Assembly (NCBI GenBank): GCA_964020085.1
Contig: OZ026600.1
Location: 26,202,738 to 26,266,737, forward strand
Direction: 5' to 3'
Source: Micromussa lordhowensis
Lineage: Eukaryota > Cnidaria > Anthozoa > Scleractinia > Lobophylliidae
DNA length: 64,000 bases
Part shown: positions 1 to 64,000 of the stretch, piece by piece
Numbering within the stretch: position 1 is the first letter of the stretch
Layout of the letters: every line of letters begins with the position of its first letter
Position numbers and translations under genes: made by a program
Notes under the pieces: generated by a model
Seen by the model: only the letters and a program-made list of their open reading frames with translations
Databases searched by the model: none
What the model was told of the DNA's origin: nothing

Positions 1-348
1 CTACTCAATTTTCTTCACAGGACTATTATTCCTAGTGCTGATTGCATATTAGATTCTTGATTACATTTGCACACAGCACTGCATTAGGTTCTTGATTTTA
101 AATTTTGATTTTTAAAAAATATAACCTTTCAATTGTTTTTTCAATTTGAGGAAAGAGGATTGCATGGGGATTCCAATTCAAAATATAACTCACATCACCA
201 AAAAATAACCCCTGTTGTTTTGGAAAGCAGGAAACACATGTTCAAAGACTTTTTCGCTCAGTAGGAAATTCTTTAAATATCCACGGAGACTGCCTATAAT
301 TTGCAGAAACATTTCCCTGGCAAATTGTTAGTGAAAAGCAAGTCTTAC

Positions 349-2827
349 CCCATAAACAAGGATCATCAAGACATGAGGAATGATTGCAGACTGTAACCAA
401 AGGAACGCCGTCTGGTCTGTTTACTGCATTTTTCTCCAAAATATCAAAATTGTACTTTCTGACAAAGTTAAACCACTCTAAACAAAGATATAACAAAGGG
501 AAATCAGGTGTCAGTAAGTATATCCCCTGGGAATAGTTAAAAACAAAGAGCTGCAAATGGGAGGGAAAGGGGATAAAAAAGGATATCTAGCAAAATCCCC
601 CAAAGATTTATTAACAACACTGTCTGGCTAAAGGATTTTTTTTTACCATGTTTGAATAAAGTTATCTAAGTCAACTTTTACCATTTACCCCCTCATGGTC
701 CACTTCCCCCAAAATAACTTACAGCGTACAATCACAGTTGACAAAGCCCTTACACAACAGAGCAAGTTCACAACTGTTCCCTCTCATGGCTTCTGTCTTT
801 GTTTACATGATATCACCAGAAAATTTCATATCTGAACAAGTCATACCAGCACATGTTCTGACTGCTGTTGCTATACCGGAACAGGAATTTCCTTCTAGTA
901 CAAAATCTCACAACAGTATTGAGTAAAAAAGAATGACCACTCATTTCAGTTTGACAACAGTCTCATGGGAGGCTGGAACAGGTGGCACATACATAGGTTT
1001 TCAATGTTGGACATGTGATGAAGAATACATTTTAGAATGTACCTTCATATACACATGATACGAAATCAAGTAGTTATCCTGGCATGGAACATGCTCCAGT
1101 GCGAGTTTTCCCATGTAAACACTTTCTAACACAACTGCCTGAAACTCCTTAACTACTTACTTACTCCTTTGTTTGGCCTATATGTCGACATGCCACTGGA
1201 TAGGGTATGGTGTTTTTTTGCCACGCTGGTATACAATGTTACTTGCCTCTGTCCTAAACAGAGTGTCTGGAAAACCCGAATAGCAAATAGTCCCGAATAG
1301 CAAATAGCGAAAAGTGTGAACAGTCGCAAGCAATCGCGAATAGTGATGAATAGAGGCAAACAGGGGTGGGAATAGTGACAAATGACAGAAATTTGGTACC
1401 CAGTACCTCACTGTAACCTCGCAGCAATGTGGGATAGGATTTTCCTGCTAAAAAGCATAAATTCACTGACATTCTGTTGCTTATATTTGGATAATTATAA
1501 TTAACCAGTTATCAGAGCAAGTTTTTGTGTCTTTTCAGTTGATAAACCAATCACAGAACACTTGCCTCACATTTGTATTTTATTGTTTTTTCACAGAATG
1601 TGCTTGGTCAAATCTCTCAGCGTCCGCAAATAAAGCGATTGCTTCACATGGTTCAACAGCTGAACTAAAACGGTGCAGTATTCACGACTATTTGTGACAA
1701 TTCACTACTGTTCAAGACTATTTGCACTATTCGAGACTATTCCCACTATTAGCAATTATCCTGCGAAATCGCATGGAATATCGTCTGACACTTTGCCGAC
1801 AAGGACGTAGGCCGAGTCGGCTAAAATCAGACGATATTCCGTGAGATTGAGCAGGATGATTGTTTTATTATTCAACATATTGATAACAAAACAGCCTAAC
1901 ATTTTTAAATCTCTCTGTCAACATTTTCTCACTTCACTTTTTCTTCCCACGTACGAAGCTACATGTACGTATACCGCCGGATATCTGTTACCTACGGATG
2001 ACAGATATCGAGAGCATCATGACCATATTTGGATAGTGTTACAATTTGTTGAATAATAATTACGATTATCCGCTATTCAGTATTTGGGTTTTCCAGACAC
2101 CTGTCCTAAACAGGGTACGGCTTGTTTTTCCCTTTACACTTTGCTATATCTTACAAAAAGACTTCACTGACTTCTCCTGGGACTTTATGACCTTAAACAG
2201 GGTCTTAAACTAGAGTCTTTTTTCCCTAAACAGGGTCAGGATTTCAAATGCTCGGCATCAATGTACCCCTATACCCAAGCACGGGACAAGTACACCCCTC
2301 TCCCAGCCCCCCCCCCCCCCCCTACCCCCATCCTAGAGGGGTTACTGGTACACGTGCTATTATGATTATGGCAACAAATCAAATGAGTGCGAGCTTACAT
2401 GTGTGCTTCTATCGAAAATCAGTGACTGAAAACACGCTTTAGGGATCGATCAAATAGACATCGACACTAATCCATCCCAAGACGTAAGCTAATATCTCAG
2501 GCATAGAGCTACAAGTATTTCAACACCTTGTATGACGCTAAGTTTGGTCCGGGAAAGGGAATGTGAATGATCAAAACTTCAGGAGTTCAAATGCCCACGG
2601 GCTGACCGAAAGAAAGTTGAAGTTTCAATATACAAACCATTGCCTGAATTATTCGAAGACTTGGTGCGCGTAAACTCTAAAGACTCACGAAGTTCGAAAC
2701 GAGTGCACCTACCCAAAAATATTTTACTTGAGAGACCAACCAAACCAATAACAACAGCACTCTGGAATCTCCACGATAATCTTTCCATAACTGACATATC
2801 CAAGGGCCATTTGATTGCGGGCTTCAT
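349..2827 (-). CDS. TAFAZZIN: Tafazzin, first two coding exons (gene continues off the left edge)
   Basis: Tafazzin is the mitochondrial phospholipid-lysophospholipid transacylase that remodels cardiolipin. Coding exon 1 is 2827-2713 (start codon 2827-2825) and encodes 38 residues opening MKPAIKWPL, then a hydrophobic stretch (about 23-32) matching the N-terminal membrane anchor. It ends G|GTAGGT in phase 1. Exon 2 is 477-349, between a pyrimidine-rich TTTAG acceptor and a G|GTAAGA donor; it completes the split codon and encodes PLVTVCNHSSCLDDPCLW. That contains the family's HX4D acyltransferase motif (His71, Asp76). The phase-1 split just before the WFNF/KYMN-like segment matches my memory of the human exon 1/2 junction. 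Later exons would lie left of position 1. The 2.2-kb intron carries a transposon. The upstream in-frame methionine at 2971 gives a longer N-terminus unlike the family, so the start at 2827 is preferred. The identification is strong; the transcription start is unknown. Confidence 0.9.
1263..2100. mobile_element. TIR element in tafazzin intron 1
   Basis: The ends are inverted copies: GTGTCTGGAAAACCC at 1263-1277 and GGGTTTTCCAGACAC at 2086-2100, with partial similarity continuing inward (AATAGCAAATAG against CTATTCAGTATT). CTGTCCTAAACAG lies immediately outside both ends (1249-1261 and 2101-2113), as a target duplication would. That flank belongs to a local CCTAAACAGGG-type repeat, so the true duplication length is uncertain. 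Inside, clusters of AATAG (1278-1370) face clusters of CTATT (1680-1750), and a second fold-back sits at 1753-1863. No transposase frame is visible, so it is probably non-autonomous. Confidence 0.65.
1753..1863. mobile_element. Fold-back MITE-like sequence inside the intron element
   Basis: Imperfect inverted arms of about 35 bp. The left arm starts CAATTATCCTGCG and contains GGAATATCGTCTGA; the right arm contains TCAGACGATATTCC and ends GCAGGATGATTG. The centre has a shorter GC-rich palindrome, GCCGAC...GTCGGC. It is nested in the larger TIR element at 1263-2100. Confidence 0.55.
2101..2245. repeat. Degenerate CCTAAACAGGGT repeat
   Basis: CCTAAACAGGGT or a close variant recurs at about 2105, 2190 (CTTAAACAGGGT) and 2225 (CCTAAACAGGGT). 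The single copy left of the TIR element (about 1250) belongs to the same stretch. A related CCCTATTTAAGGATC series lies at 52130-52480 in the ABCC intron. Both are non-coding. Confidence 0.5.
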
Positions 2828-3046
2828 CGTGTTTTTACAAATGTTCACAACAGTGTATGGATGTAGTGTGCTATAGACTAAAAATAACATGGAGCAGTTA
2901 ACGAACACTAGGGAATACGCTGACATTGTCACCCAGGGCTCAGTTAATAAGGCTACGGGATAGCAGTACACCGCAGGCCGCGTACACCGCTATTTTTTTG
3001 AGTACTCTTCATGTTTGCATACACAAAAGCGGTTTATTCATAAACT

Positions 3047-3474
3047 TTGCACATGACCCATAATCCCTTGCGTTTTGGGGGGGTAACCAGTAGAAGAAAT
3101 GTATGGTATCATGACAAAAATTAGTTTGGTGAGCTCGCAAATCCAGCTACTAATGCTTAAAAATGCACCAGAATTTACCAAAATCATGATAGGAGAAATT
3201 TGTACTAGTTTATAACTAAATGTAGAGAAATTTTTTTTTTTGTCCATACATCGGCTGTAAAATTACAAGACGATGTATGGACAAAAAAAAATTCTCTACA
3301 TTTAGTTATAAACTAGTACAAATTTCTCCTATCATGATTTTGGTAAATTCTGGTGCATTTTTAAGCATTAGTAGCTGGATTTGCGAGCTCACCGAACTAA
3401 TTTTTGTCATGATACCATACATTTCTTCTACTGGTTACCCCCCAAAAACGCAAGGGATTATGGGTCATGTGCAA
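3047..3474. repeat. Near-perfect 205-bp inverted repeat (fold-back)
   Basis: Arms 3047-3253 and 3271-3474 are reverse complements with very few differences (a G-run length change and a T/C change), around a 17-bp loop starting GCTGTAAAATTAC. The outer ends are TTGCACATGACCCATAATCC and its complement. The two open frames in the arms (3038-3247 minus, 3277-3546 plus) are mirror images and not genes. A transcript would form a long hairpin. It lies just upstream of the tafazzin first exon. No clear target duplication is seen. Confidence 0.9.
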
Positions 3475-4382
3475 GTAGCGAATTTCGTATTTTTCCCTTT
3501 TTTTTTGCTTTATTTTTTTTCTCGAACACAACTGCCTCACTATTAGCACTTCAGAGTTTGGCACCGAGACGATAAAAAATGGAAACCTTTATTCCCATTT
3601 AATATACAACAGCTGTTATACAAACCTCGTTTTTCTAAGATTCCCCATATAGACCGACTAAGCTCGGTTAATAAGATGTTTATTATATGGTGCAAACAAG
3701 AACAATTTAATTTGTTTAATGTAACTGGTTTCTACTGTACTAACTGACATTTTGCTTGCGAATGGCGATGACAAAGTTTGCTTGTCCTCTTTACTTTTTT
3801 CTCATCATGCTCTTTGGCACTGCCATACATAAATATTATTAGATGAAAATAGTCAATGATTTTGCATTTTAGTTTGCAACCTCGTCACCGCAAAACATTA
3901 CCAGTTCTATAGCTAGATGCCGGTCTAGGTGGGAAAATCTAGACCACTTTCAATATCTATTTCAGGCAATCAAATTTGTGAATCTGGTAGTTCCTAGTCC
4001 TTGTGAGCCATATAATAATGCAAGTTAATTTTTGTGACCGAATTTGTTTCCTGATCCATTAAGATATTTATAAACAAGTTACATCTTTTTACGACCATAT
4101 TATTTATTATAGTTCATCACCAAATTTTCTCCAATTCTTATTGGTTTAAATTGATCATGTGACGGGATAGTGTTCATCGGCAGACAGACACTATCAGCCC
4201 TTATAGTTCAGCACTAAATTTTCTCCGATTCTTATTGGTTTAAATTGATCAAGTGACGCGATAGTGTTCATCCACCATCAGCCCATAGTGCCCGTCCGCG
4301 GAAAATACCCGGATGGATAGTAGTCATCCGTGAAAATTTATCTGTAAACAAGCGGGCTTGTAGAAAATAAAAACAGTTGAAT
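3475..4382. other. Intergenic DNA with a 93-bp tandem duplication
   Basis: No gene is visible. Copies at about 4109-4201 and 4202-4288 share TATAGTTCA, TTCTTATTGGTTTAAATTGA and TGACG.GATAGTGTTCATC. The sequence following them (GTGCCCGTCCG.GGAAAATA, then TCTGTAAACAAGC) reappears at 13435-13500, so it belongs to a dispersed family. Confidence 0.5.
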
Positions 4383-5092
4383 TTTTTTTATTTATTTATT
4401 TATTTATTTAACAATACAATAAAGACATTACTTACAAGTTACAGCGAAATTACATACAATATGAAACTACCTATAACACTACAACTACTCTGAAAAACTG
4501 AAATACTAACCTTATTTACAAAAACAAAAACAAACAAAAAACTTAATAATTACAGTTTCTACAATTACAAATAATTATTGTTATTAACTAGAAAGCTAAA
4601 AGAAAAACATTAAAACAAGATAGAAAGGAAAATTAAAGTATGCAACTACATGGCTTTGATTTTAACCTACTGAAGGTTTTCGATATCAAGTGAGAGTGTA
4701 AAGTGGAAAGAGGCCCAAGAGAAAACTTACGAGGCATCGAAGGAGGTTACGAACGAAGAGAAATATTCTAAACTGGGGGCCTTATCTCTTACTCGACACA
4801 TCCAGATGAAATATCTTGCTATTAAAAAATAGAGATGAATTGTTTTGGTTTTGAAAGCATTGGGTCTCAAACCAATTATGATTGAAAAGGTGAGCTCCGT
4901 ATCCTGCATTGTTGCAAAGTTTTTGTCATTTATCAACCATTGCTTAAAATTTTGCCAAAAGCTTGAAGTGATGGTGCAAAACCAAAACAGGTGAGTTAAG
5001 TTTTCTAATTCAACTTCACAAAAGGTGCACCTATCGTTGCTTTTAATACCTATTTTCTTTAGAAAATCATTTGTTGCTAGTCGCCTAAAAGC
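4383..5092 (-). pseudogene. L1-like LINE ORF2, 3' part and tail
   Basis: Read on the minus strand, this carries the end of a non-LTR retrotransposon ORF2. A Cys/His motif (RCTFCEVELENLTHLFWFC) is followed by a hydrophobic segment with ARYFIWMCR, then A-rich 3' sequence and a (TAAA)n tail, seen as TTTA repeats at 4383-4410. The upstream half is at 12321-13107. Reading resumes as LATNDFLKKIGIKSND directly next to the insertion boundary at about 5092. The frame is not fully open. Confidence 0.7.
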
Positions 5093-5109
5093 AAGGCCTA
5101 CTCTGGGGC

Positions 5110-5172
5110 CTGAAGTCGCCTTAAGTCGCCTAAAGTCGCCTTAAGTCGCCTTAAGTCGCCCTAAGTCACCTT
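5110..5172. repeat. AAGTCGCC subterminal minisatellite, left end
   Basis: Roughly 10-bp units AAGTCGCCTT/AAGTCGCCTA are repeated six or seven times directly inside the left terminal inverted repeat. A matching array lies at 12193-12300 inside the right end. Confidence 0.8.
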
Positions 5173-5286
5173 AAGTTGGTATCAGTTATGCAATGTTAAA
5201 AAGGTTACCCCTATTCAAATTACCCCTGTAGAAGGTTATTGGAGTTAACAACTGTCATGTAAAGTAAACTCCACTCCAACCTAGAG

Positions 5287-5400
5287 GACGAGGAGGCATG
5301 GTAACCTAATGGTTGGTGCAGTGAACCCCTATTGGGGATCATTGCATTGTGTACATACTCCACAGTGCCTCTCCTCGTCCAGATGTATAAATGGGTACTG
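5287..5400 (+). repeat. tRNA-derived SINE fragment
   Basis: GGTAACCTAATGGTTGGTGCAGTGAACCCC resembles a degraded tRNA-like head (split here: GGTAACCTAATGG, then TTGGTGCAGTGAACCCC). It is followed by CACAGTGCCTCTCCTCGTCC and ATGTATAAATGGGTAC, the same domain seen in the longer copy at 62895-63145. It is not a functional tRNA. Confidence 0.5.
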
Positions 5401-5508
5401 GGCACTACTACTCGTCACACCTTTCTTTTTGTTTATATATGAGAGTTTGGCTTTGCCCCATGGGCTATTGGCCCGTGGCCCTTAAGGGCAAAGGGTCTAA
5501 TAATTGCT

Positions 5509-5640
5509 TTAGTATCACCCAACTAGTTGGACAGAAAAGGCAATAATAAGGACTCGAGGACTATTACTAATAGTCCTCGAGTAGCGTAATCAATTAAAAA
5601 TTGCAGGATTTGCATTAGTCCACTAGTTGGGTGATACTAA
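5509..5640. mobile_element. 132-bp MITE
   Basis: The terminal inverted repeats are TTAGTATCACCCAACTAGT at the left and its complement ending GGGTGATACTAA at 5640. An internal palindrome ACTCGAGGACTATTA..TAATAGTCCTCGAGT occupies the middle. There is no coding capacity. Confidence 0.75.
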
Positions 5641-6607
5641 TATAGTTTATTCGGAGGATGTCTAAGCAAATGAAATCACTGTGAAACTACTAAAGATAAA
5701 GGGACATTTCAGGAACACAACTTACAGTAAAGCGATAAGACTTCACTTCAACATGCAATGTCAATAATTTTCATGGCATTGAAAATGGGGCTGACTAGGG
5801 CCCTTTAAAAAGCTGAGGACCCAGCAATCACTGTATTATGCTGGCTTTCTTACACATGAAAAAGCTAATATTATATTAGTCCTGCACCTGTAGCCCCCAT
5901 GTTGGCAGGAATAATTATTTTCTACATTTAGACTTAAACCGGAATGACAATCTGATGTATACTCTCTGACAGATGGCTTTTTATTTCTACTAAGTTTTAA
6001 TTTTTTTCTTGTATTTAATTGTAAAGAAGTTAACAAAAAAGATGACACTCTATGTTATCAACAGGAAATAATATTATATTGAATATGGAAAGAGATAACA
6101 AAGAACTATACTGCAACAATTTAATTTATTACTTTTTGTAATATGTTACCGAATCAGATTTTCGAAGACCTACAGTGTATAAACAGCACAGTGAGAGGTG
6201 TTCCAGATCATCAAGATAAAAAAAGAATAAAAAGACTGACATTCTGGGTTAAGGCTCAATTCTTTCTAGTCACTTTTACACTGGGCAGAAAAACATTGAA
6301 ACATATGGTAATACAAAGACAATTGAATCGAAGTGAGGCTACCCTTTAAATACTCTACTTACCCAGTGTAAAAGAGTGACGAAAGTTGGCCCTTTCTCCA
6401 GCATAAGTCATTATCTGCATTTCACTTCCACATTCGACCAAATCAACTGACCAACTGCAAACGTTTGAATTTCGTAAACTTGCAGCATAATAATTGTCTC
6501 TCTTGCCCATTAAATTCTGTTCGTACATTTGATGAAGCCAGGTATTCACATCATCTTATACACTTTACGTGGACTGCGCTTCTGTTACTATCGAAAGCTT
6601 AAAGTTT
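5641..6607. other. Non-coding stretch inside the 7.2-kb insertion
   Basis: Only short frames with no recognisable domain are present. No splice-supported exon, RNA gene or repeat structure was found. Confidence 0.4.
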
Positions 6608-6850
6608 TAGCGGAGCTCCGGCGGCCCGAAGCCCCATAACCATATAGGAAAAAGAAACCCATGTATGGATTTTCTCATGGTTAATCATGGACAGCGGTAT
6701 TGCTCGTGGGCGCGTACGCAAGACGGCGACGACAACGACGACGACGACGACGACGGTGGAGTCGCGCAATGTGGCGGCCATAAGGGGACCTCTAAACCAA
6801 AAGGAGGCTTAATTTTTCGCGTGCTTTCTGGAGCTCAACGCGGCTACACA
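6608..6850. repeat. Dispersed GC-rich repeat, copy 1
   Basis: It starts AGCGGAGCTCCGGCGGCC and contains GCGGTATTGCTCGTGGGCGC, GTACGCA, a (GAC)n run, GTGGAGTCGCGCAA and GGCGGCCA. The second direct copy is at 7391-7625. The long acidic and basic frames here are translations of the trinucleotide run, not genes. Confidence 0.7.
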
Positions 6851-7390
6851 ATATGCTAGGTCAGCTAAAGGAGTAACGTTTGTCGTGTTTACGTGGAAAC
6901 TGGAAGATTTCCAAACTGGAAGATTTCTGGCTAATTTATTTAACTAGTGTAGCCAAAGCTATGAAAGTGCTGCGGAAATTGGGATGTTGTTTACAAATCG
7001 AAGTAGGGATTGTATAGAGCTTGTGTAAAAATGGTTGTCATCAAGTTATTTTGTTTGGGCAAGTCCCAGAAATTGTTGAGCATGATGTGGTTATATTCAA
7101 TTCATGATGTCATCAGTTACAGCGTTTAATTTCTGAAAGAAATAATGCAACAATAAAGTTCATAAGTTTAAGATTTCATGAACAAAATTAACTGATTTTG
7201 TGCGATAAATTTATGCAACGGCTTGTTAAAAAATATTGAATGTAGCTGTGCGAATTACTCTTTTTTTAAAATAAGAACCAGTAAAATTTAGCTCAGGCTC
7301 GATGTTCTTATTTTTTCGGCCATTTCAGCCTCAAACTGTCCTTATTTTGTTCTTAAAATTCTGTGTTCTCTAATGGCCCCAAATGTGGTT

Positions 7391-7625
7391 ATAGCGGAGC
7401 TCCGGCGGCCGAAGGCCGCCAAGCGGAGCCCCATACCCATATTAGGAAACTGAAGGGAACCCATGAACTGATTTTCTCATGTGTATCATGGCTAGCGGTA
7501 TTGCTCGTGGGCGCGTACGCACGACGACGACGACGACGGTGGTGGAGTCGCGCAACATGGCGGCCACAATTGACACGTAAACCAAAACGAGGCTTCAGTT
7601 TTCGCGGGCTTTCCTTGCAGGTTGA
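7391..7625. repeat. Dispersed GC-rich repeat, copy 2
   Basis: Same order as copy 1: GCGGAGCTCCGGCGGCC, CATGGCTAGCGG, TATTGCTCGTGGGCGC, (GAC)n, GTGGAGTCGCGCAA, ATGGCGGCCA. Just downstream (7715-7830) the words CACGTGA, CGCGGGCTCA and TCACGTG recur, which suggests another short repeat. Confidence 0.7.
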
Positions 7626-8019
7626 CAGAGCACATGTACCCTTGGTTTAAAGCGTCCTTTGGACATCCATGTTGCAGTCAATTGACACCTGTCAAAACAA
7701 GGAATCCGCTGACCAGTATCACGTGACCATATCGCGGGCTCAAGTTCAGGGCTCATCGAGGTCACGTGTTTTTTTAAAGTTGACCGCTGCCCAAGTGCTG
7801 CTTTTTTCGATCAGATCGCGGGCTCATGTCAGGATTAACTTGCTGTAAACAGCGTAGGGTTGGTAGGAAGCCGGTTAACGCTAACCCAGGATTAAAATTT
7901 AACCGAATTATAACCTTTTCTTTTGTACAAAGTTTTTTCACTGCTTTTGTTTTGCGTATTTTGCTTTCATTAAAATTCAAAACACAAAAACAATATACAG
8001 AAAATCTCACCGCAAAGTT

Positions 8020-8128
8020 ACAAAACTCAAATCAAAATTCTACTTTATCCTCGGCTAGTTTGATCGGGCTCTGAACAACCCGGCCCAGGAGCTACGCTTT
8101 TAGGCTGGCCTAAATCTATATATTACCG
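8020..8128. repeat. Short dispersed repeat (two copies in window)
   Basis: It contains AAATTCTACTTTATCCTCGG, GATCGGGCT, GGAGCTACGCTTTTAGG and CCTAAATCTATATATTA. The second copy is at about 10795-10886 (TTATCCTGGATAAGCC, AATCGGGCT, GGAGCTCCGCTTTTAGG, CCTAAATCTATATATTA). Both copies are in the same orientation. Confidence 0.65.
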
Positions 8129-9394
8129 TACTTTACAGTACTTCACTGTAGGGACCCTGTCCTACAGGGTGGCTAAACCATAGATAGACAGTTGAATTTA
8201 ATAATTGTAAAAACTGGGCGAAGCTTACAGAACGTGGATCATATTATACTGCACCAATATACTGTACTATACACTGTACTGGAATTACCTTTCACTGACA
8301 TGCATCATATAGTGACGGACAAAGAACCTGTGCTTATTAGTATATGTATACAGTTTATGACTTCATTGTTTATACTCATAGATGTGATCTGTTACTGTTT
8401 ACACACGAAAAGTGTGATAATGAAGGGTAAGAGTGAAATATATATATCTTAAAGGCTGTATAGTAAAGACTCTGAATTTTGAAAAGAATCATTAGCTTTA
8501 CACTGTCGTCGCGGACTGATGTTTGTTTGCTGAAACAAAATTTCAGCCTCAGACTGTTCTTAAATTGTTCTTATTTTTCTAGCGATTTCAGCCTCAATGT
8601 TCTTATTAAGTTTGTTCTTATTAAAAAAAAAGAGTGTAGTGCATAAGTGCGAACACATGAAAGCCTGTCAAATTTGCCGAGGAGCTTCGGCAAGAAGCAC
8701 ATGGCAGCTACAGGAGTATACGACAAAGCTATCAGAAAAAATACTTAAACTACGTTCAATTTTTGGCAGACGACAGTACTATCGAAAAAATAGAAAAATC
8801 GAAAAAAATCGAAAATCGTAAGAGATAGCGCAATTGAGACGTTTTTTGCGAAAGCATATGTCTGTGTAAAGTCAACTCAAGTCCCGCTAAGAATGGTCGG
8901 AAGAGAACGATAAACATCGCATTTGCTTCTTGACACGTTCTACTAAAAAACCGTGTCTCAGTTTTTATTTGTTTCTTTTGTGACAATAGGATAAAGTCAG
9001 AGGGGACAAATCATCAGCATTTCCTTCGAAAAAATGACGATTATTCGAAAACGGAAAAAGAAAACAAAAATCGCCGACACGCTTTTCAAGAAAAACAATC
9101 TGACAATAAGCTGGCCAAATTTCAGCTAAATCGGTTCAGGGCTGCCGACTTGGAGTTAAAAACGTATGCTTAACTTTCCAAAATTTTCGTTCCGAGAAAC
9201 AAAATATATTTTTGCGGCATCTTAACCGCAATAGGATTATAACACCTAATCATCCATTTTGATGTTTACCAGCGAGGGATCATCTTGCAACAACAATAGG
9301 CATTTGACAGCTGATATGCAGCAGGCCAAATCTTTACGCGGGACGTGGCGGGAATACACTGCATTTTCTGTTTATCGACGACAGACCAAGAAAA
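8129..9394. other. Non-coding stretch inside the 7.2-kb insertion
   Basis: Short frames only. An A-rich segment with GAAAAAT.GAAAAA repeats lies at about 8770-8820. No gene is recognised. Confidence 0.4.
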
Positions 9395-9811
9395 CTAAAA
9401 TCCTTTGAGACTGTCGCGTGACCGCCATCGATAGCTCGAAAGCCAAGAACCGATGCACAATTTATCGCGAGCGCCCTGCTTTTTTTTCATCGTCGGAAAT
9501 GGAAGATTAGTTTCGTGCGACGGACAGCTTTCGTTCTGGCACTGAAACATGCAAATGGAACCACGTCCGTTTTTACTTCCTAAATTCTTCACAAGTTCTG
9601 CGCTTTCCTGACAAAAGCGACAGGTCACCGGTTCGTTGATCTTCTCCTGTAGTCTTTGACCGGCTACGATAGCGTGGCCATAGAACTTTTGCCATGTTTC
9701 AGTGCTTTCCAGATCTGCAAGAGGTTCTTCAACCGTAATTTTTGACCGGCTTGCGCTACATGTTGACGAGGAAAGCGACGAATCGCATTCGGCGCTTGGC
9801 TGCTCGTTCAT
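9395..9811 (-). pseudogene. Fragment of a Mutator-like transposase-domain protein
   Basis: The minus-strand frame starts at 9811 and encodes a Ser-rich N-terminus, then CRFC (residues about 65-68) and a second Cys pair, CQNESC, arranged like a zinc ribbon. After a poly-A run near 9480 the frame drifts. In the next frame the same DNA reads INCASVLGFRAIDGGH, which resembles the conserved N-R-A-[VI]-x-x-x-R-A-I-G-x-G-H segment of the Mutator-like transposase domain family common in invertebrates. A one-base slip in the A run would explain this. There is no continuation and no splice donor, so it is a broken piece. It may be cargo or the former motor of the 7.2-kb insertion. Family assignment is tentative. 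Confidence 0.5.
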
Positions 9812-10302
9812 TTAGCCATTGCTCCTGATCGAAGTAAGAGCCTTTGTCACTCTCTGCTAATTTTTCAGCCCAATCAGAGCTAAACGAGTCTTTCGGCTTC
9901 TTACGCCTTGCCGTTGCAGATGAAAAGAAACACGACCTCTACTTTTTTTTTGCAGGCATTTGAATCAATCTTGCGGCATGTAATGTGTGATAAAATGACA
10001 CCACTATACCTTGTGAATTATTTCGTGACGCGTTGACCTACAAGTTAATCCAGAATGACAGGACTTTTCAACGGGTATTTCAAATAATTAACGTGTAGTA
10101 AACTTCAACGTCCAAAGCTCTCGAAAAGCTCTATCTGAACGTCTCGAAATCAAAAATTTCGAAAATTCGCATTCTGAACCCTGGCTGAACCCTGGCACTC
10201 GCCTGAACTGGCGTCGAAACTCGAAAAAGCAAGACGACAGTGTAGAAGATCTTATGTTATGTTATGTTAGAACTTCTCAGTTGCTTATGTTCTTGGTCTC
10301 GA
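9812..10302. other. Non-coding stretch
   Basis: No coding or structural signal was found beyond a short direct repeat (GAACCCTGGCTGAACCCTGG). Confidence 0.4.
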
Positions 10303-10435
10303 ATTGAGGCAATGCGCAGTGCATTGTGGTCCGCTGAAAGCGAGGCTCTTCGCAGCGCAGAGCATTGTGGTCCGCTGAAAACGAGGCTCTACCACAGCGC
10401 AAAGCATTGTGGTCCGCTGAAAGCGAGGCTAAAAA
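10303..10435. repeat. Three-copy tandem repeat, about 42-45 bp
   Basis: GCATTGTGGTCCGCTGAAA plus CGAGGCT recurs at about 10321, 10365 and 10405 with spacers CTCTTCGCAGCGCAGA and CTCTACCACAGCGCAAA. It is followed by a hairpin-prone GCTGCTACGCTCG...CGCTCCGCAGC at 10490-10522. Confidence 0.75.
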
Positions 10436-10889
10436 GCATGGCAAAATCTCAAATTTTTCTACCTTTCTTTTATATTTAGATTATGAACTGCTGCTACGCT
10501 CGCTACGCTCGCTCCGCAGCAACTACAACTCGTACTACGCAATAGGGTCAATGCAATGATAAAACCTTGGAACAATGCTCACATGTTAACATCATTCAGA
10601 TAATATTTTAGCCCAATAGTTTTTGGCAATTCTTTATTAAACAATCAAAGTAATTTTCACAATTTCCTCTGATAATGTTTTGATTTTTTAATCCACTCGT
10701 TTGACTTCTGGATTGAAAAAAGCAGTTCATTTCAGTTGAAAGAAAAACTAAACACCAAACTGAACAAAACTGAAACACCAAACTGAACAAAACTGAACTC
10801 AAAATTCAACCTTATCCTGGATAAGCCTAATCGGGCTACAGGAGCTCCGCTTTTAGGTTGACCTAAATCTATATATTATTTTTGTTACT

Positions 10890-12192
10890 AGTAAACATGG
10901 CCGCCAGGTTTTGGAACACGTGACTTAGTTAATGCGCACGTGAGTTAGTCACGCACATGCTAGTATGATTACTCCGACGGGCGGTTACAAAAGAAGAGAA
11001 AGAAAACAAATCGCGAAACTAATTCTTACTTAAAGTTGAATTGGTTGATGAAATAAATCTGCAATCGGGAACACTGAGCAGGAGAATTTGAGGCCGAAAA
11101 CACGCGTGATGTCTTGTGTGTTTGAAGCATGGAAACCAGTTAGCGGCGCAAGGGTTACTGGGATAATCAAAATGGCGGAGACCAGTGTGTGTATCTATCA
11201 ATTTCAAGTATTTCGTTGTGAAAATGTCGTTCTGGACATTTGTAATGTACCAGGTGAAAAGCAGTGAAAACTTGGAAGGCACGTCTCCTGGTGGTCTGAT
11301 CAACCATGGTAAAAAAAAACCCACGACTGCGGATTCACTATATAAACTGGGTCGTCAAAGTTTTCTGGAGCCACACCAGTAGTTGGTGAAATTCGAAATG
11401 AAGTGTTCTTACAAAGGACCTTAGCATGCGGTACTCATTATGGTATTGGAATGCTTTGTCAGACTGAGGCAGGAGAGCAGCAAATTGACTAGGTCCCTGA
11501 AAAGGACTGAGCAACTTTGGAAAGGCATGCATTTGCCAAACTCCCATGCCAAAATTGACAGTGGAGATGCCAAAAACATGGCAGATAAGTCTACCAAAAT
11601 AACCATTTTTATAATTTGGGAAGCATTGTAAAATAAATGCAGGTAAATAAGATTAATTTATTTTAATTTCTTGTTGTTTCAATTATGGAAAATATATAAA
11701 CCAAGCTAAATCATGTCTCTTTTCTTAAATTTTTGTCACTGTGAATGTATATTTTGGCTAGATTGCAGAATACCTTTGCATCTCATTAAATAAGAGTAGC
11801 AACTATTGTTATATACCTGGTTCTTCAAAGCATACCGACACATATAAATGGCTGGGCTGGGTATTCTGCTATCACTCCTATATTTTTATATTTTTGTTTG
11901 ATGTTGGATTTTATTGTGATATCTTCACTAATATTCATGCTACCTTGCTTGTATTTATTGTTATTATTATTCTTATAATAGTAACTGTTCAGTTTGGTGG
12001 TAATTCTATCTTAAAAAGTATTTTAAAAAATGGTTTGAAATCTGGATAATTGAGTATATGATGACTTGTGTGAATACAAAAGTAAACAGATGATGGGTAC
12101 AATATTGGTTTATTGCAAGAAACTTTGTTGAAAATTTTAAAGTATATGGAGAAACTGTTACTAAGTTTAGGTTTGTATCACTCTAGTGAAAT
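10890..12192. other. Non-coding stretch near the right end of the insertion
   Basis: Overlapping short frames occur on both strands at 11019-11631. None has a recognisable domain or a convincing splice context. The sequence is AT-rich. Confidence 0.35.
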
Positions 12193-12300
12193 TAAGTCGC
12201 CTAAAGTCGCTTTAAGTCGCCTAAAGTCGCAATGTTTTTTTGGCCAATTTCGCTTAAGTCGCCTTAAATCGCCCAAAGTCGCCTTAAGTTACGGCGACTT
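12193..12300. repeat. AAGTCGCC subterminal minisatellite, right end
   Basis: About eight AAGTCGCC/AAAGTCGC units surround a short spacer, ending in the inverted GGCGACTTAAGG next to the right terminal repeat. It mirrors the array at 5110-5172. Confidence 0.75.
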
Positions 12301-12320
12301 AAGGTCCCAGAGTAGGCCTT

Positions 12321-13107
12321 ATGCAGCAGTTTGAACTGAAAAGTGGTTAATTTAGTTATTTTGGTACAATTGAAAGGAAGTCGGTAAACCAACTTCCAAT
12401 CAATTGCTACGTCGTTCTCGAGCTCGCAGTCTTTAGACCATTTTTCTTGACTTCGGGTAGGACACTGTTTTTTGATACGAACTAGCCTCTCGTAGACCAC
12501 TTTGTTGGCCTTTTCAGTTTTCAAGAACTGTTCATGAAAAACTTCACACTTTTTGTTCCTGATTAGAAAATCTTTATTCAATTGTTTTAGAGATTTTAAT
12601 GCAGATATAAGGCCTTGATAAGCCAGAAAATTTGATTTAATGCCAAAACGTTTTTCAAACTCGTGATAAGAAAGAAACGTGGTCGAATCTTTCATTAGAT
12701 GGGCGACATGTTCAACGCCTTTTGCGTACCACGATTTATAAAAAAAATGGCCTATTGTCGATTTTTATGAGGGAGTTATGCCAAAGGCTAGATGAAAGGT
12801 AGTGGTCAAGAGAGGTCACACAAGGATTAAAGTTTACTTCTGACCAGATTTGCAAGATTTCCATAATGAAGAGATCCGAAAAACCATATTTTGGCAAGTC
12901 GTCCTGTTTGAGGTTGCCTCTAAAGACGGCAGACCCACCAAAAAATTGCAATTCAGAGTCCGGCAAAGAAGTACTTCCATTTGCCATGATTTTCTGGGTC
13001 AATGTATTTTTTGACCCAGGTAGATTTGAGTGCTTTGTTGAATGATTCTAAATCGATCATCTTTAGACCTCCGTCTGAATAGTCGCCGATCATCGCCGAA
13101 ACAGTTG
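12321..13107 (-). pseudogene. L1-like LINE ORF2, 5'-ward part
   Basis: Minus-strand reading gives GLKMIDLESFNKALKSTWVK near 13060, then SLWHNSLIKIDNRPFF, a long frame (12695-12264) with WKLVYRLPFNCTKITKL and TFQFKLLHKA, and then the insertion boundary. These are hallmarks of the post-RT region of L1/Tx1-type ORF2. The frame breaks near 12740. The rest lies at 4383-5092. Confidence 0.7.
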
Positions 13108-13129
13108 AAATTATATGAAGGGGATTTTG

Positions 13130-13980
13130 TCTGTTTTCCTATTCAAATTTTTCATTTGGCTTTTACAGTTTTCATCTCAAAAAGTTAAAAATAGTTTAAT
13201 TGAAGTCTGATTGACTTTTTGAACTAGCGCGTGGAAGAAAATTTAGTGGTGAACAATAAAGACAACAGAGTGTTTATGTTTCGGAACTATCAATCTGATA
13301 GTTGCCCCTTGGAAATTTGATGTTCTTAAAACTAGCATATTTGCCCGAGAAGCTTCTCGGGCAAATATTTAAAGAACATCAAATTTCCGCGGGGCAACTA
13401 TTCCTCGACAGAAACACTCTATTGTTTTAACACTGCCCGTCCGAGGAAAATATACCAGATGGATAGCACCCGTATCTGCAAATTTTTCTGTAAACAAGCA
13501 CGCTTATAGAAAATAAACAATTGAAATTGTATTAAGTGTGCTTCTGTCTGTTTTCTTTTTTTTAAATTTTACATTTGGCTTTCGCAGCTTTCATCTAAAA
13601 AAGTTAAATAATCTAATTCCCAAGGTTGCCTTGCGATGGACACCACCTGGCAAAAGGAAACCTGGTCGGCCAAAAACCACCTTGCGCCGAACTGTCCAGG
13701 CGGAGTTCGGTGAGGTAAAACTCACCTGGGGTGAGGCACTGAATGTCGCACAAAATAGGGATAAATGGAGAAGGATTGTTGTTGCCTCATGTCCCACAGG
13801 GGACAAAGACGATTAAGTCAGTAAGCAATAAAGACCAGCATATTTGCCCTCGAAGCTTTGCTTCTCGGGCAAATATTAATTTTGTTTTAAGAACATCAAA
13901 TTTCCACGAGGCACCTATCATCCGATAGTTCCTCGACAGAAACACCCTATTGTTTAATTAGTATTGCAGCAATTACAGAA
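13130..13980. repeat. Dispersed repeat segments around a LINE tail
   Basis: GAACATCAAATTTCC followed by CGACAGAAACAC.CTATTGTTT occurs at 13370-13430 and 13890-13955. CATTTGGCTTT.ACAG and AAGTTAAA.A occur at 13152 and 13568. GCCCGTCCGAGGAAAATA at 13436 matches 4290. ATATTTGCCC...GAAGCTT..CTTCTCGGGCAAATATT palindromes lie at 13339-13367 and 13843-13875. These look like the non-coding parts of one transposon family. Confidence 0.55.
13608..13816 (+). pseudogene. Non-LTR retrotransposon ORF2 C-terminal tail
   Basis: The frame ends with LRWTPPGKRKPGRPKTTLRR, then W.EAL..AQNRDKWRR and CPTG before the stop. This Gly-Arg-Pro-Lys...Trp-Arg tail is characteristic of the last exon of RTE-like reverse transcriptase ORFs. 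No RT core is attached, so it is a 5'-truncated copy. Confidence 0.65.
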
Positions 13981-14216
13981 AATTACAATAAATTAGAACC
14001 GCAATTAATTTTTTTAAAACTACATGTAAAACCACCAGGTCCTTTGCCTTATTGAGCTGCAGTTGTAACAAAAAGTTCCTCAAAGGTCTGAATTCTTGAT
14101 CTAACTACAAAAAGCCTTTGTTTAACAATTTGCAACAATCAACACAGAATAATTTAATAGCATTGGATCAATAACAAATCTAGCCACATCCCGGTGAATA
14201 CAGCAAGTCACTGATG

Positions 14217-17200
14217 TCATAATTCTCCAGATGTGCCTTTTCTAAATCCAAAAATGCCTTTTAGCCAAGACCAAAGCCATGCTAAGCCATTCATAATTGT
14301 TTGAAAGAAACTAATATCCTCTCCGTGGAAAAGGTTTTCTTCACTGTCCACGACCTCCTCCTCTTCTGTGTCCTTTTGATGAGCACCAAGCTGATCACGC
14401 ATCTTTTCAATGTCCTCTCGAGAATACATTTCCATGCCAGGCATTCCTGGGATCCCTCTGAAGAAGACATTTAGTAAAACCATATTATAATTTCAGTTCC
14501 AAGATACAATAAACACTTACTTTTTAAACAAATATACTTTGCTTTAAGGTGGCGCTAAAGTTTCTCCCATATTCACTGATTGTGTTACAAAGGAACCCCA
14601 CTCTACAGACAGCTACTTAATGAGGACACACGCTCATAACAGGCAGTTTTCTTTGTCCTGAAAGCTAAAAAGGTCATATATTTTCTCTTAAATCAGCCAG
14701 CTTAATGCTGAGACCTGGACAATGTGGACACTTCTGCATGTTCCTTTGGTGTCCATATTAACAGGGTTCCACTGTATTAATTATTAATTAAAAATAGTAT
14801 TATAGTTCATATCTGTCAAGAGGTTTTATAGCAAGCAACATGGAGATCCAGGATTTAAACAATCCACATTTTGCCCTTGCAGTAAGTTTTCTTCCACGCA
14901 GGACACTGCATGTTAATTTTAAACTACCTCTTTCCATGTGGAACTGGATACAATACATACTGAAATCATGGTAGGGCAAGCTGGTAAGGATGATGAATGT
15001 AACCTTGACTCAATCTAAAATATTGGCAATAGGGTATATGCTTACCTCATTTGCTTCAAAATGTCATCTGCCTTCTTTTCATCTTCTGTCATAGCACTGA
15101 AGTCTTCATTGATCTTCCTCTCTCCAGCCCTAAGCTTTGGTCTCTTACTAGAAGTGCACGCACTAGACAATGAATAGCAGACTTCATTGATCAGTTTTGA
15201 CAAGGTCAACTTGTCTTTCCATAGCAGTTCCGCAAGATCTGTGTCCACTTCTGCTATAGACTCTTCACAAGCTTTCGAAACAGTCTGGCATTCTCGTTTA
15301 CATTTTCCAACATTGCTCTGCTCGGAGAGCCTTAACTCTCCATTCCTTTCAAGAAGATCTATTTTTGAGATCCAGCTTCCTTCCTCATTATCTGGATTAC
15401 ATGACTTCTCTACCAGATCAATCACTTTATCTTCTTCAAGCTGCAAAATCATAAAAGCAACTCAGTCATTGTTTTATATGTACTTAAGGCTGGTTTTCAC
15501 TAGCAAAGGAGCCATAATCAGAAGTGTAGAGTGATGCAATCTAGTAAAAATATAACTGACAGAGTCGGAAGCAGAAAAACCCATTCCGCTTTTGACACCG
15601 ATCCAACCAATTACAAGGCCTGGAATCGAACATTGTGACTGGTTTATTCCTGTTTCTGCTTCCGACTCTGACAATCACTAGATCATAAGCAACAGAGTCA
15701 TAAACAGAATGGGAAGAAATGGAATGGTACGATTGTTCCGACTTCAATTCCGTTAAGCTTACGACTCCGCTTATGCTTAAGAAAGAGCACTAGTCATGTA
15801 TCAGATCAAAGAGTACTTCATGTATTGTCCAAGTTATACAATTTATCTGAGTAAGACAATTTTCAGCTTTATTGATAAATAACCACATATTTTTCACTTT
15901 GCCTTCTATTCTGTAGTCACCAAACTGACAAAAACCAGTTGATGTAAATAAAACGTGACTCAAAAAAACAAAATATTATTAATACACTGATCTCAATACA
16001 TAAATGTATTTTCAAAACATTCTAATTTGCACGAGGATAATCAACAAAATTAAAGACATTAAAGTGCAAGCTAAGTTTATATAATAGAAGCCCATATTGC
16101 AAAATTCCGGGAGTAGGGAGATTGAATAGTACTAATGCATATAGTAAAAGGTCCTACAGCCCTGCTCCACAGGAGAGGAGAAGGATGTATGTATGTATGT
16201 AGCAACTGAAAAAGAAATTATCATCTTCCCAGACTTCTGCCAGTTTAAAAAGAACCAAAAAGATATTTATAATTATACAAAATAAAAGTATGCTAAAATA
16301 TACTATACACTGTATATTAAATCAAATATACTAAAACACACTAAAATAAAGACAATATTTGCTTGCAAATAAAATTTTATGCGACAATTTAACCATCTCT
16401 ATGGTTACCATGTAACATATAGAGAGAGGAACCAAGGGTATTGGTTTGAATTTGAATCCAAGATGGTGTCTGCAACTTATGTCGTATTCGTGGATTATTG
16501 TATAATGGATGTCGCATTCTTGATCTTGTTGACACATGTGTTTTTCTGCAGCCCTCCTTCTCCTCATTCCTGCCTCTTTCTTGTTCTATAGTGTTGATTT
16601 CTTAAGTGGTTTATGCCGTCACCTTAGCAGGCAATACATATTTAATCAAAAGTTTGTGTATTGGATTTTCAGAGTTAAATAAATCGGCTATGTGTACTGT
16701 GGTAAATTTCACATCACCATTTTTCTCCATACTGTTGTTTGTATTGCCTTTACGTCCAGAGCTCAGTACATATTTCATTCTCATTAGGGTTTGCTGTTAG
16801 AATGGATAAACTGAAGCATAAAAAGTACTTAACAACAATAGAAATATAGAAGTCTAAAAAGGAAAGTCTAAAAACTCAAACACAAATGAAACAGCAACAA
16901 CAAAAAACAATCTCAACAGGAGATAGCATTGCCTATTTTCTTCAATATCATTTGTCATTTTCTGTTTTCCTGCCACTTCTCTTTTTTCTGCCATCTTAGA
17001 TCGTCAATTTTTATTTTTGAAAGAGGAAGTCAGAAGAATTTGTTCAGATTATGAATATTTTATATTTGTTATCTGAGAATTCAAAATAGATTGATGCTGG
17101 ACTATCATTGGGTTATGACATCTCCTTAAAACATATTTGGATTGTGGTATAAAAAGGCTGTGTTTCAGAGATGCAAAAATACTACAAATCAAAAGGTGAA

Positions 17201-18630
17201 TTAATACAAATTAAAAACTGAATTATTTCAATCTATGTTATTCCGCAAGCAGTCAAAATTATCAGTAGTAAAATGACAAGAGCATAATACTTGAGTCACA
17301 AAATTGTATTAGGAATGATGGGATATTTATCAATCTGAGATAAGATCAGAAGATTATACATAGATTGAAATGATAAGTGGCGTGGTTTTCTTTTGCAATG
17401 TACTGAGAATAACTCCTGGATATTCCAGAGATTTTCTTCGCCTTATTAACTTGACATCACATCTTAACCAGTTATTCTACATTTTCTTACCCTAAGGCAC
17501 TGTAAAAGATAACTCCAGAAAAAAAAGGTATATTTATTTAAGGTATTATTATTTATTAAACTCCAAGATATCATCACCGTAACATACAAATACCAAAATC
17601 TTACAGGTTCTTCTGTATCATGAAAGATATAAATAATTGATGATTCATTTAATGACACTGCAAGGAGCAATTCTTAATGTCCCTCAGTTCTATTCAACAG
17701 ACCACATCTTAAAATTAAATATTTATTGCAGCACCAATTCCCTACTGAGCTGCATAATCACAGAGGGTTTTTTTTAGATAACATCTGTCAAATTCAATTT
17801 CAACTTTACTTGCGAACTACAGTTAGGATTGAAGAGAGGTTTCAAGATAGGCTTCTTTTTTTTTTCAACCCATAAAAGACATAAAAAAGGGTTTTTGTGT
17901 AACTTTTGTGTGATCAAAGCCCATTATGAAGGAAATGACATGCTAAAAGCCATAAAGATGATTTATAGCAGACAAAATCATGTCTGCAATAAATTTCAGT
18001 TTCTTTGTGTTCAGCTTCAACACCTGCAGACAAGTATGTCAACATGAAACATTAACATTACAATAAAAACTCTAAAAAACAATCAGCTTTTTAGAAAAGT
18101 TTTCAAATCAAGCGGGAAATTATTTTTCTAAAGTAAAAGATAAAGACCATAGATTTTGCTAGCAATAAGCTTATTTAATCTAAAGTTATAAACTTGAGCT
18201 TACATGAACACTGCACTGAAGTTTAATTTAATGAGCATAAAATATAGAGCTTGAATATTTAAGACCATTTAAAGCTTAAATGCACAACGTTACCCTTAAA
18301 CTGCGATCGTTAGTGGATATACCACGTTAACCGATTCCAGTACCTTTCATCGCAAAGGAAATTAAATTAAGCTTAAGCGTTTCCAAAATCAAGATTCTAC
18401 CGATTTATACAATTATCCCAACTCACCCTTTTTGTCGGGCCATCGTCTCGCATCTCTTGTGTTTTCCCATATAAATATTTCACCGCCTTTTGACAAGTCT
18501 CGCATTTGATGTAAGGGATGTCCTCTTTTATAGCATGGTATTTTTCTTTCTTAGGGATCTGACCGTTAAGTGGGGAAATAAAAAGCGACAATAAAACAGG
18601 AAACGCGCTCAAAGAGAGCGCGAACGCCAT
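14217..18630 (-). CDS. Secreted saposin-B-domain protein, three exons, 279 aa
   Basis: The exons are 18630-18427 (68 codons, ends AGG|GTGAGT, phase 0), 15440-15046 (acceptor TTTTGCAG, ends AG|GTAAGC, phase 2) and 14457-14217 (acceptor CTTCTTCAG; stop TGA at 14219-14217). All phases match. Residues 1-23 form a signal peptide (MAFALSLSAFPVLLSLF...). C43 and C46 (CETC), C82, C115/C119/C126 and C156/C163 give a saposin-B-like cysteine pattern, followed by a charged region. An acidic patch (EEEEVVDSEEN) precedes a Trp/Phe-rich amphipathic segment at about 249-270 that could bind membrane. It is predicted to be luminal or secreted; the ending SGEL is not a standard KDEL signal. An in-frame methionine at 18675 would bury the signal peptide, so 18630 is chosen. 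It shares a 258-bp upstream region with the bZIP gene. No specific orthologue is named. Confidence 0.85.
14484..15041. other. Intron 2 of the saposin-domain gene
   Basis: No other feature was found between the GTAAGC donor next to 15046 and the acceptor at 14458. Confidence 0.6.
15441..18426. other. Intron 1 of the saposin-domain gene
   Basis: This intron is about 3.0 kb. It contains an inverted repeat at about 15559-15672 (AGAGTCGGAAGCAGAAA against TTTCTGCTTCCGACTCT) inside a degraded fold-back element, and a short (ATGT)n run near 16188. Remaining frames have no recognisable domain. Confidence 0.6.
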
Positions 18631-18888
18631 TTCAACAGGTCTTTGGCTGCAGTAATACCCAAGGGGTCTGGGCATACAATACCACGTGTCAGACTTGAGC
18701 CAATCAAAAATTACGAGAAGAACGATACCAAAACGTTTTGAGAGACACGTCGGCCATTGTTGGTTACGAGCCTTGTGTTGTTAATGTATAGTTATTTCAC
18801 TTCTCCGGCACGCTAAACTGAAACGTAAGTCGTATTTGTGTACTTCTTTGGTATTATACAATTATAATCTTCCAGTAAATTATCAAGA
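18631..18888. promoter_or_regulatory. Shared bidirectional promoter region
   Basis: The two start codons are 258 bp apart and face away from each other. The interval contains CCACGTG at 18682-18688 (E-box/G-box) and CCAAT at 18700-18704, 11 bp apart, plus ACACGTC at about 18746. No TATA box is apparent for either gene. A potential donor AAAC|GTAAGT near 18825 might belong to a 5' UTR intron, but no partner acceptor is obvious. Confidence 0.55.
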
Positions 18889-20028
18889 ATGTCTAACACG
18901 CTTCTACAAAATGCAGGATTCGAAACATTCTTGAACATCGAAGACGTGGAAGATCCTTGTTTGGAAGACGATCTTTACGGCGAAATTTCGTGCTTTACAA
19001 AAGATATTTGGACCAATACAAGGTGCAGCAAGATGGAGGAAGACGACCTGCCTCTGACGAAATATCTTCTCCAGTTTAATACCGAAGGGCAATGGGATTC
19101 AGAAGAAGAAATTAGTGTGGGAGGGGAAAGTTTTGAAGACAGCACATGTGCTGACCAGCTAGGATGGGATATAGAACCAATTGATTTGGACACAGAGATA
19201 TTCGATTGTGTGGAGGCTACTCCAGATAAAACCGATGCTTCAAGCAAAGACGAGCAAGTAAAAGAGTTGAAAGGGAGATTGGAGAAGTCGGGCACCGTAA
19301 GAGAGACAAGCAATGTGGGGAATTTACATGAGCACGCAAATGATAAGAGTGAAAGTGGTAAGAAGCCAGAGGTAAAGAAAAAGAAGTCTGTGGGTAAAAG
19401 TCTTTCCAAAGCTGATTCAGTTCCTAATGGAAGAAAATCAAAAAGTCAAACAGAGTTTAAGATGGCTGTAAAAAATGTTTCTAATTCAGCAATTGAGCCT
19501 CAGAAATCCCCGACCACTGCAAAAAGTCAGGCTGAGAAAGCCAAAGAACAGCGTGAAAGAAAGAAGAAATATGTCCAGGAACTCCAGGATAACATAGCAG
19601 AACTGAAGAAAGACAAGGCTGACTTACAGCAGGTCACTGCTCAGCTGAATGGCAAATTAGAAGCTCTCATGGATGAGATCCGCTACTTGAAAGGTGTAAT
19701 CACCAATCAAAGCGAATTAGCCAGAATTTTAAAGAGTGTGGCCAACACTCCAGGGATTTCACTCAGCTGTGGTATATTGCAGGACTGTGAGGAGGGTAAT
19801 GACGGTAAGACAAACAAGAGAAAATATGATGCTCTAAACGATTCTGGTAAGAAGGGTGTTAATTTACGTCAAGAAAACAGCAAAAAGAGGAAAGTACATG
19901 TAGACATGAAGGCTACTGATGGAATGAGTCCTGTGGACGCTGGGGTGTGTGTACATGTGCAGAGTGGTAAAGTATCTCTTGAGTTCTGTGCAGAGTGCAG
20001 CAAGAAAGCCAACAGTATCATAAACTGA
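18889..20028 (+). CDS. CREBZF: CREBZF-like bZIP transcription factor, 379 aa
   Basis: An intronless 379-residue frame. The N-terminal half is acidic (residues 1-115). Residues 160-190 are Lys-rich and could serve as a nuclear localisation signal. A basic region (about 212-228, QRERKKKYVQEL) leads into six perfect leucine heptads: L232, L239, L246, L253, L260 and L267. The invariant Asn of classical bZIP basic regions is replaced (Gln214 by my alignment), as reported for vertebrate CREBZF/Zhangfei. The C-terminus GVCVHVQSGKVSLEFC...C closely matches the conserved CREBZF tail, which makes the orthology convincing. Known CREBZF is a nuclear cofactor that heterodimerises with ATF4/XBP1-type factors in stress signalling; that role is inferred here. 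The start has an AAGAATGTC context. Two AATAAA signals (22260, 22282) suggest a 2.25-kb 3' UTR. Confidence 0.88.
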   Translation: MSNTLLQNAGFETFLNIEDVEDPCLEDDLYGEISCFTKDIWTNTRCSKMEEDDLPLTKYLLQFNTEGQWDSEEEISVGGESFEDSTCADQLGWDIEPIDLDTEIFDCVEATPDKTDASSKDEQVKELKGRLEKSGTVRETSNVGNLHEHANDKSESGKKPEVKKKKSVGKSLSKADSVPNGRKSKSQTEFKMAVKNVSNSAIEPQKSPTTAKSQAEKAKEQRERKKKYVQELQDNIAELKKDKADLQQVTAQLNGKLEALMDEIRYLKGVITNQSELARILKSVANTPGISLSCGILQDCEEGNDGKTNKRKYDALNDSGKKGVNLRQENSKKRKVHVDMKATDGMSPVDAGVCVHVQSGKVSLEFCAECSKKANSIIN

Positions 20029-22290
20029 GGTGAAACAAAGCTTGAGGGAAATGCAATTAATTATTACATAGTTATGAGCGTTACTAGAGATTCAGTCGAA
20101 TTGTTTTCACAGGACTGCTGCAAACTCAGCGTCAGTCATTCAGACTAGCACGGTGAGCCTTTGTCTTGTAGTAAAGGGATTTGCAGCAATTGGTTTGTAC
20201 ACAGTCGAGGAGATTTTATTGACTACAAGTAGCTTAGTAAGTTGCTTACTATTGGCTTAAATCAGATTAGTGCTGTACAATTCAAATCTGAACTAAAGTA
20301 ATTTGACTCAAATTCAGGGCATTTTTCACATGTCAGTCATTTACAGCAGTCATTTGGAAACAGTAGATTGCTATGAGAAAGCCTGTGCCTTTGTACCAGG
20401 TTAGCACTAACAAAGGGAGTGATCTCCCTCAGTTTTTTCTCCTTGCAGGTTTCAACCAACATTTGTGGACATTTTGATGTTGACACTTCTGGGTTAGTAT
20501 CATTAAAACGGTTGTTACCACATAGCAACTATAAATTTTTCTAGGAGCACAACTATGTCTCTATAATGTTTTAGTGTGACCTGTACCTTTTACAAGGTTC
20601 TTAAAAATTGGCCAAACAAAACAATAGATAAAGAACATAATGCCTGTAGCCCTAAGAACAAAAGAGCTGCATCCAGAACAAATCAAACTATAGTTTTCAA
20701 ACTGGTACAGATCAGCTGTGAATGACTTAACAGCTAAAAAACCTAGTGTTTTGTTTTTAGAAAGAACTGTGGAAGTTTAACCTCTTACTGAACAGTGCAA
20801 TGAGAACTGGCAGTGCTAATAGCTATTTTTAGGGATATGATCCTTTGAATCAGTTTTATAAAAGAAGAAAAAGTCCATGTTATTTTGGTTACGGAAAAAG
20901 TAAATTATTTGGTTATCTTAAGTAGTGGAATTTCTATTTTGAATAGTCAAGGTTTTGGTAATTTTAGCACTGCTTAATTGTGAAGTAACATAGAAAATAT
21001 GATGATATATGACAAAAAAACAGTATAGAAATAGTATAGAATAAAAATACTTTGACAAGCTGAGGTGGTCTTCCTAGTGATGGATGCTACACTTTCAAAT
21101 TATATTGAATTTTAATTATCTTTTTCTGCAAATGACCTACCTACATTTGTAATTTTCAATTGGCAAGAAATAGTTACAGAATTTTTTTACCACTAATATA
21201 AGTAGTCAGTGAGCAAGCATCTAATGTTATTCTTAAAATTCTTTTAACTAGTGCTGGAATGAATGCACTGTAGCGGATACTTGCCACTCCTTGCACCCTC
21301 CGGAGTCAAGTGTCTTTCCTTGGGGTGTGGTTTTAGTGTAAGTAATGTTCCTTCACGGTATAGTAAGTATAAATATGTGAGGAACACAGGTAATGGTTGT
21401 AATGTAGGGCTGTCACAAAATGCATTATGTTCTTGTAGGCGAGATTACATTTGTATCTTTCAAGGGAACTTGTTTGTTGTGATATTCCTTCGCAGTGCTG
21501 ATGTAGTGTGAGGAAGAGGAAGGGACGTCCTCCTTCCTTTCCTCACCCCCCCCCCCCCCCTGCCCACCCCACCAAAAACATAGTTGCCAGAAATTTGACC
21601 TTCAGAAGCATCAGCAACTGAGAAACGGCTTTCCATCACTGGGAAAATGTGTTAATTACGTTAGAGCTTTGTGCAGGGATAACAGTTTTACATGTTCATT
21701 TACAATTGACTCAATCTCATCACTACCTGTAACGTACAGTGTAATGTTGTACCAGCCTGTAATTGTAGCAATTCATGGAATCTGTTTGTAAATAGAGATG
21801 ATTTTTCTCTTGATTTTAAACCTGTGAATTCAGAAGGACTGAGGTAAAATCATGTATGTGAGAACAATTTTTGTGTATTATTAATTATGAATTTACAATG
21901 TTACTTAAGTAAGTTGTTTGGTACTATTTGTTACTGGAAGCTGAGAACAGAAACGATACTACACAGTCTTAGCTCAAAATGGTTATATTGTAGTGTTAAA
22001 ACGAAATTGGTTTGTAAATAGAGACGATTTTTCTCTTGATTTTAAACCTGTGAATTCAGAAGGACTGAGGTAAAATCATGTATGTGAGAACAACTTTTGT
22101 GTATTATTAATTATGAATTTATAATGTTACTTATGTAAGTTGTTTGGTACTATTTGTTACTGGAAGCTGAGAACAGAAACAATACTACACAGTCTTAGCT
22201 CAAAATGGTTATATTGTAATCTTAAAGCAAAATTGGTTTACCGGTAGGAAACGTTCTGAAATAAAACATGATTATGCTGAAAATAAATGC
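20029..22290 (+). other. Probable 3' UTR of the bZIP gene
   Basis: AT-rich, no sizeable reading frame, ending with AATAAA at 22260-22265 and 22282-22287. It contains a poly-C run (21547-21562) and a 227-bp tandem duplication. The extent is inferred from polyadenylation signals only. Confidence 0.5.
21784..22237. repeat. 227-bp tandem duplication in the 3' UTR
   Basis: Copies 21784-22010 and 22011-22237 both start TTTGTAAATAGAGA and run through GTGAATTCAGAAGGACTGAG, GTATTATTAATTATGAATTT and CAGTCTTAGCTCAAAATGG. Only about ten differences are visible. Confidence 0.92.
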
Positions 22291-22594
22291 TGTTGTCATT
22301 TGATTGTTATATTATTTTTTTCTAGCTTTTGATTTCTAATTGCGTTGATTAATGATCTGATCTAACTGATTAGTAAAGCAACATGGTCATTGGTTGGTTT
22401 TTGTTGTTTTTTTTTTTTTGTTTTCCTTTTTAAAATGGTATTACTGTTAGTTATAGTAGTTACACTGTAGATAGCGATAAATATGTGCTTATTCTTGAGA
22501 AAGTCATCCATGCATCCCAGTATTGGAAGCACTTAAATAATTCTACCAAATAATTGCTTCTCTTTTAAAACCGTTACCATCATCGTCAGGTTGT

Positions 22595-23060
22595 TACCAT
22601 AATAATAATAGTTTATATAGCACTATTTCTATTACTATCCAATAGCACTTTACAATGCATTTAAAGTAAGTCATCAAAAACAAAACAAAATAAACTAACC
22701 AATCAAATAACTCAATTGTAGAGATCAAAATAAAAACTAAGAATAATAAGCCTTCATGATAACTCACTAACTAGCCAACGAGCGAACAAACTAACTGACT
22801 AGCTAACTAACAAATTAACTGACTAACAAACTACCCACTAACTAAAAGACTAAGTAACTGACTGACCAATAATAAATTATCTAGTAAAAATCTTTGCTAA
22901 AGAGATGTGTTTTAAGATTGCGCTTGAGTTGCATCAAATTGTCGCTTGTGTGGATATCCAGTGGCAGTGCATTCCAGAGTTTAGCCGAGGCTACAGAAGT
23001 TGAAACATATTAACCAAGGGTAGGAAATAAATTACCGCGTAACCTGAGCATGATTTCATC
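22595..23060. repeat. Degraded short interspersed element
   Basis: It starts AATAATAATAGTTTATATAGC, includes CACTTTACAATGCATTTAAA and CTAACTAACT-type simple sequence (22770-22870), then GTGTTTTAAGATTGCGCTTG and GTGGCAGTGCATTCCAGAG. This layout is that of a family common in marine invertebrate genomes (family recognition from memory). Confidence 0.45.
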
Positions 23061-23975
23061 TGCAGCAAATCTCCTGCATCACCCACCTCGATTAGATTTT
23101 GTGTTGCATCATTTTGTTTTGTTTTTATCTAGTTAGGGGAATGCATGACAAAGAGCCAGACCCAAAGACCCAGAGCCAAACAGTGTAGATACCAACTAGC
23201 TTTTAACAAGACAAACATTTTATACTGTTGCCATTTGAGTTGAACGCTAGTAGATATCAGAAAATCAGTCAAAAGTCATCAGAGAAAGTCATTCTAGGCA
23301 AGACATATGACAAGATATTAACACAGCTTACACTCTTCTTCAAATTTGTTTTGATAGACTCGTTCTTCCAGATAATGGGAGATCCTTGGTCAATAACCCA
23401 ACATGTTCCGTTTCCTGACCAGACAAATTAATGGCAAACTTCTGGCCCCAGTTCAAAGATTAGTACTTATCCATAGGATAGCATTATCTGGTCTTTGAAC
23501 AACTTGGCTGTAATGATTTTGTGAGGTTCATGTCTTTACTGTCTCAGTACCTTATTAGTATTTTGCGGTAGAAAAATTACCTGGAATGCTGTAAACTCAT
23601 TTTTCAAGGAGATTTGCTTAAGCAGTTTTAAGACATTTCTGTGTTGATAAGAATGACCAGCTAAGTATCTTAGTATCTTTATCACCTTTGATTTCATATA
23701 CCAACACAAGTATGGTAGTCGGATCCTGGCCAGTAATCTTGTCAGAAAGTCATCGTTACTTTTATTTTATAGTAATTAAAATTTATCAGACCTGATTATG
23801 TCCCCCACCCACCAATCAAACAACAATGATAACATGATAAATAATTCAAAAAGGGTAAAATGCCTTCATATCCAGAACACCCAGAATAAATTGTTGGGAA
23901 GTGTGAAACGGTTTTTGTGGAATTAAAAGAAGTAAAATAAAATTACTTGAACATGAACTTGTATTATACTAATCT
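23061..23975. other. Intergenic stretch
   Basis: No gene, repeat or RNA signal was found. The small frame at 23228-23431 has no recognisable domain. Confidence 0.4.
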
Positions 23976-23981
23976 TTTATT
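23976..23981 (-). promoter_or_regulatory. Polyadenylation signal AATAAA
   Basis: TTTATT on the plus strand reads AATAAA on the minus strand, about 330 bp beyond the stop codon of the two-exon gene at 24310-26875. Confidence 0.5.
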
Positions 23982-24079
23982 GTTTTCTTTCTTTCTGTAA
24001 TAAAAATACAAATACATTACAAACTGTGGAGTGAAAAATATGCCAATCTAAACTTTCAGTTAAGTTACTTTTAAAACTC

Positions 24080-24300
24080 TTTTAATGTACATTTTTCCAA
24101 CAATTTCCAGATTAAGTAAGGTCTTGACATAAAGTCAATGCAAGTGACTAACACTTAGAAAATGCACATTTCTCCAACAATACTTTCCAGATTAACCAAG
24201 GTCTTGATACTGATTTTTAAAAGTTAGAAAATCTACATTTTTCCAGTGATAATTTCCACATGAAGTAAGGTCTTGGCACGAAGTCAATGCAGGTAGCAAC
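24080..24300. repeat. Three degenerate tandem repeats in a 3' UTR
   Basis: Units of about 70-77 bp begin near 24085, 24162 and 24231. Each has ACATTTTTCCA (or TTTCTCC), TTTCCAGATTAA or a variant, and AAGGTCTTG. They lie in the presumed 3' UTR of the two-exon minus-strand gene. Confidence 0.75.
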
Positions 24301-24309
24301 TCTCTTCTC

Positions 24310-26875
24310 TTAGTGCAGCTTGAATAACCTGTTTGTGAGATGCATGTCATCTACATATCTGAAAAGTAAGAAAAACAAACAGATGTTGCTAAAGTGTTTC
24401 CATCAAGCTACTTCAGATGAAATATCTGAAAGTTGGGATCTTTCTGCAGGTACCGGAGCACAGATTACGTAAGCTTACGTAAAACAAAAGAAATAAAAGA
24501 CAGGAAACAAAACAACTCCAAAATAAAGACTTATCCCAAGTGACCCAAAATACAAAGCTTTCCGGTACCTGCAGATGTATCCGAAAGTTGTGACCAAACA
24601 GCTTTCAACTTACTGTACATTTTCTGTAATATTCTCATTGTATTTTTAAAACAACAATTAAACTACTTTTTTGAACCCATTTTCTGTGTTCAATCTTTAT
24701 TGGGGCAGTGGTAAAATTTGGTAAACCGTAACAGCTCTTTGTGGTTGGCTGCAATGTGAATTAATTATGTCTCCCATCCCAATCACCCTGCAATCTAAAC
24801 AGCTGTTCTTTTTCGTGAAAACTCTTTGTGCAGGCCCATCCAACATGCAAGCTTGCAGAGCCTTTCATGTCTTTCCACAGGTCTTAACCAAAGATGAAAG
24901 CAGTGGTGAACTTGTCACCTGCTAATCTCCATCAGTTTGAAGTTTTGACCAGCAATAATACATCTCCATATTAGCCTTATTCTTAAAATACCTTCAAAAA
25001 ACCTTGAGTGAAATATAAGTCCAGTAGTGTGTGAAACAAACCCCTCTTTCTCTCTTGGTGAACTGACCACCCCCCCAACACACACACACGACTTAGGAAT
25101 GTTAGTTGTTACTACCTTGTGGTTTGGGGTGTGAGTAGGCCAGAACAAAGTTTCTTTTGCTGCAGTCAAAGCGATATTTCCTGTTTGTAGCTTTTGATTT
25201 ATGAGTTAGACTGGCATGAACATGTGAGGTGATGTACTGGGGTAGAACCAATGTAATGGACTATATGTAGGAAGGTTCTGCCCAAAAGCCTTGCGGTTAG
25301 GGATTAAAGAGTTAAAGTTAAGAAAAGGCTTGGGGAAAATTGGCACTTGGGTATGATAGAGATGCTAACCTATAAAGTTGTAAACCGAAAGGTTGCCAAT
25401 TTTGCCTGACGACTTTCCAAAACCCTGGTAGGGGTTACTCACTATAGTGACCTGCACAGGCTAGGCTCTACCCAAAGGGGTACCTTTTTCAGGCTTCAGG
25501 TATATAAAAGGGTGGGGATTTTACAAGGTGAGGTATATGAAAGGGTAAGGAAATCTGTCATTTAGGTATTTAAAGGGCCCAAAACACAGTGTACATAATC
25601 ATTGAGTTCACCGATTCAGCCAAAAAAAAAAACATCGCCAACACTGACCAAGTGTGAACATATACTGTATGTACTTTAGACACTTGCTTTCCTTTCCAGT
25701 AGGTTTGGTGAACCATATAAAAGACCAGGAGACTTGGTTTGTATCTGGGAGACTGGTGTACAGATCCCTTTCAAAATATTTATCAATGTATCAAAATACT
25801 CTCAGATAGGCTAACTAAAGGTATGTTTTCGATGGAAAGTATCAAAGGGTTACCTTCACTGTTCAAACAAGATAAACTAATAAAACAACAGAGATTTGCA
25901 TGACGGGGAAGATCATTGCCACAACAATCATTTCAGACTCCCCGAGAGGACTCCACCCAACCACCAACCGGGCAGGGTTTACCCCGGGGGGTTTACCCCA
26001 TGTTCAAACCAAAATTTACTCAAATTTATGTTCGTGTCGACAAATAGCAAGAGAACGGCTTTAAAAGATGACAGAGAATGCTATACAGAAAACATAGCTA
26101 TTTGCTGTTTGTTTCGATCATCTTGTTCTGACATGTAGCTTCTCTCGGGCTTCACATTCAATCCATAGAAGACCATCAAAGGGCTAAACTACAATGTAAG
26201 CTAAAAAGTAATACTTTACTCTGCAGATGGTACTAGGGAAGAGAGAAATCAAGAACATGAAAACAGTACTTTCTGTTCATCTTATATATTCTTACAGTTG
26301 AGGATTAAGTTTAAGCTTTAATACATACAAAAAAACTTGGAGATGTAAACAAAGCGATACTCATTTTGTTTGCCTTATCATCAATAACCCATTTCTTCAC
26401 AGGCTCCATCCAACAGTAGCCAATTGAGTTGCGTGTAACGATGAACTTACCGTGTCATAGGGCTGTTTATGTGTGGAAAATGCTTTTGGTTTGAAGGATG
26501 AAACGAAGGAGAAAGAGGCATTCCTGTGCCCCATCTCGGACAAATTTCTCGCTGTGGAATGCCCTTGGAAGGCAGGATTTGTCTCAACGTCGACCATTCC
26601 TGGCATCTGGTTGCTTGGGACGAAGGATACCACTTTTCTTCTTCTAGATGCCGTGAAAAAGTCTTCAACGAAGGTTGAGTTTCGCGTCTCCAATGTTGAG
26701 CAACTTCCATGTCCGGTGGCCCGCAAATGAATTTCGAGCGCTGCACCGGAGCATTACTTCTGAGATCTTGAGGATCGTGCCGTTTGTTCACCCACACTAC
26801 ATCGTTTTCTTCTGGTTGTATTTTGGCTGCAGTTCTGTAGCCATAAAGCAGTCCGCCAATGGATTCCGCAGCCAT
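24310..26875 (-). CDS. Unrecognised 157-aa protein, two exons
   Basis: Exon 1 is 26875-26451 (start codon 26875-26873; donor CACG|GTAAGT, phase 2). Exon 2 is 24358-24310 (acceptor TTACTTTTCAG; stop TAA at 24312-24310). Joined, the reading passes without interruption through SPMTR|YVDDMHLTNRLFKLH. The open first exon, strong splice signals, matching phase and a downstream AATAAA support a real gene. The product is basic and rich in Pro, His and Trp (KRHDPQDLRSN, WYPSSQATRCQEW, RWGTGMPLSPSFHPSNQK). There is no signal peptide, membrane segment or catalytic motif. The many short Pro/Trp/Tyr motifs recall small ciliary or structural proteins, but I do not recognise a family. Competing frames on the same DNA lack this splice fit. 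The 3' UTR carries a tandem repeat. Confidence 0.65.
24445..24574. mobile_element. 130-bp MITE in the intron of the two-exon gene
   Basis: Perfect inverted ends CTGCAGGTACCGGA (24445-24458) and TCCGGTACCTGCAG (24561-24574), with an internal palindrome TTACGTAAGCTTACGTAA. CTGAAAGTTG and CCGAAAGTTG flank the two sides and may be an old target duplication. It lies 86 bp upstream of the exon 2 acceptor. Confidence 0.7.
25480..25580. repeat. GGTATATAAAAGGGT short repeat
   Basis: Three loosely spaced units (AGGTATATAAAAGGGT, AGGTATATGAAAGGGT, AGGTATTTAAAGGGCC) lie within 75 bp in the intron of the two-exon gene. They look like a degenerate repeat, not a set of TATA boxes. Confidence 0.5.
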
Positions 26876-27015
26876 TTGTAAAATTCCTTCGGATCCTCTG
26901 ACAAAACCAACAACTTTTGCATGTTGCTAGGCAACGCTTCACCCGTACCGCGCCGGAAGTGTACGCGTTGGGAAATTTGTTGGATAGCGTTCACTTTTTG
27001 AGTCAAATGAAACAC

Positions 27016-28144
27016 ATGTGGAAAGCAGGCGCGAGAGAGTATTGCCTCTAAAATTCCTTGTATGAATCCTCTAAAGTTTGTATACCGTAAATAATCAACT
27101 TAGCCCCCTCTTGAATAAGCGCCCCCTACCCCTCCCCCCACATTTCGGACGAGTAATGAGACAACAAAGGATGTATAGTTTCAGTTTGTGAACACGAAAA
27201 GTTGGAAAAAAATTACTAACGGTGCCGCGATTCAAACTTATGTTGTTTTTAACATGCAGATGATGTATTAAAAAAATGATCATGTCAGGCCAAAATTTGG
27301 GAATGCAATAAGCACCCCTCCCCCCTGCATTTAGTGCCCCCTCGAATAAGCATCCCCCGTATTCTCCTAAGATAGATAGATAGATAGTTCACTATATTTA
27401 TACATGGTAGATTCCACTCAGTAATACACAAGCAAAACTATCTACAATAAACTTGGTCCAGTTGTTTTGATTCCTGCCATATCAACTAGTCCAGTACAAG
27501 CTACCGAGTCTGGCTAGCCCTAACCCTACCTTGTGCCTCTGTTTCAAAATGAGTCCTCATGCAAAACCGTCTGCTTTCATATGAAAGAGGTTGATTTGCA
27601 TGAAAGTGAACCTGTAGGCGGAACACATTTTCATATGAATGGTTTCACAAGCAGACTCGTTTTGACACTGAGGCAAAAAGCAACTCAGAAATGGCCTATT
27701 GGCTCCAATCCTCAAGTGGAATGTTCATGCCGCTGCCTCTCAATTTCAAGATATGGCAACTTAGGGTTAATATATATAGCCCTTAACTTAAACCTAGCTT
27801 ACCATAACCCTAGGGGTATAGAAAATTTGTCCCAATCTAGAATCTTTTGGAACACTTTTATTTTAAAAGATAAAAATAATACATGTATAGAACACAGCAC
27901 CTCTAGTTTACATTAATGCAGAAACTTGAGAATTTTGGGGCAAAACTTGTTTCTGGGTTGAGATCAAACACACCGTCAATTTCTTTCCAACTTCCTCCTG
28001 TGTTTGCAGTGGCTTAATTAATGTCAGTATCTGAGCCATTTTCACTTTCTTCAATTGAAAAACTAGCTCATAAGCTCTCATGGCCTGACTGCCATGTGTT
28101 GTGCTATGTTACGCCCAATTAGTCATGAATGATACATTGTGCAG
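27016..28144. other. Intergenic stretch with simple repeats
   Basis: AATAAGC.CCCC words recur at 27112-27128, 27307 and 27345. A (GATA)n run lies at 27369-27388. The frame at 27533-27916 has no recognisable domain. Confidence 0.4.
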
Positions 28145-28274
28145 TTCCAAAAAATATTCATACTCCCCCACAGAAGGGATTCAGGGAATTTCCTGGGGAT
28201 AGGGGTTTTGTAAGACCAAAAATTTTAAGCAAAGGTATCCCTTCTGTGGGGGAGGTATTGATATTTTCTGGAAT
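28145..28274. mobile_element. 130-bp fold-back MITE
   Basis: The left arm TTCCAAAAAATATTCATACT continues CCCCCACAGAAGGGA. The right arm TCCCTTCTGTGGGGGAGGTA continues TTGATATTTTCTGGAA. The arms are about 34 bp with few mismatches. Confidence 0.7.
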
Positions 28275-29168
28275 CGGGGTTCATACTCTTTAAAGCTTTT
28301 AAAATTCCATGACCTTTCCAAGTTTTTCATGAATCAAGTCTCACAATAGCATAAATACAAACATTTCACATATTTTCCAGCATCATAATGCATAAAATGC
28401 ATGCTTGTGTTTATTTCCACTGAAAGTAAAGACTGCAGCTGACTCGCCTCTTATTTTTTCAAATTTTTATCTTTGCGCCTTTTCATTTTCCGAAAGCATT
28501 TTGCTTTTCCACAACTTTCCATGACCTTCACGTAAATTCCATGACTTTCCAGGTTTTCCATGACACGTACAAACGCTGTGGAACTACACGTAGGGATTTC
28601 AAATGGAATTTCTAACAGAGTTAATAAGCAGCTTACATAACAGTGACAATTTCAGACTTGTACTCTCATACATACCAACTGGAGTTTAATCTATACACCA
28701 CAAGTACTCACCTATGACATTCTTGTCTAAACATTTTAGTTGCAAGCTCTAGAATAGCTGGAGTCAAGTCAAATACATTGTAATTGTTCAATGGCAGAAA
28801 ACTGTAAAATTCCGACAATGAAACAACGCAGAAATAACCCCCCCCCCCCCACACAAATGTAAACCCAGACACAGTAAGACTCTCCAATAGCAAGTTCCCA
28901 CAAATGTCCATAGCTTCACAAAAGTAAACTTTCTTAAACTTATATGAAGCCTCTTTAACTATACTCATGTTCCATATCACAAAACTGGTGGCAGCTACAT
29001 GCTGGCATGATTAGGCTATGTTGTACCAATAACAGTATTCACCTATGGACTTTGTTTGTTTTTTTATAGTAGTATTTTGTATTGCTGCAGTGTGCCTAGC
29101 CTGCGTGGCAGGCGCTAGAAAGGGGAAGGGAGAGGGGAAAATTGGGCGCGCGCGTGAAACGAGGCGGG

Positions 29169-29461
29169 AACTCCCATATAAAAAGGATGGAGGTGGTTGT
29201 CGAAATTTTGAAAAGAATTCCTAAGAGGTACCAAGGTTTTGTGGGCGTGGCTTGAAATGTTTTTCTCCTCTAAGTGGTACCATTTCTCAAACAACACATT
29301 AAATGACATTCAAGACTTTTTCAGCTCAACACCATAAAAGGTATTGTGAAAGCTCCCACTGTGAACCATTGGAGGCTGAACATCCTAAGAGGTACCAAAC
29401 CTGCTTTTAACCCCTAAAAGGTATGACAAGTCCCCCCCCCCCATCCTTTCTATATGGGAGT
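29169..29461. mobile_element. TIR element in the left duplicate
   Basis: Inverted ends AACTCCCATATAAAAAGGAT and CATCCTTTCTATATGGGAGT. Inside, CCTAAGAGGTACCA, CCTCTAAGTGGTACCA, CCTAAGAGGTACCA and CCCCTAAAAGGTATGAC recur. The same element lies at 31826-32116 in the right copy. Confidence 0.65.
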
Positions 29462-30278
29462 CCCTGCGCCCCCCTGCATCCCCCGGCAGTTTGCTGAGAT
29501 ACTTGTTTTGAATGTCTGTTTATTTTGATGGCAACAAAACATGCTTTGCATTCCATATCATCCTCTGTGTTTTTATAAGCAGTTTTGTACTTGTATGAGT
29601 GCAAAAGATCCTTACCAACATACCGGTAAATGAAATTCCGACAAATCTTGAATGCAAACATCCGAAAGTACAGATAGGTTCCAGCCTACCTCCATGAAAA
29701 TATCCCCAGCAGAAATACATTCTTAACAAAAAGCAATTCTATAGCTTATGACTAAAACTATTCTTCTAACATTTGATTGCTGTTAAGTCCAACAACAATC
29801 AAGTACCGGGTATAACCTTTCTAATATCTGCACTTTTGGCTTCCTCTGCATATACCTTGTGGTATACAAACATACAGTTTCTGGAGAGTTATTATTCCAT
29901 TTCTACGTGTTAATAAAATAGCCAGACCTATCCTCATACTACCTGCGATCAAGCAATCTTTTCGCTAAATGAAAGAATGTGGCCTGATTGATGATTAACC
30001 CTCACGCCAATTATATAATAATATTTATTATTCAACTTTCATACACTGTACAAATATCAATTTTCTGATTGGCTGATTTGTACCATGTGATACTGGGCTG
30101 TGACAAAACAACCTCCTTGATGTCATTATTGTGATGTAATAGCCATGGTGTAAATTCAACACACCACTGTGTCTGTCATTTCCCCATGGCTTCGGCTGAC
30201 TCAAAGTTTGACAATTTCTTTGTACAGTGTATTCAATTTGAATAATAAAAATGTTAACGCACTCATTGCTCATGAATT

Positions 30279-30406
30279 ATCGGGATTTACCTGAACTCGT
30301 TCACTCTCAATGAACGAGAAATTTTCAATACCGCACTCACAAAGCCTTGTGTGGTATTGAAATTTCACATTCATTGTTAGTGAACTCATGCAGGTAAATC
30401 CCGATA
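30279..30406. repeat. Fold-back with TATCGGGATTTACCTG ends
   Basis: TATCGGGATTTACCTGA at the left faces CAGGTAAATCCCGATA at the right. Internal arms pair TTCACT..CAATGAACG and TTTCAATACCGCACTCAC...GTGTGGTATTGAAAT. It is repeated at 32934-33061. Confidence 0.7.
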
Positions 30407-30821
30407 ATCCCGATTAAACCTGTAAATAACTAACAAGCTGTTTTACACAGTTATCCAGAAGTGCATTGATTATCACAATCTATACAGTTAGGTCTGACTG
30501 AGTAGTGAAACAATCTGCTTCAACATGCTAGCCTCAAATGAATACACTTTATATTAACTAAAGTATTAAAACTGAGCTCAATGTTTTCTCATCCTTTCTA
30601 CTCGCCACCCAGTCAACTAACAACTAAGTAAGCCATTCCACATAATATTTAACTCAATGAATAAATTGTGTTTTCACAGGGTTCTTTCTATAAGCAGGTG
30701 AGCTCGTCATTACCAACTCTTTATTTGCCAAGAGTTATCACTCACTCAAAATCAACAGCAGCCATTTACGAAGTATTTAATACTAGTTACATGATTTAAC
30801 CTGTCCACATCAAACTCCATA

Positions 30822-30970
30822 TTATTCATCTATTCTCTGGAAAGATCTTCCCACTTTCTTTGGTCCTGGACTGACCATCTTTTTTCTGGCCTCTTGTCGG
30901 CCACTTTCTTTGTGATCAAAGACACAATTATGTTGCTCTGGCAACCGATGCAACTGACAGAAAACATAAC
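30822..30970 (-). CDS. Duplicated ZFAND3 terminal exon (distal copy)
   Basis: Identical in reading to the exon at 33477-33625: acceptor TTCTGTAG, then [19 protein letters not shown] and the stop at 30822-30824. It lies 2,655 bp downstream of the proximal copy within the tandem duplication and has its own AATAAA. A transcript reading past the proximal copy could splice to it in phase 1 and give the same protein. More likely it is unused, because the proximal copy has its own stop and poly(A) signal. Confidence 0.8.
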
Positions 30971-31156
30971 CTACAGAAGTAACAAAAGCAATTTCTGAAC
31001 AAAATGCTATATACTGTACCATACCAGTTGACTGGGGAATTCTTAATATTACAAATCAGAATAAAGTTGACTGACCCCTATATATAATATTGAATACAAT
31101 TGGTGTTGGATGGGACTGGCATCCCATCCAGGGGGGAGTAGAAATATTCCTAGTCG

Positions 31157-33811
31157 TTGCTTTTCCACAACTTTCCATGACCTTCACGTAAATTCCATGA
31201 CTTTCCAGGTTTTCCATGACACGTACAAACGCTGTGGAACTACACGTAGGGATTTCAAATGGAATTTCTAACAGAGTTAATAAGCAGCTTACATAACAGT
31301 GACAATTTCAGACTTGTACTCTCATACATACCAACTGGAGTTTAATCTATACACCACAAGTACTCACCTATGACATTCTTGTCTAAACATTTTAGTTGCA
31401 AGCTCTAGAATAGCTGGAGTCAAGTCAAATACATTGTAATTGTTCAATGGCAGAAAACTGTAAAATTCCGACAATGAAACAACGCAGAAATAACCCCCCC
31501 CCCCCCACACAAATGTAAACCCAGACACAGTAAGACTCTCCAATAGTAAGTTCCCACAAATGTCCATAGCTTCACAAAAGTAAACTTTCTTAAACTTATA
31601 TGAAGCCTCTTTAACTATACTCATGTTCCATATCACAAAACTGGTGGCAGCTACATGCTGGCATGATTAGGCTATGTTGTACCAATAACAGTATTCACCT
31701 ATGGACTTTGTTTGTTTTTTTATAGTAGTATTTTGTATTGCTGCAGTGTGCCTAGCCTGCGTGGCAGGCGCTAGAAAGGGGAAGGGAGAGGGGAAAATTG
31801 GGCGCGCGCGTGAAACGAGGCGGGAACTCCCATATAAAAAGGATGGAGGTGGTTGTCGAAATTTTGAAAAGAATTCCTAAGAGGTACCAAGGTTTTGTGG
31901 GCGTGGCTTGAAATGTTTTTCTCCTCTAAGTGGTACCATTTCTCAAACAACACATTAAATGACATTCAAGACTTTTTCAGCTCAACACCATAAAAGGTAT
32001 TGTGAAAGCTCCCACTGTGAACCATTGGAGGCTGAACATCCTAAGAGGTACCAAACCTGCTTTTAACCCCTAAAAGGTATGACAAGTCCCCCCCCCCATC
32101 CTTTCTATATGGGAGTCCCTGCGCCCCCCTGCATCCCCCGGCAGTTTGCTGAGATACTTGTTTTGAATGTCTGTTTATTTTGATGGCAACAAAACATGCT
32201 TTGCATTCCATATCATCCTCTGTGTTTTTATAAGCAGTTTTGTACTTGTATGAGTGCAAAAGATCCTTACCAACATACCGGTAAATGAAATTCCGACAAA
32301 TCTTGAATGCAAACATCCGAAAGTACAGATAGGTTCCAGCCTACCTCCATGAAAATATCCCCAGCAGAAATACATTCTTAACAAAAAGCAATTCTATAGC
32401 TTATGACTAAAACTATTCTTCTAACATTTGATTGCTGTTAAGTCCAACAACAATCAAGTACCGGGTATAACCTTTCTAATATCTGCACTTTTGGCTTCCT
32501 CTGCATATACCTTGTGGTATACAAACATACAGTTTCTGGAGAGTTATTATTCCATTTCTACGTGTTAATAAAATAGCCAGACCTATCCTCATACTACCTG
32601 CGATCAAGCAATCTTTTCGCTAAATGAAAGAATGTGGCCTGATTGATGATTAACCCTCACGCCAATTATATAATAATATTTATTATTCAACTTTCATACA
32701 CTGTACAAATATCAATTTTCTGATTGGCTGATTTGTACCATGTGATACTGGGCTGTGACAAAACAACCTCCTTGATGTCATTATTGTGATGTAATAGCCA
32801 TGGTGTAAATTCAACACACCACTGTGTCTGTCATTTCCCCATGGCTTCGGCTGACTCAAAGTTTGACAATTTCTTTGTACAGTGTATTCAATTTGAATAA
32901 TAAAAATGTTAACGCACTCATTGCTCATGAATTATCGGGATTTACCTGAACTCGTTCACTCTCAATGAACGAGAAATTTTCAATACCGCACTCACAAAGC
33001 CTTGTGTGGTATTGAAATTTCACATTCATTGTTAGTGAACTCATGCAGGTAAATCCCGATAATCCCGATTAAACCTGTAAATAACTAACAAGCTGTTTTA
33101 CACAGTTATCCAGAAGTGCATTGATTATCACAATCTATACAGTTAGGTCTGACTGAGTAGTGAAACAATCTGCTTCAACATGCTAGCCTCAAATGAATAC
33201 ACTTTATATTAACTAAAGTATTAAAACTGAGCTCAATGTTTTCTCATCCTTTCTACTCGCCACCCAGTCAACTAACAACTAAGTAAGCCATTCCACATAA
33301 TATTTAACTCAATGAATAAATTGTGTTTTCACAGGGTTCTTTCTATAAGCAGGTGAGCTCGTCATTACCAACTCTTTATTTGCCAAGAGTTATCACTCAC
33401 TCAAAATCAACAGCAGCCATTTACGAAGTATTTAATACTAGTTACATGATTTAACCTGTCCACATCAAACTCCATATTATTCATCTATTCTCTGGAAAGA
33501 TCTTCCCACTTTCTTTGGTCCTGGACTGACCATCTTTTTTCTGGCCTCTTGTCGGCCACTTTCTTTGTGATCAAAGACACAATTATGTTGCTCTGGCAAC
33601 CGATGCAACTGACAGAAAACATAACCTACAGAAGTAACAAAAGCAATTTCTGAACAAAATGCTATATACTGTACCATACCAGTTGACTGGGGAATTCTTA
33701 ATATTACAAATCAGAATAAAGTTGACTGACCCCTATATATAATATTGAATACAATTGGTGTTGGATGGGACTGGCATCCCATCCAGGGGGGAGTAGAAAT
33801 ATTCCTAGTCG
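31157..33811. repeat. 2.66-kb tandem duplication, right copy
   Basis: Same content as the left copy. At the right end TTCCTAGTCG continues into CTTCATGCCACAGAAACCGG, the normal tail of a SINE. The breakpoint therefore fell inside that SINE. Confidence 0.97.
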
Positions 33812-35770
33812 CTTCATGCCACAGAAACCGGGATAAGCTCTGGCCTGATGGGCCACTTGGCTAGTATACAGACTTTACCTTACCTTACAATTGGTATTAG
33901 TAAAGGAAAATGGCATTGTGTTTACATACATAGCAGCTGTCCTTAAATAATGAAAAAATTTGTGAGCATTTAAAAGGTACTCTAAAGTAAAGGCCAAGGG
34001 TTTTGTAATAAAAATATGTTACATACTAACAATGTTGACATGACAAATAAAAAAAATAAATTACAACATTTATAGACAAAGCCACATCAGCCTTAGCTGG
34101 TTTCCATGCAGATACTCAATCCTGGTCAAATTGGAATTTGGAGATGTTGGTTTTTGTGGAGGGAAGAAAACCAGAGTACCCAGAGAAAAACCCTTGGAGC
34201 AAGGCAAGAACCAACAACAAACTCAATCACAAGTACTGTCAGTAGTGGTTATAACTTGCATTAGTAGAATTCTACTAGACAGTATACTAATGCACATGCT
34301 ATAATCTGATTGGCTGAGCCACTGCACACTATCAGCCATTAGTGTGCAATGGCTTGTTGTGGTCGACAAAATTGTAACGTTTTCTTGTTTCACTGAAGTT
34401 TTGAAAGAACATTTAGAAATAAATGAATAAACAAACTTTTCAAGAAGACTTAAAAGGGAGAGGATTTACGGTTTCTTGTATTAAAAAAAGCCCAAAAGTT
34501 TTGATAGAAACCGATAAGCGTGCGTACACGCCTTCGGCCTCATCAACTACCGGTATCGATTTTTGATTTTAATTTTTACAGTCTTTCCCTGAAAACCGTG
34601 AACACCAGAGAAATTTCTGGAATGTTTATTGTTTCGCGACCAATCAGATGCAAGATGAAACCGCAAAAGGTAACCGCCAAACCGCAGCATGGATTTGTCA
34701 TGACTTGACACGAAACAACCAGCTGGCTTCACGGAATTTTCTAAAAGGAATAAAAAACATGTTCTCTGTATTTCTATCGAGTTATAGAAACACTCGTTTG
34801 GTAAAACTTGAAAAAGCTGTGGAAACACTTGCCTGTCAGCTGGTGTTCCCACAGCATTTCTCATTCCCCTAAACTTCCACTGATGTCTCTATTAACCAAT
34901 TAGATTATGAGCTCAAGATTTCTATTGTGTGATAGTTGACGAGGGCACAGCCCTTAGTCGGCTATCACACAAGGAAATCAAGAGCGAATAATCTAATTGT
35001 TTTAGAAAAATCTACTAGTCATTCAAAACTTTATCTAAATTCTCTTCACAGACACTTTGAAAACGCCAAGAAGCGGCCGTCATTTCATTAAAAAGGGCAC
35101 ACTGCTACAGTTTGCTACTCACTATCTATCACAGAATAGATAGTGAGTAGCATAACCAATAAGAGAACAGCATTCATGCTAGAACACTAGTAGATTTATA
35201 GTAAAACTTGATAGAAACACAGTACATGTTTTCTATTTCTTAATTACTGCAAGCTATTTCATTAAGAATAGTGATAGAGGTCCAACACAGGCTTCTTCAT
35301 TCCTGCATAGCACTGATATTTTTTACTCAATCCTACCACCCCAACCCACTCAGAATGTTTATCCAGATCGTACCTGGTTAGAGCTGTAGTTCTCTGCATA
35401 ACATCCATAACGTGTAATTTTCTGTTTTTTTCATTCTGCATCCCACACCCCCAAATTATTTTTAATGAGTATCCCGCCATTGAAATTTCCCTCATCCATT
35501 TTTCCTCTCATCCTGCATCCAACCAAACCAATGTTGGAGCCTCATGATTAAGACTTAAGACTTAAATTCCTGTGCACTCAGTATCTTTCTGTGGCAATCA
35601 TGAGATAAGAAAATGTCCATGACCTTCACAAATGCCCATCAAACATATATTTAGCAATTATTGAATGAGGCGGAGTAGGATATGAAGAGTTCTGCAGAAC
35701 AAGGAGGGTGTTATCCACAGGGGTCGAACGCTGAGGTGGATAATACCCTCCGAGATCTGCAGAACTCTTC

Positions 35771-35807
<37 letters not shown>

Positions 35808-38638
35808 ATTCATTCAAAATATTTCCCCATTCTTAAAGGAGTTTCACCATTTCGCTCTTTGTTTTTTTCGCTCACTAAAAATAACATAATATCGTCCCCA
35901 GGCTTTCTCAGTCAACGGTTCAATAATCTGCAGCAGGCTGCACTTTTGATGTCATTTTGAAGTCATTGGTTCAATAATCTGAAGCAGGCTGCACTTTTGA
36001 CATCATTGATTCAATATGGGGAAGATTCTTTCCAAATTTGGTGAACAGCAGCCGGTTATGGTAAATTATGAGTATGGTTTTAATCAATCAAAAAACGGGG
36101 AAAGATTTTGAATGAATAATAATTAACATTTTTTCGGGGGGGGGGGGGTGAGTGATACAAACAGAAAAAAAAGGTTGCTCAATTCAACCTCGTTCCCAGG
36201 GTCTCTCATCTTACCGCCTGGGGCGAGCGAGGAGAGACCCTGGTTGGGTCTGGTCACGTGTCTCCCAGAATCTGGGAGGTTACAATTAAATTGTTGAAGG
36301 GAGGGGTGCTCTAGTAGGAATTTTGTCTATACTTAGCCTACGGGAGTGCGGAATATGTTGTCACCAAAATAAACCAGGAACGGCGGTGATTTTTGCCAAC
36401 TCCGATCAAAACTTATCCATCATCTGATAGTGGAAATCCAAGTTGCTGTAGGTTGTGTGGTCTGGTTCAGTTAGGAACGTTAGATATTGTAAAAATATCC
36501 TCAAGAAGGCAAAAGAATAATTGCACGCCGCCGTCAAAGCTGTGTATGGAAGGTCTTGGAGTCATCTTTACCGCGGATTGAATCAAAACTACGTCTACAG
36601 TTGCGAGCGGTGATAGAATAATTTTAGAATATTCAGGGCCTTTATCACCGAAAGCCGAAGTCACTTCGAAAGGAGCGAGTCGGTGAAAAGATTTACTGAA
36701 GGATGAAGTGTCGCCGCTGCGCCGTCGATCGGCGCGCTGAACTTTGCAGAGCACGAAGAGGATGGCTGATTCTTCGAGATCTGCTTTTCGCCATCGTTGC
36801 TGATAAAATGGATTTATATTTGGCCGAAAGGAGGCTAGAAAAAGAAAAATGCAGTTGTTTTTGTGTCCTATATTATAAATCAACGTACGTGATGGGCCTA
36901 CAACATAACAAGACTCCAATGGTTCTAGACAACTGTCTGCAACTGTACATTTGCCGTTCTATTTTAATTTTCGATCTCTCGGCCTTTCCTTGCTTCACGC
37001 GTGTTTCTGAGGGGTACTTTATGCCATGTTATTAGGAAAAATGGAAATTACAAGTAGAGTGGAGCCTTTTGACCGCGTTATAAAATTTTTGAGGTCATAG
37101 GTCTACATGGTTTCGGCTGTTAACTGCACGTCGCTTCACAGAGTTTGACACCTCTGTAATTTACCATGTGCTTATACTTTGTTTTTGCTCGTTTCTATTG
37201 TAAGATATGATTTAAGGTTCTAAGCATTGGCTCTCCAGGGAGAAAGATTAATATATTCCATGCGAAAAAATTGCTTATTTGCATTCTATGTTGTGACGCC
37301 GGACCCGGCTATTCAGACAAGAACTGTTTGCAAGTACAGTGTGTTGCGTCTTTAATCACAATATCATATTTATCTTTGCCCAGCTTTTCCAGTCAGACTA
37401 CCGTAGCTTTACTTTGAGAAAGCTGTGCGTTCTAATGTTTTTTTTTTTCGATCAATCTGATCGCGCGCATTCAAAGGAGAAACAACAGTCAATAATTATC
37501 ACTTCGGAATAAAATTGCGCTGCTCGACGTGCACAGTTGAAGTATGACCGACTTTCCATAAATCCAAAGGGTACGACGGCAACAACATCAAGACCACGGT
37601 AAATTGTCTCGAGACAGACCTGCCTAACCTTGAGATAAACGCCGGAATAGATACTTTTCGAAGTTTTGGCCCGAAGGCTACTGTCAAACATCGCGGGCTG
37701 TATGGTGGTCGCAGCGTGACAAAGCTCAATCCGACAAACTGCCTGATTACAGAGGACCCCTCCCTGATGTTCTCAATTGTGAAAGTAGCACGTGACCAGA
37801 CCCAACCAGGGTCTCTCCTCGCTCGCCCCAGGCGGTAAGATGAGAGACCCTGGGAACGAGGTTGTGCTCAATTCTGTACAGAGGGGGGGGGGGGGCAACA
37901 TAGTTTAGGCAGCCTGTAAAGAAATCTCACGGGAAAAATATCCGGCTTCAGAACAAATGACAATACTGTACTTACTGCATCTACAGTTTCCCAGTTCCCG
38001 CTGAGCAAGTTCGAGCTTGGCATTGCATGTCCAGCACCGTTTTCTTTTCTTTTGGACTGGAACATCCTTAGAAGCATCTGGTTCGTTCTCTGTCGTGTTA
38101 TTTGATGATTCTTGTTCTTCACTTGTTTCTTGGGGTCCTATCCCCTCAGCCGCTGTTACGGTTTCTGTTTTCATACACTTTGAATTGTTCCGATCCTTTC
38201 CAAGGTCTTGCTTAGATTGTTTTAGATTGGAACCCTGAACTTTAGATTTATTTTCTGAAACTGCTGCGTTCCTGTCCTCCAGTTTCCCCTTTCTTTGTAA
38301 TTCTGAATATAAAAAAGCGGGAAAATGCTGGAAAATGTCGGACGTTTTATGTAAGTTATTACCACCTTACCCTATCTAAATTGTGTCAGATAAGATATTT
38401 ACGAAAAGCACAAATTAAAATGTATTGCTTACCATCCTTGTAACATTTTGAACACAAATTTAAGGTCTGCGGAGATCTAGGCACAACAATAAACGATCCA
38501 CTCTTTAGTTCAAACAAGAATATAAGAGTATACAATAAGCAAGCTTAGCAAGATTTGATAAAGTGACGAACGCCACAAATAATCTCACCCCCAAAATCCG
38601 CATGGACATTTTGGTGGCGTGCTTCCAGTGTTGTCCAT
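33477..38638 (-). CDS. ZFAND3: ZFAND3: A20/AN1 zinc-finger protein, four exons, 189 aa
   Basis: The exons are 38638-38589 (start MDNTGSTPP; donor GG|GTGAGA), 38476-38433 (donor G|GTAAGC), 38302-37976 (donor A|GTAAGT) and 33625-33477 (stop). All junction phases agree and give 189 residues. An A20-type finger (CPCGFWG...NLCSKC) spans exons 1 and 2. An acidic, Ser/Thr/Glu-rich linker follows. A C-terminal AN1 finger spans exons 3 and 4: CWTC, C.C, C, H, H and C, all eight zinc ligands present, ending [19 protein letters not shown]...NLCSKC and LHRLPEQH match vertebrate ZFAND3 closely. The family is linked to ubiquitin and stress pathways and, for ZFAND3, nuclear transcription roles (known from vertebrates). 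The last exon sits in a 2.66-kb tandem duplication; AATAAA follows at 33382-33377. Intron 3 holds a 1.68-kb transposon. Confidence 0.92.
33770..33890 (+). repeat. SINE 3' tail
   Basis: GGACTGGCATCCCATCCAGG, GGAGTAGAAATATTCCTAGTC, CGCTTCATGCCACAGAAACC and CAGACTTTACCTTACC match the 3' portion of the SINE at 62895-63145. The first part is also present at 31107-31156. Confidence 0.6.
34897..34999. mobile_element. 103-bp fold-back MITE
   Basis: CAATTAGATTAT at the left and ATAATCTAATTG at the right. The inner arms are TTGTGTGATAG and CTATCACACAA. Confidence 0.7.
35653..35802. mobile_element. 150-bp fold-back MITE
   Basis: The left arm AGCAATTATTGAAT leads to TAGGATATGAAGAGTTCTGC. The right arm GCAGAACTCTTCATATCCTA leads to TTCAATAATTGCT. 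The central arms GGTGTTATCCAC and GTGGATAATACC also pair. Confidence 0.8.
36185..37864. mobile_element. 1.68-kb TIR transposon with 9-bp target duplication (Mutator-like by structure)
   Basis: Inverted repeats of about 75 bp start CAACCTCGTTCCCAGGGTC at the left; the right end is the complement, finishing GGGAACGAGGTTG. TGCTCAATT flanks it exactly on both sides (36176-36184 and 37865-37873). A 9-bp duplication plus long inverted repeats suggests the Mutator superfamily. The longest inner frame (36467-36919, minus) has no transposase motif, so the copy looks non-autonomous. It lies in ZFAND3 intron 3. Confidence 0.85.
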
Positions 38639-38899
38639 AACCAAACACCAGAATTAACAAACAAATCAGAAGTTAATTTGCAGGGAATCGAGTCCCTAAT
38701 AATCTTGCAAAATCTCTCATTTCCTTCGGGTTAAAATGTCCTAAATTTAGCTCCGGTAAGCACCGATTGCTTGTGACAATTCCCTGTTACCCAAATATGG
38801 TACTAGTTTCACTCTTTCGCATACTCGAAGAGTGCGCAGTCACTGTGCAGCCTGGAAACTAAACTAACAATAGCTTGATGATGTACATGCGATATGAAC

Positions 38900-40330
38900 T
38901 TTGGTTGTAGATGAAAGTGAAGAATGATCATCGCAGTATATTTTCCAATTTAAGCAATTGGAAAGAAGAAGCTTGAAAAAAAATCAGGACTTCAACGGGT
39001 CGAACCCGTGACCACCGCGATACAGAAAGATGGAGCGACGCTTCTTATTACTGTATCGTGAAAAACAACAGAATAAATTAGTTGAATGAAAAGCGTTCGT
39101 TGATACCGTGAGGAATAAGACTGCCGATTTGAAAAATAAATTTTTGTTCTAGAGTTTCGCGGCTTTCCGTGCTTTCTTGATGTAGGGAAAGGCCGAAGAC
39201 TGTTTGTTGCTTAGAATGATTGGGGAGATTAAAGTGTCTCGCGACCGGTTTAGATGCGTTTTTGTCGTCTTTCTCTACGTCACGAAGGTGTTCTCGGAAT
39301 GGGTCGCCTAGTCGTCTCCCTGTTTCGCCGATGTATAACTTTTTGCAAAGAGTGCAAGTTATGCAGTAGATGACATTGGCTGAGGTACAGGTGAAATGAT
39401 AAGTGTTCTTCATGGATCGCTTGGGTCCCGATATTTTCTCAACGTTGCGAATGAAAGGACAGGTTTTGCATCGTGCGCGTGCGCATTTAAAAGTTCCAGG
39501 TTGATCACTTGTTTGGAATACACTTCTGACTAAAAAGTTACCTATGCTTTTGTCGCGTTTGAATGAAATTAATGGAGGTTGCGAAAAGATTCTACCAGTA
39601 TTGGGATCATTTTGAAGTAATTTAAAGTTCATTTTGAAGTAATTTAAAGTTTGTGAGAATGATGGATTTTACTGCGTGATTGCGAGGGTGAATGGAATTC
39701 TATCATTATTTTCCTTCTGTGAAATTTGTAGGGCTGACTGTCGATCAATTTGTTGGGCACGATGATGGCCCGCTTGAAAAACAGAAGCAGGATAGCCACG
39801 TTAGTTGAAGAAATCGCACATTTCCTCTGATTTTAAGGGAAAATCAGAGTCATCACTACAAATAAAGACGACGAAGGCTAAGAAACTGAGAATAAGGAAT
39901 GGAATTCTTGACATGTGATGGATGTGAAGATGAATACAACAAACAACTACGACAATCACTGGGTTTGCAGTGCACATTGGTGCATAAACCGTTGCCTTCG
40001 ATAGAAACTTTGATATCCAGAAATGATAAAGAAGTATCGGAAATTTCCCAGGTATATTTAAGAGCCGGATAAAACGAATTGACAGCAGTTATAAATTGAT
40101 TGAGTTCCTCTCTGGTAGAAGACGTAGCGACGGTAGAGTTCAGGTTTGGGGCCGTTGTATTGAATAAAAAATTGGTGTTCAATGTAGCCTACGGAAAGGT
40201 TGGCGTAGCTAGGTCCCATTTTGGTACCAATGGCCACGCCATTGATTTGTTTATAATAATTGTCCGCGAATGAAAAACAGTTGAGTGTTAAGACTAGTTC
40301 TACCAGGCGGAGTAGTGAACAGGGCGTAAA
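38900..40330 (-). pseudogene. Penelope-like retroelement, 5'-truncated and mutated
   Basis: Minus-strand coding matter starts near 40260 with YYKQINGVA.GTKMGPSYAN (RT core), then GYIEHQFF. It breaks at ELYRRY, where the catalytic YxDD box should follow, and continues in another frame (40182-39856) as SFLDIKVSIEG. A separate frame, 39632-39078, carries the element's GIY-YIG endonuclease: C.C..C zinc-binding residues, YCITCTLCKKLYIGETGRR, then R..H and a downstream Glu. The 3' region (39035-38990) contains CACGGGTTCGACCCGTTG, a T-arm/B-box-like piece. It is inactive because the RT box is lost and the frame is broken. It ends within about 250 bp of the ZFAND3 start codon. Confidence 0.85.
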
Positions 40331-40530
40331 CTAACAACTGCCCACGAAACCTTCAGAGCGGAAAAACGTAGTAAGCATGCGCGAGGTTTGGCTGTGAGCC
40401 AGGCTCTAAGTTCGAAAAATGGCGGGAATTTCGTCGATCGTGTATACAAAAAAAGTTATGATTAAATGCTTTCCCAATTTTCCCAGTAAGCAGCGACATT
40501 TAAGTATTTTAACGTCACTAATGGAAAGCT

Positions 40531-40682
40531 GGCCCCAGTTGTTCGAAAGGTGGATAACGCTATCCACTGGATAAATAGATCACTATCCAGTGGATAGCGT
40601 GGTTTGTTTTGTCAGCACTTATCCACCGGGATAGCGATTTATCCGGTGGATGGCGTTATCCACCTTTCGAAAAATTGGGGCC
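40531..40682. mobile_element. 152-bp palindromic MITE with a paralogous empty site
   Basis: GGCCCCAGTTGTTCGAAAGG at the left and CCTTTCGAAAAATTGGGGCC at the right, with internal GTGGATA.CG.TATCCAC stems. The sister module at 45285-45305 reads GGAAAGCTGGTGTGTTG uninterrupted, while here GGAAAGCTGG is followed by the element and then CCTGGTGTATTG. That defines the insertion and a short (about 3-bp TGG) duplication. Confidence 0.88.
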
Positions 40683-40766
40683 TGGTGTATTGTCTTCGTG
40701 GGGAATCAACTTTTTCGGACAAAAGTTAACCTAAAGAAGGTTTCCAAGCCATTGATTTCCTGGCGG

Positions 40767-40774
40767 TATAAAAG
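40767..40774 (+). promoter_or_regulatory. Conserved TATA-like core in array module A
   Basis: GGCGGTATAAAAGGAATTTC followed by GGTGCGAAGACACATTTTTCC. The sister module has the same core at 45367-45374. Both could initiate transcription about 30 bp downstream, but no product is identified. Confidence 0.35.
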
Positions 40775-42036
40775 GAATTTCGGTGCGAAGACACATTTTT
40801 CCACCATTGCAGCTTGCATTACTACCTGAGCCAGCAAGTACGGCTAGGGATGCGCAGAAATCTGTACAGTACGTTTTTACGCTCTGAATTAATCAGAGAA
40901 CTGTGTTAGGTTAGGGCAATACAAAATGAGGGGACACTTCATAATCTCTTCGTTAAAGTTAGCTTTTGATTTAGAGTTAAGAAATATTACAAGGGTCAGC
41001 CTTTATAGTGCCTCCCAAGAAGAAAATGTAAATCCGGCGAAAGACGAACGTGCATATGTATGAGCATTCATTCAAGCATTAAGAAATAAGAAGTCACTAG
41101 AAAAACAACAAACAACAAAGGTAAAGATTTCAATTTTAGTGCACAAACTGATAACTGCATATACATAATATTGTCAGCTCATAAATTAGGCGCGCATCTC
41201 GACACGGCCAACTACTTGTAATTCTTTGTTCCATCGACATTTGCTGGATCAAGTCTGCTGGTAAAACAAAACTGAAAAAGTAACCCTTAGAATTCTCCGA
41301 ACAGCGCTAAAGTTGAAAATTATATCTAAGAAAACCAAACTTTAATACACATAAAGGTTGTATTCAGATGGGGGTACACGGTTAGACTGTCAGATGCGAA
41401 TTTAGTCGGGAAAAAGCCAAAAAACTGAGCCGTAAGACAAATCCGATGTATCCTCCTTAATCAGTTAGTTATAATAGATTTCCAAATGCAAAGTCAATTT
41501 GCGATCGTGTATTACTAAAATGTGAACATTCCATTACCAGGGTGCCGTCAATAATTGACACAGTTCAGTGGATAAAAGTTTTTCAAGTGATGTTATTGCA
41601 TTAACGGTTACGTAACAGTTGCGGCAATTAAAAAAAAGCCTCCATCTTTCTTCCTGTGTTTTTGCTTTCTTAGCTTCATCGTTCCAGAAACTTCTCAACA
41701 TCGTCGTCACTATAGCCCTGAGTGATACATGACGTTTGGAAAAACGTTCGTCAGAAGGCCAACTCGATCAGGAATGAGAACAGCCAACACGTTGCACTTC
41801 TGTGGCATTCACGACTCGAACCGATCGAGTGGCGCGAAATACAGAGAGTGACGTACCGGCAGATGATTGGTGGAATAAAATACACGTAAAAATACCGTAT
41901 TGAGCACATGTTGAAATACCTGCTTTTCTCTGTGGTCAAAATTCTTATAAACAACCGCAGCTTATATATAATAATTATGCATAATTATTATATGGCTAGC
42001 TCCGTGAGTGGGCAAGATGAATCAAATCCTGCGCTG

Positions 42037-42045
<9 letters not shown>

Positions 42046-42067
<22 letters not shown>

Positions 42068-42083
42068 TATCTTGCCCGCTCGG
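42046..42083. repeat. Perfect 16-bp-arm hairpin
   Basis: CCCGAGCGGGCAAGAT and ATCTTGCCCGCTCGGG are separated by six bases. Confidence 0.85.
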
Positions 42084-42121
42084 GACTACCAGCTTCCCCG
42101 AAAGCCACATAATAAATCCTT

Positions 42122-42224
42122 TATTGACCAAGCTTGTTCGATCAAGATGGCTTGATATTGGCCTCGTTCTTTTTTGCGTGTTTATGGACCGAGACGGAGT
42201 CTCGGTCCATAAACACGCAAAAAA

Positions 42225-42257
<33 letters not shown>

Positions 42258-42272
42258 ACACTTGTTCAATAA
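42122..42272. mobile_element. Palindromic fold-back element
   Basis: Arms of about 70 bp: ATCAAGATGGCTTGATATTG and TTTTTTGCGTGTTTATGGAC at the left, complements at the right, meeting at GGACCGAGACGGAGTCTCGG. Confidence 0.8.
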
Positions 42273-43097
42273 CCCATATGTGTCTATTGGTTGGGTTTTC
42301 AGTCAGCAGTAAACAACAATTGTGCTTAATGTGTAGGGTCAAGGCCAAAAAGCGGATAAAAACATGCAAGAAAGAACTTTGTCAGGTTCCTCATGGGCTT
42401 CCCATCAGGTTACACAATTGAGCATACCACTCTATTTTCAACTCCGTCCGCATAAGAGCCATTGAGATCTTTAGCAGTACTCATGTGACTGTTCGAGAGT
42501 AACATAACAGAATTGAGCTTAGTGACACTTTAAGAAGGAAGCCATTTCGCGTTCGTTTCTGACGTGCTAACGGCATATAGGTATCCAATCACAGGTAACC
42601 AGTTACAAAAAGCTGTTGTAGGATACCTGTATTTAGACAGCCACGAAAAGACGCGCTGAAAACCAATCAAGATGGGAATTTTGTTATAGAAACGATTACT
42701 ACCGCCGTCATATATATAAATATTATCAGCTCATTATAAATTACGCGCGCATTAGCTCCACACCACAGTGTTGAGACGCGACCTGCTATATTAGTATTTC
42801 TTTATTCCATTGCCAATTGCTGTATCAATCCTTCTGGTAAATGGCAAAAAAACTGATAACGTAATCCTTTCAATTTTCTTAGCTGTGCCAAAGTTGAAAA
42901 TTATATTCTAAAAATAGAAAAATTAAACACATGGAAGTACTGTGCTGAAATGGACGGGAAAAGGCTACAGCAAGAGACACCTCATTTTCTCTTGGCTACA
43001 GCAGTTTGGAGTCAGTTCATAATTTGGCACTGGGGAAAAAGCAAATAGGTCAGCTGAATTTTCAAAATCAGAACAATTTATTTAAGGTCTTTTTTAC

Positions 43098-43426
43098 AGT
43101 CGAACCAAGTGAAGCGTACCCCTCAAGATTGCATTAATGAATTGATTATTTGAATATCGAACCGGCTAGTTGTTTCAAGAATGTTTCATGAATTGATTAT
43201 TGGAATATCGAATACTAGTCGTTCCAAGAGTACGGCTAATGGGTTTAATGTTCAAAAAAATCAATTTAACATTGATTTTTGAAACTGGGGACTAGTGAGT
43301 TCAATTTTCAAATAGTCAATTCATTATTGCATTCTTGAAACGACTGGCGGGTTCAATATTCAAATAATCAATTCATTAATGTAATCTTGAGGAGTACGCT
43401 TCACTTGGTTTGACTATAAGGCATGT
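43098..43426. mobile_element. 329-bp inverted-repeat element
   Basis: AGTCGAACCAAGTGAAGCGT at the left faces ACGCTTCACTTGGTTTGACT at the right. The arms continue through TTAATGAATTGATTATTTGA and its complement. The centre repeats AATATCGAA and GAATTGATTATT. Confidence 0.75.
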
Positions 43427-46269
43427 TTTGATGTATCCTTCATCAGTTAGTTAGAACAACGAATCTCACAATCGTTCTAAATCAAAAATCAATTGGTATT
43501 TTACTGATGTGAGGGTACAGTCATTTATATTAGTTCAATGGATGAGCAATCAAAGAAAACTAGTGATGTTTCGATTTGCGCTGATCGACGTCAAAACAAC
43601 TTTTGAAAACCCATCTAAAGTTTACCGCGGTATCTCCGTTTCATTTTGAGCGCGCCCCCCATTGAAGTGAACGCATTTACACACCGAAACAGCTGTACCA
43701 GCTGCGTCATTTGAAAAGTTTAGCCTATTGAATGGAAAGAAAGACTTTCTCCTCAGCTTGTTGTATTGCCACAGCCTCTAACAACACATCTTCCTTACAT
43801 TCAGCAACAATTTTGACTCATACATATGCAAAGATATATCTATGCATTCACACGCCGAAACAGCTGTACCAGCTGCGTTTCCACGGTCCACATCTTGAAT
43901 AGTTTAGGCGCATTCCACACGCCGCTTCATTCATGAGCCGAACCTAATTAAGAACGGTAGACGGGGGAGCTCGTTTGAGATACGATTACTGCATATACAT
44001 AAATATTATCAGCTCATTATAAATTACGCGCGCATTAGCCCCACACCACAGTGTTGAGACGCGACTTGCTATACTAGTATTCCTTTATTCCATCGCCAAT
44101 TGCTGGATCAATTCTGCTAGCAAAAGGCAGATTGCTCATGTGACTTTTCGAGAATGACGACAGAATTGAGCTTAACTATTGGCACTTCAAGATGGAAGAC
44201 ATTTTCGCGTTCGTTTATGACGTGCGATCGACATATAGGGATCCAATCACAGGTAACCAGTTGCAAAACGTTGTAATATGATACCTGTAATTGGACAGCC
44301 ACGAAAAGGCGCGCTGAAAACCAATCAAGATGAGAATTTTGTTATAGATACGATTACTATCAGCTCATTATAAATTACGCGGGCATAAGCTCCACACCAC
44401 AGTGTTGGGACACGGCTTGCTATACTCAGTAGTATTTCTTTATTCCATCGCCAATTGCTGGGTCAATCCTGCTGGTAGGTGGCAAAAAAACTGATAACGT
44501 AATCCTTCCTATTCTATTAGCTGTGCCACAGTTAAAAATTATATTCTTAAAAAAAACACATAAAAGTACAGTGCTGAAATGGGCATGAAAAGGCTATAGC
44601 GGTTTGAATTCGTTCATAATTTTGTAGCTTAAACTGAGCAAATAAGTAAGGTGAATGTTCAAAGTCAGGATAATTGATTTTTGATGTATCCCCCATCAGT
44701 TAGTGATGAATTTCGCAATTGTTCAACAAGCATTTTACTGCTGTGAACACAACATTACGTGGGTGCAGTCATTTGCTCAATGGATGATCAATCGAAGAAA
44801 ACTAGTGATGTTTCGATTTGCACTGTTCGGCGTCAAAGCCACTTTTGAAAACCCATTCCATGTTTACCGCGGTATCTCCGTTTTATTTCGCGTCCCCCAC
44901 TGACTGATTGAGTATAGCGTAACAGCATTGTTTCAGAATTCAAGTTTCATATAGCTTATCGTGCTTCGCGCGCGCGCTCGTATATCGTGCTAACCCGCTT
45001 ATCCGCATCTTCTGCAGGCTAAAGTCCTAGACTAAACACGCAAAACAAATATGTTCATTAACTCCAGATTTCTAGTAAAGAAGCAATATTCCTTTGGTCA
45101 CAAGTACATGTTTATACATTAAAATCCGCATGTAACTGAATACATAGCCAAGGACTGCGCCAGGCTCCAAGTTTGAAAAATGGCGGGAATTTCGTCGCTC
45201 GTGTAAACAGAGATAGTTACGAATTTTAAATGCTTTCCCAATTTTCCCAGTAAGCAGCAACATTTAAGGATCTTAACGTCACTAATGGAAAGCTGGTGTG
45301 TTGTTTTCGTGGGGAATCAATTTTGTTCGGAGAAGAAGGTTCCTGAATCCTTGATTTTCCCGGCGGTATAAAAGAAATTTCGGGGCGAAGACACATTTTT
45401 CCCCAGACACTCCTTATCCAAATAAGCACATTGCTGTAGTAGTAGTGAATACTAAATATATAAGCAAGAGAATACTGAAATGATATAAGCAAGAAAACCT
45501 CTCAGTTTTTCCAAACGTCATTAGTTCCACACCACAGTAATGGGACACGGCCTGCTTTACTAGCATTTCTATTCCATCGCCAATTGCTGGATCAGTTCTG
45601 CTGGTAAGTGGCAAACAAAACTGATAACGTAATCCTTTCAATCCTCTTAACTTTGACACAGTTGAAAACATATATCCTTAAAAAAAATTAAAAAACCAAT
45701 TGGTATGTTACTGATGTGAAAATAGCATTACGAAGGTACAATCATTAGTTCTGTGGATGATCAGTCGAAGAAAGCTAGTGATGTTTCGATTTGCACTGTT
45801 CGACGTCAAAGCAGCTTTTGAAAACTCATCTAAAGTTTAACGTGGTATCCCGGCGTTTCATTTTGCGCGCCCAACTGAGTGATTCAGAAGCCCGTAACAG
45901 CCTTGTTTCTAGATAATTTGGTTTTATCAACTGAGTTGATAATGTGAAGTGGCCACCGTACAGAGAGAAGAGAAAGCTGACGTTTCGAGCGTTCGTCCTT
46001 CACCAGATAGCAGGTCGTGCTTCGCGCGCGCGCTCGTGTATCGCGCTGGCTAGCCTGCTTATGCGCCTCTTCTGCAGGCTAAGTTCTAGACTAAACACGC
46101 AAAACAGCTATCTTCATTAACTCCAGATTGCTAGTAAAGACGCAATATGCGTTTGGTTACAAGTACATCATGTTGTACATTAAAATCCACATATAAATAC
46201 ATAGTTCAGTTACTGAGAAGCCTCGACAATCTTAATTGCCTTCTTGTAGGACGCAGGTGCTTATACTAT

Positions 46270-47080
46270 TCGTTTGGAAGAGTCTTGATTTCGACGACAA
46301 GAAACCTCGAGGCATTTAATTTGCTGATAATTTTCTCACCTATTTTCCCATTTGGTCTGAAGCTTAGTGGTTTGTAATATGCTGATCATTCGAATTGAAC
46401 AGTCAGATGGCGCCCGGCTTTTTCCCAAATTCATTTCGTATTTATCTTCGCTATCTGTCCAGCTTTCCACTAGAACCTCCTTCGATCTTATTTCGATCCG
46501 ATTTGGCACAGTAAACTTGATCAATTCTTTCGTTTGGAAGAGTCTTGATTTCGACGACACGAAACCTCGAGGCATTTAATTTGCTGTACTAATTTTCTCA
46601 CCTATTTTCCCATTTGGTCTGAAGCTTAGTGGTTTGTAATATGCTGATCATTCGAATTGAACAGTCAGATGGCGCCCGGCATTTTCCCAAATTCATTTCG
46701 TATTTATCTTCGCTATCTGTCCAGCTTTCCACTAGAACCTCCTTCGATCTAATTTCGATCCGATTTGGCCATAGTTAGTATGATTTGGCACAGTAAACTT
46801 GATCAATTCTTTCGTTTGGAAGAGTCTTGATTTCGACGACAAGAAACCTCGAGGCATTTAATTTGCTGTATAGTTTTCTCACCTATTTTCCCATTTGGTC
46901 TGAAGCGTAGTGGTTTGTGATATGCTGATCATTCGAATTGAACAGTCAGATGGCGCCCGGCTTTTTCCCAAATTCATTTCGTAGTTATCTTCGCTATCTG
47001 TCCAGCTTTCCACTAGAACCTCCTTCGATCTGATTTCGATCCGATTTCAGTTGGCACAGTAAACTTAGTCATTTCTTTCG
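46270..47080. repeat. Three tandem copies of a 260-282-bp unit
   Basis: Units start TTCGTTTGGAAGAGTCTTGA near 46270, 46530 and 46812. They share ACCTCGAGGCATTTAATTTG, CAGTCAGATGGCGCCCGGC and TCCACTAGAACCTCCTTCGA. On the minus strand each keeps an open frame (VPNRIEIRSKEVLVESWTDS in the first two) ending at AAATAG|GTGAGAAAA, which looks like a splice donor. The copies differ by few substitutions. Confidence 0.88.
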
Positions 47081-48830
47081 TCTCTACTAACTTCTGGACA
47101 AGTGAATTCACGATAAAGGTATTGAATGGAAAGGAATGCTCTCTCCTAAGCTTGCTGTATTGGTACACTAGAGCCTCTAACATCTTCCTTTATACGTTAT
47201 GTAGCCTGCGTAGCAAGCGTTTCCAAAAAAACCGCGAAGGGAACGAAACTTCGAGCGAATGTGCAAAATAAGGAGCAGGGGGAGGGGGTGAGGCGAGCAA
47301 AGGAAACGCGTACAATCAATCTTAGACATTTTACCGAACGCCCCCAAACATGCCGCGCTCTCTTGGGGTGCTAACAGTCGCATAAGAACAAATGATCATT
47401 AACAGTCCGGTAAATCATTTTTGACAAGCGCCCAGCATATGGGCTTGATAGAGTCCGCCAAAAGCAAATAAAGTCCGCGTAAATAGGCTTCCCTTTTTAT
47501 AATGATCTGGCTTCTGTCATTGCTCGTTTAAAAACATAAAGAAATTTGGAAAATGGAAATTCATTAGCTCGATCAAATTGATGAAAGAAACACAAGAACG
47601 TCTCTTTACAATTGTATAGCTTTCTCGACATAAAGCGACGACAGTCTCTGAAGAAAAAACCGGACGAAGATATGACACGCGTGATATCGTAATAAGAAGC
47701 AAAGGACTGTACTTATGCAATCAACCAGCCGGGCGGCACAATACATGTTCACGAAATATGTCAATCTTTTTCCCTGGAAAGCCAGTCAATTATCAGCTCA
47801 TTATAAATTACACCGCAGTGTTAATATATCGCCAGTTATTCTTCTTTATGTGATCGCCAATGTAATCAGAAGAAACAAACAAAACTGAAAACGTAACCGT
47901 TTCAATTCTCTGAGCGGTGCAAAATTTAAAATTATGATTTTTTTCTAAAAGAAGATTCAATTGTCTAGTCAGTAGACGGTTACACGTCAGGTCATAATTT
48001 AGTCATAATTCATAATTTTAGTCGAGTAAAGTGGATTCGAACTGGAAACATTCTTTTGAAGTAATTTTGGAGGCATTTGTCGAAATATTGCTGGTTTTCA
48101 CTGTCACGCAACGAAAAAATAAAATCAAAACTATTGCATAAAAAAGTCAAGAATTGGTGATATTATAGGAGATTAATAGCTTATCTACTTTGCCGAGTCT
48201 CAGATCTTTGCGATGCTTCGTACTTGAGTTAGCCGTCAAAATGTTTTACACAAATTTATAGAGCTCAGTATGGAAACGCCATAGTTGTGTCCTGGAGAGG
48301 GACACAGTAATCAATGAAAACGTCTGGAATTGAATTCTGCTATAAAAATCGACCCGTTCGCCATTTTGAGCTAGCAGATATTCACATTAACACTTTTCAC
48401 AATACCACAACAGTTTAGATTGCTAAAAATGACTGAATGAGTAGGTTTTTTTTCAGGCATACGTGACACATTCTAGGCCATCTTTGATATCCTGTGGCGT
48501 GAAAACACCGAATTTCAAAATGCCCTACTATAAAAACGAAGGTTGCTATTGAACTGAAAACCTTCATAAGTAAATATATTTAGCATGTTTAATGACCAAA
48601 GAAAGCTGAAAACTCAGGGGCTCAGTGATTTTACATTTTAAAATATTGATGACGTCACGTGAAAACCAAGAATACTCCTCAATCAGTCAGTTACAATGGA
48701 TGTCCAAACTTTTTTTGAATCAGCAGTAGATTGGTGTATTATTGATCTGTGAACAGAGCATTTACGAAGGAACTGTCAATAGTTCAATGGATAAAAGTTT
48801 TTTTCAGTTGTAATGGAGGAAAGATTCTGA

Positions 48831-51475
48831 GTCGATTCCAAACCCCACTAAATTTTTTAAATTTTTCTGTATGAATCAACAAACAAAATAATAATGCATT
48901 GATGAGAATATATTTGTGGTTACGTAACAGTTGCGACAATTAAGCATCCATCTTTCTTCGTGTGTTCTTGCTTTCTTAGCTTAGCTTCACTGATCTTCTA
49001 CCGTCGCCGCTAGCCTTGAGTTACACGAAATGTTCAGTGGTAGAGATATGATCAGTTTTGTTTTAAGATACCGTTTCCAGCTTTCGACAAAAGGCATAAC
49101 ACTTCATTTTCAACTCGAAGGCCGAATAATGAGACCCTGTTAGGGTAAATTCCGACAGGCGACACGGCCTCTTAAACAGCCACATGAAGCAGCTGAAATG
49201 ACGACGAACGACAAGCCGCTCTCGCGAAATTTCGACAGTGACAAAGAGAAAAGTGAAATCGATAGTGACATATTGGTGTTTTGAAAATTAGACAGCGACT
49301 TGCAGCGCATTCGGGCAGAAGAAATTGTATTTTACAATAACGTTAAACTTTCCGTGACCATTAATTGACAGTCTTCTACTTTCGAGGGACAAAGTTTCAA
49401 ATATTCTATGAATATGTGACTTACTTGCCTGATTATATTGTAACGCTGGGCTCCTCTGTTTCATCAGAATTGTTTGCAAATACAGTATGTTGCTTCTTAT
49501 CGCGGATTTGCTTCGGTGAAGCAAAGAAAGGTCGAGAGACCGAACCGGTAGGAGTCATGTAGGCCCGTCAACCCATTTTACATTCAGTGATATATTTTCT
49601 TTTTCTTGACAAGCCTCGTTGTAACTCATGGGAGATATGCTGGCACTCAACAAAGTTCAAGGAGCAGAAAGCACAAAATACGCACTCAGTTATGGCACCA
49701 ACCCTATTTTAAAATGAGTGTTTGCAAAAAGAACATGTGCGTTTATATAAATAGCTCCAAACTACAGATTAGCCATCGAGTGCTTAGAAATCTAGTAAAA
49801 AAACGCTATCAAAGAAAAAAAAAAACGATCAGTCACGAACACTACGCTTTACCTTCCAGAAACCATCGTTACCCTGTAGTTTTCACATTACAAAACCTTG
49901 TAACCACTTTGCAACCTCAGGCATCATTTTTCTCGACTGGAACCCTACGTAACGCGGACTCGAAAAATTGAGAGCCCAAAATTTGCATACTAATAATTCA
50001 AATGTACAGCTATTTTTAGTGCTGCTCTTTTGATTGTAGGAGCATGCACGTACATGGCCGAATTCATAGCGTTGAAGATGATCGTATCTTGATGCCGGTC
50101 TTACCTTCAAATTTTGCGGAGTCGTCGGAAAATGCGTAACGTGCATTGTCGCAGCCTCTTTCCAAACTCCCTGCTGCATTTCTGCCAAATCCTTGAATAA
50201 TTTTTTTTATTCTCCTTGATACTCTCATTGGAAGCCTCTTTTCATCAAACACATTGGTTTATTTACTGAAACCCATAATTCGTGAACACAAATTTTAATT
50301 TAGGAAAATCTCACGTATGAACGCGCATTATTACACGCATGTTGTTTACCGAAAAATAAAGAATCTTCTGCTCTTTATTTATTGTGCTCCCTACCTTTGT
50401 TTTTTTGCAAACCTTCTCACTTTCCATGGAAATTGATCTTTTTAGTTTGGAGTTATAAGGGTTCTTTATAATTTTTATCGTCAAACATAGCAACGGATGA
50501 GGTTGAATATAGAAGAGCTGTCTGGTTTTGTGGCCTTAAGCTGCAAGTCCGCGCGTACAGGTTTGAGCCAGCCGTCTTTTAAAGTCGCTCGATTTTCCGG
50601 TTTGCTTACACAAATAGAACAGGTTAAATTAGTAATTATAAAACTACAGGGTAACAGCCGTGTTTTGGAAGGAAAATAGATCGAAGTGTGGTGTCGTCAC
50701 TGATGGGAGACACCATTAATTTGTTTGCTTTTTTGCGTTTTTATCTCGCATCTGATTGGTGGCTACACAATCGATATGTCAAAATTAAAACAAAGGGTTC
50801 GCGGTTTTTTGACTTTCACAGTAAACATTTTCCGATATTTGGACGAAATTCCGGCTGCGCGACATGCGAACCTTCCGAAATTGCGACGTGAAATGATTTG
50901 AAGGTTCCAACTTAAACACCCGAGAATCGCTGGTTTTCCAACTCTAGCTTTCAATTTCTGCCCTGGCTCGAAGCGTAACCAGTTATCTTGGCCACAGGAT
51001 TTGAATTTCTAGCTTATGGGCCGCGCCATTAGCCTCCTACGCAGACGCTCCTTCGTAGGAGGCTACCGCGCCATAGGCACGGTGCAATTTTTTATCATTC
51101 AAATTGACCGTGCCAATGTCCCTGGGGATATCACTGGAAACGACGGGAAACTAATCCGGCTGACTTGGAGCGCGTGTAGTGGTGACACAATAATATATCT
51201 ATCGTCCATCTCTTAATACAGCAACAGTGCGAAGCATTCTCATACATTGTCTTATAAACGGCTAATATTGTAACGTAATCGCCAACAGCATTATGTCACA
51301 TATTAATCATATTCAACGTCAGGAAAACCGAAATGTCATGCCATAATCTAAGAATATTCACCTAGAATCGGCAGAAAAATAAAAATTTATTCAGTTTGGA
51401 CCGGAAAAGGCAGTTTTTCCTCATATAAAAAAAGAGTGAATGTAGCTCATGTGATAAGTCTATTTCTAATTGCAG
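48831..51475. other. Upstream region of the ABCC gene
   Basis: Mostly featureless. It contains a possible exon at 50252-50105 (minus) and a hairpin at 51030-51065 (TAGCCTCCTACG...CGTAGGAGGCTA). A 5' UTR exon for the ABCC gene is expected here because its start exon has an acceptor at 51471-51475, but none was identified. Confidence 0.4.
50105..50252 (-). CDS. Possible coding exon, unknown product
   Basis: Starts ATG at 50252 and stays open for 49 codons (MFDEKRLPMRVSRRIKKIIQ, then ARYAFSDDSAKFE) to GAAG|GTAAGA, a strong donor. A TTTCAG lies upstream near 50267. No partner exon was found to the left and the protein is not recognised, so this is a weak call. Confidence 0.25.
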
Positions 51476-51485
51476 ATTTAGAGTC

Positions 51486-52016
51486 ATGACAAAGAATGGG
51501 TATGAAAAGATCTCCTCAGATGGCAAAAAGGAAAACGTGGGCCTTCTCTCACTTCTTTTCTTTCAATGGATGAACAATGTTTTCAAGATGGGCAGCAAAC
51601 GGCCTTTAGAGCAAAGTGACTTTCTCCCTCTTCCAAAAGGGAACGTCACTTGTTCAATTATCAAACAGCTCAAAGCCAACTGGAACAAAGAAATAGCAAA
51701 GTGCAAAGCAGATGGTCGCAGGCCGAAATTGTGGAAAAGCGTAATAAAAATGCTTTCTTTTAAGGAAACCGTGTTCCTCGTGTTCGCAAGAATTCTGTAT
51801 TCACTTTGTCGCACAATTCAGCCATTGTTTCTTGGATATCTGATGTCTTCTCTGATGTCAACTGAGCCACGGGCAAATTACCGACTGTACGCTTGCGCAT
51901 TGGCCATGGGTGTAAACGCTTTGATTGGATGTCTTAGCATGCACCACTTTGACTACAAATGTGAACTCCTAGGGAACAGACTCAGTAGCTCGCTGAAAGG
52001 CTTAATTTACCTCAAG
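51486..52016 (+). CDS. ABCC/MRP-type ABC transporter, first coding exon
   Basis: The acceptor TTCTAATTGCAG ends at 51475; ATG is at 51486; the exon ends CTCAAG|GTAAGC after 177 codons in phase 0. The product begins with a cytosolic stretch and LLSLLFFQWMNNVFKMG..R.LEQSDFLPLP, the N-terminal signature of short MRPs such as ABCC4. The first transmembrane helices of TMD1 follow (about residues 95-120 and 130-150). These proteins are ATP-driven exporters of organic anions and cyclic nucleotides in the plasma membrane. The next exon is 11.4 kb downstream at 63386. ABCC4-like is the best guess; the exact subtype cannot be settled without the nucleotide-binding domains. Confidence 0.85.
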
Positions 52017-52689
52017 GTAAGCGCTTTTCTTTTCTGCAATTTGTCTGCTGTATTTTAATGCTCTTCTACATACTGTTATCTATATATTGCTACTGCGGTG
52101 GCCCCCGTGGGGGGGGGGGGGGTACTTCCGTAAATTTCGGATACTGGTGTGCCGCGAAGGGTCTTAAACCCTGACCCTATTTAAGTATAAAGGTCAAGGC
52201 CCAAACTCGAAAACTGACACCCTATTGAAGGGAAAATCACAAATTAAGAATAGCGTGCACAAGTCGGCTTTATTTCGTTTGTGTAACGTTGGAAGTTAAC
52301 CGAAGGTTCAGTTTTAAGAGATCATTTGTTTTTTGTTTAGCTGGGCATTTACGTACTGCAATTTTCGCTGGTAGAATTTAGGCACCCTATTTAAGGATCT
52401 CACTGGGAACACAATGCCAACAGTGGCAAAAATGATACCCTATTTAAGGATCAAGTCCTATTTAAGGATCAAATCCTTTACCAACTAAAATGGCAGGGCA
52501 CGAAAGAAAGTTTATTAACCTTTCTGTCGTCCCGATTACAAGTCGAAAGCAATGATATTCAACTCAAAGACAACGGAACGTGTTCGGTAATGAAAGCTAA
52601 AGGGATGACGTTTAATTTCTACATCAAGGCTAAAACCCTTCAGATACAAGGAAAAGAAAATGCCAACCAATTAAGAGCAGACCTGGTCA
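52017..52689. other. ABCC intron, left part, with CCCTATTTAAGG repeats
   Basis: It contains a poly-G run (52111-52122) and several ACCCTATTTAAG/CCTATTTAAGGATC units at 52165-52470, related to the repeat at 2101-2245. Confidence 0.5.
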
Positions 52690-53179
52690 ATCGAGCTTGC
52701 ACTGAAAAATAGATAGATCATATACTCTGATCGATTTAATTTTTACAAATTGTCCTGAGAGAGTAGTCTGCTCCGGAGTTGCCCATATCAGTATTAGTTA
52801 TCACAGTCTTGTTTATGCATTTTGTAAACTTTCTATTAACTTCCGAACTGGGTCCCTCTTCAATAATGTACAGAAACTTTCAGTTAAAACTTCCAATCGT
52901 GCCAAATTTGGCATCGATATCTACAACGAGAACTGGGAATTTTTGGGCCGGTTCAGCTCTTGATCCCAACCAAATGTGGACAGAGTGGAAAACCAGATTT
53001 TTACAAATTGTTGACAAACATGCTCCAACTCGCACTAAGCGCGTTAGATCTAAAAATTCTCCGTGGATTACTGCAGATTTGAAAGAACGCATGCATAATC
53101 GTGACAGATTAAAGATCAAAGCAATGAAGTCGAATGATCCGCACGATTGGGCTAACTTTAAAAGAATGCATAACAAAGT
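52690..53179 (+). pseudogene. CR1-like LINE, upstream fragment
   Basis: Frames here read LIDLIFTNCPERVV and SYHSLVYAF (end of the apurinic endonuclease domain, in a different frame), then VDKHAPTRTKRVRSKNSPWI, KERMHNRDRLKIKAMK and FKRMHNKV. That is the linker between endonuclease and RT. It stops abruptly at TAACAAAGT (53171-53179), and coding resumes at 60729 as STEIKSAKEL. Several frameshifts make it inactive. Confidence 0.75.
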
Positions 53180-53314
53180 AGGCTCGATTTCCGCCGCTCT
53201 CTCGTGCCAGCGGTCTACGTTCCTCCCCGAAAAGAGAGTTCGAGGGGAGGAGCGCGGGCTCGTTTCCCGAACAGCGGCTGGAAATCTACTTCATGTATCG
53301 CTTCCAGATATCAT

Positions 53315-53375
53315 AGTAAACTATCCAACACTGCGTCCATTGTCGTACCGCAATAAGATTGGGGATAAATTTGGC
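53315..53375. repeat. Split direct repeat B2
   Basis: 61 bp, starting AGTAAACTATCCAACACTGC and ending GGGGATAAATTTGGC; identical to B1 at 53589-53649. Confidence 0.9.
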
Positions 53376-53510
53376 GACGCGACAACGGTCACAGTGTGGG
53401 AAAAAGAAAAGTAAGGGTGGGAGGGAGGGAAAGATAACTAGTCTAGCATTAGTTCCCAGGGCTTGCCCGTAAGCACCTCGTCGCCCCGTACCCGCACGAT
53501 CCCTCCCCGT

Positions 53511-53649
53511 GCTGCAGTTGAGCCAAAGTGATAATTTATTCACATGTGTTGGTTTTATATGCGTCACTTTAATGTATGCAGTGTGAATAGTAAACTATCC
53601 AACACTGCGTCCATTGTCGTACCGCAATAAGATTGGGGATAAATTTGGC
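53511..53649. repeat. Split direct repeats A2 and B1 (joined)
   Basis: A2 (53511-53591) matches A1 (60240-60320), starting GCTGCAGTTGAGCCAAAGTG and ending GTGTGAATAGT. B1 begins at the shared AGT (53589). Confidence 0.9.
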
Positions 53650-53799
53650 TCCTGTTACTTAATGTCACTAAGTCTGTTTCTATCTACCCGGTCAACGATG
53701 GGCTCCTCCCCAATACTAAACAGCCACCTAAGGAGACCAACGTTGGGCCGTCAAAAGAGAGGCATCCCTCTTCCTGAACCAAATCATAACTCCCCAAAA

Positions 53800-55209
53800 C
53801 TAAGCCCCGATCCAATTCCCTAACTCTGGGAGGTAGATTTTCATCGTACCTGACAGGCACTCTTCCGCGTAGGTTCTTTTCCCCTGATTGGTTGCAGGGA
53901 AGGCACACACAAAACGTTTTAGCTCATTAATGTCCTGCCAGGAGGCAGATGGCTCGGAGCCAACACTCGAGGCGAGCCTTGCCGAGGCCCCTGCTGGATT
54001 TAAGACTTTCGCTAGTTGCATGTAGTACAACGCTGTGTGGCGCCTTGACCATCCCACGTGATCCATGATTTCAGCCAGGTCCGCACCGGTAAGGGCCAGG
54101 GTAATTGCACAGCCTGACCGGAAACCGTGGAGCGTCTCACCGTTATCCGCACTCATTTCTTTAAGATAGCTCTTTAACCGTGATTCGGCTGCGGAGGAGG
54201 AAAAGGGGGCGTCTTTTATACCCAAATCTGGTGTAACTGGGCGGAAAAGGTAGCCACACGTTAAATCTACCCTCATATCACGAGTCACTTCCATGTAGCA
54301 CTCAATGCCTCGAATAGGGCAGATTTCCGCTTGCGCATTTCTTCTAACCCCAAACACATTTTCATCCCCATCCCTCAACGTCTTCCCCCAAATGTGGTTA
54401 AAGAGAAGCCCGTCATCATTGGGGAAACGAAGGATTTCAGGAACTTTAATCTGTCCCAAATCCCCTGGCCGATCTCCACTAAAGAAGGCCAGCTTAAAAT
54501 ATGCTTGGTCGCGAGCTATGATGAATCTGTCAATCGCCTTGTTAGACCCTTGCAGTTTTCTTTCTAAGTGCAAACATAATTGTGTCAATTTGTCAACAAA
54601 GAACGGCGCAGCCTGTTTCGGTGTTATACGGGCCTGCAGTTGTTCTGCGGTTACCAGCCTCAGGAAATCTTTGACGGATTTGTCAGACGCCGGGTTACCA
54701 AGGCCTAGGCGCTTGTCCCACTCGCCATCTCGTCCAATAGAGTGAAGAATGGCCCGTAACTTACCGATATAAGAGTCAATCGTTTTGTAAGATAAACGTA
54801 TTGCGCATCCACACGAAAATCGTCCCTTTTTGCCGATATGGTCGCAACCATTGCGGTGAATCTGCGTTTTGCCATCCTTATCCTTAAAAATAAGGAAACG
54901 ACAAACATCACGCGGGGTCACAGTGGCCAAAGTGACATGTCCCGGAAGTGAGGCCAGAAAGCTTTCAAACTCTTTTTGTAACGAGTCTTTCTGTTTAGCA
55001 TAGCTAGTAGCACGGTCCAAGTCCATTAGCTGCCGTAAACGTTGATCAATGCACTCCAAATCGACATTAACTTTTTTGACATTCGCTTTTGTCAAGACTT
55101 GCCGATTATAGCCACACCTTTGACAGAATCTAAAATCCTGGTCATTTGCATGGGAACAAGTCGGGCATCTGACGGATAGCGTAAACAACTTAGCAACAAC
55201 AGGAAGTTC
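53800..55209 (-). CDS. Ngaro-type tyrosine recombinase, about 469 aa
   Basis: The exon starts at 55209 after a CCCCTTAG acceptor and runs 469 codons; the first methionine is at 55188. The N-terminus has a zinc ribbon, CPTC...CQRC (CX2C twice), and a second Cys/His cluster (HRNGCDHIG, FSCGC). A helical core-binding region follows. The catalytic domain shows Arg in FFSGDRPGDL, the H-x-x-R pair in HGFRSG, the second His in DHVGW, and Tyr in ALYYMQL: a complete R-H-R-H-Y set. It would cut and join the circular DNA intermediate into the target, with no DDE integrase needed. No stop or frameshift is seen. The upstream intron donor, presumably at the end of the RT exon, is unresolved. Confidence 0.88.
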   Translation of the reverse strand, partial: ELPVVAKLFTLSVRCPTCSHANDQDFRFCQRCGYNRQVLTKANVKKVNVDLECIDQRLRQLMDLDRATSYAKQKDSLQKEFESFLASLPGHVTLATVTPRDVCRFLIFKDKDGKTQIHRNGCDHIGKKGRFSCGCAIRLSYKTIDSYIGKLRAILHSIGRDGEWDKRLGLGNPASDKSVKDFLRLVTAEQLQARITPKQAAPFFVDKLTQLCLHLERKLQGSNKAIDRFIIARDQAYFKLAFFSGDRPGDLGQIKVPEILRFPNDDGLLFNHIWGKTLRDGDENVFGVRRNAQAEICPIRGIECYMEVTRDMRVDLTCGYLFRPVTPDLGIKDAPFSSSAAESRLKSYLKEMSADNGETLHGFRSGCAITLALTGADLAEIMDHVGWSRRHTALYYMQLAKVLNPAGASARLASSVGSEPSASWQDINELKRFVCAFPATNQGKRTYAEECLSGTMKIYLPELGNWIGA

Positions 55210-55423
55210 CTAAGGGGAAAGAAAGGCGAGACGTTTGTAGTCTATGAAAGGAACGTTTTATTTCCTACATGTCATAGTTATTACATTGGATCAATTGAAG
55301 CTAAAGAAGAAAAAGAAAAAAACAGCTTATGACTCTAACGAGGGATCCCCCCACATGTCGGGGCTTCCCCAGTCCAATTAAATATTTACAAGCAATTCTA
55401 AAGCAATGTCACTGCTATGAGTT

Positions 55424-57676
55424 CTACTCAAAAGCTATCTGAAAAGCCCACAGTTTCCCTGGGATCTTGACTTCATTGTTCCAACCTTCCTTCGTAGGGA
55501 TTAACAAAGCATGCGAATCACCTAGATCTGCCATCTTTTGCGTTTTTCTGGAGATACATTGTAAAAACGGCCACCAATACTTCCTTGGGTATGTATCCAA
55601 AGCCACAAGCGTGCATGGCTGTCGGTGAGACTGGAGAAAACGCAAGACTGGGCCGACTAAGACATTTGGCGGGAAAACATATGGACGCTGCATAACAGAA
55701 GAGAACTTCATCAAATCTTGTGCAAACAGATTCACCCCAATCGAGCATGGCGAGGGCCACGGCGTAAAATGGGGAAGATGATTCCCTTGTTTGTCAGTCA
55801 TAGCATTTGAATCTAGGGCCATCAAATCACAGGAGTGGCCATTCAGACCGCCAAAGACCCGTTGTACCTCACTCCAGTTCTCCGGTGTTAGTGTGTAGTC
55901 CAAAGAAGATAGCCTGCGAGAAGGGGGATCCGCCGGGTTTTCCCGTGACGGGACGTACAACATGCGTAATAATAGATTCAGGTCCACCGTGGTAAAAAAT
56001 AATGCCTTGATAGCCTCGTTCAAATCATGACTTTTGCCTCCTTGATTAGTCCACGCATGCATGACTGCCTGGTTGTCAATCATGACATCGACGCGACAAT
56101 TTGTGACAAGATGTTTAAATGCTTGTAAGACCTTATCCACTGCCATGGCTTCCCTTGTCGCGATATCCAGCATCATCTCATCCTTTGACCAATAATCAGA
56201 TGCCTCCTGCTTCACAGGCGTAGAGATGACCCCACCCCATCCGGTTTGAGAGGCATCCGTTGCTATGTTAATCTGAAGATGTTTCTCTTCGCGCCAAGGT
56301 AGAGGGTCATCCCACCCTTCTAGAAATAACCAATGGGCGATCTCATCGCGCAGTGCACCCCGGATCGCAATTGGTTTCATTGTGCGCATACCCCTTGAGA
56401 TTGCTGCCGACATCTCTCTAGTAAACAGACGCGCTGCTGGAACAACCAGGGAAAAGGAGACGCACTTGCCGACCAAACGTTGAAGTGTCTTGACCGAAAC
56501 ATAACTCGAGCCTAATGTCTCTCGGATCAGCTCTAGGAACTTGCGCTTTTTGTCCGGGATCAGGTGGAAAACTTCCCTACTGGAGTCCCCGAGAAAGCCA
56601 AGATAAGGGACCATCTTTTGGGGGGTTAAGATTGACTTCGTTAGGCCCAGAAAATATCCCAAACGTACCAAATAGAACGCCACAAGAAATACTGCTGATT
56701 TGGCCGCCGCCAAATTACGCTCATCTGCAGAGTGTAGGGTACCATATTCCCCTTTGTTAGGTGGCACCTGGAGTTGACCATTATGCCTATCATCAATATA
56801 TAGGAGACATGGGATCCCCAACGAGCGCAGAAAATTAGACGCCATAAGGCCCGTCGAATGATACACATAAGGGGAGATCTTCCAGCCAAACGGTAGGGAG
56901 TTATATGTAAAGTACCAACCACCCCACTGGATTCCGAAATATGTACGACTTTCTTCCGACAGCAAAAGGTGGTCGTATCCAGATTTGTCGTCAAGGACGG
57001 TCTGATAAGAGTCCTTGAAAACATACCGAGGCAAATCTGTCACCCTATCCAGGGTGAAAGGCTTCTCTAGCATCCACAAGTTTAGGTACCGCGCATCATG
57101 ACACAATCTCGGCTTTGATGGCTCAACCGTCAACGGTAGTACAATTTGGGGCGGGGTTACTTGGCCAACCTTACCCACCAAAGAGATCGCACCAGTTCTT
57201 AGACGACTTAAAAGTGTCGTCCTGACAAACTCCCCAAACTGTTTACAAGATACATTATTTTTAAACAATCTGTGGGGTGGCCGGTCGGAATCGTAATGTT
57301 CCCCCTTGAACGTTCCCTTAAAGTGTTTGAAATATGGGAATATCGACACCTTATTCCCAATCCAAGACAAGACCTCCTCCTGGTGTGATGAAGGAGCAAG
57401 TTTCGCGATTTCTGTCCACTGGGTTATGCGTTTGTGAAGTTCCCCCGCCACAAAAGTATCAGGATCCCGAAATAGCAACTCTTCGACATGCCCGATAATT
57501 TCTCCATTCTCAACCAGTCGAGTTTTCTGCATCAGGTGGTCATTTTCTGTCCCCTCACTGCTGACCGATACGGGGTTCCCCCTTACGTCTATCCACTGTA
57601 TCGCACCTGCGCGATCACCAAAGTTGTTGATAAAGTTATCAAAGTTGTCATGTTTTTCCCATGACCAGAATGTTGC
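55424..57676 (-). CDS. DIRS-type reverse transcriptase-RNase H, about 750 aa
   Basis: Opens at 57676 after the acceptor TTTCCCCTTAG and stays open for 750 codons; the first methionine is at 57532. RT motifs in order: PLTVEPSKPRLCHDARYLN, VLDDKSGYDHL, SLPFGWKISPYVY and the catalytic LLYIDD. An RNase H domain follows with INIATDASQTGWGG (Asp), TREAMAVDKVL (Glu), VMIDNQAVMHAW (Asp) and ENPADPPSR (Asp). The last 150 residues resemble the C-terminal extension of DIRS/Ngaro polymerases. No methyltransferase motif is seen, which favours Ngaro over DIRS1. The frame is intact. The 49 residues before the first methionine are open, and together with the acceptor they suggest a spliced gag-pol message. 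Confidence 0.9.
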   Translation of the reverse strand, partial: ATFWSWEKHDNFDNFINNFGDRAGAIQWIDVRGNPVSVSSEGTENDHLMQKTRLVENGEIIGHVEELLFRDPDTFVAGELHKRITQWTEIAKLAPSSHQEEVLSWIGNKVSIFPYFKHFKGTFKGEHYDSDRPPHRLFKNNVSCKQFGEFVRTTLLSRLRTGAISLVGKVGQVTPPQIVLPLTVEPSKPRLCHDARYLNLWMLEKPFTLDRVTDLPRYVFKDSYQTVLDDKSGYDHLLLSEESRTYFGIQWGGWYFTYNSLPFGWKISPYVYHSTGLMASNFLRSLGIPCLLYIDDRHNGQLQVPPNKGEYGTLHSADERNLAAAKSAVFLVAFYLVRLGYFLGLTKSILTPQKMVPYLGFLGDSSREVFHLIPDKKRKFLELIRETLGSSYVSVKTLQRLVGKCVSFSLVVPAARLFTREMSAAISRGMRTMKPIAIRGALRDEIAHWLFLEGWDDPLPWREEKHLQINIATDASQTGWGGVISTPVKQEASDYWSKDEMMLDIATREAMAVDKVLQAFKHLVTNCRVDVMIDNQAVMHAWTNQGGKSHDLNEAIKALFFTTVDLNLLLRMLYVPSRENPADPPSRRLSSLDYTLTPENWSEVQRVFGGLNGHSCDLMALDSNAMTDKQGNHLPHFTPWPSPCSIGVNLFAQDLMKFSSVMQRPYVFPPNVLVGPVLRFLQSHRQPCTLVALDTYPRKYWWPFLQCISRKTQKMADLGDSHALLIPTKEGWNNEVKIPGKLWAFQIAFE

Positions 57677-57972
57677 CTAAGGGGAAAAAAGGATTTTTTT
57701 TTAAAGAACCCCGTAGAAGCCAGCAGAGAGAGGACAGTCTTGACCCAGTATGACCGGGAGGGTTTGAGATACCCCGTTTTCAAAACTCTCAACTCTCTGT
57801 GACTACAGTACAGGTAACAACAACAATGTGCGAGAACAGAAGGGAAACAAATAAGTGTTACAGGCAGGTGTTACTGATCCCTCCACCTACCCTTGTAAAG
57901 GCGATACTAACCGAATACCACTTAAGAATCGCATTAAATCGAGAAAAAAAAAAAAAAGAAACCGGACAAGTT

Positions 57973-60164
57973 TCAAATGTTTATTGCGCTCATTGAACTT
58001 GTTATTAACATGATTATCACTGTTATTACAACTTGTTTTCCTTTCATGCGCTTCAGTGGTTTAGTACACCTATCAGAACTTGTCACTTTAGCACGACCTC
58101 GGGTTGCTGAGGGCCTCTGCTGTGCACCCCTCCTTGCATAACACCTTGCCATAATGTGGCCATACTTTCCACAAAAATAACATTGGACGGGAGCGCCACT
58201 TCTCCAGCCACGACCTCTATATGGGGCATCACCACGTTCACGGTAAGAAGATTCAGACGACGGGCTTCTCCCAGTCATCGCTTTCTCCACCTTCGCAACC
58301 GCCTCGTACACTTTCGTATGGTCTTTGTCCCCGAGGAGGCGCAGAACCAAAGCGCGAAAATGTTCCTTTGGGAGGTCTACCTTTGCCCTGGCTGTCTGAT
58401 ACACAAGGCGGTAGAAATCGCGTTTCTCATCCTGATTATCCCTGGAGGTATTCTGAAGGGTCTCCAGAATATCAATCGCCTCGTACTTGTTAAACTCTGA
58501 AAGCGGTCGTGCCGCATAATCGAGCATCTTCCTTATCACAGAGGCCACAGAGAGTTTCGTCAACTCCTCAAGAGACTTTTGTAAATGACCAAACTTTTCC
58601 TTTAGAGTCTAGGAGAGCAAATAAGGGAAGAGTCAGATTATACGAACATCAACTCACGAAGTTTCTTTTGTTTTAGCGAACTCTCGCCCCATTGCATTAC
58701 AGAAAAAAAAAAAAAAAACACAGATTTTCATTGCATTATCGAAAAACTTCCACTGCATTGCCGAAAGACTCGAATTTCCCTTTTCCATTTTCAATTTTTA
58801 TTTATTTATTTATTTTATTTTCCAATTTCATTTTTATTTATGTATTGTATGGGGAACACCCCCCTCCGTCCTAAGGCGAGCTCTCGCCCATTTCTTTTCC
58901 TTTTTATTTTCATGGAGAATCCTCATACATTTCTTTCTCCTTTTTTTTTTTTTTTTCCAAAGTGAATTCTCACCTCATCACTTTCCTTTCCTTTTCTCAT
59001 GGCGAACTCTCGCCCCATCATTTTGTTCTATTTCTCATAGCGAACTCTCGCCCCATCACTTTTTCCTATTTCTCATGGCGAACTCTCGCCCCATCACTTT
59101 CCCTATTTCTCATGGCGAACTCTCGCCCCATCACTTTGTTCTATTTCTCATAGCGAACTCTCGCCCCATCACTTTCCTCTTTCTCATGGCGAACTCTCGC
59201 CCCATCACTTTCCTTATTTCTCATGGCGAACTCTCGCCCCATCACTTCCCTTTTCTATTTTCATGGCGAACTCACGCCCCATCACTTTCTATTTCTCATG
59301 GAGAACTCTCGCCCCATTGCTCTTTCTTTTTTTTTTTTTTTTTTTTTTTTTCTTTTTTTTGGTGAACTCTCACCCCATAGCTCATTCGCGTTATCCTGAG
59401 TTACAACATTTCACCTCTATACAATAAAGACACGCACATCAGTGAACAGTAAGTTCCCGCCCCATCTGAGTGTTGCATATAAATTCTCGACAACAATTGA
59501 GAGAAAAATACAATCCGCGAAAGCCGCTAATGAAGCATTCACTCCATTACAAATAACTCCAATATCCCGGTGTGTTGAATACAATACTAAGAAACCAGAG
59601 AAGACAAAAACAAAGGAAAAAGAAAAAAAAAAAAAGAAACCCGCCAAGGTCCAAATTTAATAGACTAAAGCTGTTCACAACTAACTAACCGGCAAACGCG
59701 GACAAACTGAGCGGGGAAAAAACCCGAAAAATAACGAAAAAACCCCATACAACACGAAGTACATGTAAACGAAACGCATTTACCTCAAGCTCTCCTTGAG
59801 TTGGTTCCACGTGCACAGCTTCTTGTGGAGCCACTGGAACTTGCGCCGGTGGAATTTGTTGGGCTGGAACTTGCGCCGGCGGAATCTGTTGGGCTGGAAC
59901 TTGCGCCGGCGGAATTTGTTGGGCTGGAACTTGCGCCGGTGGAAACTGTTGGGCTTGAGCAGGTAAGATAGCCTGGCCCACAACAAGTTGAGCGCCCTGG
60001 TTTTCAGCCGGTTGAGGAGGTTGAACTGGCGCCGGCAAAACTTCTACGTCTCCACGAGGCACTTGACCATCTTGGGCCGCTTGTTCCGCGCCCGCTTGCA
60101 ATTCATCCACTTGTATAGGTCTCAGACGACCACGAACCGGGCCGGGGTATTGTACATTCGCCAT
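57973..60164 (-). CDS. Ngaro gag-like ORF1, two exons, about 338 aa
   Basis: Exon 1 is 60164-59784 (start MANVQYPGP; donor CTTGAG|GTAAAT, phase 0). Exon 2 is 58608-57973 (acceptor CTCTCCTAG, phase 0; TLKEKFGHLQKSLEELTKLS). Exon 1 has a Pro/Gln-rich run of PPAQVPAQQI decapeptides, about four copies. Exon 2 is helical and ends with a CX2CX4HX4C zinc knuckle (CYFCGKYGHIMARC) after an Arg/Gly-rich stretch, typical of nucleocapsid-like RNA binding. The 1.18-kb intron contains a tandem repeat. The exon join is inferred from phase and consensus, not observed. A downstream splice to the RT exon is likely, but its donor is not certain. Confidence 0.75.
58960..59380. repeat. About eleven tandem 33-41-bp units in the Ngaro intron
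   Basis: Units read ATGGCGAACTCTCGCCCCAT then CACTTTCC and a T/C-rich spacer ending TTTCTC. GGCGA and TCGCC flank four bases, so every unit can form a small stem-loop. The array decays at the edges into poly-T (59322-59360). Confidence 0.9.
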
Positions 60165-60239
60165 CCAAGTAAAGTAATAACACGAGGCAAGGAAATTCCA
60201 ACTATTCGAGCGACACGAACTGGAGCACAACCGAACCGC

Positions 60240-60320
60240 GCTGCAGTTGAGCCAAAGTGATAATTTATTCACATGTGTTGGTTTTATATGCGTCACTTTA
60301 ATGTATGCAGTGTGAATAGT
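60240..60320. repeat. Split direct repeat A1 (Ngaro 5' end)
   Basis: 81 bp identical to A2 at 53511-53591; it ends at AGT, followed by unrelated GTATCTAATACATG. Confidence 0.9.
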
Positions 60321-60353
60321 GTATCTAATACATGTACACTATAATAAGGATAA

Positions 60354-60387
<34 letters not shown>

Positions 60388-60528
60388 GAGAGTTTTCATT
60401 GGATTAGCCATCATGGTATATGAGCCATTATACCATGATCTACAAAGATGGCGAGCGTATGCCTGATTTTTTGGGCCTTTTTGTTTTTATTGTAGCCTAG
60501 TTTTCTATTTTTGGGATGCGTTTTTAAT

Positions 60529-60532
60529 AAAA

Positions 60533-60569
<37 letters not shown>

Positions 60570-60597
60570 TATAGCCAACTCGGCGCTACGCGAGCTT

Positions 60598-60654
<57 letters not shown>

Positions 60655-60658
60655 TTAA
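60529..60658. repeat. Large palindrome right of the Ngaro element
   Basis: The left arm has CAATTATTCCA, TTGTTGGATATGAGATGAT and TAGCCAAC. The right arm has GTTGGCTA, ATCATCTCATATCCAAC and TGGAATAATTG. The centre is CGGCGCTACGCGAGCTTACGC. Confidence 0.85.
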
Positions 60659-60728
60659 ATATACTATGCTACGTTCTAAATACACTATGATAAGGGATAC
60701 CAAGTACTTACCAGCCCAGTAACAAAGT

Positions 60729-62781
60729 TAGTACTGAAATTAAATCTGCTAAAGAATTACTTTACAATAATAAGTTTATCGAACCCAATGGCGACCCGCG
60801 TAAAACATGGCAAATCATCAACGATCTTACATCTCTTCAGGCCATCAATTCATCGATTAGAGAAATAAATCTAAATGGTATTTCTATATCTGAATCATCC
60901 GACTTGTCGAATGCATTCAATGACCATTTCTCATCAATAAGGACCTAAACTTGCTAATGACATCCCATTATCTAATAACAATCGCCACTGTAACCTGAAA
61001 TATGTCGAAGGCACTAACAATAGATTCGAATTCCGCCCTACAAATAGTAGACAGCCTTTAAACCTACTGAATAAACTAAATAAGTCTAAAGGGGCTGGTC
61101 TCGACAAGCTATCGAACCGGCTTATTCTGGAATGTGCTGACCTTATTTCGCCATATATCTCAATTATCTTTAATTGTTGTCTAGCTACCGGCATATTCCC
61201 TGATGACTGGAAATTGGCCAAAGTTACGCCTATATTCAAGCAGGGCGATAGAAGTGATATGGACAATTATCACCCAATTTCTGTAATCTCAGCAATAGCA
61301 AAAGTCTTTGAGAGAATTGTTTATAATCAGCTTTCTTCCTATTTATCCGAAAACACAATATTTTGTCACAGCATCAGTCTGGCTTTCGATCTTTTCACTC
61401 AACTGTAACCGCTTTGCTCGAAGCCGCTGATAATTGGCCTTTTAACATAGATCGTGGCTATGTTAACGCTGTTGTCTTTTTAGATCTAAAAAAAGCATTT
61501 GGCACAGTCAATCGCTCTATTTTATTATCCAAACTATATTCATATGGAGTCAAAGGACATACTTACGAATTACGTTCTTCTTACTTACACAATCGTACGC
61601 AAAAATGCACTGTCAATGGTGTCCTTTCTAAAAGTCCCCCTTTAACTTGTGGGATTCCCAAGGGGGCGATACTGGGGCCTTTACTGTTTCTCTTATATAT
61701 TAATGACTTACCCAATTGCTTACTATCAGATTACTTACTTACTTAATCCTCTTCGTGCTCGGTAGCACATAAGGCCGATTACTATCAGATTCGTAACCAA
61801 GAATGTATGCGGATGATATTCACCTAACATATGCTGACAACGACATCTGCTCCATTGAGGCTTCCTTAAATCAGGACTTTGTGTCAAACATAAACCGTTG
61901 GCTTATTGCCAATAAATTAACTCTTAACATGGCGAAAACTGAATTTATGTTAATTGGATCAAGACAAAAATTAAACAGTCTAGTCGTTCTTCCTGCGTTG
62001 GAAATTAATGGTACACAATTAACCAGAGTCAATTTTACCAAGTCTCTTGGTGTGTTAATTGACGAAAATTTAACATGGAGTAATCAAATCAACGTTATAT
62101 CTAAAAAAAATATCTTCTGGTATTGGATCTATTAAACGAATTAGTCACTGGGTTCCTCCTGCAACTCTACAAAATATTTGTCATGGGTTAGTCCAATCGC
62201 ACTTTGACTATTGTAGTGTTGTTTGGGATAACTGCTCCAAAACATTATCTGACAAATTACAAAAACTTCAAAATCGCGCTGTCCGCGTCCTTACTCGTTC
62301 TAGTTATGATGCTGGTGCCAACCAACTAGTTACAGAACTAGGCTGGGAAAATTTAGAAACTCGACAAAGGCTGAGATGGTCTATAAATCCTTAAATGTCC
62401 TCACACCCAATTATTTGTCCTCGAGATTCATTCAGCGGAGTGATGTGATTACTTCTTACAATTTGCGCAATTCTGAAACTAAGCTTGCTATTCCCTTGCC
62501 ACGTACAAACTATTATAAAAATAGCTTTGGCTGTAGTGGTGCAGTCCTATGGAACAGCCTACTCTCAGCTGCTAGGCAAGCAACATCTCTGAGTAATTTC
62601 CGACGATTGTTAAATTCCGACACGGCATTCATGTAAAACAGGCTTTAATTTAGTTTACTTTCTTCAATAGTTAGTAGTATTTTAAATAAGATTAATCTGT
62701 AGACATAGGTTTTCGTAATAAGTTGTAGCTTTTACATTAAATTGTTAATGCCTGATGTACTTTACCGTGTTTTTAAATAAA

Positions 62782-62815
<34 letters not shown>
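60729..62815 (+). pseudogene. CR1-like LINE, RT and 3' end
   Basis: Resumes the LINE cut at 53179. It reads STEIKSAKELLYNN, NKSKGAGLDKLSNRLI, LAKVTPIFKQGDRSDMDNYH, VVFLDLKKAFGTVNRSIL, CGIPKGAILGPLLFLLYIND, the catalytic YADDIHL (61806) and the thumb region to about 62636. Frames shift at about 60940, 61370 and 62110, and a 46-bp insertion interrupts at 61733. It ends with AATAAA and a (GAT)n tail at 62783-62815, typical of CR1/L2-group elements. Inactive. Confidence 0.85.
61733..61778 (-). mobile_element. 46-bp retroelement 3' end with 13-bp target duplication
   Basis: TTACTATCAGATT flanks both sides (61720-61732 and 61779-61791). The inserted piece, read on the minus strand, is TCGGCCTTATGTGCTACCGA, then GCACGAAGAGGAT, then a (TAAG)n tail. 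That fits an extremely 5'-truncated LINE or SINE copy. Confidence 0.85.
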
Positions 62816-62816
<1 letters not shown>

Positions 62817-62817
62817 G
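62783..62817. repeat. (GAT)n microsatellite
   Basis: Eleven GAT units form the 3' tail of the LINE. The poly-Asp, poly-Met and poly-Ser frames across it are artefacts. Confidence 0.9.
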
Positions 62818-62894
62818 AACCTCAAAAACCCTACCCTATCCCGCGGCACATACCTATATAGCCCATATATGGGAGTACCCCACCCTCCGCCTCC

Positions 62895-63145
62895 CAGGGG
62901 CGGTGGCCTCATGGTTAGTGCGCTCGTCTCCGGTTCAACCCTGGCCGGGATTTTGGGCAAGACACTTAACTCTCACAGTGCCTCTCTCCACCCAGGTGTA
63001 CAAATGAGTACCGGCGAATTTAATGCTGGAGCTAACCCTGCGATGGACTAGCACCCCATCCAGGGAGGAGTAAAAATACTCCTTGTCGCTTCATGCTACA
63101 GAAACCGGGATAGCCACTTGACTCGTGTGCAGACTTTACCTTAAC
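62895..63145 (+). repeat. tRNA-derived SINE
   Basis: The head GGTGGCCTCATGGTTAGTGC (A-box-like) and CCGGTTCAACCCTGG (B box GGTTCAANNC) form a pol III promoter. GCAAGACACTTAACTCTCAC, CAGTGCCTCTCTCCACCCAG, GGTGTACAAATGAGTACC and a 3' tail CAGACTTTACCTTA follow. Related copies are at 5287-5400 and 33770-33890. Confidence 0.7.
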
Positions 63146-63385
63146 ATGTAACTTTCTGTTTTAGTTTTCTGCCATACAGTAATTTGGGGGAGGTAAGGGG
63201 TTGTTTTTGTCTAGCACGTGAAACGTTACCTCAGTTGTATGAAATATTCCGTTTCCTAGGGACACAAAATCGTTTATAGATGGCGGCGTGTCATGTTACT
63301 TAGTACTGTTCCAGCAAGTCTGCAAAAGATGCAACATTATTGTGTTTTTCGTGGCTTATGTGTTTTCTTTTTGGTAATTTTTCAG

Positions 63386-63768
63386 ACGCTTCTTCTCAGC
63401 AAACAAGCCTTGTTAAAATTTTCAACGGGACAAGTTATCGACCTTATCTCAAATGATGTCCAGCGGCTGGAGGATGAGGCTGTCAAGCTGGTTTTTTCGG
63501 GCGCTTTTACATCCCTTGAACTTGTTAGCATAACAGTTGTACTCTCGTCTTTGATTGGCTGGCAAGCAGTTATGTCAGTGCTGTTCTTGTGCTGTCTTGT
63601 TCCGTATTTCGCAGGGCTATCCACTGCTAGTGCAAAGCTCCGCTTGCGCACAGCCGCTGAATCCGACCGGCGGATCTCCTTGATGAACCAGGTGGTTTCT
63701 GGGATACGTGCCATCAAGACGCATGCGTGGGAGGGTGAATACCGAGAAAAGATAAAAAGCGCCCGAAG
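63386..63768 (+). CDS. ABCC/MRP-type ABC transporter, second coding exon
   Basis: Acceptor TTTTTCAG ends at 63385; the exon starts in phase 0 (TLLLSKQAL), matching the previous exon, and ends CGAAG|GTAGGG in phase 2 after 127 codons plus two bases. It encodes STGQVIDLISNDVQRLEDEA, the conserved ABCC cytoplasmic loop, two hydrophobic helices, and MNQVVSGIRAIKTHAWE, the conserved loop near the end of TMD1. The gene continues beyond 64000. The earlier methionine at 63293 is upstream of the acceptor and is intronic. Confidence 0.87.
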
Positions 63769-64000
63769 GTAGGGACTGAGATACCATAACTAGTGTGGAC
63801 TCCGTGAATCTTTCGTTAATGAAATCTCTTAACTATAGCTCACCCGTAATATAACCACGACAAAGCTTTTTTTAAGGTGGTAATTAACAGCATTGGCTGG
63901 GAGAGTCGTCTTGAAGGTGAATCTTATAAAAAAACAGTTTTTATGCACAATTTCAATTAGGCCACCACACACAACAGCTTCCGGCTTGCTGTAAAAGTGT
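63769..64000 (+). other. ABCC intron at the window edge
   Basis: Starts with the GTAGGG donor. No further exon lies before 64000. Confidence 0.7.

What the first reader, a model, noticed from the sequence alone, without database searches (positions are those of the whole stretch)
53315..60320. Intact Ngaro-like tyrosine-recombinase retrotransposon with diagnostic A1...B1-A2-B2 ends
All hallmarks can be read directly: split direct repeats (81 and 61 bp), AGT at all three junctions, zinc-knuckle gag, RT with YIDD, RNase H with D-E-D-D, and a recombinase with R-H-R-H-Y. Every frame is open and the repeat copies look identical, so the copy is young and may be able to move.
Basis: partly seen in the sequence, partly recalled or inferred. 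Interest (0 to 1): 0.88.

Follow-up and report, generated by a model that had tools for sequence, protein, structure and literature searches.

The report
Alternatively spliced ALOG-type recombinase retrotransposon
This is a young jumping gene in what looks like a stony coral genome that inserts itself with a site-specific recombinase, and its layout suggests that it makes its three proteins much as a retrovirus does, by splicing one shared starting piece onto each of three downstream genes.

Summary
Observation confirmed: a split-repeat tyrosine-recombinase (YR) retrotransposon lies on the minus strand at 53313-60320, in a young family (26 nearly full-length YR copies at 99% or more; 28 complete 3' ends; both lower bounds). 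Two corrections. (1) It is not Ngaro by definition: the RT ORF ends in a methyltransferase-fold domain, which Ngaro lacks, and the YR carries a zinc ribbon and an ALOG domain; it fits the ALOG class of DIRS/PAT-like elements described in 2012. (2) This copy is not pristine: its gag 3' frame differs from 18 of 18 other copies and its YR stop from 20 of 20. New point: each of the three ORFs opens directly after the TAG of a pyrimidine-tract acceptor-like site, and a 127-codon leader ORF meets a donor-like site GAG|GTAAAT; all four are phase 0. The YR site recurs in 10 of 11 other loci, and codons before the first ATG look protein-constrained. I infer retrovirus-like alternative splicing of one leader to gag, RT and YR. 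No RNA was available to prove it.

The parts
60236..60320 (-). A1 repeat, 5' end of the element; holds TATAAAA and AATAAA-like strings
59784..60164 (-). leader exon coding part: ATG at 60164, 127 codons, proline-rich, ends GELE at the donor-like site GAG|GTAAAT (first intron base 59783)
   Evidence: splicing inferred
58609..59783 (-). inferred first intron (leader to gag, 1175 nt), with a 36-40 bp tandem repeat; acceptor-like site CTCTCCTAG at its end
   Evidence: inferred
57973..58608 (-). gag exon/ORF with CCHC knuckle; 3' frame differs from 18 of 18 other copies
55424..57676 (-). RT-RNase H-methyltransferase-fold ORF (750 aa), opens after CCCCTTAG
55427..55924 (-). C-terminal 166 aa of that ORF: adenine-methyltransferase fold, usual catalytic motif apparently lost
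53800..55209 (-). YR ORF (469 aa): zinc ribbon, ALOG domain, tyrosine recombinase; opens after CCCCTTAG; the stop of 20 of 20 other copies is missing
53587..53649 (-). B1 repeat
53507..53591 (-). A2 repeat, joined to B1 (5-bp overlap): the internal copy of the end-to-end joint
53376..53506 (-). 131-bp spacer between A2 and B2
53313..53375 (-). B2 repeat, 3' end of the element

Best explanation
A recently amplified tyrosine-recombinase retrotransposon of the ALOG class with PAT-like anatomy (split direct repeats plus a methyltransferase-like domain). Inferred expression: one transcript starts in or near A1; a leader exon supplies the start codon, and its phase-0 donor is joined, alternatively, to one of three phase-0 acceptors, giving leader-gag, leader-RT/RH/MT and leader-YR proteins with the same N-terminal 127 residues, while unspliced RNA serves as genome. 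Inferred replication (published model for split-repeat elements): the B1-A2 joint helps to close the cDNA into a circle, and YR inserts the circle at the ACT core without a target-site duplication. Shown here: anatomy, copy number, ends, sites and phases, protein-like constraint before the first ATG, the MT fold. Inferred: the splicing itself, the role of the leader, the circle, present activity.
For: All three ORFs open right after a TAG that ends a pyrimidine tract; fractions of the window's 6910 stop codons that are TAG with at least that tract: 0.0012, 0.020, 0.0012. Donor and acceptors all phase 0. First Met only at codon 28 (gag), 49 (RT) and 62 (YR, after the zinc ribbon). Pre-ATG codons pN/pS 0.38 (YR) and 0.60 (RT) between two families. 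Same layout for RT and YR in L041, for YR in 10 of 11 further loci, for RT and gag in one 70% family. Upstream-extended homologues: Q at -1 in 9 of 14 (YR), Q or K in 9 of 10 (gag). Two Actinostola gene models start with a similar leader ending QEGELE that runs into RT. Class: ALOG and integrase domains, MT fold, RT-RNase H fold. Youth.
Against: No transcript evidence at all. For RT, upstream-extended homologues do not show the -1 Q/K pattern (0 of 12; one has E). L053 lacks the YAG at the expected place. No leader was found in the diverged families of this genome. The Actinostola models join the leader to an internal RT point, not to its start. A long ORF outside the element (60338, -) also follows a TAG with a tract of 0.65. 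No spliced leader-YR copy in the assembly; leader-gag and leader-RT joints could not be searched.
Confidence: 0.77

Rival explanations
1. A Ngaro element in the strict sense whose ORFs are translated from one unspliced RNA by reinitiation, internal entry or non-AUG starts.
For: The repeat order A1-ORFs-B1-A2-B2 is the Ngaro one (passages). Near-cognate codons exist before the first ATG (one search lists TTG starts).
Against: Methyltransferase-fold domain against the stated absence in Ngaro. Each ORF begins at a YAG with a pyrimidine tract, kept where the other upstream sequence has diverged.
Confidence: 0.1
2. The acceptor-like sites are real but are used by spliced-leader trans-splicing, not by the cis leader.
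For: Trans-splicing of spliced leaders is known in some cnidarians (Hydra; recalled, no call). No diverged family was shown to have the cis leader.
Against: A trans-spliced leader would normally bring no start codon, and the ORFs lack an early ATG; the cis leader offers an ATG and a phase-0 donor and is kept in 27 copies.
Confidence: 0.06
3. Only RT and YR are made from spliced RNA; gag starts at its own ATG on unspliced RNA, as in retroviruses.
For: The leader donor is supported outside this family by few sequences; the first gag Met at codon 28 could be a start.
Against: The gag site has one of the two strongest tracts, recurs in L056 and in 9 of 10 upstream-extended gag homologues.
Confidence: 0.07

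Closest known systems
ALOG-class DIRS1-like retroposons (Iyer and Aravind 2012, PMC3537659; passages, section 6 read)
   Same: YR with zinc ribbon, ALOG domain and recombinase domain; RT-RNase H; methylase-like domain; gag with zinc knuckle; direct repeats; reported in Nematostella and Acropora among others
   Different: The paper calls all metazoan copies inactive, and its text has no occurrence of 'intron'; here the family is young with open frames, split direct repeats and a splice-like layout
PAT-like elements, Pat1 type (passages of PMC4157794)
   Same: Split direct repeats, methyltransferase-like domain, gag zinc finger
   Different: ALOG YR not mentioned in the passages seen; no RT tree was made here
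Ngaro elements (passages)
   Same: A1-ORFs-B1-A2-B2 repeats
   Different: Methyltransferase-fold domain present here; ALOG YR
Retroviruses (general knowledge, recalled)
   Same: One 5' donor, downstream acceptors, unspliced RNA as genome (inferred here)
   Different: Here gag and polymerase too would be spliced, all three proteins would share a coding leader, and insertion is by a tyrosine recombinase

Membership tests
Ngaro | Split direct repeats A1...B1-A2-B2 | tested here: met
Ngaro | No methyltransferase domain | tested here: not met
Ngaro | RT/YR groups with named Ngaro references in a tree | not tested
   no named reference sequences at hand
PAT-like | Split direct repeats plus methyltransferase domain | tested here: met
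PAT-like | Zinc finger in gag (Pat1 type) | tested here: met
   CX2CX4HX4C string; Pfam knuckle only E 0.006, below its cut-off
PAT-like | RT groups with PAT references in a tree | not tested
   no named reference sequences at hand
ALOG-class DIRS1-like retroposon | YR with zinc ribbon, ALOG domain and recombinase domain | tested here: met
   PF04852 E 2e-19, PF00589 E 1e-7; CX2C...CX2C string
ALOG-class DIRS1-like retroposon | RT-RNase H, methylase-like domain, gag zinc knuckle | tested here: met
   catalytic inactivity of the methylase itself not testable here
ALOG-class DIRS1-like retroposon | Terminal direct repeats | tested here: met
   as split direct repeats; the Ectocarpus element is described with 159-bp terminal direct repeats

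The most novel reading that the evidence does not exclude
ALOG-class YR retrotransposons of corals and anemones express gag, polymerase and recombinase by alternative cis-splicing of one coding leader exon to three phase-0 acceptors; all three proteins thus carry the same N-terminal proline-rich tag, which may bring them into one particle without polyprotein, protease or frameshift.
Probability: 0.65. Interest if true: 0.74.

Novelty: new variant of a known kind. Interest (0 to 1): 0.62.

Why it matters
How YR retrotransposons make three separate proteins from one element is, as far as I recall, not settled. If true, this class converges on the retroviral answer and goes further, by splicing gag as well. 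The layout is directly testable in coral and anemone RNA data. The family also shows that ALOG-type elements, described in 2012 as inactive in all the metazoans examined, were recently mobile in an animal; the same domain is found in plants as the ALOG developmental regulators.

Tried and rejected
Methylase by sequence: no Dam family was among the 14 families listed for the 38 RT homologues, and the 60 best PDB sequence matches shown (of 195) were reverse transcriptases. The whole 750-residue model's listed rows reached only residue 590. The domain folded alone gave the methyltransferase matches. A Foldseek search as such did not complete, and the YR fold was not predicted.

Solo A2-spacer-B2 footprints, expected if YR also used the internal joint: all 28 matches at about 100% lie beside a YR when the coordinates are compared (one search scored 40 of 59 candidates, so this is a lower bound). 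One 80% match (C2:23064002) had no YR match near it; not followed.

Relatives elsewhere: none in viral contigs; one in prokaryote genome contigs, a degraded stretch in a MAG (L042), whose leader-like donor (GAG|GTATTT, phase 0) is only suggestive. Leader in diverged families of this genome: not found by protein search. L054 missed the RT boundary.

Spliced copies: the leader-YR junction pattern gave 0 matches at up to 3 mismatches; leader-gag and leader-RT patterns did not complete.

Papers: searches (listings) and in-text searches showed me no description of such splicing. The library holds open-licence papers only; Goodwin and Poulter 2004/2005 were not seen, and I recall that introns in some YR elements may be mentioned there.
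Full report
What is there. On the minus strand of 53313-60320 lies a 7,008-bp element: A1, ORFs, B1-A2, a 131-bp spacer, B2. A1/A2 differ at 1 of 85 positions; B1/B2 are identical. The genome of the window (581 Mb, 1383 contigs) gave 95 YR matches, a lower bound; 26 cover the YR nearly end to end at 99% or more, the window included, and further groups stand at about 72, 54, 49, 44% and less. The closest named protein is from Oculina patagonica, 84%, so the host is inferred to be a stony coral. An A2-spacer-B2 query found 28 places at about 100%.

Youth and state. I fetched 20 other copies; with the window that is 21. Mean pairwise divergence: YR 0.17% (21 copies), RT 0.21% (21), gag 0.24% (19), leader 0.16% (16), three non-coding pieces 0.80% (18), 0.53% (21) and 0.68% (21). 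The RT frame is open in 15 of 21 (4 with length changes, 2 with one stop), the leader in 16 of 16. The window copy has two private changes: the gag 3' frame differs from 18 of 18 others, and the YR stop of 20 of 20 others is missing, which adds a short tail. The family was recently mobile; nothing here shows that it moves today.

Ends and target. The 3' overlap is ACT in 21 of 21; the 5' overlap is ACT in 12 of 18, GCT in 3, TCT, CCT and AAT in 1 each. After the core the 3' flank prefers A, T, T (15, 17, 16 of 21); the 5' flank has A at -8 in 14 of 18 (binomial P 1e-4, 2e-6, 2e-5 and 4e-5, with about 96 letters tested). I read this as recombinase insertion that tolerates mismatches in the overlap at one end (inference). 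No empty site was examined.

The splice layout. Read stop to stop, gag, RT and YR open at 58608, 57676 and 55209. The stop before each is TAG and ends a pyrimidine tract: TTTGCTCTCCTAG, TTTTTTCCCCTTAG, TTTCTTTCCCCTTAG. Of 6910 stop codons in the window, the fraction that are TAG with at least that tract is 0.0012, 0.020 and 0.0012. Against this: of the 9 ORFs of 180 codons or more in the window, 2 others also follow a TAG, with tracts 0.40 and 0.65. First Met: codon 28, 49 and 62. A leader ORF with ATG at 60164 runs 127 codons to GELE and meets GAG|GTAAAT; donor score 5 of 7, reached by 3.2% of all GT in the window. Inferred introns: 1175, 2107 and 4574 nt. In the 21 copies the donor string is identical in 18 and not found in 3; gag acceptor identical in 19, not found in 2; RT acceptor identical in 20, changed but with AG kept in 1; YR acceptor identical in 19, one exon change in 1, one base shorter in the tract in 1. 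The strings not found lie in loci L024, L027 and L032; L024 and L032 have withheld letters.

Beyond the family. In L041 (72% YR) RT and YR open right after TTTCCTACTTTAG and CTTTCTCGATTATAG. Of 11 further loci, 10 have the site at the expected YR boundary in phase 0: 6 as a stop TAG, 4 as Q (CAG in the 2 whose DNA was printed). L053 (33%, measured against P0071) does not, though its ORF opens after TTTTAG 45 codons earlier. These loci are not all independent (L045-L047, and L050-L051, are near copies). In the C6 family (70%) RT opens after CCCTCCTTAG and gag after GCTCTCCATAG. For 9 sequences (L046, L047, L051 dropped as near copies, L053 dropped as lacking the site) AG is shared by all, pyrimidines are 0.84 in -20..-3, and identity is 0.30 in -60..-31, 0.40 in -30..-3, 0.54 in +1..+30.

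Homologous proteins that extend upstream of the boundary: YR 14 of 120 listed (of 330 found), Q at -1 in 9; gag 10 of 50, Q or K in 9; RT 12 of 120 listed (of 408 found), Q or K in none and E in 1, with one Q a few residues away (P0208). So the RT site is less well supported by proteins than the other two. Codons between acceptor and first ATG: pN/pS 0.38 (YR, 61 codons) and 0.60 (RT, 46 codons), against 0.21 and 0.26 after it; synonymous sites are near saturation.

The leader. One search gave 27 strong matches, 20 of them identical over the 126-residue query (59790-60167, which begins one codon before the ATG and ends two before the donor). Two gene models of the anemone Actinostola start MAEVQFPEEP...QEGELE and run into RT at an internal point; gene models are not transcripts. 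No leader-YR joint exists in the assembly at up to 3 mismatches, which neither supports nor refutes splicing.

Mechanism and confidence. I hold the class at about 0.9 and the splicing model at about 0.75. A shared N-terminus on gag, RT and YR could bring them together; that is a guess. The circle model comes from the literature on split-repeat elements (passages) and fits the identical B1-A2 joint in 21 of 21 copies. The A repeat holds TATAAAA and AATAAA 19 bp apart; their role is unknown.

Noticed in passing
61363-61743 (+): Reverse-transcriptase fragment (PF00078, E 1e-12) beside the element, of non-LTR look by eye.
   Followed up: partly
18868-20025 (+): 386-codon ORF with only weak coiled-coil-type Pfam matches below cut-off.
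   Followed up: no
58980-59320: Tandem repeat of 35-40 bp (GCGAACTCTCGCCCCATCACTTT) inside the inferred first intron.
   Followed up: no
60531-60656: Inverted repeat, arms of 39 nt, 87% complementary, just outside the 5' end of the element.
   Followed up: no
whole genome: At least 95 ALOG-type YR matches in several families, many with open frames: a large radiation in one animal genome.
   Followed up: partly
G000:C2:23064002-23064267: 80% match to A2-spacer-B2 with no YR match near it: a possible solo end of a related family.
   Followed up: no
P0052 (Exaiptasia): A coral-type retrotransposon recombinase is named after a plant regulator (LIGHT-DEPENDENT SHORT HYPOCOTYLS 5) in a public record, through its ALOG domain.
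   Followed up: no
L042 (4971 bp): A contig filed as a Poribacteria MAG carries a degraded relative of this animal-type element, so it looks like contamination from a host.
   Followed up: partly
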